A stretch of DNA of 41,623 nt from NCBI GenBank assembly GCA_003167255.1, contig PMTR01000054.1, forward strand, positions 1-41,623. The letters are read 5' to 3'. Source of the DNA: Bryobacterales bacterium (GTDB lineage Bacteria > Acidobacteriota > Terriglobia > Bryobacterales > Bryobacteraceae). The notes beneath the pieces are model-generated. The model did no database searches and was not told the origin of the DNA. It was given only the letters and a program-made list of their open reading frames with translations. Position 1 is the first letter of the stretch. The number at the start of each line of letters is the position of its first letter. Position numbers and translations under genes: made by a program. Shown piece after piece: positions 1 through 41,623 of the stretch.

Positions 1-204
1 TTCCATCCCGTTCTCACGCCACAAGTGTCTTTTCTCCGCGCTTCCGCGTCTGCGGTGAATTCCTAATTCCTGGCTTCTAACTTTTAACTTCTGACGCCCC
101 TGCCAATATATGGGCACAATTCGCTTCTCCAACCTGTCCCCACACCAATGCTATCAACAACTTGTTTGGCCCGGAACATGCAACCCCGAATCCGAGAACG
201 GATC

Positions 205-1527
205 ATGCTCAAGACTCGGATGAATCGCTTCGCTCTGATCGTTTTGGCGCTGGTACCGGCCGCTCTGGCGCAGGACTCTGCACCCCTCAAGCTCAGCCTC
301 CAGGACGCCGTCGCTCTGGCGCTGCGCCAGAATCCGCAGGTGATTCTGGCCAACCTGGATATTTCCCAGAGCCGGCAGGATACCCGCATCGCCCGCTCCG
401 CCTTGCTGCCCCAGGTCAACGGCACCCTCGGCGAGGGCGTCCACCGCTTCAACATCGAGACCGCGTTCGGCTCCAGATTCCCCGGCCTCGCGGAGCACGC
501 CGGCCCTTTCTGGGTCTTTCAGGGCGGCGTCGGCTTCACCGCGCCCATCTTCGACCTCACCCTGTGGAACCGCTACCGCTCGTCCCAAATGAGCCAGGAT
601 TCCCGTCGCTCGCAAGAGCTCACCGTGCGCGAGGAAAGCGTCCTGCTCGTCGTCTCTCAATACCTCGGCAGCCAGCGCGCCGCGGCTGAAGTGGATGCCG
701 CCCAATCGCGCGTCGATCTCGCCCAAGCCCTCTACGACCAGGCCGCCGACCTGCAGAAGAACGGCGCCGGCACCGGCATTGATACGCTCCGCGCCAATGT
801 CCAATTGCAGAACGAGAAGCAGCGTGTGATCGTCGCGCGCACCGCGCTCGAGACCTCGCTCTACGGCCTGGCGCGTCTGCTCAACGTCGACCCCCAGCGC
901 AAAATCGACCTGGCCGATCAGGTCCATTTCTTCGACACCCCGGAAGTCTCCATCGACCAGACCCTCGAACGCGCCTACGCCGCACGTCCCGAACTGCGCC
1001 AGTTGCTCAACGAAGAACAGCGCGCCGCGCTCGACGCCAAGACCGCCTCCCAGGAACGCCTGCCGAAACTCTCCTTGAGCGGCTTCTGGCTCGAGCAGGG
1101 CCTGACCCCTGCCAGCATCATCCCCGTCTATCAATACCAGTTCGACGTGAACGTCCCGCTCTTTACCGGCGGCCGCATCCAGGCCGCCCGCGACAAAGCC
1201 GATCTCGCCATTCGCCAGCTCAAGCAGCAGGAGCAGGAACTCCGCAACCGCATCGCGCTCGAAGTCAAGACCGCCGCCGCGCAACTCGAATCGGCGCGCA
1301 GCCAGGTCGACGTCGCCTCGCTCGGAGTCTCCCTCGCCAAACAGGAGGTCGAACAGGCACGCGACCGTTTCCAGGCCGGCGTCGCCAACAACATTGAAGT
1401 CGTCACCGCGCAGGACGAGCTGGCCCGCGCCAACGATAACCAGATCGCCGCGCTCTACCGCTACAACCAGTCGCGCGCCGATCTCGCCCACGCCGCCGGC
1501 CAGATGGAGGCGCTCTACGCCCGCTGA
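205..1527 (+). CDS. TolC-family outer-membrane efflux protein
   Basis: Outer-membrane channel component of a tripartite efflux pump, predicted to sit in the outer membrane as a trimer and to dock with the adaptor encoded downstream. The 440-residue protein starts with a basic stretch and a hydrophobic signal peptide (FALIVLALVPAALA) followed by the typical 'LSLQDAVALALRQNPQV' opening of OEP proteins. Two long alpha-helical OEP repeats follow (about 30-225 and 235-435), the second containing the conserved 'PLFTGGR' turn. The open frame extends upstream to 148, but starting at 205 (or 220, MNRFALIV) puts the signal peptide at the N-terminus. The gene is 40 nt upstream of an MFS pump on the same strand, then an EmrA-like adaptor, giving a tolC-emrB-emrA order. 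The substrate cannot be told from sequence. Confidence 0.9.
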   Translation: MLKTRMNRFALIVLALVPAALAQDSAPLKLSLQDAVALALRQNPQVILANLDISQSRQDTRIARSALLPQVNGTLGEGVHRFNIETAFGSRFPGLAEHAGPFWVFQGGVGFTAPIFDLTLWNRYRSSQMSQDSRRSQELTVREESVLLVVSQYLGSQRAAAEVDAAQSRVDLAQALYDQAADLQKNGAGTGIDTLRANVQLQNEKQRVIVARTALETSLYGLARLLNVDPQRKIDLADQVHFFDTPEVSIDQTLERAYAARPELRQLLNEEQRAALDAKTASQERLPKLSLSGFWLEQGLTPASIIPVYQYQFDVNVPLFTGGRIQAARDKADLAIRQLKQQEQELRNRIALEVKTAAAQLESARSQVDVASLGVSLAKQEVEQARDRFQAGVANNIEVVTAQDELARANDNQIAALYRYNQSRADLAHAAGQMEALYAR

Positions 1528-1567
1528 CACAGCCATCCGGGAGAAGCCGCCGGACGCAGCTTCACCC

Positions 1568-3133
1568 ATGATCGATTGGCACCGCGGGGTCAACCCGTGG
1601 ATCATCGCCATGACCGTCATGCTGGCCACCTTCATGGAGGTGCTGGATACCAGCGTGGCCAACGTGGCGCTGCCGCACATCGCCGGCAACCTCTCGGCCA
1701 GCCTGGACGAATCCACCTGGGTGCTCACCTCCTATCTGGTGGCCAACGCCATCATCCTGCCCATGGGCGGCTGGTTCTCCATGTTGCTTGGCCGCAAACG
1801 CTTTTACATGACTTGCGTGGCCCTCTTCACCATCAGTTCGTTTATGTGCGGCCTTGCCCCCTCGCTCGGCGCGCTGATTTTCTTCCGCGTCCTGCAAGGC
1901 TTGGGCGGGGGCGCCTTGCAGCCGGTCTCGCAGGCCATCCTGGTGGAAAGCTTCCCGCGCGAAAAACAAGGCATGGCCATGGCCATCTTCGGCATGGGCG
2001 TGGTGGTCGCCCCGGTCATCGGCCCCACCTTGGGCGGCTGGCTCACCGACAACTATAGCTGGCGCTGGATCTTCTACATCAATATCCCCATCGGCATCCT
2101 TTCCCTGGCCCTCACTTCCTTCCTGATTTTCGATCCGCTCTACCTCGTGCGCCGCGGCTTCAAAGACGGCCTCAAGATCGACTACACCGGCTTCGGCCTG
2201 CTGGCTCTCGGCTTGGGCGCGCTCGAAGTGGTGCTCGACGAAGGCCAGAAGGAAGACTGGTTCGGCTCCCACTTCATCGTCACCTTCGCCGTCATCATGG
2301 TGGTCTGCCTGGTGGCCGTGGTCTTCTGGGAGTTGCGCCAAAAGACCCCCATCATCGATTTCCATATCCTCAAGGACCGCAACTACGCGCTCGCCACTCT
2401 GTCCATGCTGGTGCTCGGCTTCGTGCTCTATGCCAGCACCGCTCTGATGCCCATGCTGCTGCAGTCGCTGCTCGGATACACCGCCATGCTCAGCGGTCTG
2501 GTGCTTTCCCCGGGCGGTATCGTGGTGGTGATCTGTCTGCCCGTCGTGGGGATTCTGATGCGCCGCGTCCAGGCCCGCTGGCTCGTCATTTTCGGTGTGC
2601 TGGTCTCTTCCGCCGGCCTGTTCCGGATGGCCAAATTCAGCCTCGGAATCGATTACCAGACGGCCCTCAATAGCCGCATGCTGCAGAGCTTCGGGCTGGC
2701 CTTTCTGTTCGTGCCCATCAGCGCCGCGGCCTTCGCCTACATCCCCAAGGAGCGCACCGGCTACGCCACCGGCCTGTTCAACCTGGCGCGCAATATCGGC
2801 GGCAGCTCCGGCATCGCCACCGCCACAACCCTGCTGGCGCGGCGCTCGCAGTTTCACCAATCCGTGTTGGTTTCGCACCTGACGCCCTACGACCCGCGCT
2901 ATCGCGATGCCCTGGCGTCCACCGCAGCCATGTTGCACGGGCGCGGCGCCTCGCTTCCCGACGCCGCCGCGCAGGCCCCGGGTTTGATTTACGGCAATAT
3001 GCAGCGCCAGGCTGGCATGCTGGCGTTTTCAGATGCATTCTGGGTGATGGGAGTGCTGTTCCTCCTGATCATCCCCTTGATGTTCATGATGAAAAACTCG
3101 CGGCCCGTCAAGAGCCAGGTGGTGATGGAATGA
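1568..3133 (+). CDS. DHA2-family (EmrB/QacA-like) MFS drug:H+ antiporter
   Basis: Inner-membrane proton-driven drug exporter of the 14-helix DHA2 family, 521 residues, the usual size. Visible signatures are the family opening 'EVLDTSVANVALPHI' in helix 1, motif A after helix 2 (GGWFSMLLGRKR) and the antiporter motif C in helix 5 (APVIGPTLGG). Hydrophobic segments continue to the C-terminus. The start at 1568 gives 'MIDWHRGVNPWI', a natural cytoplasmic N-terminus; the frame is open upstream, but that part overlaps the TolC gene and reads as non-membrane low-complexity sequence. The stop codon overlaps the start of the adaptor gene (ATGA), indicating translational coupling. Together with the TolC and EmrA-like neighbours it should form an EmrAB-TolC-type pump. 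Confidence 0.93.
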   Translation: MIDWHRGVNPWIIAMTVMLATFMEVLDTSVANVALPHIAGNLSASLDESTWVLTSYLVANAIILPMGGWFSMLLGRKRFYMTCVALFTISSFMCGLAPSLGALIFFRVLQGLGGGALQPVSQAILVESFPREKQGMAMAIFGMGVVVAPVIGPTLGGWLTDNYSWRWIFYINIPIGILSLALTSFLIFDPLYLVRRGFKDGLKIDYTGFGLLALGLGALEVVLDEGQKEDWFGSHFIVTFAVIMVVCLVAVVFWELRQKTPIIDFHILKDRNYALATLSMLVLGFVLYASTALMPMLLQSLLGYTAMLSGLVLSPGGIVVVICLPVVGILMRRVQARWLVIFGVLVSSAGLFRMAKFSLGIDYQTALNSRMLQSFGLAFLFVPISAAAFAYIPKERTGYATGLFNLARNIGGSSGIATATTLLARRSQFHQSVLVSHLTPYDPRYRDALASTAAMLHGRGASLPDAAAQAPGLIYGNMQRQAGMLAFSDAFWVMGVLFLLIIPLMFMMKNSRPVKSQVVME

Positions 3134-4419
3134 CACAGACTACGGAATCGGAGAAACTAGGAGACAAGGTGGCTACCTCGCAAAACACCGTGCAGACTGT
3201 ACCGGCCGCGCCCCGCACCGGATCGCGCGTCCGCATCGTCGCGCTCGTCGTGCTGTTCGTGCTGCTCGTGGCCGGCGCCATTGCCGTTTATCTGCACTAC
3301 CAGAACCGCGTCTCTTCAGACGACGCCAACGTCGACGGCCACATCGCCGCCATCGCTCCCAAAATATCCGGCAACGTGCTGGAGGTAGCGGTCCTAGACA
3401 ACCAGCCGGTCAAGGCTGGGCAGGTGCTGGTGCGCATCGACCCGCGCGATTACCAGGCCCGCGTCGACCAGGCCAAAGCCGCGTTGCTCGAGGCCGAAAG
3501 CAAGTTGCACTCGGCCCGGGTCACCATCCCGATGATCGACGAAACCACCCAGTCCGGCAATACGGCCGCCACCGCGCAACTGGCCGACGCCGAAGCCGAG
3601 GTGGCGCGCGCCCGCGCCTCCTGGCAACAGGCTTCCACTTCCGACCTCGCTGTTGCCGAGGCCAACGTGCGCACCCGCCAGGCCAGTAATGACCGCGCCC
3701 AGGCCGATCTGGCGCGCATGCAACCGCTGGTCGATAAGGCCGAAATCTCCCGCCAGCAGTTCGACGCCTACACCGCCGCGGCGCGCGTCACGGTGGGCGA
3801 ATTGCAGGCCGCTCAGCAGAAGCTGGCCTCCGCCCGGCAGGACGTCGAGATCCGCAAGGCCGCGCTCGATGCCGCCCAAACCAAGGTCAACCAGGCGCAA
3901 GCTCAGGTCGCAGCCTCCGTCGCCAACCGCAAACAGGTAGGCATCCGCGAAGCCGATGCCGGCACGGCCGCCGCTTCCGTGGAATCCTACCGCGCCACCC
4001 TGGAAGCCAACCAGTTGATGCTCAGCTACACCAACATTGTTTCGCCCATCGATGGCGTGGTCACGCGCAAGAGCGTCGAGGTCGGTCAGATCGTGCAGCC
4101 CGGCCAGGGCCTCATGACCGTGATCCCGCTCCAGGACACCTGGGTCACCGCCAACTTCAAGGAGACCCAACTGGCCGATGTGCGGCCCGGCCAGAGGGCC
4201 GAAATCCACGTCGACATGTACGGCCAGAGCGTCACCGGCCACGTCGATTCCATCGCCGGCGCCACCGGCTCGCGCCTCAGCCTGTTGCCGCCCGAAAACG
4301 CCACCGGTAATTTCGTGAAAGTGGTGCAACGCATCCCGGTGAAGATCCTGGTGGACCAAACCAACGGCCTGATCCTGCGGCCTGGAATGAACGTGGACGT
4401 CACCATTTTTACGAAGTGA
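3130..4419 (+). CDS. EmrA-like membrane fusion protein (HlyD family)
   Basis: Periplasmic adaptor linking the MFS pump to the TolC channel. The 429-residue protein has a short cytoplasmic N-terminus and one membrane anchor (about residues 35-57). It then has the first half of the biotinyl-lipoyl barrel ('SSDDANVDGHIAAIAPKISG'), a long Ala/Gln-rich coiled-coil hairpin (roughly 90-265), and the returning half ('NIVSPIDGVVTRKSVEVGQI'). A beta-barrel region follows, ending in 'LRPGMNVDVTI'. This order is diagnostic of EmrA/HlyD proteins. The start overlaps the MFS stop by 4 nt and the stop overlaps the next start (GTG at 4416), so at least four genes may be co-translated. The drug specificity is unknown. 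Confidence 0.93.
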   Translation: MTQTTESEKLGDKVATSQNTVQTVPAAPRTGSRVRIVALVVLFVLLVAGAIAVYLHYQNRVSSDDANVDGHIAAIAPKISGNVLEVAVLDNQPVKAGQVLVRIDPRDYQARVDQAKAALLEAESKLHSARVTIPMIDETTQSGNTAATAQLADAEAEVARARASWQQASTSDLAVAEANVRTRQASNDRAQADLARMQPLVDKAEISRQQFDAYTAAARVTVGELQAAQQKLASARQDVEIRKAALDAAQTKVNQAQAQVAASVANRKQVGIREADAGTAAASVESYRATLEANQLMLSYTNIVSPIDGVVTRKSVEVGQIVQPGQGLMTVIPLQDTWVTANFKETQLADVRPGQRAEIHVDMYGQSVTGHVDSIAGATGSRLSLLPPENATGNFVKVVQRIPVKILVDQTNGLILRPGMNVDVTIFTK

Positions 4420-5537
4420 TTCGTCTGGCTTCACTCGCGCTGCTCACCGCCGCGTTGTTCGCAAAAGACGAGCAGCGCCTGGTGCTGCTGCGCCAGGCCC
4501 AGGACTCTTTCGACCGCGTGGAAAAGGCCGCCTCCGCGCAACTCTCCGACGCCTCGGCGTGCGTGCAGTCGCAGGCCGCCATGATGCCGGTGGCCCTGCC
4601 GGCCGAGTTGGAGCTGCTGCATTTTCACAAAGGCTTTTGCCAGCTCGCCGTCGCCGCCATCACGCGCAATGCCGCCGGCTTCACCGATGCCGCCGCGGAG
4701 CTGGATCAAGGCAACGCCAAAACGCTGGCCTGGCTGGCGCGCGTTCAAGTGGATCCCGCCGCGCCGGCCCCTCAGTTCATCGACGAGAAGGCCGCCTTCG
4801 CGCCGACCGAACGCCTCTGGCTCGGCTGGATCGCATTGCGGCGCGGCGATCTGGATCAGGCCGCCCGCCGCTTCGCCGGCCAGGATGAAACCGGATGGGC
4901 CGCCTGGGCGGCCGGCCAGCAGGCTTTTCGCGAGGCACGTTACCGTGAGGCCGCCGCCGACTATTCCCAGGCCGTCGACGCCTGGTCGCGCGCCCGGCGC
5001 GATCCTTCGCCCGCCCTGATGGCGCGTCTCGCGCCGCCCGCCGATCTTCCCCAGGCGCTCACCGAACTGGGCGGCGCGCAACTTCTCTCCGGCTCGCTCG
5101 CCGCCGCCATCGCCACCTTGAACACCGCGCTCGAAGCTGGTCCCGATGCGCGCGCGTTTTACTACCGGGCACGCGCCCGCGAATTGGCCGGCCAGACCGA
5201 AGCCTCGCTGGCCGATTACAACCTGGCCGGCCGCGCGGCCTTCGCCAGCGCCCGGGAATTGTCGTCGGGCGAAGCGCACCTGTATCGCGGCATCCTGCTC
5301 TACCGCCGCAAAGACTTCGTCCGCGCCGAAGACGAGTTTACGAGCGCCCTCAACCTGGACGTTCCCGAAGCCCTGCGGCCGGACGCCTCCGCCTGGCGTC
5401 ATCTCTCCGCCGTAGCCGCCGGTTTCTGCGCCGCCGCGCGGGAATCCCTCGAGCGATCGCTCCGCGCCGTCTCGCCCTTTTTTCCCAAAGACGAGGCCAG
5501 GACGCTGGCGGCCGGGTGTGTTACAGTGCAGGGTAAG
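4416..5537 (+). CDS. Secreted TPR-type protein; open frame runs into ssb without a stop
   Basis: About 374 residues precede the SSB start. A short hydrophobic signal-like segment (LASLALLTAALFA) is followed by helical repeats rich in Ala/Leu/Arg with TPR-like periodicity, e.g. 'GSLAAAIATLNTALEAGPDA' and 'RKDFVRAEDEFTSALNLD'. The GTG start at 4416 overlaps the adaptor stop, so it is the last member of the efflux operon by layout. No stop codon separates it from ssb: the same frame continues to 6032, giving a formal 538-codon TPR-SSB fusion. A signal-bearing TPR joined to a cytoplasmic DNA-binding protein makes little topological sense, so I favour two proteins with an internal ssb start and a lost or missed TPR stop. 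A one-base shift would end the TPR at a TAA just before the ssb ATG. The function of the TPR protein is unknown. Confidence 0.7.
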
Positions 5538-6032
5538 ATGGCATCAAAAAGCGTCAACAAAGTCATTCTGATCGGGCATCTTGGCAAAGATGCCGAGACC
5601 AAATTCACGCCCAGCGGAATTTCGATTTCCAAGTTTTCCCTGGCGACGAATCGTCGAACCAAAGACCAGCAGTCCGGAGAATGGAAAGACATCACGGACT
5701 GGCACAATATCGTGATCTGGAAAACGGAGCATGTCGCCACGTACCTGCTCAAAGGTACGCGCATCTACGTGGAAGGCCGGCTCGAAACTCGCAGCTACGA
5801 CGACAAGGAAGGGCAGAAGAAGTATTTCACCGAAGTGATCTGCGAAGCTCAAAGCCTGGTCTTGCTGGGTGGCGGCGGTGGTCGCGGCGACGCTCCCGCG
5901 GAGAGCTCCGGCGATTTTGACCGCCCCGTCTCGATGCCGCGTTCGCAGCGTCCGGCCCCCGCCGCGGCGCCCGCCGCCCCCGCCGCCGACGAGTTCAACC
6001 AGGGCATCACCGACGACGACGTGCCGTTCTAG
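5538..6032 (+). CDS. ssb: Single-stranded DNA-binding protein (SSB)
   Basis: Cytoplasmic OB-fold protein that coats ssDNA in replication, repair and recombination and recruits partner enzymes through its acidic C-terminal tip. The 164-residue product begins 'MASKSVNKVILIGHLGKDAE', has the conserved 'FSLATNRR', 'TDWHNIVIW' and 'GTRIYVEGRLETRSY' OB-fold blocks (about 1-110), then a Gly/Pro/Ala-rich linker and the tip DDDVPF (E. coli: DDDIPF). The start at 5538 is preceded by GGGTAAG, a plausible ribosome site, but the frame is also open through the upstream TPR gene. Two further genes downstream (ending 7668 and 8357) carry the same tip, which makes this locus unusual. Whether it is the main housekeeping SSB cannot be decided from this window. 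Confidence 0.93.
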   Translation: MASKSVNKVILIGHLGKDAETKFTPSGISISKFSLATNRRTKDQQSGEWKDITDWHNIVIWKTEHVATYLLKGTRIYVEGRLETRSYDDKEGQKKYFTEVICEAQSLVLLGGGGGRGDAPAESSGDFDRPVSMPRSQRPAPAAAPAAPAADEFNQGITDDDVPF

Positions 6033-6051
6033 GTTTTAGGGCGCAAAGGTC

Positions 6052-6612
6052 ATGGGCAGGCCGGCAACATTGCTCGAAGGGCTTTGCGGTCACGCGTTAT
6101 CGCTCGGCGCTCAATCGATCGAGGTGCAGCGCAAAGACGGCCGCGAATGGGTCTTCGCCCGCCAAGGCGCCGTGGGGTTCGGGATCGCGAGTTACCCAAG
6201 CTCCGGCGCATATGCGAAAGAATTGCGCGGGAACCTCTACGCCGCCGCCAAGAGACGCGTTCGCACCGTCGTCCATGGACAGGTTTTCATTCTTAAGGTT
6301 CGCGTCTTCGACAGTTTCGGCGAGGACGCCTTTGACGTGCAGATGGATCCGGCCCCGAAACTCGATCCTTCAACCAAGCCTTCCTTCACGGCAAAACAGG
6401 GCCAATACCTGGCCTTCATTCACTACTACACGAAGATCCACCGCCAGGCTCCCGCGGAATCGGATCTGGAGCACTACTTCCGGGTTTCCGCGCCATCGAT
6501 ACACGGAATGGTCAAGACCCTGGAACGCAACGGCCTCATCGAAAAGACCCCGCGGCAGGCGCGCTCCATTCGCCTCCTCGTGCAACCGGAGCACCTGCCA
6601 CCATTGGAGTAG
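6052..6612 (+). CDS. LexA-type winged-helix protein without peptidase domain
   Basis: A 186-residue protein of unknown function. The C-terminal part (about 110-178) reads like the LexA N-terminal DNA-binding domain: 'FTAKQGQYLAFIHYYTKIH' is followed by a helix-turn-helix region (APSIHGMVKTLERNGLIEK) and a basic wing (RQARSIRLLV). The N-terminal ~105 residues are a small mixed alpha/beta region ('SIEVQRKDGREWVFARQG') that I do not recognise. LexA's Ser/Lys autopeptidase domain is absent, so it is a LexA-like DNA binder in inverted arrangement rather than LexA. It has a good ribosome site (AAAGG) before 6052, starts 20 nt after ssb and ends 3 nt before the next gene, so it is probably co-transcribed with both. 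It may regulate the operon or bind DNA structurally. Confidence 0.8.
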   Translation: MGRPATLLEGLCGHALSLGAQSIEVQRKDGREWVFARQGAVGFGIASYPSSGAYAKELRGNLYAAAKRRVRTVVHGQVFILKVRVFDSFGEDAFDVQMDPAPKLDPSTKPSFTAKQGQYLAFIHYYTKIHRQAPAESDLEHYFRVSAPSIHGMVKTLERNGLIEKTPRQARSIRLLVQPEHLPPLE

Positions 6613-6615
6613 CTC

Positions 6616-7668
6616 ATGAAACCATCAAATGACGACGCCTGGGCTGAAGCGAAGCGCCGTTGCCGTCTCTCCGTCGAAGACGTGCGCATGGCCAAGGAAC
6701 TCGGCTTCCAGCCCAAGTCCCTGATCAAGAATATTCCCGCTCCGACCCAGCAATGGAAGGCGCCGGTGCGTGAATGGGTGAGGGATCTCTACGAAAAGGA
6801 GATCGGCTCGCGTAAACCGGCAAGTGCCGCGCCGGCCCCGCCAGTGGTGCGCAAGCAGGTGATCGAATTCCGCAACGCCGAGTATCCGTGGCCCGACAAG
6901 CCGGACATTCCCGAGCGGGTGATGGTAGACCCGTTCGACGCCTTGGATGAAGGGGACGCGGACATCTTTGGGGGCAGGTGGGAACCGCCCTCGGAGACGG
7001 ACATCGACGACGAGAACGCTCTCCTGCTTCGCCGCCAGAGCCTGTTCCGCTGGGGCGCGCAGTCAATTGCGATCGCCATGAGCGAGTTGCCGGAGGTCCA
7101 GAAGGTGGCGGCGTTCGGGGCGGTTGCCCAGCCGTTGACAACGGAGGTTCCACGGTTCCGCGAGTTTCGCCGCCACCGGATCGAGATCCTGCACGAGTGC
7201 GCCGATCTGGATCTGGCGGTTTGGACAACCGACCTGTCGCGTCTCAAGGCACTGAAGAGCGCGATGAATCGCGGGCTATCTTCCGTGCATGACACGCCAT
7301 GGGGAGGCGTCGCCCATCATCAAGTGGATGTCCATATATTCGATGCCGAAAGCGGCGTCTATCGGGGCCGGCAATGCATTTTTGGGCAGTGTCCGAAGCC
7401 AGGCAAGCGCGAATGTCTTGTCCGAGGGTGTGGAGCGCAGCCGTTCCTGCAGCAGTTCCAAAAATACCGGTTCAACCCCGCGCAATTCGAAGGCGAGCCA
7501 AGAGTAATTTTGTTCGACAGGGCCAGCGGATTCCTGGTTCGCCCGCCGCGAATCGACGCCAAGCCGACCAGGGTCGTTCCTCGCGCCAAGAAAGACCATG
7601 AGGATGATGAGACTTGGAATCGCGACGATTTCAGCAAGGGGATCACCGACGACGACGTGCCGTTCTAG
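6616..7668 (+). CDS. Nucleotidyltransferase-like protein ending in an SSB-type acidic tip
   Basis: A 350-residue protein in parts. Residues 1-62 form a compact helical domain ('EDVRMAKELGFQPKSLIKNI...QWKAPVREWVRDLYE') seen in uncharacterised proteins. A linker and acidic stretch (about 63-140) follow. Residues 160-245 resemble a Pol-beta-type nucleotidyltransferase core: 'AFGAV' at 167-170, an Asp pair D197/D199 (ADLDLAVW) and a third Asp D238 on a strand (VDVHIFD), though the loop between the G motif and the Asp pair is long. A four-Cys cluster (C254, C259, C267, C272) is a likely zinc site. The last residues are GITDDDVPF, identical to the end of the upstream SSB. It lies 3 nt after the winged-helix gene. 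Enzymatic activity is inferred only from the Asp pattern; the tip suggests docking on SSB-partner proteins. Confidence 0.75.
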   Translation: MKPSNDDAWAEAKRRCRLSVEDVRMAKELGFQPKSLIKNIPAPTQQWKAPVREWVRDLYEKEIGSRKPASAAPAPPVVRKQVIEFRNAEYPWPDKPDIPERVMVDPFDALDEGDADIFGGRWEPPSETDIDDENALLLRRQSLFRWGAQSIAIAMSELPEVQKVAAFGAVAQPLTTEVPRFREFRRHRIEILHECADLDLAVWTTDLSRLKALKSAMNRGLSSVHDTPWGGVAHHQVDVHIFDAESGVYRGRQCIFGQCPKPGKRECLVRGCGAQPFLQQFQKYRFNPAQFEGEPRVILFDRASGFLVRPPRIDAKPTRVVPRAKKDHEDDETWNRDDFSKGITDDDVPF

Positions 7669-7786
7669 CGAACCGCTGCCAACCGTTTCAGATGGAGCCG
7701 CTTAATTAATAATGGTGAGAACTTCGCGGAGGTCAGCGTACTACATCGTTTAGTCCGTGGCTTTAGAAGTTCGTTCACGTATAGCC

Positions 7787-7840
7787 AGCGCGCTTGCTAA
7801 CGCGCGCGGCTCCGATCAGAGCCGCGACCGTTAGGGAGCG
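7787..7840. repeat. Dispersed palindromic repeat (CGCTTGCTAACGCGCGCGGC core)
   Basis: An intergenic, strongly self-complementary stretch: GGCTC/GAGCC arms flank CGATCA and the left side carries the core CGCTTGCTAACGCGCGCGGC. Nearly the same core recurs twice in tandem at 11041-11154. It lies in the 230-nt gap before the DUF669-like gene. It is a REP-like dispersed element; a role as part of the leader of the downstream gene is possible but not shown. Confidence 0.6.
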
Positions 7841-7898
7841 ATCTTCGTGGAACACGATACCGTATTTAGGAAGTAGTGTACTTAGTGGAGGTTATTGC

Positions 7899-8357
7899 AT
7901 GGCCTTACCTATCGACAGCGACGCGCCGGCGGCCGATCTGGCCCGGTTTGATGATGAATGGACGAAGACCGCGGTTTCGTCAGACGAAATGTACAGTGAC
8001 ATTCCGGATGGGAGCTACGATGCCATCATCGAAGATGCGCGCGTCTCGGAGACTACCTCAACCGGGCGCCCGGTAGTCATTTGGAAACTACGCATCCAAG
8101 GGTCGCAGGCGGCGAACCGCGTTGTGACGAAGAACCGCGTGATCACCGAGAATACTCTCGGGTACCTCAGAGAAGATCTGGAGAAGTGCCGGTTGCAGGT
8201 ATCGCGCCTCTCCGAGTTGCCCGCCCGGCTGGGAGAATTGGTGGATCGTCCAGTTGGCCTTGAAAAGCGCACGAAGGACGGAAAGACCAATTTCTACTTC
8301 CGCTGGACAGCCAATCGAACCAGCCACAATGGTCTCGGTGACGACGTGCCGTTCTAG
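7899..8357 (+). CDS. DUF669-like ssDNA-binding protein with SSB-type tip
   Basis: A 152-residue protein with the layout of the phage-type DUF669/OB-fold SSB family. An acidic N-terminal lead-in is followed by 'IPDGSYDAIIEDARVSETTS', a core strand block 'GRPVVIWKLRIQG', a helix (TLGYLREDLEKC), the strand 'VDRPVGLEKRTKDGKTNFYF' and a short tail ending GDDVPF. The family match is by pattern recognition and moderate. The start at 7899 is supported by a GGAG ribosome site at 7887-7890; the frame is open further upstream but that part crosses the palindromic repeat. The acidic tip matches that of SSB and of the nucleotidyltransferase-like protein, and the last 18 nt are identical to the ssb 3' end. 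It probably binds ssDNA and offers the same docking peptide as SSB. The 230-nt gap suggests its own promoter. Confidence 0.75.
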   Translation: MALPIDSDAPAADLARFDDEWTKTAVSSDEMYSDIPDGSYDAIIEDARVSETTSTGRPVVIWKLRIQGSQAANRVVTKNRVITENTLGYLREDLEKCRLQVSRLSELPARLGELVDRPVGLEKRTKDGKTNFYFRWTANRTSHNGLGDDVPF

Positions 8358-8385
8358 TGTAGTGCGGCCGAAGTTCTGCCAGTTT

Positions 8386-8506
8386 TGCGGGGCAGGCAAT
8401 CTTGCCTGCAGCCGCCTTTCAGGCGGCTTCTTCGGGCATGCCCCAGTCTTCGATCCCCGCAAGCGCCGGCTGAAAGCCGGCGGCAGCCAGGATTGGCTGC
8501 CCCACA
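8386..8506. repeat. Long nested inverted repeat between convergent genes
   Basis: Two 42-nt arms (8386-8427 and 8465-8506) are inverted copies matching at 35 of 42 positions, and each arm contains its own smaller palindromes (GCCGCC/GGCGGC, GCCGGC/GCCGGC, GGCAGGC/GCCTGC). It sits between the DUF669-like gene (plus) and cydB (minus), so the transcript from either side would fold into a large hairpin. This is a REP/BIME-like element and could act as a bidirectional terminator, although no clear T-run follows. Confidence 0.7.
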
Positions 8507-8601
8507 AGTCAGGTGCATACTCGCTATTCTGCTTGCCGCAGACCACTAGCCTATTAGCCTAGGGTTTCCTTCGCTCACACTGGCCTGCTGATTGCATCAA
8601 C

Positions 8602-9642
8602 TCAGTGCGCTCCGTCTTGCGCTTTCACCTTACCGGAGAAGTTTCGGTAGGTGTAGGTGAAATAGCCGGCGGTCAGCAGCATGCCGGGGATGAACCACAC
8701 GAGGCCGATGTTGAGGCCGTAGGGAGCGGCGGCGGCGTTGTGAACGGTCAGCGAGAAAGCCTGGTTTCCGTTTGACGGCAGCACGTAGGGATAGAGCCCG
8801 AAAGCGGCGCTGGTCAGCATCCCGAGGATAAACAGGCATGAGCACAAAAAGGCCGCGAGGCCGTTCCGCGTGCCGGTGAGGAGCCGGATGCCGATCAGTC
8901 CAACCAGCGCGCAGAGCGGGAAAACGTAACCCCACGGGCGCGCGCGGAAGCTCTCCTGCAAATGCGGCTGAATGCGGAAACTGGAGACGGTGATCAGCAC
9001 GACCCAGGCCGCCAGAAGCCACCACACACTCTTGGCCACGCGGTGCGCGCGGCGCTCCAACTCTCCTTCGGTCTTGAGCGCGACCCAGAGCGCTCCGTGC
9101 AGGGTCAGGGTTAGCAACGCGGCAACCGCAATCAGCAGGGTGTACCAATCGAGAATGCCGGTCTCTTGGCCGGCGGTGAAGTCGGTCCACAGCGGCAGGA
9201 AGAACTCGCCGGAAGCGTCGAGCGGCACGCCTCGAACCACGTTGCCGAGCGCGGCGCCGAAGAAGATGGCGAGCAGCGCGCTTGAGCCGGCGAAGACCGC
9301 GTCCCAGAGCGGTTGCCAGACCAGGCTTTGAATGTGGTTGCGGAATTCGATCGCGGTGCCCCTCAGGATCAGCAGCCAGAGCACGATCATCAACGGCAGG
9401 TAGAAGCCGCTGAAGCTCGACGCATAGAGCGCCGGGAAGGCGAAATAGAGAGTGCCGCCGGCAGCCAGCAGCCAGACTTCGTTGCCGTCCCACACGGGAC
9501 CGATGGAGCCCAGGACGATGCGGCGCTCCGTGTCGGTGCGCGCCACCAGCAGGTGAACAATGCCGGCTCCCAGATCAAAGCCATCCAGGACCACATACAT
9601 TCCGATCATGACGGCGACCAAACAGAACCAGGTGGTTTCCAT
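8602..9642 (-). CDS. cydB: Cytochrome bd-type quinol oxidase subunit II
   Basis: Membrane subunit II of the bd-type terminal oxidase, which oxidises quinol and reduces oxygen to water; it pairs with the CydA protein encoded just upstream. The 346-residue protein has the CydB opening ('VVLDGFDLGAGIVHLL'), the conserved 'GSIGPVWDGNEVWLLAAGGT' and 'FPALYASSFSGFYLPLMIVL' blocks, and about nine hydrophobic segments to the C-terminus. The length is slightly below the E. coli protein (about 379) and fits the CIO/bd-II-like branch. It begins 9 nt after the cydA stop, so the two are co-transcribed. No CydX-like small ORF was seen after it. Confidence 0.95.
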   Translation of the reverse strand: METTWFCLVAVMIGMYVVLDGFDLGAGIVHLLVARTDTERRIVLGSIGPVWDGNEVWLLAAGGTLYFAFPALYASSFSGFYLPLMIVLWLLILRGTAIEFRNHIQSLVWQPLWDAVFAGSSALLAIFFGAALGNVVRGVPLDASGEFFLPLWTDFTAGQETGILDWYTLLIAVAALLTLTLHGALWVALKTEGELERRAHRVAKSVWWLLAAWVVLITVSSFRIQPHLQESFRARPWGYVFPLCALVGLIGIRLLTGTRNGLAAFLCSCLFILGMLTSAAFGLYPYVLPSNGNQAFSLTVHNAAAAPYGLNIGLVWFIPGMLLTAGYFTYTYRNFSGKVKAQDGAH

Positions 9643-9651
9643 ATCAGAGCC

Positions 9652-10995
9652 TTAAACCGTTGCGGCGCGCGTTTCCAAAACGGGCTCCGGGCCTTCGCCG
9701 ATTGCGCGATAGACCAGGAACAGGAAGAGAATCGCGAGGATGGTGTAGATCCCCATGAAACCGATCAGCGTGAACAGGGCATTGCCGGTGGAGACGTGCG
9801 GCGAGACGCCGGCCGGGGTGCGCATGATGCCGTAAATCAGCCACGGTTGGCGGCCCACTTCGGCGGTGATCCATCCGGCGGTAGTCGCAATGTAAGGAAA
9901 CGGCAGCATCAGCATCAGGAGCCAAAGCCGGGCGGTGGAGCGGTACAGCGTGCCGCGCCAAAGACCCAGCGAAGCCAGCGCCATGACGCCAATGAGCATG
10001 GTTCCGAGCCCGACCATGATGTGATAGCTGTAATACAAGAGCGGAATATTGTCCGGCCAGCGGTCCGGCGGAAACGCGTCGAGGCCCTTCACTTCGGCTC
10101 CCCAGCGTTGATAGGTCAGAAAGCTGAGCGCATCGGGAAGGGTGAGAGGATTATCGAGGCGATGGTTTTCCAGGTCCGGTTGGCCGATGAGCGCGAGCGG
10201 GGCTCCCTGCTCGGTTTCAAACAATCCTTCCATGGCGGCCAGCGTGGGAGGTTGATGGAAGGCGATGTTCTTGCCTTGCCCGTCGCCCGTGGGGAAGGCC
10301 ATCAGAAGTGTGGAGACGGTCCCTGCGATCACGCCGAGGCGCACGAAGGTGCGGCCATAATCCTCATTCCGTTTTGTGAGCAGGTAGAACGCGCCCACCG
10401 AGGCCATCACAAAACTGCCGGTGACCACAGCCCCAATCATGTTGTGCAGGTATTGCCAGAACAGCCACGAGTTGAGCAACAGCCCGGAAAGACTCGTCAG
10501 CAGGATCTCGCCGTTCACCCCCAATTGATATCCGGTGGGGTGCTGCATCCAGGCATCGGCCGCGATGATGAAAAAGCCGGAGAGCCACGATCCGGCGAAA
10601 ACCAGGAAGGCGGCCCACCAATGAGCCTTCGGCCCTAGCCGCTTTTCGCCATAGAGCAGGACGCCCAGGAAGCTGGATTCGAGGAAAAAGGAAAACACGC
10701 CTTCCATGGCGAGAGTCTGCCCGATCACTCCGCCGGCGGCCTTGGAAAAGCGGGACCAGTTGGTGCCGAACTGAAACTCCATGGGGATGCCGGTAACGAC
10801 TCCCATGGCGAAGTTGATGGCAAAGATTTTCGCCCAGAAGCGCGCCGCACGATTGTAGTGCTGATTGCCGGTGCGCAACGCCATGGTTTTGAGGATCAGG
10901 ATCAGGAGCGCGAGGCCCATGGTCAATTGGGGAAAGAGGTAATGAAAAGTGATGGTAAAGGCAAAGTGCAGGCGGTGAACCGTTAAGGCGTCCAT
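9652..10995 (-). CDS. cydA: Cytochrome bd-type quinol oxidase subunit I
   Basis: Haem-bearing subunit I of the bd oxidase, 447 residues. The N-terminal haem-ligand helix is clear (H18 in 'TFHYLFPQLTMG'), as are the 'GVVTGIPMEFQFGTNW' block, the acidic helix 'EGVFSFFLESSFLG', the haem b558 region 'GSWLSGFFIIAADAWMQHP', and the C-terminal 'GWITAEVGRQPW' signature. The quinol loop is short, as in CIO-type enzymes that tend to be cyanide-insensitive. It lies 9 nt upstream of cydB. The start codon and first five codons fall inside a 50-bp sequence repeated at 12118-12167, and the upstream 190 nt are filled with tandem repeats, so the native promoter may be displaced. I see no strong ribosome site. 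Confidence 0.95.
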   Translation of the reverse strand: MDALTVHRLHFAFTITFHYLFPQLTMGLALLILILKTMALRTGNQHYNRAARFWAKIFAINFAMGVVTGIPMEFQFGTNWSRFSKAAGGVIGQTLAMEGVFSFFLESSFLGVLLYGEKRLGPKAHWWAAFLVFAGSWLSGFFIIAADAWMQHPTGYQLGVNGEILLTSLSGLLLNSWLFWQYLHNMIGAVVTGSFVMASVGAFYLLTKRNEDYGRTFVRLGVIAGTVSTLLMAFPTGDGQGKNIAFHQPPTLAAMEGLFETEQGAPLALIGQPDLENHRLDNPLTLPDALSFLTYQRWGAEVKGLDAFPPDRWPDNIPLLYYSYHIMVGLGTMLIGVMALASLGLWRGTLYRSTARLWLLMLMLPFPYIATTAGWITAEVGRQPWLIYGIMRTPAGVSPHVSTGNALFTLIGFMGIYTILAILFLFLVYRAIGEGPEPVLETRAATV

Positions 10996-11031
10996 GAATG
11001 GGAAGTGTCCACTTCCTATCTTGGCGCAGTC
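10982..11031. repeat. 50-bp direct repeat, copy A (covers the cydA start)
   Basis: Matches 12118-12167 at 45 of 50 positions, including a shared 23-nt block at the right end (CCACTTCC through GGCGCAGTC). It spans the first codons of cydA and its leader. Together the two copies bracket the GNAT/DUF1778 toxin-antitoxin pair. Confidence 0.8.
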
Positions 11032-11040
11032 GGGGGGTGG

Positions 11041-11154
11041 TGGACGAACACCGCTTGCTTACGCGCGCGGCTCGGATCGAGAATCGCGCAGTCAGGGGCC
11101 AATGGACGAACACCGCTTGCTCACGCGCGCGGCTCGGATCGGAATGGCGCAGTC
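11041..11154. repeat. Tandem pair of ~52-bp repeats, 62-bp period
   Basis: Two near-identical units (11041-11092 and 11103-11154) each begin TGGACGAACACCGCTTGCT, continue with ACGCGCGCGGCTCGGATC and end in GCGCAGTC. The core also occurs once at about 7790-7810. The repeats occupy the space where the cydA promoter would be expected. Confidence 0.8.
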
Positions 11155-11185
11155 TGAATGCGCCTGGACAGTGGGGTATGTAATG

Positions 11186-11707
11186 TCAGTATTTCCCGGC
11201 CTTCTTAAGCGCGGCCTGGATTGTCGCAAGCGGCAGCAGCAGAGATAACGGCGCGTCCAGCAGCGGCACAGCGCCATAGCTGGCATACCATCCTGCTACT
11301 CTTTCATTCTTGGCGTCGATGACAAGCACGACGCCGCCAACCTCCGCCGAGGCCAACAGGCAGCGTCTGCCCGCCGCAAGGAGAAGTTGCCCGCCAATTC
11401 CCTGCCCTTGCCACCTGCGATCCACAGCCAGGCGCGCCAGGCGGAAGCCCGGCACATCATGGCGTGCCAGCCCGCGCCGTATGATCTCTGTCGTCCGGGC
11501 ATAGGCAACCGAGGCGGGGCTCAGACTATAGAGGCCGAGAATGGTTTTGTTGCCGGCATCGTCAATCGCAAGGAAGGTTTTCGCACCGCCCAGCTCGTGG
11601 CTCTTGCGGGCGTAACGGCGCAAGAATTCATTCAACGATTCTTCGCCGCAGTCGAACGCTTCACGATCATGTTTCTTGCCGATCGGCTCTTCGTGCCATG
11701 GCGTCAC
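11186..11707 (-). CDS. GNAT-family acetyltransferase toxin (TacT/AtaT-like)
   Basis: A probable type II toxin that acetylates aminoacyl-tRNA and stops translation, as in known TacT/AtaT proteins; the reaction is inferred from family and context. The 173-residue protein opens with the family motif 'HDREAFDCGEESLNEFLRRYA', has the acetyl-CoA loop 'RRWQGQGIGGQLLL' (Q/R-x-x-G-x-G/A) and the typical 'NERVAGWYASYGAVPLLD' block with the Tyr used by GNAT enzymes. The start is GTG at 11707, only 2 nt after the antitoxin stop, so the pair is translationally linked. It lies on the minus strand between two 50-bp direct repeats, consistent with a mobile or exchangeable cassette. Confidence 0.85.
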   Translation of the reverse strand: MTPWHEEPIGKKHDREAFDCGEESLNEFLRRYARKSHELGGAKTFLAIDDAGNKTILGLYSLSPASVAYARTTEIIRRGLARHDVPGFRLARLAVDRRWQGQGIGGQLLLAAGRRCLLASAEVGGVVLVIDAKNERVAGWYASYGAVPLLDAPLSLLLPLATIQAALKKAGKY

Positions 11708-11709
11708 GA

Positions 11710-11988
11710 TTATGACCGCTTTGGCAACGCCCGAGCGGCTGCCCGCAGTCTTGCGTTCGGCGCAGGCGGATTCTCCAGCAGATCGAGCACCCGCAAACTA
11801 TCCCTCTCGGAGAGCTGCACATGATCCGCCTCCTTGATGACGGCCTTGGCGGCAAGCAAGGCGTGACGAAGGACAAAACCCGTCAGGTCGGTGTGGTTCA
11901 GCGCCACCGCACGCAAGAGCAGCGCTTTTTCCTCGGCGCGAATCCGCAAGGACATCCGGCTGTTGTCTTCAACCGCTATTCTCGGCAT
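11710..11988 (-). CDS. DUF1778 (TacA-like) ribbon-helix-helix antitoxin
   Basis: A 92-residue antitoxin. The N-terminal part ('RMSLRIRAEEKALLLRAVAL') fits a ribbon-helix-helix DNA-binding fold, followed by the DUF1778 helix 'TDLTGFVLRHALLAAKAVI' and a C-terminal toxin-wrapping segment ('LSERDSLRVLDLLENPPAPN'), which is the standard family layout. The frame is open to 12108, but the ATG at 11988 is preceded by GGAGGAG at good spacing and gives the usual family length. It is directly upstream of the GNAT toxin. The inverted repeat 23 nt upstream is the likely autoregulatory operator. Confidence 0.85.
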   Translation of the reverse strand: MPRIAVEDNSRMSLRIRAEEKALLLRAVALNHTDLTGFVLRHALLAAKAVIKEADHVQLSERDSLRVLDLLENPPAPNARLRAAARALPKRS

Positions 11989-12010
11989 GGCAGTGACTCC
12001 TCCATACTCC

Positions 12011-12031
12011 TGTACACATTCAAATAGTACA
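12011..12031. promoter_or_regulatory. Candidate operator of the toxin-antitoxin operon
   Basis: A perfect 5-bp inverted repeat TGTAC/GTACA with an 11-nt AT-rich spacer, in an otherwise GC-rich region, 23 nt upstream of the antitoxin ATG. On the minus strand it overlaps a TACTAT sequence that could serve as a -10 box. This is where a ribbon-helix-helix antitoxin would bind to repress its own operon; binding is inferred. Confidence 0.45.
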
Positions 12032-12117
12032 TCAAAAACAGACGGACGGCAACTTTGTGCGCATTGATTGCGTACATGAGTCAGGCTGGCGATCCGCCGG
12101 AGCTGCACCGGCGGGCA

Positions 12118-12167
12118 GTTAAGGCGACCATGATCGGGGAGTGGCCACTTCCTATCTTGGCGCAGTC
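12118..12167. repeat. 50-bp direct repeat, copy B
   Basis: Second copy of 10982-11031 (45/50 identical). On the minus strand it contains an ATG followed by codons resembling the start of cydA for about 15 nt before the similarity ends, suggesting it derives from, or duplicated, the cydA 5' end. Confidence 0.8.
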
Positions 12168-12279
12168 AGGGCTCCTTGACCTTGACCACGCGATCGGCCG
12201 CTACGTTCTCATCATGATAAGAATTCAGACCTTAAACATTTGACCTTGGCTACAATGGGAAATGATCAAAGGATGACCG

Positions 12280-14160
12280 ATGCCCATTCGCTCTGTCATT
12301 TCGATCCTGGCGCTTCTGCTGCTCGCGCTGATGTTCCTGCTGGCCGGGGGCGCCGCTCTCCGCGAGTCCGTCACCATCGATGAGGTGGCTCACATTGGCG
12401 CCGGCGTAAGCTACCTGCAAAAGCTCGATCTGCGCTACAACGAAGAGCATCCGCCCCTCGCCAAGGTGCTAGCCGCACTGCCGCTGGTGATGCGCGGAAT
12501 CCACGCCGACTACTCCGGTGTTATGTGGAGCGCCAGCCGGGACTTCTTTCCCGCTTACCTGGCGGAGTGGGTTTTCGGCGAATACGTTGTGACGCGCTGG
12601 AACAGCCCGCAGAGCACGCTCGCCTGGGCCAGACTCCCCATGCTGCTTCTCACCATCGCCCTCGGCTGGCTTGTGTTCGTCTGTGCGCGGCGCCTGGGTG
12701 GGGACTGGGGCGGGCTGCTTTGCCTGGGAGTCTATGTCAGCACCCCCGTGTTTCTTGTCTTCGGTCCCCTGGTGCTGACCGATATCGCCATTACCTTCTT
12801 CTCCCTGCTGGCACTTTTGGCGATGGCCCGGCTATGGGACCGTCCCGACCGGAAGAACACTCTCCTGATGGCCCTGGCGCTGGCCGGCGCGGTTCTCACG
12901 AAGTTCACTGCCGCAATTCTGTTCTTGGTCTTCATCGCCGTGGCGGTGAGCACGCGTTGGCGGCCCATCGCCGGCCAGCCCGCGAAACCGGACGCACGCC
13001 AGTGGCGCCGGCTGCGCTGGCGCGCCATGCGCAAAGCCACCTTGTGGGCCGCGCTGGTGGTGTACGCGGTCTACTTCCTTCTTTCCTGGAACCAGCCGCT
13101 GAATATTCCGGGCCTTGCAGGTCATGGTCCCCTGGCCGCGCTTCTGGGACGCCTGCTGATGCCGCCATGGCTTTTTCTGTGTGGATTGGCCTTCGTAGTG
13201 ATTACCGGGAACCGGGCGACCTTCATCCTCGGTCACGCCTATCCCCATGGGATCTGGTTTTACTTTCCCGTCCTGCTGGTGCTGAAATCTCCTCCCGGCT
13301 TTCTTGGCCTGCTGTTGGCGGCGCTGGCGATTGCGGGGATCGGGAAGCGGTTGCGCTGGTCCCCGGTTATTCCGGCGGCGTTTGCCACACTCTGGCGGGT
13401 GCTCTGGGTGTCGCTGGTCGTGTTTGCGGGGGTTTGCATACTGAGCCACTTCGACGTCAGCTTCCGGCATTTCACTACCCCCCTGGTCTTGTTGATTCTA
13501 ATGCTGGCGCCGCTTCCGCGGCTGCTGGGGCGGATCCGGACAGCGGCTCCAAAATGGGCGTGGGCCTCCGGCGCGCTGGTGGTATTGCTCGGCGCCAGTT
13601 GTCTGGTCACCGCCGTGCGCGCATATCCATACTACTTCCCCTATATCAACCCGCTCGCCTCGGGGCATCCCGGATACTGGCTGGTCAACGACTCGAATCT
13701 CGACTGGAACCAGGCGCTTCCGGAAGTGGAGCGATTCACCCGGCAACATGGTCTCAAGGATGTCCCTTTGGATATGTACGGGTTTTCCGATTCCACTGCC
13801 TTTGTGCCGCAGTCGAGGTTGTGGGATTGCCAGGCGCCCTCGGCTGCGGATGCCGGCCAATGGGCCGTGCTCTCCGCCAACATGATTCTCGACGGCCACA
13901 ACTGTGACTGGCTGATGCAGTACCCGTATGAACCACTGGCGGGCGGCAGCATGTTCGCCGTGCAACTTCCGGCGACGATCCCGCCGGCCGGAGCTTCGGG
14001 AGGGCCGCCACCGGTAGCGGCCCGGCGGATTTTCCTGGGGCTTCCGTTTGAGATGCGCCAGGTTTTTCAGGGGCTGGTCCGCCGCCCCGAGGACCTCCCG
14101 AAGGTTCTGGCGGACATGAGGGCAACCTGGGAGAAGCAGATGCAGGCCAAAAAGAAGTAG
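12280..14160 (+). CDS. Polytopic glycosyltransferase (ArnT/PMT-like, polyprenyl-phosphate-dependent)
   Basis: A 626-residue integral membrane protein that probably moves a sugar from a polyprenyl-phosphate carrier onto a lipid, glycan or protein acceptor on the outer face of the inner membrane. The N-terminal helix is followed by the catalytic-loop pattern of GT39/GT83 enzymes: acidic 'VTIDEVAHIGAGVSYLQ' and the 'NEEHPPLAKVLAALPL' motif. About eleven hydrophobic helices follow to residue ~450, then a C-terminal soluble part ('LVNDSNLDWNQALPEVERF') common in acidobacterial members. The start at 12280 has an AAAGGA ribosome site at 12267-12272. It stands alone on the plus strand. The acceptor and sugar are unknown. 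Confidence 0.85.
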   Translation: MPIRSVISILALLLLALMFLLAGGAALRESVTIDEVAHIGAGVSYLQKLDLRYNEEHPPLAKVLAALPLVMRGIHADYSGVMWSASRDFFPAYLAEWVFGEYVVTRWNSPQSTLAWARLPMLLLTIALGWLVFVCARRLGGDWGGLLCLGVYVSTPVFLVFGPLVLTDIAITFFSLLALLAMARLWDRPDRKNTLLMALALAGAVLTKFTAAILFLVFIAVAVSTRWRPIAGQPAKPDARQWRRLRWRAMRKATLWAALVVYAVYFLLSWNQPLNIPGLAGHGPLAALLGRLLMPPWLFLCGLAFVVITGNRATFILGHAYPHGIWFYFPVLLVLKSPPGFLGLLLAALAIAGIGKRLRWSPVIPAAFATLWRVLWVSLVVFAGVCILSHFDVSFRHFTTPLVLLILMLAPLPRLLGRIRTAAPKWAWASGALVVLLGASCLVTAVRAYPYYFPYINPLASGHPGYWLVNDSNLDWNQALPEVERFTRQHGLKDVPLDMYGFSDSTAFVPQSRLWDCQAPSAADAGQWAVLSANMILDGHNCDWLMQYPYEPLAGGSMFAVQLPATIPPAGASGGPPPVAARRIFLGLPFEMRQVFQGLVRRPEDLPKVLADMRATWEKQMQAKKK

Positions 14161-14324
14161 CTCTACCACTCCGGCAACTTAGAATTACAGCGCGAGGTGG
14201 CTGGGGCCGAAGCGCCGGACGTTCTCCAGTTTCGGATTTAGGGAACGTTTTACCGGTGAATGGGAGTAGAATAGAAGGGGATAATTCGCCCCGTCCGCTG
14301 TGACGCAGGCCAGGAGGTGATGGT

Positions 14325-15203
14325 ATGGCTTGGCTGTCCAGAATTTTAGCGCCGGTGGCTTTCTCTCCGCGCTGCCGTGGCGCCACTCAGTATGCCGAAG
14401 CGCTGGCGTGTCATTTCCACAGCGAGCTGATTTTGCTCCACGTAGTGGCGCCGCCCGTGGCCCTCTGCGCAGCACCCGAGGCAATGGCCTACTCCACAGC
14501 CGCCGAACTGACCGCGGAGAGAGTGGAGCAAAGGAAAATCGAACTTGGGACCTACTCGGGCGGCCAATGTACCGATATCCCGCTAACCCAGGAAGTGGTG
14601 GAAGGCGATCCGGCCAGAGAGATCGTCGACTATGCGCGGGACCGCGAGGTCGACCTGATCGTCATGGCGACTCATGGATACGGGCCATTCCGGCGGTTTC
14701 TTCTGGGCTCTGTGACAGCCAAGGTGCTGCACGACGCCGGGTGCCCGGTGTGGACAGGTCCCCATCTGGAAGATGCTCCGAGTTACGAGACCATCGGCTT
14801 CCGCAGCATCGTGTGCGCGATCGATCTCGCTAAAGGCAGCGGTGCGGTCCTGGAGTGGGCCGGGCGGTTCGCACGGGAATACGGCGCGGAGCTTGCCATC
14901 GTTCACGTACTTCCGGAGTCGCTCGTCCAGTGGGGCGGAGTGTACTTCGATCCGGAATGGCGCAGCCAGGCGGCGGCCACCGCGCGCGGCCAGATCGTCC
15001 GGCTACAGGAAGAACTCCAGACGGCAGGTGAGGTATTGATCGAGATCGGAGACGCGCCGGTCGAGGTAAGCGACGTGGCGTCCCGCCGCAAGGCCGATCT
15101 CCTGGTGATTGGACGCGGCCGCGAGTCCGGGTTGCTGGGGCGGCTTCGCGCGAATGCGTATGCCATTTTGCGCGAGTCGCCATGCCCGGTAGTGACGATT
15201 TGA
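14325..15203 (+). CDS. Tandem universal stress protein (two UspA domains)
   Basis: A cytoplasmic stress-related nucleotide-binding protein, 292 residues, made of two Usp domains (about 3-145 and 155-292). Domain 1 has the Usp opening 'ILAPVAFSPRCRGATQYAEA' and the ATP-binding loop 'DLIVMATHGYGPFRRFLLGS' ending in 'CPVWTG'. Domain 2 has 'SIVCAIDLAKGSGAVLEWAG' and a degenerate loop 'DLLVIGRGRESGLLGRL', ending 'SPCPVVTI'. ATP binding is more likely in domain 1. An AGGAGGTGA ribosome site lies just before the ATG at 14325. The next gene starts 9 nt after its stop, so they are probably co-transcribed. Confidence 0.92.
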   Translation: MAWLSRILAPVAFSPRCRGATQYAEALACHFHSELILLHVVAPPVALCAAPEAMAYSTAAELTAERVEQRKIELGTYSGGQCTDIPLTQEVVEGDPAREIVDYARDREVDLIVMATHGYGPFRRFLLGSVTAKVLHDAGCPVWTGPHLEDAPSYETIGFRSIVCAIDLAKGSGAVLEWAGRFAREYGAELAIVHVLPESLVQWGGVYFDPEWRSQAAATARGQIVRLQEELQTAGEVLIEIGDAPVEVSDVASRRKADLLVIGRGRESGLLGRLRANAYAILRESPCPVVTI

Positions 15204-15212
15204 GGTGCAACT

Positions 15213-15488
15213 ATGTGGGTGGTTTATTGCTTCGTGAGCTATCTGGCTTTGGCTTTGATAATCCCGGCCGGTTGGGCGCTCGTGCCCATCTGGCTGCGAG
15301 CCCGTAAGAGCAGGCACGTGTACTGTCCGGCCGCCTCGCACACCGCCATGGTGGCTCTAGACCCGTGGTACGCCGTGAGAATGCACGCCCTCGGAGATCA
15401 GGAACTTTGCGTTAAGGCTTGCTCTCAGTGGCCGCAGCGGTGCAATTGCGGCCAGGCTTGTCTGGTCCAGATCGGCGTGGCGGTTTAA
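15213..15488 (+). CDS. Small Cys-rich membrane-anchored protein, unknown function
   Basis: A 91-residue protein with one N-terminal membrane segment (about 3-28, 'YCFVSYLALALIIPAGWALV'), a basic stop-transfer stretch (RARKSR), and a C-terminal region with six Cys including 'VYCPAASHTAMVALD' and 'ACSQWPQRCNCGQACLVQIG'. Similar 'CSxWPxRxxCxxxC' tails occur in uncharacterised acidobacterial proteins; a metal- or redox-related role is possible but unproven. The GAGGTG ribosome site is placed over the stop of the preceding Usp gene, arguing for a two-gene operon. I cannot assign a function. Confidence 0.7.
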   Translation: MWVVYCFVSYLALALIIPAGWALVPIWLRARKSRHVYCPAASHTAMVALDPWYAVRMHALGDQELCVKACSQWPQRCNCGQACLVQIGVAV

Positions 15489-15702
15489 CGGTCGCTGGAA
15501 GCGGCCCGTAAGGAACCGACCTGCTGGGAAGCCGGACGAAACGTTCCAAAGCAAAAGCTGGCGCGCCCTCCGGATCAATGTGTGGGAGCTTCGCCCGCGG
15601 CTGCAGCGACGTGCAGAAGATGGCAACTTCCGGATGGCCGACCATCCGGACGGAGTTGCTAAACGCTGCGGCGTCAGGCAGGATGTGGTTTCTTGAGTCG
15701 GC

Positions 15703-16542
15703 TCAGGCCGTGGCCGCACGTACGACGTGACCGCCCTTCTTCGCCGAAGAAGTGGGCCTATTGGGGAAATACCGGCCAACGAGCTGAGGTGGTCCAAGGT
15801 CTTCGACTTCGAGAAATCCAACAGTCAGCAACTTGGCACACAATTCTTCAGGCTCAAAGTGTGTCACCCACGGTTCCCCGATTTCATCTACACGCGCCGC
15901 CCGCGCGTCATGCGATACCCGCGATTCCGGTGAAAGAGACTCGGGAGGATAGCTGTAGTCGAACACGACCTCGGCGCGGTTGGACAGCGCCGCGATGAAG
16001 CTAAGGGTCGACCAAATAGCTTCCGTGGAAAGGTAGGGCACCACACCCAACCAAGTGAAGAACGTCCGTTGCGATGGATTAAAGCCAACGCTTTTAAGCC
16101 CTTCCGATAGGGTCTCCCGCTCAAAGTCGACGGGAGTGAATGTCTGCCAGCTTGGTGACGGAATCGATGCCTCGTCGAGCCGATGGCGCTTCCAGGCTTG
16201 GGTTGCCGGATGATCCACTTCGAAAATCCGCAGCCGTTCGCCAAATGGACTGCGGTAGGCATAGGTGTCCAGGCCCGCTCCCAGCACAACTAATTGGCAT
16301 GCGCCGCACTGCACCGCAGCCGCCAACGCATCCTCGGCAAAGCGCGTCCTCATCGCGATGAATAGTCGCATCTGTCGGCTGAGTGGGTCTTGTTGGGCTT
16401 TATGTCGGACGGTTTCCTGATCCATGCCCAGGATTCGCAACGCGAGCGGATCGGCAAAGATCCGCCCGCCTTCGAGAATCTGGTGAGCTGCGCGATGGGT
16501 GGCGGCAGCTAATGCGGTCAGGCTGGGTCGACCCCGCTCCAT
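15703..16542 (-). CDS. SAM-dependent methyltransferase, LCM/PPM family
   Basis: A 279-residue class I methyltransferase of the leucine-carboxyl-methyltransferase-like family (O-methyltransferases of largely unknown substrate, many in secondary metabolism). Signatures are the N-terminal 'SLTALAAATHRAAHQILEG' and 'FADPLAL', the Arg-rich helix 'FIAMRTRFAEDALAAAV', SAM motif I 'QLVVLGAGLDTYAYR', the acidic strand 'RIFEVDHPATQAWKR' contacting the ribose, and 'FTWLGVVPYLSTEAI'. Length and domain order are complete. It converges with the upstream small-protein gene and has no partner on its strand. The substrate cannot be predicted. Confidence 0.9.
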   Translation of the reverse strand: MERGRPSLTALAAATHRAAHQILEGGRIFADPLALRILGMDQETVRHKAQQDPLSRQMRLFIAMRTRFAEDALAAAVQCGACQLVVLGAGLDTYAYRSPFGERLRIFEVDHPATQAWKRHRLDEASIPSPSWQTFTPVDFERETLSEGLKSVGFNPSQRTFFTWLGVVPYLSTEAIWSTLSFIAALSNRAEVVFDYSYPPESLSPESRVSHDARAARVDEIGEPWVTHFEPEELCAKLLTVGFLEVEDLGPPQLVGRYFPNRPTSSAKKGGHVVRAATA

Positions 16543-16581
16543 GGCACTACGTTAACAAACCCGTGCCGGTCTTAGGGTTCA

Positions 16582-16708
16582 CGCAATAATAACTTTGCAG
16601 TTGCGGTTGTGGCGCACCGCCCGCGAGGCGTCGACACGAGTGTCGACGCGGCACGCACGAGTGCGTGCGCCACATCTGCCGGTCAGCCAATGTGAAGTTA
16701 TTCTTGCG
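16582..16708. mobile_element. MITE-like element, 14-bp terminal inverted repeats
   Basis: A 127-bp non-coding element. The ends CGCAATAATAACTT (16582-16595) and AAGTTATTCTTGCG (16695-16708) are inverted copies matching at 13 of 14 positions. Inside is a second inverted repeat TGTGGCGCA/TGCGCCACA (16608-16616/16666-16674) enclosing two more palindromes, GCGTCGACAC/GTGTCGACGC and GCACGCAC/GTGCGTGC. The AT-rich ends contrast with the GC-rich core. I see no target-site duplication. No transposase is encoded, so it would move in trans. Confidence 0.65.
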
Positions 16709-17040
16709 GCGGTCCTTAGCAGGATTAGTCGCTGAAAGTCGCGAAGTATTTACCGATGACTCTGAGCCGCCGTCGAGTGCTCCGTCCGAATCACGGCGGA
16801 TCCGGAAGTAATCCACATGAGCGGAAGACGCGCAGCCCGATGATCCTGGGTGAGTTTCCCGTTGTTCAAGACCACTCTGGAAGTTGCGTCCTGTCGCCGC
16901 GAGGGCGAAGACCGCATGTTGCGACACACGCCGAAAGTCCGCTCAGGGGAGGGCTGGCTCTCAGCCGGCCGGCAACAATGGCCATTCGGCCCACTCCGCC
17001 CCTTAAGTGAACGGCATTGGGCCAAGACTAACTCGCGCCG
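16709..17040. other. Intergenic stretch without a supported gene
   Basis: 332 nt between the MITE-like element and the end of the first CHAT gene. Several short open frames exist on both strands but none has family-like composition or a ribosome site. I see no repeat or RNA gene in it. Confidence 0.5.
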
Positions 17041-20000
17041 CTATTGCCAGTTTCCCATCAGGAAGAACGGCGCCCAGTAATAGGGGTGCGTGAATCCGGC
17101 CGGGACGTCGTTCGCGGCGTGCGAAGCAACCGCCACGCCGCGAGCCTCCACGGCGGCCTTTTGCGGCTGCAAGCTGCCGTGCAGTAGGGCTACCTGTGCT
17201 TCGCGCAGGGCCTCGGACTTCAACATGCCGGGTTGGGTCTCGAGCAGGCGGTAGAATTCCTGCATCAGCAAGCTGGTGCTTTCGTCCGCGACCGGCCATA
17301 AGGACGCAATCACCGCGCTCGCTCCCTTGCGTTGCGCCGCCACGCCGAAGCCCTCGACTTCGCTGCCGTCGGCTGTCGCGTCTCCCATGCCGGTGTTGCA
17401 GGCCGAAAGCGTCAGCAGGTCCACTCCGCTGAAGAGTTGATTGGTGTTTTTCACGTCTGCCAGACTTAGATGGCTGCCGTCGCCCAGAAGCAGAAAGGAC
17501 TGAGTGTCGTTGCCGGGTTGAAAGTTGAAATGGGTGGCGATGTGCACCAGCGGGTAGCCGCGGCGCAATTCTCTCTTCATGGCGGTCTCGGTAAAGTTTT
17601 CGTCCAGCAATTCACGGTCGGCCGTATCCCGCTGAATGCCCTGTAATTCGTGCGCCACGTTGGGCAAGGCCGGAAAATCTTCGTGCGCCCGGGTGACGCC
17701 CAGCCCCAGCAGGGCGCGTTTGGGGTTCGCCGGCGCGGCGTCAAAGCGCGTCTCGCTGGCGGGTGTAAACATCGCCAGGCGATACTGCTCCACCAGGTAC
17801 TGCTTGCCGTCAAAGAGCGCGGCCACGGGCAGGTATCGCAGCGCGCCGTCCAGCGACCACATCAGGGTTTCGGCTTTGGCTTGGCGCAGATCCTCCGCCA
17901 GCGCCGGCACAATGAGAATATGGAAAAGCTCCTGCGCCAGCGGGCGGGGATCCGAACGCGGGTTCTGCAGGGCCTCGCGGAACGCCTGGATTTTCCGGTT
18001 CAGGTCCGCGGCTTTGATGGGATACTCGTAGGCGCGCTCCACTTTCGGAGTCACCAGAATGGTGCGGTAGGTGTCTTCTCCGGCCAGAGTGTAAATGGCG
18101 ACCGCGCCGTGCCCGAGGCGGCCGAGTTGCTCCTCGAGTGCCTCGGTATCGCGCAACTTGTCCAGAGAAATGCTGCCGCTCGAGATCTTGGCGCCGAAGC
18201 TGGTGGCCAGGGAGCCCAGGAACGTTTCGAATCCCTGGCGTCCGATGTCGAGCTCCTTTTCAAGCTGGTCCAACTCGGTTTCTTCCGCGGTGGTGCGCTC
18301 CTTTTTCGCCAGCAACTCTCCGTAGTGTGCGCCCACCGCCGTGAGGCTGTCGCTGATCTGGCGGTATTTTCCGGCCCATTCGGCCTCGGCGGCTGTAAGA
18401 TCGGCGCGCCCCGCCAGCGCGCTGGTTTCGGCTTGATCGCGACGCACAAACTGCAGGTATTCATCCTTCTTGAGCAGGTTCAAAACCTGTTGGCCCTCAG
18501 GCAAGCGGCCTTGCGCGATGAGCAGATCCGCCACGTACCGGTAACCTGCTTCGTGGCCCTTGAGGTAGCTCTCCTGGGATTGCCGGGCCAAGCCTTCGAT
18601 GCCGGTGCGGATGGATTGCAGGATGTTGACGGACTGTTTGCCGTAAAAGATCGCGATGCGCGGACGATCGAGTTTCTTCCAGGCCACCTCAAGGTTTTCC
18701 AGCGTGGCTGCTTCCCCCGCCCGGTCGTTCATTTCCCACGCGAGAGCCAGCGCCGCCTGGTAATACCCGAGAGCTTTTTCGGCCTGGCCCATATACACAT
18801 GCGTTGTGCCCGTGTTCATCAACGACTTGGATTCCAACTGGCGGTTTCTTACTTCGCGCGCGATCGCCAGCGCCTGCTCGAAGTCCCCGAGGGCCTTGGG
18901 GTACTGGCCAAGATCGAGGTAGGCGCCCGCTAGATTGTTGAGCGCCGAGCCCTCGGCCTGGCGGTCCTTCACCTGGCGCTCCATCGCCAGTGCCTGGGTG
19001 AAGTACTGAAGGGCTTGCTCCGGCCGGTTCATGTCCTGGTATGCGCCTCCGGCATTACTGAGCGTGGCGCCTTCACCTTGCCGGTCCCCCACTTCGCGTT
19101 CAATGGCCAGCGCCTGCTCGAAGTACCCGATGGCTTTCGCGGGCTGGTTGAGATCGCGGTAAGCGGTTCCGAGATTGTTGAGCGTCTGGGCTTCGCCGCG
19201 CCGGTCCTTTACCTCCCTATGTACGGCCAGCCCTCGTTCGAAGTACTCGATGGCCTTCTTGTATTGAGCCAGATATTGGTATTCCAGCCCGAGGTTTTGC
19301 AGGGTCGTTCCCTCCATGGCCCGCTGCTTGACTTCCTGTTCGATGGCCAGCGCCTGCTCCAGGTACCCCATGGCCTTTTCGTATTGACTCAACGCGTGGT
19401 AGGCCATACCAATATTGTTAAGCGTCACGCCTTCGCCTTCCCGGTCCTTCACTTCGCGGCGTATGGCCAGCGCCTGTTCGAAAAAAGCGATGGCTTGCTC
19501 CTGCCGGCTCAGTCTGCTGTAGACCTCGCCCATGTTGCTCAGAATCTTGCCTTCGGTCAGGCGATCCTTGATCAGGCGCGTAAGATCGAGCGCCTGGCGG
19601 TAGTATCCGAGGGCCCCCTCATAACGGCTGATGCTGCTGTTGGCCGCCCCAAGGTTGCTGAGCGCGGCGGCTTCCGCCTGCCGGTCCCCGAGCTCACGCG
19701 CGATGGCCAGCCCCTGATCGAAGTGCGTGATGGCCTTCCCGGCTTGGCTCAGCTCAAGGTACGATTGGCCGATGTTGACCAGAGTGCGGGCCTCGGCCCG
19801 GCGGTCCTTCACCTGGCGGTCTATCTCCAGGGACAGTTGATAGTAGCCGAGCGCCTTCTCCTGTTGACTGAGCTTGGAGTAGGCCAAACCCAGGTTGTTG
19901 AGCGTCAGACCTTCACCGCGCCGGTCCCGCATCTCCCGCTCGATTGCCAGCGCCTGCTCGAAGTATCCGATGGCCTTGTCCTGCTGGCTGAGACTTTCAT

Positions 20001-21177
20001 ATACAAATCCGAAATTGTTGAGGACCGTGCTCTCGCCCGGCCGATCTGCTACTTCGCGCCGGATCGCCAGCGACTGTTCCAGGTATCCGAGAGCTTTTTG
20101 CGCCTGGCTCATGTGAGCGTATGCCATGCCGATGCTGTTGAGCGTTACGCCTTCGCCCTGCCGGTCGCGCACTTCCTTTCGTATGGGCAGCGCTTGTTGG
20201 TAATACTCGATGGCCTTCTCGAACTGGCTGAGGTTGTCGTAGGCCAGGCCGAGATTGCTGAGAACGGTGCCTTCGGATTCCCGGTCCTTCGTCTCGCGCG
20301 CGACAGCGAGCGCCTGCTGGGAGAACTCGATGGCTCTCGCGGATTGGCCGAGATTGTCGTAGGCCAGTCCGATATTGGCGAGCGTGGCGCCTTCGCCGCG
20401 GCGGTCCTTGAGCTCGCGCTCGATCGGTAGCGCCTGCTCATAGTAGGCAATCGCCTTTTGGGAGTCGCCCAGATCGTCGTAGATCCAAGCCAGAGCGCGA
20501 ACGGCAATGGCTTCGCCGCCGCGGTCCTTCACCCGCCGGTCGAGGTCCAGCAGAGTTTCCCATGCGCCGGCCGCCGCCGGCAGGTCCCGCAGCCGTTGCG
20601 AGAGCGCCGCGGCGAGATCCAGCGAATAAATTTCGCTCAACACCGGCCCGGTGCCGTGAAAGAGCCGGGCGGCCTTCGCATAGTCGTCCCTGGCGGCGCG
20701 CTGGGAATCCGCGTCGGACTTCTGGATGAGCGTTCCGCCGTCGGAATAGAGCCGGCCGGCTTCGACGCGTTTCCGATCTTCCGCGGAGGGCGCGCCCCGG
20801 CGAAGCCACCGGACCTGGTACGCGCCGGCCGGAGCAGCGGCATCATAGGCCGCGGCGTCGAGCCGGTACACTCCCGCGGCCGCCGCGATGTGGAAAACGA
20901 ACAGCGATCCGTTTGCCGGATTGGGCGTCTGGGACTGCAACAGATCTTTTCCGTCCGGCCCGCTCAGGGTGCACGATATGCCGATGCCCTGCTCGACGAT
21001 TTCTATTTCAACGTACTCGCCGGCATGGACGTTGATTTGGTAAGAGCGCGATTGGCCCCCGGCGATTTTTTCCGTGACTGGTGTGTTCCACTCAAGGACG
21101 GCGCCAGGCTGGGCGCACAACAGAGCCGCGGCGATGCTGGACAAAATGCACGCCCCCGCCTGTGCCGCGATCTTCAT
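17041..21177 (-). CDS. Secreted TPR-CHAT protein (caspase-like peptidase domain)
   Basis: A 1378-residue multidomain protein. A signal peptide (about 1-22) is followed by a PPC-like beta-sandwich (about 28-125, 'GGQSRSYQINVHAGEYVEIE'). Next come one degenerate and then 15 consecutive TPR units of exactly 40 residues (about 237-836), a helical linker with 'LLKKDEYLQFVRRD', and a C-terminal CHAT domain (about 1000-1378). The caspase-type dyad is present: His1216 in 'VHIATH' and Cys1260 in 'TLSACNTG'. CHAT domains are caspase-like proteases or their relatives; here the signal peptide places the protein outside the cytoplasm. The C-terminus 'THPYYWAPFFLMGNWQ' is the usual CHAT ending. It lies 149 nt downstream of a second, related gene on the same strand. 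The target is unknown; the TPR array probably binds a partner. Confidence 0.9.
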   Translation of the reverse strand: MKIAAQAGACILSSIAAALLCAQPGAVLEWNTPVTEKIAGGQSRSYQINVHAGEYVEIEIVEQGIGISCTLSGPDGKDLLQSQTPNPANGSLFVFHIAAAAGVYRLDAAAYDAAAPAGAYQVRWLRRGAPSAEDRKRVEAGRLYSDGGTLIQKSDADSQRAARDDYAKAARLFHGTGPVLSEIYSLDLAAALSQRLRDLPAAAGAWETLLDLDRRVKDRGGEAIAVRALAWIYDDLGDSQKAIAYYEQALPIERELKDRRGEGATLANIGLAYDNLGQSARAIEFSQQALAVARETKDRESEGTVLSNLGLAYDNLSQFEKAIEYYQQALPIRKEVRDRQGEGVTLNSIGMAYAHMSQAQKALGYLEQSLAIRREVADRPGESTVLNNFGFVYESLSQQDKAIGYFEQALAIEREMRDRRGEGLTLNNLGLAYSKLSQQEKALGYYQLSLEIDRQVKDRRAEARTLVNIGQSYLELSQAGKAITHFDQGLAIARELGDRQAEAAALSNLGAANSSISRYEGALGYYRQALDLTRLIKDRLTEGKILSNMGEVYSRLSRQEQAIAFFEQALAIRREVKDREGEGVTLNNIGMAYHALSQYEKAMGYLEQALAIEQEVKQRAMEGTTLQNLGLEYQYLAQYKKAIEYFERGLAVHREVKDRRGEAQTLNNLGTAYRDLNQPAKAIGYFEQALAIEREVGDRQGEGATLSNAGGAYQDMNRPEQALQYFTQALAMERQVKDRQAEGSALNNLAGAYLDLGQYPKALGDFEQALAIAREVRNRQLESKSLMNTGTTHVYMGQAEKALGYYQAALALAWEMNDRAGEAATLENLEVAWKKLDRPRIAIFYGKQSVNILQSIRTGIEGLARQSQESYLKGHEAGYRYVADLLIAQGRLPEGQQVLNLLKKDEYLQFVRRDQAETSALAGRADLTAAEAEWAGKYRQISDSLTAVGAHYGELLAKKERTTAEETELDQLEKELDIGRQGFETFLGSLATSFGAKISSGSISLDKLRDTEALEEQLGRLGHGAVAIYTLAGEDTYRTILVTPKVERAYEYPIKAADLNRKIQAFREALQNPRSDPRPLAQELFHILIVPALAEDLRQAKAETLMWSLDGALRYLPVAALFDGKQYLVEQYRLAMFTPASETRFDAAPANPKRALLGLGVTRAHEDFPALPNVAHELQGIQRDTADRELLDENFTETAMKRELRRGYPLVHIATHFNFQPGNDTQSFLLLGDGSHLSLADVKNTNQLFSGVDLLTLSACNTGMGDATADGSEVEGFGVAAQRKGASAVIASLWPVADESTSLLMQEFYRLLETQPGMLKSEALREAQVALLHGSLQPQKAAVEARGVAVASHAANDVPAGFTHPYYWAPFFLMGNWQ
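18670..20469. repeat. 15 tandem 120-bp units encoding TPRs
   Basis: Inside the first CHAT gene, fifteen consecutive 120-bp units encode 40-residue repeats with no indels between units. The shared pattern is xQxxKAIxYxEQALAIxREVKDRxGEGxTLxNxGxAYxxL. Units differ by substitutions, so this is an old but phase-perfect array; a degenerate unit precedes it. Confidence 0.9.
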
Positions 21178-21326
21178 GCACGAATTCTACACCAATGCGG
21201 CGTGCGCGACCTTGCACAGGGGCAGCGTGCCACGGCGGTTGCGGCCAGATATCCGCCCTTATCGGAAGCAAGATAGTTCCCTAATAGGCGGTCACCCGAG
21301 CGGAGCACGGTCAGGCCGTCGATGAA

Positions 21327-24300
21327 CTATTTCCAGTTGCCAATCAGAATGAAGGGTGCCCAGTAGTAGGGATGCGTCCAGACAGTCGCGACGGCGTTGC
21401 CGGCTGCCACGTGGACTCCCCGGTCCGCGGCGCCGGCAGCCTCCGGCTTCAAAACGCCGCTGGCCATCTGTTCCTGGGCCTGCCGTAGCGCTTCGCTCTT
21501 ACCCAGTTCGGGCTTGGCTTGCCGGAGCCGGTACATCGTCTCCATCAGCCGCGAGGTGGCTGCGTCGCTCACGCTCCACAAACTCGCGATGACGGCACTG
21601 GCGCCCAGGCTCTGCGCGATGGTGCCGAAACTGTCCACCTCGCGGCCGTCCTCCGTGCGATTCGTGAATGCCGTGCTGCATGCCGAGAGCGTCAATAGAT
21701 CCACGTCGCTGAACAGCAGCGCCGAGTCCTCGATCTCCGCCAGGCTCATCTCGGTTCCATCGCCCAGCAGCAGGTGCGAATTCGCGGCAACGCCCGGCTG
21801 CGAATCGAAGTGCGTCGCAATATGGACCACCGATTTCTCCGGCTGCTGCATGGCCGCCAGAAACGTCTTGCGAGTAAAATCGCGATCCAGTTCCACGCGG
21901 CCCGCTACCGGCGCATTGCCGGTTTCCCCCTGCCGGAAGATGCGGTGCAGTTCCTCGGGCACCCCCGGCAGCGCACTGAAATTGCCATTGGCTTGCGAGA
22001 CGCCAAAGCCGACACCCTTCCAGACCGGCGGAGAAACGTCGGTGAGGCGCGTCAGGCTGGCCGGCGTGATGAGCGAGTTGCGGAAGCTCGCAACCAGATA
22101 CTGCTTGCCGTCATGTAGCGCGGCGATCGGCACATACCGGATGGTGCTGTCGACGGACCACATGATGGTCTTGGCGCCCATGCTGTCGAGGTCCTGGCGG
22201 AGGCCCTCGGGAAACAGGATCTTGTAGAGCTCCTGGGCCAGCGGCACCGGATTCGAGGCCGGATTCTGCAACTGCTGCCGGAAATCGAAGATCTTGCGAT
22301 TTAGTTCCGCTTCCGGGATGGCTGTCGAGTAGGCTTTGCGCGCGCCGCTGGTGACCAGCAACGCGGTGTATTTGTCCGGCAGGACCAGCGTATAAATTGC
22401 CACGACATTCGGCCCCAGCGTCCGCAGCGCACGCTGCAAACCCCCGCTGTCGCGGCCCAGTTCGTGGACGCTTTTCGCCGCGGCCGAATTTGCCGCAAAG
22501 GCTCTCTCCTCCTCGGTGAAGTAGAGCCGCAGGACCGTGTTCGCCGCCGACAGATCCCGATCGAGTTGCTGGGACTGATCCAACTCCGCGGCGCTCAGCG
22601 GCGTCTTCGCGGCCTTGGCGGCCAGCGCCGACTTGGCGGCGCCCTCGGAGACGATCTGGCCCTGAATCTGTTCATAGCGGTCGAGCGCATTGCGTTCGGA
22701 ATCACTTAGGGTGGCCGGTTTCAACTGGTCAGACACGGCATCGCGGCGGATAAAGTCGGCGGCTTCTTTGTCCTTGAGGAGATTGAGAACCTCCTCAGCT
22801 TCACCGAAGCGCTGGCGGTCGACCAGAAGACCGGCGAGATACCGGTAGTTGGACTCGATGGATTTTTCGAAGCTCTTACGCAGCGATTCGTCTAGCCCCC
22901 GATTGTCCCGGCGGATCGTTTGCAAGAGATTAACCGCCTGCTTCGCGAGAAAGACTGCAAACTCCGGCTGAGATTTCTCTAAGATTCCACTGATCAAGCC
23001 CAGATTGCTGGCTTCGCCAGACCGGTCGTCAACGGCGCGGTACAGTGGGAGGGCTTGACCGTAATAGTCCAGCGCCTTCTGCTTCTCGCCCAGGGCGGAG
23101 TAGGCGGCACCCATGTTGCTCAGAGTGTTGGCCTCGCCGGACCGGTCGCCCACGTCGCGGCGTATCGGGAGCGCTTGTCCATAGTAGTCCAGCGCCTTCT
23201 GCTTCTCGCCGAGATCATCGTAGACCGAACCGAGGTTGCTCAGAATGCCGGCTTCGCCTGGCCGATTGCCGATGGCACGGAACAGTGGGAGCGCCTGTCC
23301 TAAGTAGTCCAGGGCTTTCTGCGGCTCGCCCAGATATTTGTAGGCACCGCCCATGTTGTTTAGAGCGGTGGCTTCGCCGGACCGGTCGCCCACGGCGCGA
23401 AAGAGTGACAGCGCCTGGCCGTCGAAGTCCAGCGCCATCTGCTTGTCGCCCAAAAAGTCATAGACTTCGCCGATGTTGTTCAGAGTGCTGGCTTCGACGG
23501 ACCGGTTGCCCACGGCGCGGAGAAGTGGAAGCGCTCGGCCATAGTAGTCCAGCGCCTTCCGCTTTTCACCCACGGAGGAGTAGATGGCGCCGATGTTGCT
23601 CAGAGTAGTGGCTTCGCTGGACTGGTCGCCCACGGCGCGAAAGAGTAGGAGCGCTTCGCTAAGGTAGTCCATGGCCTTCTGATTCTCGCCCAAAGCACTG
23701 TAGACACCGCCGATGTTGTTTAGTGTGATGGCTTCATAAGACCGGTTGCCTTCGGCGTGGAAAAGTGAGGACGCTTGGCCGAAGTATTCCAGCGCCTTCT
23801 GCTTTTCGCCTAGAGTGCCGTAGACACTACCGATACTGCTCAGGGTGTTAGCTTCGTCCGGCCGATTGCCGCTGGCACGCAACAGTGGGAGCGCTTGTCC
23901 ATAGTATTCCAGCGCTTTCTGCTCCTCGCCGAGAGCGTCGTAGATCCCGCCGGCATTGCGTAGGGTGACGCCTTCCCCGGACCGGTCGCCCACGGCGCGG
24001 TAGAGTGGAAGCGCCTGGCCGTAGTAGTCCAGCGCCTCCTGCTTCTTCCCCTGAGTGTCATAGACATGACCGAGGTTCTCCAGCGTGATGGCCTCGTCGG
24101 ACCGGTCGCTCATGGCGCGGTAGAGCGGGAGGGCCCGGCCGTAGTAGTCCAGTGCCTTCTGCTTCTCGCCCAGAGTGTCGTAGACATGACCGATGTAGTT
24201 CAGAGTGGCGGATTCGCCGGACTGGCTGCCGGCGGCGCGGAAGAGTGGAAGCGCCTGGCCGAAGTAGTCCAGCGCCTTCTGGTTCTCGCCGGAGCCGACA

Positions 24301-24893
24301 TAGATAAGGCCTGTCGCGTACAGACAAAGCCCCTCTTCATAGGTATCCTTCAAACGCCGCCAAATCGAACCGGCATGATCGTATAATTCAATCGAACGAA
24401 GAGCCGCCTCTCGATTACGAGCTTGAGACTCGCGCTCAGCCTGGGATTCGACCCTCTCCGCCTCTATGCGGCTTCGATCCGCGCCGGTTGACTCGCGCGA
24501 CTCCAGCAGCTCCATCTGGTAACGCCCGGTCAATGCCGAACCGCTCGAAACCCGGACTCGATACTCCCCGGATGTATCTCCAATCAGAGATGCCGCCTCG
24601 GGCCCGAACGCGCCGGTCGGCCGATCCGCTTCCAGAACCGTCTTACCCAGCGGATCCAGGACCGTTACCGCAACATGCACGCCCATCTGCCGTGCCACCA
24701 GGCGGACGAATTGGCCCGCTTTCACCTCCACCGTGTACTCGTCGGTCTGCCCAGGCGCCAACTCCCGATCGATCATGCGATGCAGTTCCAACTTGCCAGC
24801 GACCCGAACCGGACTGGCGTCTTGAGCAACCAGCCAGGGCGCCGCCAGAGAATGAAAGGCAAGTATCACCCAACCGCCGCGAATGAGAGTCAT
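21327..24893 (-). CDS. Second secreted TPR-CHAT protein, paralogue of the neighbour
   Basis: A 1188-residue protein with the same architecture as the downstream CHAT gene. It has a signal peptide ('WVILAFHSLAAPWLVAQ'), a PPC-like domain (about 35-135), a coiled linker, 11 TPR units of exactly 40 residues (about 202-641), a helical middle and a C-terminal CHAT domain with 'VHIATHFDSQ' (His) and Cys1072 in 'TLSACSTA', ending 'THPYYWAPFILIGNWK'. The start at 24893 is chosen because it puts the signal peptide first; the frame is open to 25061, but that extension has no secretion signal at its head. No strong ribosome site is visible. TPR units differ in consensus from the neighbour (GEKQKALDYYGQALPLYRAV), so the arrays expanded separately after duplication or were acquired separately. 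Confidence 0.9.
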   Translation of the reverse strand: MTLIRGGWVILAFHSLAAPWLVAQDASPVRVAGKLELHRMIDRELAPGQTDEYTVEVKAGQFVRLVARQMGVHVAVTVLDPLGKTVLEADRPTGAFGPEAASLIGDTSGEYRVRVSSGSALTGRYQMELLESRESTGADRSRIEAERVESQAERESQARNREAALRSIELYDHAGSIWRRLKDTYEEGLCLYATGLIYVGSGENQKALDYFGQALPLFRAAGSQSGESATLNYIGHVYDTLGEKQKALDYYGRALPLYRAMSDRSDEAITLENLGHVYDTQGKKQEALDYYGQALPLYRAVGDRSGEGVTLRNAGGIYDALGEEQKALEYYGQALPLLRASGNRPDEANTLSSIGSVYGTLGEKQKALEYFGQASSLFHAEGNRSYEAITLNNIGGVYSALGENQKAMDYLSEALLLFRAVGDQSSEATTLSNIGAIYSSVGEKRKALDYYGRALPLLRAVGNRSVEASTLNNIGEVYDFLGDKQMALDFDGQALSLFRAVGDRSGEATALNNMGGAYKYLGEPQKALDYLGQALPLFRAIGNRPGEAGILSNLGSVYDDLGEKQKALDYYGQALPIRRDVGDRSGEANTLSNMGAAYSALGEKQKALDYYGQALPLYRAVDDRSGEASNLGLISGILEKSQPEFAVFLAKQAVNLLQTIRRDNRGLDESLRKSFEKSIESNYRYLAGLLVDRQRFGEAEEVLNLLKDKEAADFIRRDAVSDQLKPATLSDSERNALDRYEQIQGQIVSEGAAKSALAAKAAKTPLSAAELDQSQQLDRDLSAANTVLRLYFTEEERAFAANSAAAKSVHELGRDSGGLQRALRTLGPNVVAIYTLVLPDKYTALLVTSGARKAYSTAIPEAELNRKIFDFRQQLQNPASNPVPLAQELYKILFPEGLRQDLDSMGAKTIMWSVDSTIRYVPIAALHDGKQYLVASFRNSLITPASLTRLTDVSPPVWKGVGFGVSQANGNFSALPGVPEELHRIFRQGETGNAPVAGRVELDRDFTRKTFLAAMQQPEKSVVHIATHFDSQPGVAANSHLLLGDGTEMSLAEIEDSALLFSDVDLLTLSACSTAFTNRTEDGREVDSFGTIAQSLGASAVIASLWSVSDAATSRLMETMYRLRQAKPELGKSEALRQAQEQMASGVLKPEAAGAADRGVHVAAGNAVATVWTHPYYWAPFILIGNWK
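22971..24290. repeat. 11 tandem 120-bp units encoding TPRs
   Basis: Eleven 120-bp units without indels, consensus GEKQKALDYYGQALPLxRAV followed by GDRSGEAxTLxNIGxVYxxL. Units are more alike to one another than those of the neighbouring gene, suggesting more recent amplification or ongoing homogenisation. Confidence 0.9.
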
Positions 24894-25060
24894 AAGAATT
24901 GGACCGGTTACGACAGTATATATGAATCGGATTACGAGAACACGAGTTTCGAACCAACTCTGGGCGAAACAACGCCCCTCTGGATGCGCGTCTGGTACAT
25001 CGCAGAATCGCTCGGCGCCGGCACGAAGCGGCGCGCCGTTCCAAGCGAGCGGTATCGGCA

Positions 25061-25070
25061 ATATCGGTAG
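25061..25070. promoter_or_regulatory. Recurring intergenic 10-mer ATATCGGTAG (site 1)
   Basis: An intergenic site 168 nt upstream of the second CHAT gene's start. The same 10-mer occurs at 28935-28944 and 30314-30323, and with one mismatch at 40889-40898. The function is unknown; see the finding on this motif. Confidence 0.3.
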
Positions 25071-25139
25071 CTGTTCTTTCGGGTACCGACCGAGTGTAGT
25101 CGGCCGGGCTAGCGGAGGTGTGCCGTAAAGCGTTTCCCC

Positions 25140-28100
25140 TCAAAACGTCAAGCGCGCACCTAACTCCACGCTGCGGGCTTGGTTCTGCTCCGAAGGCGTC
25201 ACTCGGCCGAACGTGGAATCGCCCGGATTTGTATCGGGGCCGCCAAGCCGCGGATGATTGAAGGCGTTGAACACATCGAAGCGGAGTTGCAGCCTGATGC
25301 GCTCGATAATCTGAAAGTTCTTGCGCAGGCCGGCATCCACGTTGTTCACGCGACTGGCACGCACGTCGTTCCAACGGGTTGGAAAAGTCTGCACAAAGTT
25401 GGCGAAGTCCTGGTAGACGCCGTTCTTGATGGAGTCGCTGGCTAGCGGAACGTAGTTATAACCGGGCAACGTCTGGACGCCGGTCCACGAGGGATAAGTG
25501 GCGAGCTGCGCGGTGGTGGTATTGGCGTTGGGGAAGGGATAGAAGCAGGTGGTATCGAACCACTCGTTGAGCGACTGCTTGCCGCGGGGCAGCGCGAAAT
25601 CGTGGCCGCAGAAGAAGCTCGCGGTGCCGAATACAACCGGCACGCCGGACTGAATATTGAAGTTTCCGGAGAGTTCCCACCCGCCGATCACAGCGTCCGC
25701 CCACTTGGGAAGGTTTGCGCCGAAACGGAGCTTGCGGCCCACGGGAATCTCCCAAATCGGGGAAACCGTCAGGTGGAACGGCCGGTCTTCGCCTCCCAGT
25801 TTGTGCTCCACGTGGTAACCGGCGATCTGCGGGCCGAGGAACGACGTGTCTTCAAATAACTTGGACCAGGTGAAGCCCGCCAGAATGCTGAAGCCTCTGG
25901 TGAAGCGGCGTTCGATCTTGCCCAGTCCGGCGTCGTACTGATTGGTGCCGCTGGGCTTCGACTCGCCTATTGCGCTAGAGCTGAACATGGGGTTGGGCGA
26001 AAGGAAACTGCTGACGTTGAGCGTTGAATTGCTGCCCAGGGAAGTTCCGGCCAGCGCGGCAATTCCCTTGAAGGGATTGGGCACCGGCTGGTTCCACATC
26101 AGCGTGGCGACGGGCTTGCCGGTGGCATCGAAGGTGGGCGTCTGATACTGCTGCCACAACGCGAACGGCTGTTCGTTCTCAAACCACGTTCCGAAATTCC
26201 AGATGCCGTAGGTTTTGTTGTGGGAAAAGCCGATTTCGAAAAGCCAGTTCTTCCATTGGTGTTGCAGGTGAACGCTGCCCTCCAGCGAATACAGGCGCCC
26301 GAGGTTGGCGTCGTACCAACTCGGAAAGCTGGTGGGATTGGATAACGCACCGAGCGAGTTGCCGACGGGCTGCAGGATGCCGCTGTGGAATGGATTGGCC
26401 AGCGTATCATTAGGCGTGATGCCGTTATCGTTGGAGGCGATCAGGGACGTGGAGCGGCTGAAGCCGCTCTGGCTGCCAGTGATGTAATCGGCCTGCACGA
26501 AGCGACCGAAGCCGCCGCGGAGCACGGTGTTGGGGCCAATCTGATAGGCGAAGCCGGCGCGCGGCTGCCATTCATGATAGTCATTATTGACGTTGGTCCG
26601 CGGAGCCCCGTTCACGCCCGCATAAACCGGGACACCGAGCACCTGGAACTTGCTGGCCGGCACGAGTTGCGCCAGAAGTTGCACGGCAGCGTTGCCGGCG
26701 TTGGCCGGGTTTGAAAGGATGGCGGCGTAATTGGCCTGAGCCTGCGCGGTGAGGGGGTTCACGGCGGTGGGATCCCAGGTTGCCACCTCGCGATTGAACC
26801 GCTCCACCGGCTCCGACTCGTAATCCCAACGCAGGCCGAAATTGACGGTCAGCCGGCTGCTCACCCGCCAGTCGTCCTGAAAAAAGCCGGCGGTATAGTG
26901 CTGCGACCAGAAGGCCTGCGCGTTGTTGTCCACCGCGCCGCCGGAAGGCAGGCCGAGAAGGAAGGAGGCCAGAGTGGAGCCCACACCCGTGCCGCCGCTA
27001 TTCAGATAATTCTGGCGCGTGTAGTTGCCGTTGAAGTCGAATTCCGGCTGATGGCCGACGCCGTTGTTGGCTTGCTGCAGAACCCAGTATTCGGCGCCGT
27101 AGTGAAACGTGTGATTCCCGTGGACGTGAGTAAAGGTTGCACCCCATGTGTAATAACTGGTCCCCGTAAAGCTGCCGCCGTTGTTGGTGCCGAAGTTACC
27201 GGCAATGCCGGTGATGTACGGGAATGCGGTCCTGGTCAACTCGCCCGCGAAGCTGGACGAGAAACCCAGCTTGGTGATGTCGAAGGCGGCGCCAGCGTCA
27301 TAACTCGGCTCTTCGTACCGGCTGACGTTGAAATGCAGGTCCAGCAGTTTGTTGGAGCTGATGGTCCAGACATGGTCCACGCCCACGCTCTTGTCGATGC
27401 GCACCTGGTAGGTGCCGGACGCGATGTTACTCGCGCCGAAATCGTCGCCGGTCAGCTCCGTCAGATGGTGCCAGCGGATGGTCACGAAGCTGCGCTGGGT
27501 CTGGCTCCAGTTCTGGTCGCCGCGAATCGAAAGCGCCGGAAACTTATCGGTGCGCACAGCCGGCGGCACGTAGTTGTTGGAATCGTTCCCGGTCGGGTCC
27601 GCCGGAGTATTCGGCATCGGCACGTACGCCAGGATGCTCTGTGCGATCGAGCTCAATTCGTTCTTGGGAATCACATTATTAGGGAACGGCGTGCGATTTC
27701 CCGTGGTGGGATTGGTGCTCATCGGATCGTAAATCTGGATCGGGAAGCGCTGCAACACGCCGCCAATATTCTGCGTGGTGAAGGACTGGCTGAAATCGCC
27801 GCTACGCTCCGCCGCGTTGGGCACAGAACGAGTGCCGTCGCCCAGGAAATTGTTGTTGCGGGTATCGTCGAAGGAGACAAAGAAAAATGTTTTGGCCGTG
27901 CCCTTGTAAATCTTGGGAATCCATACCGGTCCCCCGAACGTCCCGCCGAAGTTGTTGAAGTGCACTGGAGCCACCGCGCCACCGATGAGGTTCGACTGCA
28001 GCAGGTTGGCGTTCAGAAAGCTGTTCTGGTTGAACTCGTAGAACGTGCCGTGATACGCCTTCGTGCCGCTCTTGGTCTGCATGTTGATGGTGGCGCCGGC

Positions 28101-28817
28101 CTGCCGGCCGATGGACGCGTCGTAGGCGTTGGTCTGTACGCGGAATTCCTGCACCGAGTCCATGGGCGGGATGAATGCCACGTCTCCGCCGCTCTTCATG
28201 TCCTGCATGCCGTCAAGCTGGAAGTTGTTCGAGTAGATATTGTTGCGCCCGCCGTCGGCGGTGAATTGCGAAGCGGCGTTGTAGGACCACAGGTGTGCTA
28301 CGTTGCTGTTCTGGTCCTGCGCCAGAACACCCGGCGAAAGCACCGCCAGTAAAGTGACCACGTGCGAGGAAGTCGGCATCTCATTGATTTCCTGCTGCGT
28401 GATCACAGTACCGGAAGTTGCCGACGTGGTGTCGACCAACGGAGTCTCCGCGGTGACTTCCACCATCTGGGTGGCGGCCCCCACTTCCAGGCGTGTATCG
28501 AACTGTTTGTTGTCGGCCGCCTGCAAGGTGATGCCTTTGCGCGTCTCCCCCTTAAATCCGGGCGCCGCAATGGTGAACTCGTAGTGGCCGGGAATCAGGA
28601 ATTCAACAAACCACAGGCCCGTCCCGTTGGTCTTGGTGTTCTGCTTGACAGTGGTGTCGTCGTTGACGACTTCAATCGTGGCGTTGGGCACCAGTGCGCC
28701 CTGGGAATCCATCACGCGACCGCCGATCGTGGCACGCACTTCCTGCGCCCGGAGCAGCACCAGCGGCCATGAAAACGTTACCAGCAAGAAGACAATCAGA
28801 GTCTGTAATCGAGACAT
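25140..28817 (-). CDS. Oar-like TonB-dependent receptor with carboxypeptidase-regulatory domain
   Basis: A 1225-residue outer-membrane protein. A signal peptide ('LIVFLLVTFSWPLVLLRAQ') precedes a carboxypeptidase-regulatory-like beta domain (about 25-110, 'ATIGGRVMDSQGALVPNATIEVVND'). A plug-like region with 'TPLVDTTSATSGTVITQQEI' follows, then a long beta-rich barrel ending in 'NQARSVELGARLTF' with the aromatic C-terminal residue of outer-membrane proteins. These large receptors are numerous in Acidobacteriota and probably take up oligosaccharides or similar ligands; the ligand here is unknown. The start at 28817 is picked because it begins the signal peptide; the frame is open to 28922. It shares its strand with both CHAT genes but is 246 nt from the nearest, so an operon is uncertain. 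Confidence 0.9.
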   Translation of the reverse strand: MSRLQTLIVFLLVTFSWPLVLLRAQEVRATIGGRVMDSQGALVPNATIEVVNDDTTVKQNTKTNGTGLWFVEFLIPGHYEFTIAAPGFKGETRKGITLQAADNKQFDTRLEVGAATQMVEVTAETPLVDTTSATSGTVITQQEINEMPTSSHVVTLLAVLSPGVLAQDQNSNVAHLWSYNAASQFTADGGRNNIYSNNFQLDGMQDMKSGGDVAFIPPMDSVQEFRVQTNAYDASIGRQAGATINMQTKSGTKAYHGTFYEFNQNSFLNANLLQSNLIGGAVAPVHFNNFGGTFGGPVWIPKIYKGTAKTFFFVSFDDTRNNNFLGDGTRSVPNAAERSGDFSQSFTTQNIGGVLQRFPIQIYDPMSTNPTTGNRTPFPNNVIPKNELSSIAQSILAYVPMPNTPADPTGNDSNNYVPPAVRTDKFPALSIRGDQNWSQTQRSFVTIRWHHLTELTGDDFGASNIASGTYQVRIDKSVGVDHVWTISSNKLLDLHFNVSRYEEPSYDAGAAFDITKLGFSSSFAGELTRTAFPYITGIAGNFGTNNGGSFTGTSYYTWGATFTHVHGNHTFHYGAEYWVLQQANNGVGHQPEFDFNGNYTRQNYLNSGGTGVGSTLASFLLGLPSGGAVDNNAQAFWSQHYTAGFFQDDWRVSSRLTVNFGLRWDYESEPVERFNREVATWDPTAVNPLTAQAQANYAAILSNPANAGNAAVQLLAQLVPASKFQVLGVPVYAGVNGAPRTNVNNDYHEWQPRAGFAYQIGPNTVLRGGFGRFVQADYITGSQSGFSRSTSLIASNDNGITPNDTLANPFHSGILQPVGNSLGALSNPTSFPSWYDANLGRLYSLEGSVHLQHQWKNWLFEIGFSHNKTYGIWNFGTWFENEQPFALWQQYQTPTFDATGKPVATLMWNQPVPNPFKGIAALAGTSLGSNSTLNVSSFLSPNPMFSSSAIGESKPSGTNQYDAGLGKIERRFTRGFSILAGFTWSKLFEDTSFLGPQIAGYHVEHKLGGEDRPFHLTVSPIWEIPVGRKLRFGANLPKWADAVIGGWELSGNFNIQSGVPVVFGTASFFCGHDFALPRGKQSLNEWFDTTCFYPFPNANTTTAQLATYPSWTGVQTLPGYNYVPLASDSIKNGVYQDFANFVQTFPTRWNDVRASRVNNVDAGLRKNFQIIERIRLQLRFDVFNAFNHPRLGGPDTNPGDSTFGRVTPSEQNQARSVELGARLTF

Positions 28818-28934
28818 GTTCAGGATAATATTCGCCTGCGCTGCCGTTGTCAATGTCTTGCGGGGTCTTGCGGGGCCGAGGGTGCCAACAAGGGCGTCTA
28901 CCGCGCGGCCAGCCCCGCGCAACGTTATTCGTTA

Positions 28935-28944
28935 ATATCGGTAG
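28935..28944. promoter_or_regulatory. Recurring intergenic 10-mer ATATCGGTAG (site 2)
   Basis: Located in the divergent intergenic region, 118 nt upstream of the receptor start and 127 nt upstream of the phosphatase start. Same motif as at 25061 and 30314. Confidence 0.3.
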
Positions 28945-29070
28945 TGTTCCCGCGCCCGCCACATTCCGAGTGCGTCGTCAATCATGCACAGGATTCCTGG
29001 AACGGTTCCCGAGTGGAACGCAATTCGGGGGACACAAAGGAAGCAGCGGGTGTACACTGATTTGAATTGT

Positions 29071-30228
29071 ATGGCTAAAGGGAAATCTCGGTTCAGTGTG
29101 GCCAAGCTGCGCTCTTTCTGGCAACGCACCAGTGACGGCCTCAATGCCGAACAGCTCTGGACTCAGTTCCGGCGCGAAACTCGCAGTAGCCTGGACCTCT
29201 ATTCCGCCGAAACCGGACGCAACCTGCGTGAGGAGTGGTCTGCGCGAAGAGGCCGCCGCCGGGTTGTTGCCGCCGTGGCGGGCGCGATGTATAAACGCCT
29301 CACACCTGTGCGGCGTTTGTTACTTCTTCTCGCGTTCGTACTATTGGTGTTTCCCACTTTTCAATACTCCACCAACTCCGGCTTGCGCATCTCACCCAAT
29401 TCGACGTTCGCCGCCCTGATCCTCCTGGTGCTACTGGTGCTCGAGTTGGCTGATCGGGTGGGCCTGAAGCGCGACCTGGAGATCGCGCGCGACATCCAGC
29501 GGATGCTCCTCCCCGCGAAACCTCCCAGCATCCCCGGCCTCGATATCGCTTTCGCCACAAAAGCGGCCAACACCGTCGCCGGCGATTACTATGACGCTTT
29601 TCTGCGCCCCAACACAAACGATTCCCGCGTGCTGCTCATCGTCGCCGACGTCGCGGGCAAAGGGATCCCGGCAGGGCTGTTGATGGCCGCCGTTCAGACC
29701 GGTTTCCACACTCTCGCAGTGGACCCGGTATCCCTGATTGAGCTGGCCGCCAGGCTCAATCGCTCCATGTGTGCGCGCAGCGGCGGCGGGCGCCACTTGA
29801 TCACCGCGTTCATCGCGGAGTTGGAGATCTCGACGCTCTCTCTCACTTGGGTGAACGCCGGTCACAATCCGCCATTCCTGCTCAGAAGCGGTGGCGCAAT
29901 CGAGCACCTGGAAGAAGGCGGACTCCCGCTGGGAGCATTCACTGCGTCCCGGTACGAGAGTGGGTCCACGGAGCTCCGTCCTGGAGATACCCTTTATATC
30001 TACACGGATGGTGTCATTGAAGCCCTGAATGAATCGGGCGAAGAGTACGGCGAGGACCGTCTCGCAAAAGAGGTCGCCGCTCTTGCGACTACCGGCGCGG
30101 CTGCCAGCCTGAGCCGGATCTTTGAATCCGTGGATCGTTTTGCCGATACCACTCCCCAATACGACGACATCACCTGCCTCGTTCTGCGCGTCGCGGCGGC
30201 CGGGGCGGCGGTTTCCTCTCCGTTGTGA
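29071..30228 (+). CDS. RsbU/SpoIIE-type PP2C protein phosphatase, membrane-anchored
   Basis: A serine/threonine phosphatase of the type that dephosphorylates anti-anti-sigma factors in partner-switching systems. The 385-residue protein has a basic cytoplasmic N-terminus, two membrane helices (about 82-99 and 112-126), the linker motif 'RDLEIARDIQRMLLP' and a PP2C/SpoIIE domain (about 150-380). The metal-binding Asp motifs are present: 'VAGDYYDAF', 'VADVAGKGIPAGLLMA', 'NAGHNPPFLLR', 'YTDGVIEALN' and 'YDDITCLVLR'. The start at 29071 gives MAKGKSRFS; a possible -10 (TACACT, 29052-29057) is only 14 nt upstream, so the leader would be very short. No sigma or anti-sigma gene is adjacent. Confidence 0.92.
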   Translation: MAKGKSRFSVAKLRSFWQRTSDGLNAEQLWTQFRRETRSSLDLYSAETGRNLREEWSARRGRRRVVAAVAGAMYKRLTPVRRLLLLLAFVLLVFPTFQYSTNSGLRISPNSTFAALILLVLLVLELADRVGLKRDLEIARDIQRMLLPAKPPSIPGLDIAFATKAANTVAGDYYDAFLRPNTNDSRVLLIVADVAGKGIPAGLLMAAVQTGFHTLAVDPVSLIELAARLNRSMCARSGGGRHLITAFIAELEISTLSLTWVNAGHNPPFLLRSGGAIEHLEEGGLPLGAFTASRYESGSTELRPGDTLYIYTDGVIEALNESGEEYGEDRLAKEVAALATTGAAASLSRIFESVDRFADTTPQYDDITCLVLRVAAAGAAVSSPL

Positions 30229-30313
30229 GCCTGCCGAGTATTCCAATGAGTGATTCGCAGGGCGGCGCAGTCACGGTACGAAGGCTGCCGTCCCAGGCGC
30301 GCGTTATGTGGGG

Positions 30314-30323
30314 ATATCGGTAG
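30314..30323. promoter_or_regulatory. Recurring intergenic 10-mer ATATCGGTAG (site 3)
   Basis: Between the phosphatase stop and the DUF4189 remnant. Same motif as at 25061 and 28935, here followed by CTAGC as at 40889. Confidence 0.3.
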
Positions 30324-30467
30324 CTAGCGCCAGCGCCTCCGCCACAAAATGTTCCCCTGACCAAGTACGCTGGCTAAGGTATCCGCGCGGATGCGGCCTT
30401 CGCTCGATGAACAGGCGCCGGTAGCATATAGTTGTTCCGTTCAGCGACCTCAACACCGGACCGTTTT

Positions 30468-30835
30468 ATGAGACAAGGCACGAAGGTATTGATTTTGCTT
30501 CCCGTAAGCTCTCTCCTTTCGCTGATCCTCGTTCCTGCCGCAGCCGGCCAGACTTGCCTCCAAACGTGCATGGATCGCTCCCAAGGGGGTCGCAGGGCAA
30601 GAACGATCGGGACAGTGCGGAAAGAGAAGCGATGGCCGCCTGTGCGCAACGCGGCAAGGAGTGCGTCTTGCGGACCGCTTTCAACAAACAGTGCGGAGCG
30701 CTCGCCGCGGATCGGAATTTCACGGGCTTGGGAGTTTCGGCAGACCAGCGGGAGGCGCTGCAAAAAGCCCTCGATGAATGCAAGAAAGCCGGCGGCACAA
30801 GGTGCGTGCCTCACATCTCCTTTTGCTCATTCTGA
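30468..30835 (+). pseudogene. Secreted DUF4189-domain protein, frameshifted
   Basis: The N-terminal part is in one frame from ATG 30468 and encodes a clear signal peptide and mature start ('SSLLSLILVPAAAGQTCLQT'). The rest lies one frame away and ends at 30835; it reads as a DUF4189-like domain ('AACAQRGKECVLRTAFNKQC', 'CGALAADRN', 'ALDECKKAGGTRC') with the typical paired Cys. The frames can be joined at the G run 30585-30589: six G instead of five would give one continuous reading frame through 'SQGG'. So this is a single-base loss at a homopolymer, either a real pseudogene, a phase-variable switch, or a sequencing error. The role of DUF4189 proteins is unknown. Confidence 0.65.
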
Positions 30836-30995
30836 GCCTGCCAGGCTGGGCGCCTTCTTCCTCGGCCGTCTTCTTACCCACGACCGATCATGACCTTGTC
30901 CTCGTTCAAATGAGCTCAATGTATTCTAAACTGGTATCGACTTCAAGTAAGTGGCTGAAATTGACGACAAGCCGCTCCCGCCAGGGATCTAGCTT

Positions 30996-32084
30996 ATGAG
31001 ATCTGCCTGTATCTTCTCTGTCCTGCTCTGCCTCGCCGCTGTCGGCGTACCAGCGCAACAGAGCGATACAGGCCAAACTGTCCTGACAGTGCGCTCCACA
31101 TTGGTGGAAGTACCTGTCCTCGTGAAGACCAAGGGACGACAGGTAGTCTTTAAACTCACGGTTGACGACTTCCTCCTCACCGACGACGGCGTACCGCAGG
31201 ATCTCACACTCGATCAGGACACGGATTCGCAGCCACTCGCCTTGGCAATCGTTGTTGAGACGGGCGGCGCCGGAGCAGGCCACCTCACTGACTACGGGCA
31301 ACTGGATGCGATCCTCCCCGCGCTGGTCGGCGGCGTGGAGCACCGCGTCGCGGTCATTGGATTCGACAGCACGCCGCATCTGCTGAGGCCTTTTACGCCA
31401 CACACAGCCGATGCCTCCCAGCAACTGGCGAACCTCCGCGCCGGCGATCCTGGGGGAGCCATTTTGGATGGCGTGGCATTCGCCGTCGCGCAGCTGAGGG
31501 CACAGCCCGCCCGCTATCGCCGCGCGATCCTGTTGCTCAGCGAAACGATCGACCACGGCAGCAAGACAAGCCTGGGTGAAGCTCTGCGCCTGATCAGCGA
31601 CACGAACACCACCATGTACAGCTTCGGTTTTTCCAGTACCAGTTCGGCAGTCTCCCATGAGGCATCGAAGTTCAACTCTAACGAGCCGGGCCCCGCGCGC
31701 GGCTGCTTCAGCCGCGATGGAGCCGATGCCGAGTACGAAGGCCACTATGGCAAGCAGGTGCTCGACTGCATCAGCCAGCTTGCACCGCCCGTTCGCCTGG
31801 CCACCATGACTTTTCTGGCCGCACGCAATGCCCTGCGGACCAACACTACTGAATCAATCGCAAAGCTCACCGGAGGCGAATTCCTTCACTTTCACGACGC
31901 CAAGGACCTGAAGGCGGGCCTCATCGCGGTCTCCAACGACGTGCCGAATTACTATGTGCTGAGTTTCCGCCCAACGTCGCTCACACCCGGACTGCACGTC
32001 CTGCGTCTGCATATCAAGGATCGTCCCCAACTGGTGCTCAGGTCCCGCAGTGAGTATTGGATCGACAGCGATCCCGCCCGCTAG
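30996..32084 (+). CDS. VWFA-related secreted protein (acidobacterial type)
   Basis: A 362-residue protein with a signal peptide (about 1-20, 'ACIFSVLLCLAAVGVPA'), a beta lead-in ('LVEVPVLVKTKGRQVVFKLT...VDDFLLTDDGVPQDLT') and a VWFA-like domain (about 80-330) followed by a beta segment ending 'VLRSRSEYWID'. This arrangement is characteristic of the VWFA-related family expanded in Acidobacteria. The metal-site motif DxSxS expected at the start of the A domain is replaced by 'VVETGGAGAG', so metal-dependent ligand binding by this copy is doubtful. The 'GGAILDGVAFAVAQL' helix is kept. It is probably exported to the periplasm or cell surface; function unknown. Confidence 0.88.
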   Translation: MRSACIFSVLLCLAAVGVPAQQSDTGQTVLTVRSTLVEVPVLVKTKGRQVVFKLTVDDFLLTDDGVPQDLTLDQDTDSQPLALAIVVETGGAGAGHLTDYGQLDAILPALVGGVEHRVAVIGFDSTPHLLRPFTPHTADASQQLANLRAGDPGGAILDGVAFAVAQLRAQPARYRRAILLLSETIDHGSKTSLGEALRLISDTNTTMYSFGFSSTSSAVSHEASKFNSNEPGPARGCFSRDGADAEYEGHYGKQVLDCISQLAPPVRLATMTFLAARNALRTNTTESIAKLTGGEFLHFHDAKDLKAGLIAVSNDVPNYYVLSFRPTSLTPGLHVLRLHIKDRPQLVLRSRSEYWIDSDPAR

Positions 32085-32727
32085 AACCGGGGCCCAGTAG
32101 AAGCTTCCGATCCGGCCAGAGTTGGCCGACGACGTGGCCGGATGGGGCAGATGTACGACTTTTCGGAAAATTTGCAAGAGCGGGCGAGACTCTGGCACGA
32201 CAGAAATGTGGAGGCGGTCAGTTCCTTGGGAGTCCGGAGCCCTTACCGTCCGGGTGTAACCAGTGGGACTACAGGCCAAGCTTTGCGACAAATCGAGCGC
32301 CAACGCTGCCCAGAAATGGGGCCGGCAGGGCGGCGTTTTTCTCTGGAGCCGTGCGCGTGCTGCCGCGTGCTGCCCTGCTGCGCGTAAGTCTTTTGTTTGT
32401 GGTAGCGCTAACGGGAATCGAACCGACAGGCTGCCAGTTCAGTCCAGTTCACCTGAGTCTAAGTGTTTGCAAACACGTCCAAGTGGTCTCGCCAGGATGC
32501 TCTGGAATGCGCTACGAATCCGCGACGTTTGTCACTCGGTTATCACTCGCCGGCGCAAAACATGCGCCGAAGAACAGAATCGCCAATTTGAGCAGTTTCC
32601 GAGATTCGCCTGTCGCTAAACGCCTGGGGGCGACTAGGGACGCGCTATCCCAAACCACAACGGTTTGCGCCCAACTTCCGAGTAGCCGATAACCGGCTCC
32701 AATAGCTGATGGGCGAATGGGATTGAG
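32085..32727. other. Non-coding stretch with a tRNA-derived fragment
   Basis: 643 nt with no supported gene. The open frames on both strands have no recognisable domain, and part of the longest one is the antisense shadow of the tRNA fragment at 32400. It marks the left side of a decayed accessory region that extends to about 33995. Confidence 0.5.
32400..32424 (-). other. Orphan tRNA 3'-end fragment (possible att site remnant)
   Basis: On the minus strand, 25 nt read as the 3' end of a tRNA: a T-loop (GGTTCGATTCCC) followed by an acceptor strand TAGCGCT, discriminator A and CCA. The rest of a tRNA (matching 5' acceptor AGCGCTA, D-arm, anticodon arm) is absent from the adjacent sequence. Such fragments are typical of attachment sites left by integrative elements that recombine into tRNA 3' ends. 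No integrase is present here. Confidence 0.5.
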
Positions 32728-32997
32728 CTAGGCGGCGATTCTCCCTTGAGGCTCGGCTACCTCGACGTAAGCGAATAACAAATCCCGAAATTCGGGATTC
32801 TCAAGATGGTTTGAAACGCCTTGCGCTTCAGGCACCTGCTGTCCGGCTTCTCGATAGGCTTCGAGGTTGATCCGAATGGCTTCACCGGCCGCGCGCTTGG
32901 CTGCTTCGATGTTCTCTCCGTAGGTTGCGATCGCCAAATCGGGCGCCTGCACCGCAAACCCCGTCTCGGTTTGTTCCAGCATGATCAGGAATCGCAT
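32728..32997 (-). CDS. hicB: HicB-type antitoxin
   Basis: An 89-residue protein with the HicB/UPF0150 fold pattern: 'RFLIMLEQTETGFAVQAPDL' (partially degenerate RNase H-like core), 'ATYGENIEAAKRAAGEAIRI' and 'NLEAYREAGQQVPE'. HicB neutralises the HicA mRNA interferase. The start is ATG at 32997, overlapping the hicA stop; GTG at 33000 is an alternative. The reading frame is intact, whereas the hicA just upstream is frameshifted, so this antitoxin may be an orphan. It lacks a clear C-terminal DNA-binding domain, being one of the short forms. Confidence 0.85.
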   Translation of the reverse strand: MRFLIMLEQTETGFAVQAPDLAIATYGENIEAAKRAAGEAIRINLEAYREAGQQVPEAQGVSNHLENPEFRDLLFAYVEVAEPQGRIAA

Positions 32998-33196
32998 CAC
33001 TTGAGCTCCAGTCTGATTTTCTTCACCGTATCCACCGCTCGCCCCACCGGTACATCTTTTTGGGGATGCACGATGGTGACTATAAACCGGCTCGCCGGGT
33101 GCTTGAAGTTGTGATGGTCTCCCTCACGCCGACCAACATCCATCCAAATTCTTCGGCCAGTTTGACCAGCTCCCGGCTTGTGTATCGCTTGGGCAT
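32997..33196 (-). pseudogene. hicA: HicA-type toxin, frameshifted
   Basis: From ATG 33196 the minus strand encodes 'MPKRYTSRELVKLAEEFGWM', the HicA N-terminus. The catalytic-His region 'REGDHHNFKHP' and the C-terminus 'VTIVHPQKDVPVGRAVDTVK' are in a different frame. One missing base near 33136-33142 (between 'GWMLV' and 'REGDHH') restores a ~66-residue HicA, the usual size. HicA is a dsRBD-like mRNA interferase. The stop overlaps the hicB start, the standard operon layout. Either the toxin has been inactivated or a base is missing in the assembly. Confidence 0.7.
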
Positions 33197-33573
33197 GAAT
33201 CGAGCTGAAATTCCATTCTCTCATGCCGCTCGCATTGCGACAGATTGGGTCTTGACGAGCCCAGTTGGTTTGACGTGGATACGGAATGGATGACGGCGTT
33301 GAAGGGCCTCCATAATCGATCCTCCCTTACGCCGTGGTGTAGATCGCGGAATCCGCCGATTGCGATTGGTTCTAAAGAGCGTTTCTACGGAATCTTCGAC
33401 GTCGACCTTTGCGCCCGTGAGCTTGATGGGCGAGCAGCGGCCACCTCGCTCCGCGACCCGCGCCGGCTCACTGGATCGTGGCACTGAAGTCTGGCTGCCC
33501 ACCGCGCTGCTGCATGTGCGCGATTAGCTGACGGGCGATGTCGACCCAAAATGCTGTCGGCCGGGCTCACTCT
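33197..33573. other. Stretch without a supported gene
   Basis: 377 nt upstream of hicA. A minus-strand frame ending at 33221 gives a basic peptide (…QRRHPFRIHVKPTGLVKTQS) that I do not recognise. The promoter of hicAB should lie here, but no clear box stands out. Other frames look like noise. Confidence 0.4.
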
Positions 33574-33690
33574 CTAATAGTCCCGCCAAAGCCTTGTTCC
33601 CGCCCGAACCGGGTTCCGGTCCACATAGGCCAAGGCTGTCCAGAGGTGATCCTGTCCCAGCGCCGAAGTCTCAGAAAAATCGCGCAGTTC
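33574..33690 (-). pseudogene. Remnant of a REP-associated tyrosine (Y1) transposase
   Basis: The minus strand encodes 'GQDHLWTALAYVDRNPVRAG', the conserved 'HLxxALxYVERNPVRAGL' block found near the C-terminus of RAYT/IS200-like transposases, then stops after 'TRLWRDY'. The catalytic HUH motif and most of the enzyme are missing. Tandem CTGACCCTG repeats begin right next to it, as expected for RAYT-linked palindromes. Confidence 0.6.
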
Positions 33691-33750
33691 AGGCTGACCC
33701 TGTTTCCGAGGCTGACCCTGTTTCCGACCCTGTTTTCGACCCTGTTTTCC
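33691..33750. repeat. Short tandem repeat (AGGCTGACCCTGTTTCCG units)
   Basis: Two perfect 18-nt units (33691-33708, 33709-33726) followed by two 12-nt units ACCCTGTTTTCG and ACCCTGTTTTCC. Adjacent to the transposase remnant. Confidence 0.85.
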
Positions 33751-33876
33751 GCGCCGGCCTTTGTACTGTTCGCGCCCTCTGGGACGCGACCAACGCCGTA
33801 CAGACCGCGCTATCCTTTGCACTTGGGCAGGAAAATGGGAACACGTAGCCCGTAGCCTGTCACGGTTTTTTCATCC

Positions 33877-33993
33877 GTGGGCCCATACCTCGAACTGGCG
33901 CTGCTCTCCCTGCACGCCAAGGATTGGAATGAGCTCGCCGAGTTCACCTACCGCGCCCTGAAACTGAACTCCTTCGACTTAGGCGCCTATTAA
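33877..33993 (+). pseudogene. C-terminal-looking fragment of a TPR protein
   Basis: A 38-codon open stretch reads 'VGPYLELALLSLHAKDWNEL' and 'AEFTYRALKLNSFDLGAY' before a stop. It resembles a TPR helix pair from larger acidobacterial TPR proteins ('ALxLNSFDFPQAY'). No start region or remaining repeats are found around it, so it is probably a decayed relic. Confidence 0.4.
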
Positions 33994-33997
33994 CTAA

Positions 33998-34723
33998 TTA
34001 GAAATGGACCACCCGAACCAGCAGGCCCGCTAAGCCGCCGCCCAGCAATGGCCCGATGATCGGAATCGCGGCATATCCCCAGTCCGATCCTTCTTTGTTC
34101 GCAATCGGCAAAAGCGCGTGAGCGATTCGCGGCCCAAGGTCGCGCGCCGGATTGATGGCGTACCCCGTGGTTCCGCCCAGACTCAGGCCGATGCCCCAAA
34201 CCAGGCTCCCCACCAGGTAGGGCCCCAGCCCCGCCACCGGTCCGGTCGCCGCCACGGCTTTGGAGAAGATCGCGCCCGCCACTAATACCAGAACGAACGT
34301 GCCGATGATCTCGCTCAACAGGTTCGCCATCGGGCTCCAGATCGCGGGAGCCGTGCAGAAGCAGGCGCGCTTCAAGTCGGCCTCGGGCGTCACCCGCCAG
34401 TGGGGCAGGAAGTGCAGCCACACCAGGCACGCTCCCACTATGGCTCCCGCCATCTGCGCCGCTATGTACGGGCCCACTTTGCTGAAATCCCCCGAACGTA
34501 TCGCGGCCCCCAGGGTCACGGCCGGGTTCAGGTGGCCTTCACCCCCGCAGGCGATCGCCGTAAAGACCCCGGCCATCACCGCCAGCGCCCAGCCTGTGGA
34601 AATCACCATCCACCCGGCGCCTTCGGCCTTGGATTTCTTGAGCAGGACGTTGGCCACCACGCCGTTACCCAGGAGGATCAGCACCATGGTCCCCATGAAC
34701 TCTCCGAAAACTCCGTTTGGCAT
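33998..34723 (-). CDS. glpF: Aquaglyceroporin (glycerol uptake facilitator)
   Basis: An inner-membrane MIP-family channel for passive glycerol uptake, 241 residues with six hydrophobic segments and the two pore half-helices bearing NPA motifs: 'GHLNPAVTLG' and 'YAINPARDLGPR'. The Asp after the second NPA (NPARD) is the glycerol-facilitator signature, separating it from water-only aquaporins. The start follows the glpK stop directly with no gap, so the two are one transcript in the order glpK-glpF. Confidence 0.93.
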   Translation of the reverse strand: MPNGVFGEFMGTMVLILLGNGVVANVLLKKSKAEGAGWMVISTGWALAVMAGVFTAIACGGEGHLNPAVTLGAAIRSGDFSKVGPYIAAQMAGAIVGACLVWLHFLPHWRVTPEADLKRACFCTAPAIWSPMANLLSEIIGTFVLVLVAGAIFSKAVAATGPVAGLGPYLVGSLVWGIGLSLGGTTGYAINPARDLGPRIAHALLPIANKEGSDWGYAAIPIIGPLLGGGLAGLLVRVVHF

Positions 34724-36211
34724 TTACTCCTCCAGCCAGTCGAATGACCGCGTGACTGCCTTCTTCCAGAAGCCGTACATCCGTTCCCGCCGCTCCGCGT
34801 CCATTTGCGGTTTCCACGTGTGGTCCACCGACCACTGCGCGCGCAGCTCCTCCACGCTCGCATAGAAGCCGGTGGCCAGGCCGGCCGCATACGCCGCTCC
34901 CAAAGCCGTGGTCTCCTTTACCGCCGGACGCACCACCGTGCGGTCCAGTATATCCGCCTGGAACTGCATCAGGAGCTCGTTCCCCACCATGCCGCCATCG
35001 GTCCGCAGCACGGCAACGGGAACGCCCGAGTCCTTCTCCATGGCCTCCACCACTTCGCGCGTCTGAAATGCGGTAGCCTCCAGCACCGCGCGCGCCAGGT
35101 GACTCTTGTTGGAATAGCGCGTCAGCCCCGCAATCACGCCGCGGGCATTGTGCTTCCAGTACGGCGCGTACAGTCCCGAAAAGGCCGGAACGAAGTAAAC
35201 CCCGCCGTTGTCTTCCACCAGCCGCGCCAGCGATTCAATCTCCGGGCTGGTCGCGATGAGCCCGAAATTATCGCGGACCCACTGCACCAGCGCGCCGGTG
35301 ATCGCCACGCTTCCTTCCAGCGCGTAGTTGGCCGGTTGTCCTTTTAGCTGGAACGCCACCGTGGTCAGCAGCCCGTAACGCGACTGCACGATGTCGCGTC
35401 CTGTGTTCATCAACAGGAAGCAGCCCGTGCCGTAGGTGTTCTTGGCCTCGCCAGCCTGGAAGCAGGTCTGGCCCACCAGCGCCGCCTGCTGGTCCCCCAG
35501 AATTCCGGCCACCGGAACGCCCTTCACAGCCTCCAGCGTCGCGGCTCCGTAGACTTCGCTGCTGGAGCGGATTTCGGGCAGTATCTGCCGCGGTATGGCG
35601 AACGCGCTCAGCAGTTCGGGGTCCCAGTCGAGAGTCTCGAGATTCATCAACTGCGTGCGGCTGGCGTTGGTCGAGTCCGTGATGTGCAGGCCCGTCAGGT
35701 GCCACAACAGAAAGGTATCGATATTGCCGAACAGAATCTCGCCCGCCTCGGCCTGCTGGCGCGCGCCGGGAATATGCTCCAGCAGCCAGCGGATCTTTAG
35801 CCCGCTGAAATAAGCAGCCAGCGGCAACCCGGTCTTCGCGCGGAACCGGTCCGGTCCGCCCTCGCGTGAGAATTCGGGAATGTACTCCGCCACCCGCGTA
35901 TCCTGCCACACCAGTGCGTTGGCCAGCGGCTTGCCGGTCTTCGGGTTCCACAGGACCGTGGTCTCGCGCTGGTTAGTGATGCCCAGCGCCGCCAGGTCGC
36001 CGGGCTTCAGGCCGCGCTGCTCCATCGCTTCGGCGATGACTTCCCGCGTCCGGAACCAGATCTCCTCCGGATCGTGCTCCACCCACCCAGGCTGCGGGTA
36101 GATCTGCTGGTGCTCCTTCTGTGCGCTGGCAATGATGCGCCCAGCCCGGTCAAAAACCAGAAACCGCGTGCTGGTGGTGCCTTGGTCGATCGCTCCAATG
36201 AAGTCTGCCAT
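34724..36211 (-). CDS. glpK: Glycerol kinase
   Basis: Phosphorylates glycerol to sn-glycerol-3-phosphate with ATP, trapping it in the cell. The 495-residue protein has the FGGY-kinase layout: N-terminal nucleotide-binding loop '[19 protein letters not shown]', '[10 protein letters not shown]', '[19 protein letters not shown]', the glycerol-contact 'WQDTR', '[13 protein letters not shown]', '[15 protein letters not shown]' and the C-terminal FGGY signature region with '[20 protein letters not shown]'. Length is the family norm. It is directly followed by glpF. No glpD or GlpR gene lies in the window. Confidence 0.96.
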
Positions 36212-36293
36212 GTCTCCCTCGCGTTGGGATCTTCCAGCTTAGCTCCAAAGCTGCTCGCAAGAGTCGCCTTCTTTCACAACCCGAGGGATCGCG

Positions 36294-36320
36294 AGAAAGA
36301 GCCAGATTCTGGTATCTGGC
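36294..36320 (-). terminator. Probable intrinsic terminator of tRNA-Ser
   Basis: On the minus strand GCCAGAT...ATCTGGC forms a 7-bp hairpin (36320-36301) followed by TCTTTCT. The stem overlaps the encoded CCA end of the tRNA, so it would compete with the mature 3' end. Confidence 0.4.
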
Positions 36321-36406
36321 GGAGGAAGAGGGATTCGAACCCCCGAGTGAGTCACCCCACTAACGGTTTTCAAGACCGCCGCCTTCGACCGCTCGGCCAT
36401 TCCTCC
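36317..36406 (-). tRNA. tRNA-Ser (anticodon UGA)
   Basis: A 90-nt class II tRNA on the minus strand. Acceptor arms GGAGGAA and TTCCTCC pair perfectly, with discriminator G and an encoded CCA. The anticodon loop CTTGAAA gives anticodon TGA (serine, UCA codons). A long variable arm with AGTG.../...CACT complementarity and the T-loop 'GGTTCGAATCC' are present. A TATAAT box lies 7 nt upstream of the 5' end. Confidence 0.95.
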
Positions 36407-36413
36407 ACTACCT

Positions 36414-36419
36414 ATTATA
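36414..36419 (-). promoter_or_regulatory. -10 box of the tRNA-Ser promoter
   Basis: A perfect TATAAT on the minus strand, 7 nt before the mature tRNA 5' end. No good TTGACA match is found at the expected -35 distance. Confidence 0.55.
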
Positions 36420-36591
36420 TGCGGCGCGCCCGCAGGCTTCCCGGAATCCGTGGCGATGCGGCACAGTCATCAGCTCAGAGCGCGTCGTCAACCCCCTGGT
36501 CAACCCCCTTGCACCTGGGGGCGGTTTTCGCCATAATACGGCCAGATCCACCCAAGAATTAGTATGGTTTCTCACCGACAGGAGATCTGCC

Positions 36592-36918
36592 GTGCGCAGC
36601 AGTCTGGTAGCCGCCCTGGTTTCGTGTGTTGATAGACCCCTAAAGACCCGCGCTCGGCGTTTCCTGCTCGGCTTGTCGTCGGACGAATTGCAATTCATCG
36701 CCGGGTTTCTGGGCTGCTGCATCCTGGAATCGCCCGAAGATGCCGGCAACTCCCGCGCCCAACTGGCCAGGCGCATTGCGGAACACCAACAGACCCGTGG
36801 GCAACGCTGCTCCTGGGATCAGGAACACAAGATGATCCTGCTGCTCGAATACCTGGGCCGCAGTTCCGCCGCGCCGGCTACTGCACAATCCCGCCGCCGG
36901 CCTGCGGTTCCAGCTTGA
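36592..36918 (+). CDS. Small conserved-looking protein, unknown function
   Basis: A 108-residue protein. A basic N-terminal helix (VAALVSCVDRPLKTRARRFL) is followed by 'LSSDELQFIAGFLGCCILES' and a hydrophilic helical part ('RAQLARRIAEHQQTRG...KMILLLEYLG'), then a Pro/Ala/Arg tail. The GTG start at 36592 has an AGGAGA ribosome site at 36580-36585, which supports it over later starts. I do not recognise a named domain. The last 41 nt overlap the 3' end of the convergent DUF3467 gene. Confidence 0.6.
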   Translation: MRSSLVAALVSCVDRPLKTRARRFLLGLSSDELQFIAGFLGCCILESPEDAGNSRAQLARRIAEHQQTRGQRCSWDQEHKMILLLEYLGRSSAAPATAQSRRRPAVPA

Positions 36919-37171
36919 TTTCCCCGAACGCCGTCTCGTACTGCGTGACGTTCTCGCGCAGCACGTTGAACAGGGCTTTGGCCTGTTGCGGGCTGAGATA
37001 AATCCCCTGGAAGTTCTGGATGGCGACGTTTTCGGGGCTCGACTGGCTCACCCGGCCGAAGGATAAAAAGAAATCCCACAGGCTGACCCGCACTTGCACG
37101 CTGTTGGCGTAGCTTTCACGGTACTCCGGTCCCTGTATGAGCTGGATCTTGGGTGGTGGTGGCTGCGTCAT
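36878..37171 (-). CDS. DUF3467-family protein
   Basis: A 97-residue protein matching the DUF3467 pattern: 'YANSVQVRVSLWDFFLSFGR', then 'NFQGIYLSPQQAKALFNVLR' and 'ENVTQYETAFGEIKLE'. The family is widespread in bacteria and archaea without an assigned function. The start at 37171 (MTQPPPPK) has AAAGG upstream at good spacing; the frame is open to 37198. Its 3' end overlaps the convergent hypothetical gene by 41 nt. Confidence 0.82.
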   Translation of the reverse strand: MTQPPPPKIQLIQGPEYRESYANSVQVRVSLWDFFLSFGRVSQSSPENVAIQNFQGIYLSPQQAKALFNVLRENVTQYETAFGEIKLEPQAGGGIVQ

Positions 37172-37275
37172 ATGCCTTTCAGCGTAGCACCGCGCCATAC
37201 AGATTTAATATTCTTTACGATTTTCGGTAGAACCATCGCCCCGGTTCCTGCGTCCGATGGAGTGAGGCAACTCAG

Positions 37276-37458
37276 ATGAAACTATTCGTCGAAAACCACA
37301 CACAGGGTTTGGCCCATTGCCCGATCTGTACCCACACAGTGCCTGCCGAAATCGACTTGAGGGGAAAGTACCCGCGCGTGACATCCGGCCAGAAGTGCCC
37401 GCGCTGCCGTTCGGCGCTGGATGTGGCCGCGGTCGTACAGATACCGGAAGCTGCTTAG
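37276..37458 (+). CDS. Small zinc-ribbon-like protein
   Basis: A 60-residue protein with two CxxC pairs, C15/C18 in 'AHCPICTHTV' and C41/C44 in 'QKCPRCRSAL', spaced as in a zinc ribbon. Function unknown; such proteins often bind nucleic acid or act as metal-bearing adaptors. It is followed 70 nt later by another four-Cys protein on the same strand. Confidence 0.55.
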   Translation: MKLFVENHTQGLAHCPICTHTVPAEIDLRGKYPRVTSGQKCPRCRSALDVAAVVQIPEAA

Positions 37459-37528
37459 AACGCAAGTACTCCGGGCGGGGTTGTTTCCTGGCGGCAGTTC
37501 TGCCATAGTGAAGACAGTCTGGATACAG

Positions 37529-37753
37529 ATGAAACGGAAGCTACAGCCCAAACCCGAGACCGTTGTTCCGGCGGAAATACTGGAACAGGCGAAGCGTTCG
37601 ATTTCGCCCGACCGACTGACCCCGGTGACGAAATGCTCCGTTTGTGGCGCCGAAACCACTATGGCCTCCAGCGAACCGCTTTGCTGGGTCTGCCGCCGCT
37701 TGAAGATCAGCGCCTGGCGCGAGATCGAACAGCAGATGCCCGCTCAGGAATAG
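37529..37753 (+). CDS. Small four-Cys (zinc-ribbon-like) protein
   Basis: A 74-residue protein beginning MKRKLQPKPETVVPAEI, with 'KCSVCGAETTMASSEPLCWV' and 'CRRLKISAW' supplying two CxxC pairs for a zinc site. A GTG at 37508 (giving MKTVWIQMK) is an alternative start; the longer upstream extension overlaps the previous gene in another frame and looks unreal. Function unknown. It forms a probable pair with the 60-residue zinc ribbon before it. Confidence 0.6.
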   Translation: MKRKLQPKPETVVPAEILEQAKRSISPDRLTPVTKCSVCGAETTMASSEPLCWVCRRLKISAWREIEQQMPAQE

Positions 37754-38252
37754 CGCCCTCTTATCGAGTGAAAGATCGAGCCCGAAAGGCTAAATTAATC
37801 ATGGGAAGGGCCGCAGGGCATTTCAGAGCAGGAGTAACAGGAATTCGCTCCTTCTCCACCCTGTCGGCTGACGGTCGGGCCAGCCGTCCTATTTGAGAGC
37901 ATTCCTGAGGCGGGAAACGTGGCCCACGAAAGGCACGAACGCCCAACGTCCAGTCATCCACCTTGACCGTTTGTCGCCAAACCGTCGAGTGGACGCGTCC
38001 TCTGGCGCGGGCTTGCCCCGAACCCACGTGGGCGTTAAGTGGGGATTCGGTAGCCCTCATGGCTGCGGCTCTTTTGATGTTCAAGCTCAGCCAGAAGACG
38101 TGGTACGCCTCGTGGAGCAGTATGCGTTTTGAACCGGCACTACTCAAAACACCGCCCTCGCGCCGAGGACCTGCATCCACGCCTGCTGCTCCGCGCATCA
38201 ACCAGAGCCGGGCTTGCGGCGCTTCGGACGACAGCACCGTTTCGTCAGCGGC
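37754..38252. other. Intergenic stretch without a supported gene
   Basis: About 500 nt between the four-Cys gene and the 3' end of the GH31 gene. Open frames exist on both strands but have Arg/Pro/Ser-rich shadow-like composition and no domain I recognise. No hairpin-T terminator stands out. Confidence 0.45.
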
Positions 38253-40664
38253 TCAATGCGCGGGCAGCGTCAAAGTGTGCGGTTTGGCATCGGTCGGGAG
38301 CCGGACCTCGGTCACCGGGCCAAACTTGTCGGTGGTCGCGAACCAGCCAGGCTCGGTGGAGGCGCGAAACGCACTCTCCGAAGGGGACTTCTTCAGCCGG
38401 CTGCCATCGCTCGTCACGCTCTCGCTCGATTGATGCACCCGGAACAGGTAACTCGGAAATTGTGGCTGATAGGTACCCGCCGCGGCACTAATCGCCACCT
38501 CCGCCGTCCTGCCGGACCGCCTAACCGCAATCTCCTGCCGGAAGTATTCCCCTTTCTCGTATCCATAGGTGTGGCCGTCGTCGTCGTACGCCACGAACGT
38601 CGCCACCCGCGTGGTCGCCGGAAATACGTCCAGCACGAGAGGGGTCTTGGGACTTAGTTCGTTCCCCTGCGCGGCGGGCTGCGCGGCCACGATGGATCCG
38701 TCGCGCACGTAGATCGGAATATCCTGCCACGTCTTCGCATCCGTGGAAACATCCATATCGCGCCCGCCCTGAACCGGTTTGCCGCTGCTATAGTCGAACC
38801 ACTGACCCTGCGGCAGGTAGAAACGATGGGCCGCCTCTCTCATTTCAACAATCGGCGACACCAGCAGGGCGTCTCCGAACATCCACGCGCTGGTCTCGTC
38901 GGAACACCGCGCGTCATCGGGAAATACCCAGAACAACGGTCTGACCACACCGATTCCCGTCTCGCTCGCCAACCGCGCGTTGGAATATATATAAGGCATC
39001 AGGTCGTAGCGCAGACGCATGGCCCGCTTCGCCGCCGCCTCCGCTACCGGCCCATACACCCACGGCTGCCGCTTTTCGTTGTTGCCGCCGTGCACACGGA
39101 ACACCGGCACAAACGCCCCGAACTCCATCCACCGGGCGTAGTTCTCCGGGGTCGGATGGCCACTGAACCCTCCCGTATCCATGCTCCACGCCGACTCCCC
39201 CAGATCCAGCGTCGATATCATCCGCCGGCGCTGATACGCCATGCTCTGGAACCCCGTGCTGATATCCCCCGACCACTCCGCGTAGCTGTATCGAACCGCC
39301 CCGACATAGTAGTTCCGATTGATGGACCAGACGCGCTCGTTAGAGATGGAACGCTGGCCTTCGTATAGTGACCGGGCCATGTTCATGAACTGGAAGTTAT
39401 TAAACAGGGCCTTCCCGTTCTGGTCCGCCTCGTCATTCCACCACCCCGCCATCCCCGTCCGAAACGCGGGTACCAGATGGTCCCAAAACCACTTCCGCGC
39501 CTCGGGATTGCCGAAATCGATGTTCGCCGCCGGCCGGTGGGTGAAATAGTCGTCGCCCCGGAATTCGTTCGGGTACCACAGATTGTGCTCCGTGGCATCC
39601 GCGGCCGCCTCCGTCGGCTGCCCGTCGATTCGCGTGAGCAGAATTCGCGGCTTCAGAATGCCGGCCAGATGAATCCCGCGCTGCAGCATCTCCGCAGCGA
39701 ACTTGCCGGAAGCCCCGTCGGGGAACGTATTCGGACTGTGGCTGCCTTCCCCCGAGGTGCTGTTCCAGCGCCACTCGCCATAATTATCCTCGCCCCAGGC
39801 CTTCCAATCGAAATCGAAGATATAGCCGCTGACCGGAATGCCCTTCTCCTCATACGTGTTCGTGATCTGCCGCCACTCCTGCTCCGTTGATCCCCACTGC
39901 GAGTTCAGAAAACCCAGCGTCCACTTGGGCGGCATGGGAGGATTCCCGGTGAGCGTGGCTAACCCCGCCATACTCTTCATGGGCGGCCCCACGATTACGA
40001 AGTATTCCGTGTCGGGCCGGGAGCCGCGAGAAAACCGTATGGCATCATCGCCCGTCTGGAAGGAGCCGCCGTCGGAATCCACCATCACCAGGTAGCGCGT
40101 GGTGAAGAAGAAGGGCCCGCCGGCATTGCCCTGAGCCCCCGCGGCCACCGTCCCGCCCGCAGTCCGCAGAATTCCCGTGCCCACATCGGCAATATCCAAC
40201 CCATGGATCCCATACAGATCCTCGTTCGCGTTATGTTGCAGCACCGTGCTGCCGGACTGGGACCGCGAGCCGGAATCGCTCTTCAGGGTCACCAGAGCCT
40301 TCCCCGCCGGATCCTGCACTTCCACCGAGAATGTGGGGGTGTCATTCACCACCACCTTCATTTCGGGGGAAGTGAGCGTCTGGATGGCGCCGTTCTTTTC
40401 GAGATGCACCGCGCTGGTGTCCACCGGTTGAAAGGAGGGGTTCATCACCAGGGTCCGGGGCGTGACCTTTCCACCCGGCTCCAGATGGATCCGGACAATG
40501 TTGGGGGCCACGGCCTGGACTTCCACCCTGTCGGAACCGTGAAGCAGGCGTATTTGCGGTTCTTGCGCCGACGCGGGAAGGGAGGCAGCCGCCCAACAAA
40601 CGACGATTGCAGGCAACGCTGCTTGGAAAAGAACCTGGCGGACCTTTGAGAGAAGAGGCGACAT
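38253..40664 (-). CDS. Secreted glycoside hydrolase family 31 (alpha-glucosidase/xylosidase type)
   Basis: An exported alpha-glycosidase, 803 residues. A signal peptide (about 1-34, ending 'ASLPASAQ') is followed by the GH31 N-terminal beta-sandwich ('NEDLYGIHG') and the (beta/alpha)8 barrel (about 240-570). The nucleophile is Asp411 in 'GWWNDEAD' and the acid/base is Asp467 in 'AEWSGDIST'; the substrate-loop 'GYIFDFDWKAWG' and 'HGGNNEKRQPW' are also present. C-terminal beta domains follow ('FWVFPDDARCSDETSAWMFG', 'YDDDGHTYGYEKGEY'). The family covers alpha-glucosidase, alpha-xylosidase and related activities; which one applies here is undecided. It is a single gene, with the recurring 10-mer variant about 225 nt upstream. 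Confidence 0.93.
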   Translation of the reverse strand: MSPLLSKVRQVLFQAALPAIVVCWAAASLPASAQEPQIRLLHGSDRVEVQAVAPNIVRIHLEPGGKVTPRTLVMNPSFQPVDTSAVHLEKNGAIQTLTSPEMKVVVNDTPTFSVEVQDPAGKALVTLKSDSGSRSQSGSTVLQHNANEDLYGIHGLDIADVGTGILRTAGGTVAAGAQGNAGGPFFFTTRYLVMVDSDGGSFQTGDDAIRFSRGSRPDTEYFVIVGPPMKSMAGLATLTGNPPMPPKWTLGFLNSQWGSTEQEWRQITNTYEEKGIPVSGYIFDFDWKAWGEDNYGEWRWNSTSGEGSHSPNTFPDGASGKFAAEMLQRGIHLAGILKPRILLTRIDGQPTEAAADATEHNLWYPNEFRGDDYFTHRPAANIDFGNPEARKWFWDHLVPAFRTGMAGWWNDEADQNGKALFNNFQFMNMARSLYEGQRSISNERVWSINRNYYVGAVRYSYAEWSGDISTGFQSMAYQRRRMISTLDLGESAWSMDTGGFSGHPTPENYARWMEFGAFVPVFRVHGGNNEKRQPWVYGPVAEAAAKRAMRLRYDLMPYIYSNARLASETGIGVVRPLFWVFPDDARCSDETSAWMFGDALLVSPIVEMREAAHRFYLPQGQWFDYSSGKPVQGGRDMDVSTDAKTWQDIPIYVRDGSIVAAQPAAQGNELSPKTPLVLDVFPATTRVATFVAYDDDGHTYGYEKGEYFRQEIAVRRSGRTAEVAISAAAGTYQPQFPSYLFRVHQSSESVTSDGSRLKKSPSESAFRASTEPGWFATTDKFGPVTEVRLPTDAKPHTLTLPAH

Positions 40665-40823
40665 GGAATCACAGACCTCGTATAAAATACTCAGGATTTG
40701 AATGCTCGCGCCCTGGAATCACGGATGAACGCCGCCCGCCGGGTCGTATGGGGGAGGCTGCCTCACAGTCAGAATTGAAGTGGGCATAGTGCTCTGCCTC
40801 AGTGTAGCGAAAAAAAGACGCAC

Positions 40824-40855
40824 GGGGTCAGCCCAGCACGCCGTCCCTTGACCCC
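40824..40855. repeat. REP-like hairpin GGGGTCA...TGACCCC
   Basis: A perfect 7-bp inverted repeat with an 18-nt spacer, in the GH31 upstream region. The GTCAG/CTGAC core resembles the tandem CTGACCCTG units beside the Y1 transposase remnant at 33574-33750. Confidence 0.5.
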
Positions 40856-40888
40856 AGTCCGGCCGTTCGACGCAAGCGTTAACAGTGA

Positions 40889-40898
40889 ATATCGCTAG
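40889..40898. promoter_or_regulatory. Variant of the recurring 10-mer (ATATCGCTAG, site 4)
   Basis: One mismatch to ATATCGGTAG at 25061, 28935 and 30314; 225 nt upstream of the GH31 start. Confidence 0.25.
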
Positions 40899-40984
40899 CC
40901 CCGAGCCAGGGAGAAAAGATCCGCGGGTTGGGCGTAAAAGCGCCGGGTCGGCATCCACATTGCAGCTTTCGAGGCCTGCTCAAG

Positions 40985-41202
40985 CTTTACTCGCGTTACG
41001 GCCTGCTGGGTTGCTCACCCACCTTTTGTGGGCTTTATCGCGAGGCTTCGCCCTGACCGGTTTCCCGGTTCGGACGCTCGCAAGCTACCAAGTTCAACCA
41101 ACAACCTCCTTGGGTGGGTCCTTCCCCCACTGGTGATCTGCGCCCTTGGGGCGCACTGCATAATCCAGGTTACACGCTGGGGCCGGCTGACTGTCGTCGC
41201 AC
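40985..41202 (-). ncRNA. Hairpin-rich segment; possible 5' fragment of a group II intron
   Basis: Four compact hairpins lie in about 140 nt: TGCGCCC/GGGCGCA (41139-41155), GTGGG/CCCAC (41114-41130), ACCGG/CCGGT (41056-41069) and CCCAC/GTGGG (41018-41032). On the minus strand the third has a GAAA tetraloop, and the segment begins GTGCGACGAC at 41202, matching the GUGYG start of group II introns. No reverse transcriptase and no domain V are present, so at most a truncated 5' part is here. It could instead be another structured RNA or an element end. Confidence 0.35.
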
Positions 41203-41623
41203 GGAACAGATGTTCCTGAGCCACACCTATCGCTGGCTGAAACCTGGTGGCATATTGCTATTCGTTATCGCCGGTGAACGGCTGAGGGAATGTAGCCAAA
41301 TTCTCGCATCGCAGTTCCGCGATGCCAGGGTTTACCGTCTGGAATCACCCGAATGTGTGCGCTATAAGCAGGTGGATGTCATAGGAGCGCGACGAAGCCG
41401 ACGTGAGAAAGAGCGCCTCGCCGACAGCGACATCACCCGGGCACGTCTTTACTACGCCAGCCTCGCAAGGAATCCCTCCCAAATCCCGGTCCTGCCACAT
41501 GAGCCCGAAGCGTGGTACGACGTGCCGGTAAGCGGACCGGCTCAACTGGTTTACCGTGGGCTGCCCCTGGACGAAATAGAGAACCTGTTGCCGCAGTCAG
41601 CGGCCTATCGACAGGCAGGACGC
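41196..41623 (+). CDS. DUF6094-type methyltransferase, partial (runs off the window)
   Basis: An open frame continuing past the window end, with clear similarity from about 41196: 'RRTEQMFLSHTYRWLKPGG', 'RLRECSQILASQFRDARVYR', 'ECVRYKQVDVIGARRSRREK' and 'LVYRGLPLDEIENLLPQSAA'. This is the C-terminal half of a Rossmann methyltransferase of the DUF6094 type, often carried on integrative or phage-like elements. The SAM-binding N-terminal half (GxGxG motif, NPPY) is not encoded upstream: that space holds the hairpin-rich segment, and the frame meets a stop near 41054. So the gene is truncated or interrupted at about 41190. ATG 41210 is the first in-frame ATG in the conserved part. Confidence 0.6.

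Follow-up and report, generated by a model that had tools for sequence, protein, structure and literature searches.

A nucleotidyltransferase-like protein with an SSB-type C-terminal tip encoded close to ssb in a Bryobacterales bacterium

A 350-aa nucleotidyltransferase-like (NTase) protein, encoded at 6616..7668 (+) of the 41,623-nt contig PMTR01000054.1 from a Bryobacterales bacterium (the whole stretch analysed, in the following the window), ends in the acidic tip of the host SSB. This tip is conserved among relatives of the same long form and absent from short forms, and the gene is repeatedly placed near ssb, while the fold and the disorder of the tail are predicted from a structure model. 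With a probability of about 0.6, this two-part protein would dock by its copy of the SSB tip into the pockets of SSB partners and act at single-stranded DNA in bacteria, where the tip is the main recruiting signal and is regarded as a property of SSB. The combination of an NTase with an SSB tip, held to be undescribed in a preceding sequence-only reading, was indeed not found in the literature searched.

Acidic tips of the window and the ends of ssb and the NTase gene

The three acidic tips which that reading had attributed to SSB, the NTase and a DUF669-like product were verified in the translations. The product of ssb (5538..6032, +; PF00436, E = 7.4e-33), the one PF00436 match in the host genome, ends FNQGITDDDVPF; the NTase shares its terminal GITDDDVPF, with DDDVPF encoded at 7648-7665, i.e. 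a C-terminal Pro-Phe after acidic residues, and the DUF669-like product terminates in GLGDDVPF. Across the whole genome (7.35 Mb, 98.85% complete), [DE][DE][FILMV]PF ends just three frames of at least 20 codons, all of them in the window. The underlying scan, in which the stop after the pattern was written TRR and TGG thus admitted too, gave five places, and the two outside these genes end no open frame of at least 20 codons. Chance as the source of the NTase tip is rejected.

The 3' ends of ssb (5988..6032, +) and of the NTase gene (7624..7668, +) are identical at 41 of 45 nt, an observation absent from the sequence-only reading. Because the last 45 bases match to this extent, the NTase tail of the window was probably copied from ssb. 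At the other five ssb-linked NTase loci, the two ends share 21-27 of 45 nt. A TPR-like protein is open into SSB without a stop, giving a single frame of 538 aa if read through (4416..6032, +), and the corresponding frame is likewise unbroken in a genome of the same genus (L201, 533 aa). Compared with the latter, a stretch of ssb comprising most of the OB fold and the linker (5598..5957, +) is divergent, at 53-80% identity per 60-column block, the flanking blocks showing 82-98%, with one block at 60%, and the ssb tail (5958-6032) 92-100%. Downstream, an accessory segment with the winged-helix gene, the NTase gene and most of DUF669 (6033..8333, +, boundaries approximate) has no counterpart at the corresponding site of the same-genus genome, where only a 3' scar of DUF669 remains, its stop lost.

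The proposal of a tight unit holds for ssb, the winged-helix gene and the NTase gene, with gaps of 19 and 3 nt, and does not extend to DUF669, since 230 nt separate the NTase end from the DUF669 ATG; on the far side of DUF669 lie what we take to be cytochrome bd genes. The 186-aa winged-helix protein (6052..6612, +) matches phrog_3502 and, weakly, LexA in its C-terminal part, so that its earlier description as LexA-type is weak (LexA_DNA_bind, E = 3.3e-4, 20.8 bits versus a cut-off of 23.7). Relatives of it are found near ssb in L029, L030, L190 and L226, and among relatives of the NTase its gene is a frequent, non-constant neighbour.

Architecture and relatives of the NTase

Within the NTase, an N-terminal four-helix domain (residues 1-68; 6616..6819, +), belonging to no named family and giving nothing clear in a fold search, precedes a core (residues 127-305; 6994..7530, +) with G-A/S, D197xD199 and D238, which includes a four-cysteine site (residues 254-272; 7375..7431, +). 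The tail ending in DDDVPF (7558..7665, +) is predicted to be disordered, the structure model having pLDDT values below 50 over residues 315-329 and 334-350. A sequence search against the PDB gave no match, and the best fold matches of the model are NTases, aminoglycoside adenylyltransferases, MNT antitoxins, DncV and Pol lambda, all with middling scores (Foldseek best E 0.013, none below 0.001; VIA-align Z up to 7.7, the top match having 107 aligned residues at an rmsd of 4.2). The signature of Pol-beta/MNT nucleotidyltransferases is composed of a G-[GS] motif, DxD and a third acid. In 39 aligned rows, DxD and the third acid (D or E) are present throughout, and the four-cysteine site noticed beforehand is borne out, with C254 in 38 rows and C259, C267 and C272 in all 39. 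The first motif is GS in 34 rows and GA in the window and four further ones, and catalysis in the window lineage may therefore be weak. The predicted Pol-beta fold and the DxD are shared with minimal nucleotidyltransferases (HEPN-MNT antitoxins, AadA/ANT), from which the window NTase differs by the additional N-terminal domain, the four-cysteine site, the SSB tip and GA for GS. No HEPN partner was found among the Pfam matches of the neighbouring ssb, winged-helix and DUF669-like genes.

Long forms, defined by the unnamed N-terminal helical domain plus the NTase core, carry an SSB-like tip in 11 of 15 rows including the window (10 of 14 without it) and span Acidobacteriota, Phycisphaerales and Opitutia, the tip being kept across these groups while the NTase linkers differ. 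Among short forms, which are without the N-terminal domain, none of 57 rows shows the tip (Fisher 4.5e-10, relatedness ignored), and it is likewise missing from 21 additional viral short forms; on a quick tree, the fewest changes are four for the tip and four for the N-domain. This count left out seven of the 80 relative loci, in which no single open frame covers the match (L043, L047, L053, L055, L068, L079, L092) and two with broken ends (L104, L106), and the N-domain was assigned by hand in L033 (starting at residue 34), L039 (domain end only) and L040 (separate neighbouring frame). Two of the tips, LDSEPF in L038 and DEDAPF in L031, are loose. Tipless long forms are L029, L037, L040 and L059; L029 is the second nearest relative and has ssb upstream. 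The 80 loci together contain 737 non-overlapping ORFs of at least 100 aa, of which 11 end in PF, namely nine long NTases and two SSBs; as ORFs were chosen longest-first, some other SSBs and the NTase of L036 were missed.

Six of the nine rows from Acidobacteriota have ssb upstream of the long NTase, at a distance of up to about 2 kb (window, L028, L029, L030, L031, L033), and NTase-gene remnants follow ssb in L007 and L213. The tip is kept though ssb is megabases away in L034 and on another contig in L038 and L032. Being tipless and away from ssb applies to the short form and to three of 15 long ones (L037, L040, L059) and is untrue of the long form overall; the combination of NTase and tip, for which the sequence-only reading had suggested a check of homologues, recurs in distant relatives and is often found beside ssb. 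The phages searched gave no match for the NTase, and plasmid matches comprise eight records, with a tip in none of the four examined.

Putative docking at SSB partners and alternative readings

The last Phe of the tip is what SSB partners need, according to PMC10164576. The NTase resembles the SSB C-terminus (DDDIPF) in its terminal Phe, Pro and acidic run on a tail predicted to be disordered, whereas here the tip, as a putative docking motif, is carried by an NTase and other non-SSB proteins. Docking, catalysis and substrate would, as we infer, come together as follows: composed of the unnamed helical domain, a small Pol-beta/MNT-type core with the four-cysteine site and a disordered tail copying the SSB tip, the protein would plug this tip into the pocket of partner enzymes such as RecO, a known tip binder encoded in the host genome, or onto SSB. 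It would thereby be placed at single-stranded DNA, where its substrate for nucleotidylation would be either a partner protein or the end of a nucleic acid. The likeliest context is stress or phage attack, and a defence role is plausible; the roles named in the sequence-only reading, i.e. repair module, decoy or defence, remain proposals, with a defence link suggestive at most.

Possibly, although this is put forward tentatively, the tip holds the NTase at SSB partners as an anti-phage effector triggered by phage takeover of single-stranded DNA or by a phage SSB. Pointing in this direction are further tipped proteins in the window's bacterial family, comprising one of AbiJ_NTD5-TIR-like type (PF18865, E = 1.4e-28), a Hypoth_Ymh protein that matches PF09509 (E = 9.3e-28) as well as the PD-Lambda-3_B and Aga_HEPN profiles, a weakly matching NDT/TIR-like protein, and kinases. 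Moreover, two tipped NTases adjoin defence-like genes, CAP12/Pycsar-TIR in L033 and Mrr plus Mrr-NACHT in L034; the family scan of neighbours covered five loci, tipped or related (L028, L029, L033, L034, L036), too few for a rate. Retron-Eco8 and AbpAB are triggered by phage SSB, as described in PMC12887533 and PMC10732053, and in the available part of the Hna paper (PMC13381803) nothing on an SSB tail was found. Against an effector role, PADLOC profiles do not match the NTase, nor SSB or the DUF669 product, the winged-helix protein giving one weak CARF match (E = 0.029), and the commonest neighbour of the NTase is the housekeeping ssb.

It is unlikely that the tipped NTase, its core maybe inactive, acts as a decoy or regulator that occupies SSB-tip pockets, competes with SSB and so tunes repair and restart enzymes. 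The window tip, as a near copy of the host SSB tail, is what a good competitor would carry, and GA stands in place of GS in this lineage; a pure decoy, however, would need neither the invariant DxD nor the nearly invariant cysteines, and tetrameric SSB should outcompete a monovalent tail, which is expected to compete poorly. Highly improbable is a functionless tip gained by recombination with the adjacent ssb, as the DNA-level copy in the window might suggest, because the tip is conserved, the other ssb-linked loci have tips that are not DNA copies, and tips persist without ssb nearby. Among the known systems closest to the NTase is Deinococcus DdrB, which differs in being an ssDNA-annealing protein whose motif is dispensable for radioresistance.

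SSB-type tips on other proteins

In 61 genomes, D[DE][FILMV]PF occurs at 100 places versus 61 for a reversed-pattern control, and since most true matches are ssb, the raw DNA count proves nothing alone; what carries weight in this census is the families in which more than one member has the tip. The 68 places examined (30 given, 34 mainly from multi-match genomes and four from the own genome) are a non-random sample. Six of the 64 from other genomes end no ORF of 40 aa (L172, L184, L203, L210, L218, L235), the 66 census ORFs include duplicates from seven overlapping regions, and some ORFs that were antisense, very short or loose in their match (the second one of L201, and those of L212, L228 and L239) were set aside. 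Chance may account for the tips seen in a single genome (L204, L216, L233, L236). A kinase family unrelated to the NTase has the tip in 3/3 members found, two of them first found by the tip pattern and the query containing the tip, with L253 (50% identity) as the sole independent test; tipped kinases match PD-T4-6 and mads profiles, which may reflect the kinase domain alone. Among eight viral relatives of AbiJ-NTD5, L245 has a clear tip (EEDFEIPF), L244 a loose one (NDWYIPF) and the rest none, and it is missing in the three examined of 24 plasmid records; viral relatives of the Hypoth_Ymh protein were not found. The other tipped genes, compared with their own ssb, show no recent DNA copy like that of the window (17-26 of the last 30 nt).

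The tip on unrelated, partly defence-like proteins of related bacteria suggests a common address label for single-stranded DNA sites. A further, rather doubtful step is a portable tag by which NTase, kinase, AbiJ-NTD5/TIR-like, Hypoth_Ymh and NDT-like proteins took on the host SSB tail and share partner pockets at ssDNA, so that a phage taking over SSB traffic would displace or trigger these effectors. If further enzymes do bear the tip, the known list of users of and competitors for SSB pockets would be incomplete, effectors could be found by a very simple C-terminal mark, and removal of the last Phe would be a direct single-residue test of the placement of accessory, possibly defensive enzymes at stalled or phage-invaded replication sites.

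The DUF669-like SSB of the window (152 aa, best start ATG 7899; 7899..8357, +) weakly matches PF05037 (19 bits, cut-off 21) and phrog_7778 (SSB, E = 1.4e-4). Its tip, GDDVPF, one of the three noticed beforehand, is expected, since DUF669 proteins are phage-type SSBs with functional SSB-like tails (PMC5928155). The product is a member of this known kind, tipped like the DUF669 SSB of HK620, whose NDYPPF is needed for Sak4 stimulation; its gene differs in adjoining an NTase gene near the housekeeping ssb. A fixed module with the NTase was rejected, given the intergenic distance and the tip known from the literature, and because tblastn (E up to 1e-4) gave no DUF669 match at any of the relatives' 80 NTase loci. 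Tipped DUF669-like proteins also occur in L176, L189, L208, L221 and L231, all found through the tip pattern. In L202, two DUF669 genes lie 3' of ssb, the second tipped and the other not, a pair from which nothing follows beyond the recurrence of ssb as a neighbour.

The SSB-type tip in the window and its genome

In the window, a TPR-like frame leads directly into ssb (5538-6032), followed by a winged-helix gene (6052-6612), the nucleotidyltransferase-like gene (NTase, 6616-7668) and a DUF669-like gene (7899-8357). The flanks are presumably efflux genes before the TPR-like frame and, on the opposite strand, cytochrome bd genes after the DUF669-like gene. The C-terminal ends of SSB, NTase and DUF669-like protein are GITDDDVPF, GITDDDVPF and GLGDDVPF, respectively, confirming the shared SSB-type docking tip claimed in the sequence-only reading. 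The genome encodes a single SSB (PF00436), and among the five places where [DE][DE][FILMV]PF precedes a stop in the whole 7.35 Mb, three belong to these genes, while the remaining two terminate no open frame reaching 20 codons. A second DUF669 protein of this genome, encoded on contig C31 in surroundings that look like a phage-type replication module, carries the looser tip DALVPF.

The TPR-like gene is in frame with ssb across a stop-free junction (4416-6032), likewise in the same-genus genome G1057 (locus L201, 493-2094), so that SSB translated from its own ATG may be accompanied by a fused TPR-SSB protein. A TPR-like gene upstream of ssb also occurs in other genomes, for example at loci L194, there in a different frame, and L219.

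Conservation, position and history of the NTase tip

Relatives of the NTase were obtained by scanning genome_contigs, which represents each of 84,980 species by one genome, with a pattern-based search, keeping the best 80 of 89; dropping 9 of these loci and adding the window resulted in 72 rows for the tip count. The tip is present on 11 of 15 NTases with the N-terminal helical domain (window, L028, L030-L036, L038 and L039), whereas it is found in none of the 57 rows without this domain and in none of 21 viral short forms. An acidic PF end is conserved in the long form but not in the short one, and even among long forms L037, L040 and L059 lacking the tip and L029 ending in ETPY despite an upstream ssb count against conservation. 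Taxonomically, the tipped rows belong to Acidobacteriota, where most titles read Bryobacterales, and to Phycisphaerales and Opitutus/Opitutia. The linkers diverge widely with the tips being retained, in variants such as DDEDVPF, GDDLPF, DEDAPF, DLDVPF, DEDIPF, PNEVPF, DAEIPF, DSEPF and DGEVPF. As a control, a PF end was seen in 11 of 737 non-overlapping ORFs of the same 80 loci, corresponding to 9 long NTases and 2 SSBs.

The proposed co-location with ssb holds for 6 of 9 Acidobacteriota long forms (window, L028, L029, L030, L031 and L033, the latter with a cut N-terminal domain), the distance to the upstream ssb being 38 nt to 2 kb; ssb was not found upstream in L032, L037 and L035 (about 640 nt covered). 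Remnants of the NTase gene follow ssb in L007 and L213. A HEAT-repeat-like protein, recognized by eye, is encoded somewhat further 3' of ssb in both L213 and L190. However, the tipped NTase of L034 is 1.9 to 3.3 Mb away from ssb by either route along the chromosome and that of L038 is on another contig than ssb, and searches of the L035 and L036 genomes gave no SSB. As the tip thus stands without nearby ssb outside Acidobacteriota, it is not merely a product of ssb nearness.

For the window itself, the final 45 nt of ssb and NTase gene are identical at 41 positions, compared to 21-27 in the other five ssb-linked loci; judged from these sequences, the end of the host's ssb has probably replaced the original NTase tail. 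Against G1057, ssb is a mosaic in which the OB fold and linker (5598-5957) show 53-80% identity, the tail 92-100% and the blocks on either side 82-98%, apart from one at 60%; the SSB core is nearer to L175 (79%) and L213 (78%) than to G1057. At the corresponding place in G1057 (82% complete), winged-helix gene, NTase and most of DUF669 are absent; what remains is a short spacer, a DUF669 3' scar with lost stop and then the downstream genes common with the window. This segment is therefore accessory and, from the comparison of the two loci, was probably deleted in G1057.

The NTase as candidate SSB-tail mimic

The NTase is not assigned to any family by Pfam, PHROG or NCBIfam profiles, with weak chance-level matches only. 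In an AlphaFold2 model from 39 sequences (mean pLDDT 79), the N-terminal part is predicted as four helices, residues 127-305 as a core of mostly good confidence, and the tail as disordered from about 315. In fold comparison, the modeled core resembles, at middling scores, small nucleotidyltransferases, aminoglycoside adenylyltransferases, MNT antitoxins, DncV and Pol lambda. Across the 39 aligned rows D197 and D199 are invariant, the third acid is always D or E, each of the four cysteines is kept in 38-39, and the first motif has S in 34 and A in 5.

SSB partners are reported to take up the tip by a pocket for the last Phe and basic residues, and Phe removal abolishes binding (PMC10164576). 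DUF669 proteins are likewise described as distant SSBs, that of HK620 requiring its last six residues for Sak4 stimulation (PMC5928155; PMC8093625). In open-licence literature, judged by titles and abstract starts, an SSB tip was found neither on an NTase nor on another enzyme outside the SSBs, except for DdrB with a purported motif (PMC3834827). The best reading, at a probability of roughly 60%, is that the NTase would act as an SSB-tail mimic, the tip placing it at SSB partners; docking there, taken on its own, is quite likely. The interpretation attached to the tips in the sequence-only reading is borne out in part.

Other tipped proteins and a possible defence setting

The tip might also be an address tag common to several protein families, a claim that is wider than that of an NTase mimic. 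In 58 of 61 genomes of the window's bacterial family a D[DE][FILMV]PF-stop place exists; of 100 such places 68 were read, and most of these are ssb. Besides several unnamed proteins, this census includes DUF669-like genes (L176, L189, L208, L221 and L231), a Hypoth_Ymh protein (L205, FKGITDDDVPF), an AbiJ_NTD5-TIR-like protein (L200, ETDDDMPF), a protein kinase (L230, 1984-3120, HEEDDIPF) and two proteins of weak resemblance, one to Rad52 (L220) and one to NDT/TIR (L207, FEQGIADDDVPF). Genome G063 (L202, 2614-4127) has a pair of DUF669 genes after ssb, of which the first is tipless and the second tipped (CDDDIPF). Querying 200 genomes with the C-terminal part of the kinase gave three matches, all tipped (HEEDDIPF, AEDDDVPF and VSDDDVPF). 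This kinase family of the window's bacterial family thus comprises L230, L253 and L254, of which L253 alone had not been known from its tip beforehand. A relative of the AbiJ protein on a viral contig (49% identity) ends in EEDFEIPF.

PADLOC matches of tipped non-NTase proteins are TIR effectors, PD-Lambda-3_B/Aga_HEPN and PD-T4-6/mads kinases, the latter perhaps reflecting the kinase domain only. Tipped NTases have CAP12/Pycsar-TIR and NDT-like genes (L033) or Mrr and Mrr-NACHT genes (L034) beside them. These matches and neighbors are suggestive of a defence setting, which for the tipped NTase itself is a tentative and rather doubtful assignment. Retron-Eco8 (PMC12887533) and AbpAB (PMC10732053) are reported to be triggered by phage SSBs.

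The N-terminal domain of the NTase, for which profile and fold searches gave neither a named family nor a clear fold match, also occurs in other proteins. Those without NTase are of two kinds. In the second, a clear tip is found in none of 13, viral L129 having a loose DGDPF. In the first, 5 of 8 are tipped with DDDIPF, DDEIPF or DDEEIPF (L008, L010, L011, L136 and L138), L006 is tipless, and L015 and L141 are broken. The tipped family is unnamed, with proteins of ~190 aa, and its member at L147 is encoded near integrase-like and large ATPase-like genes, as named by eye.
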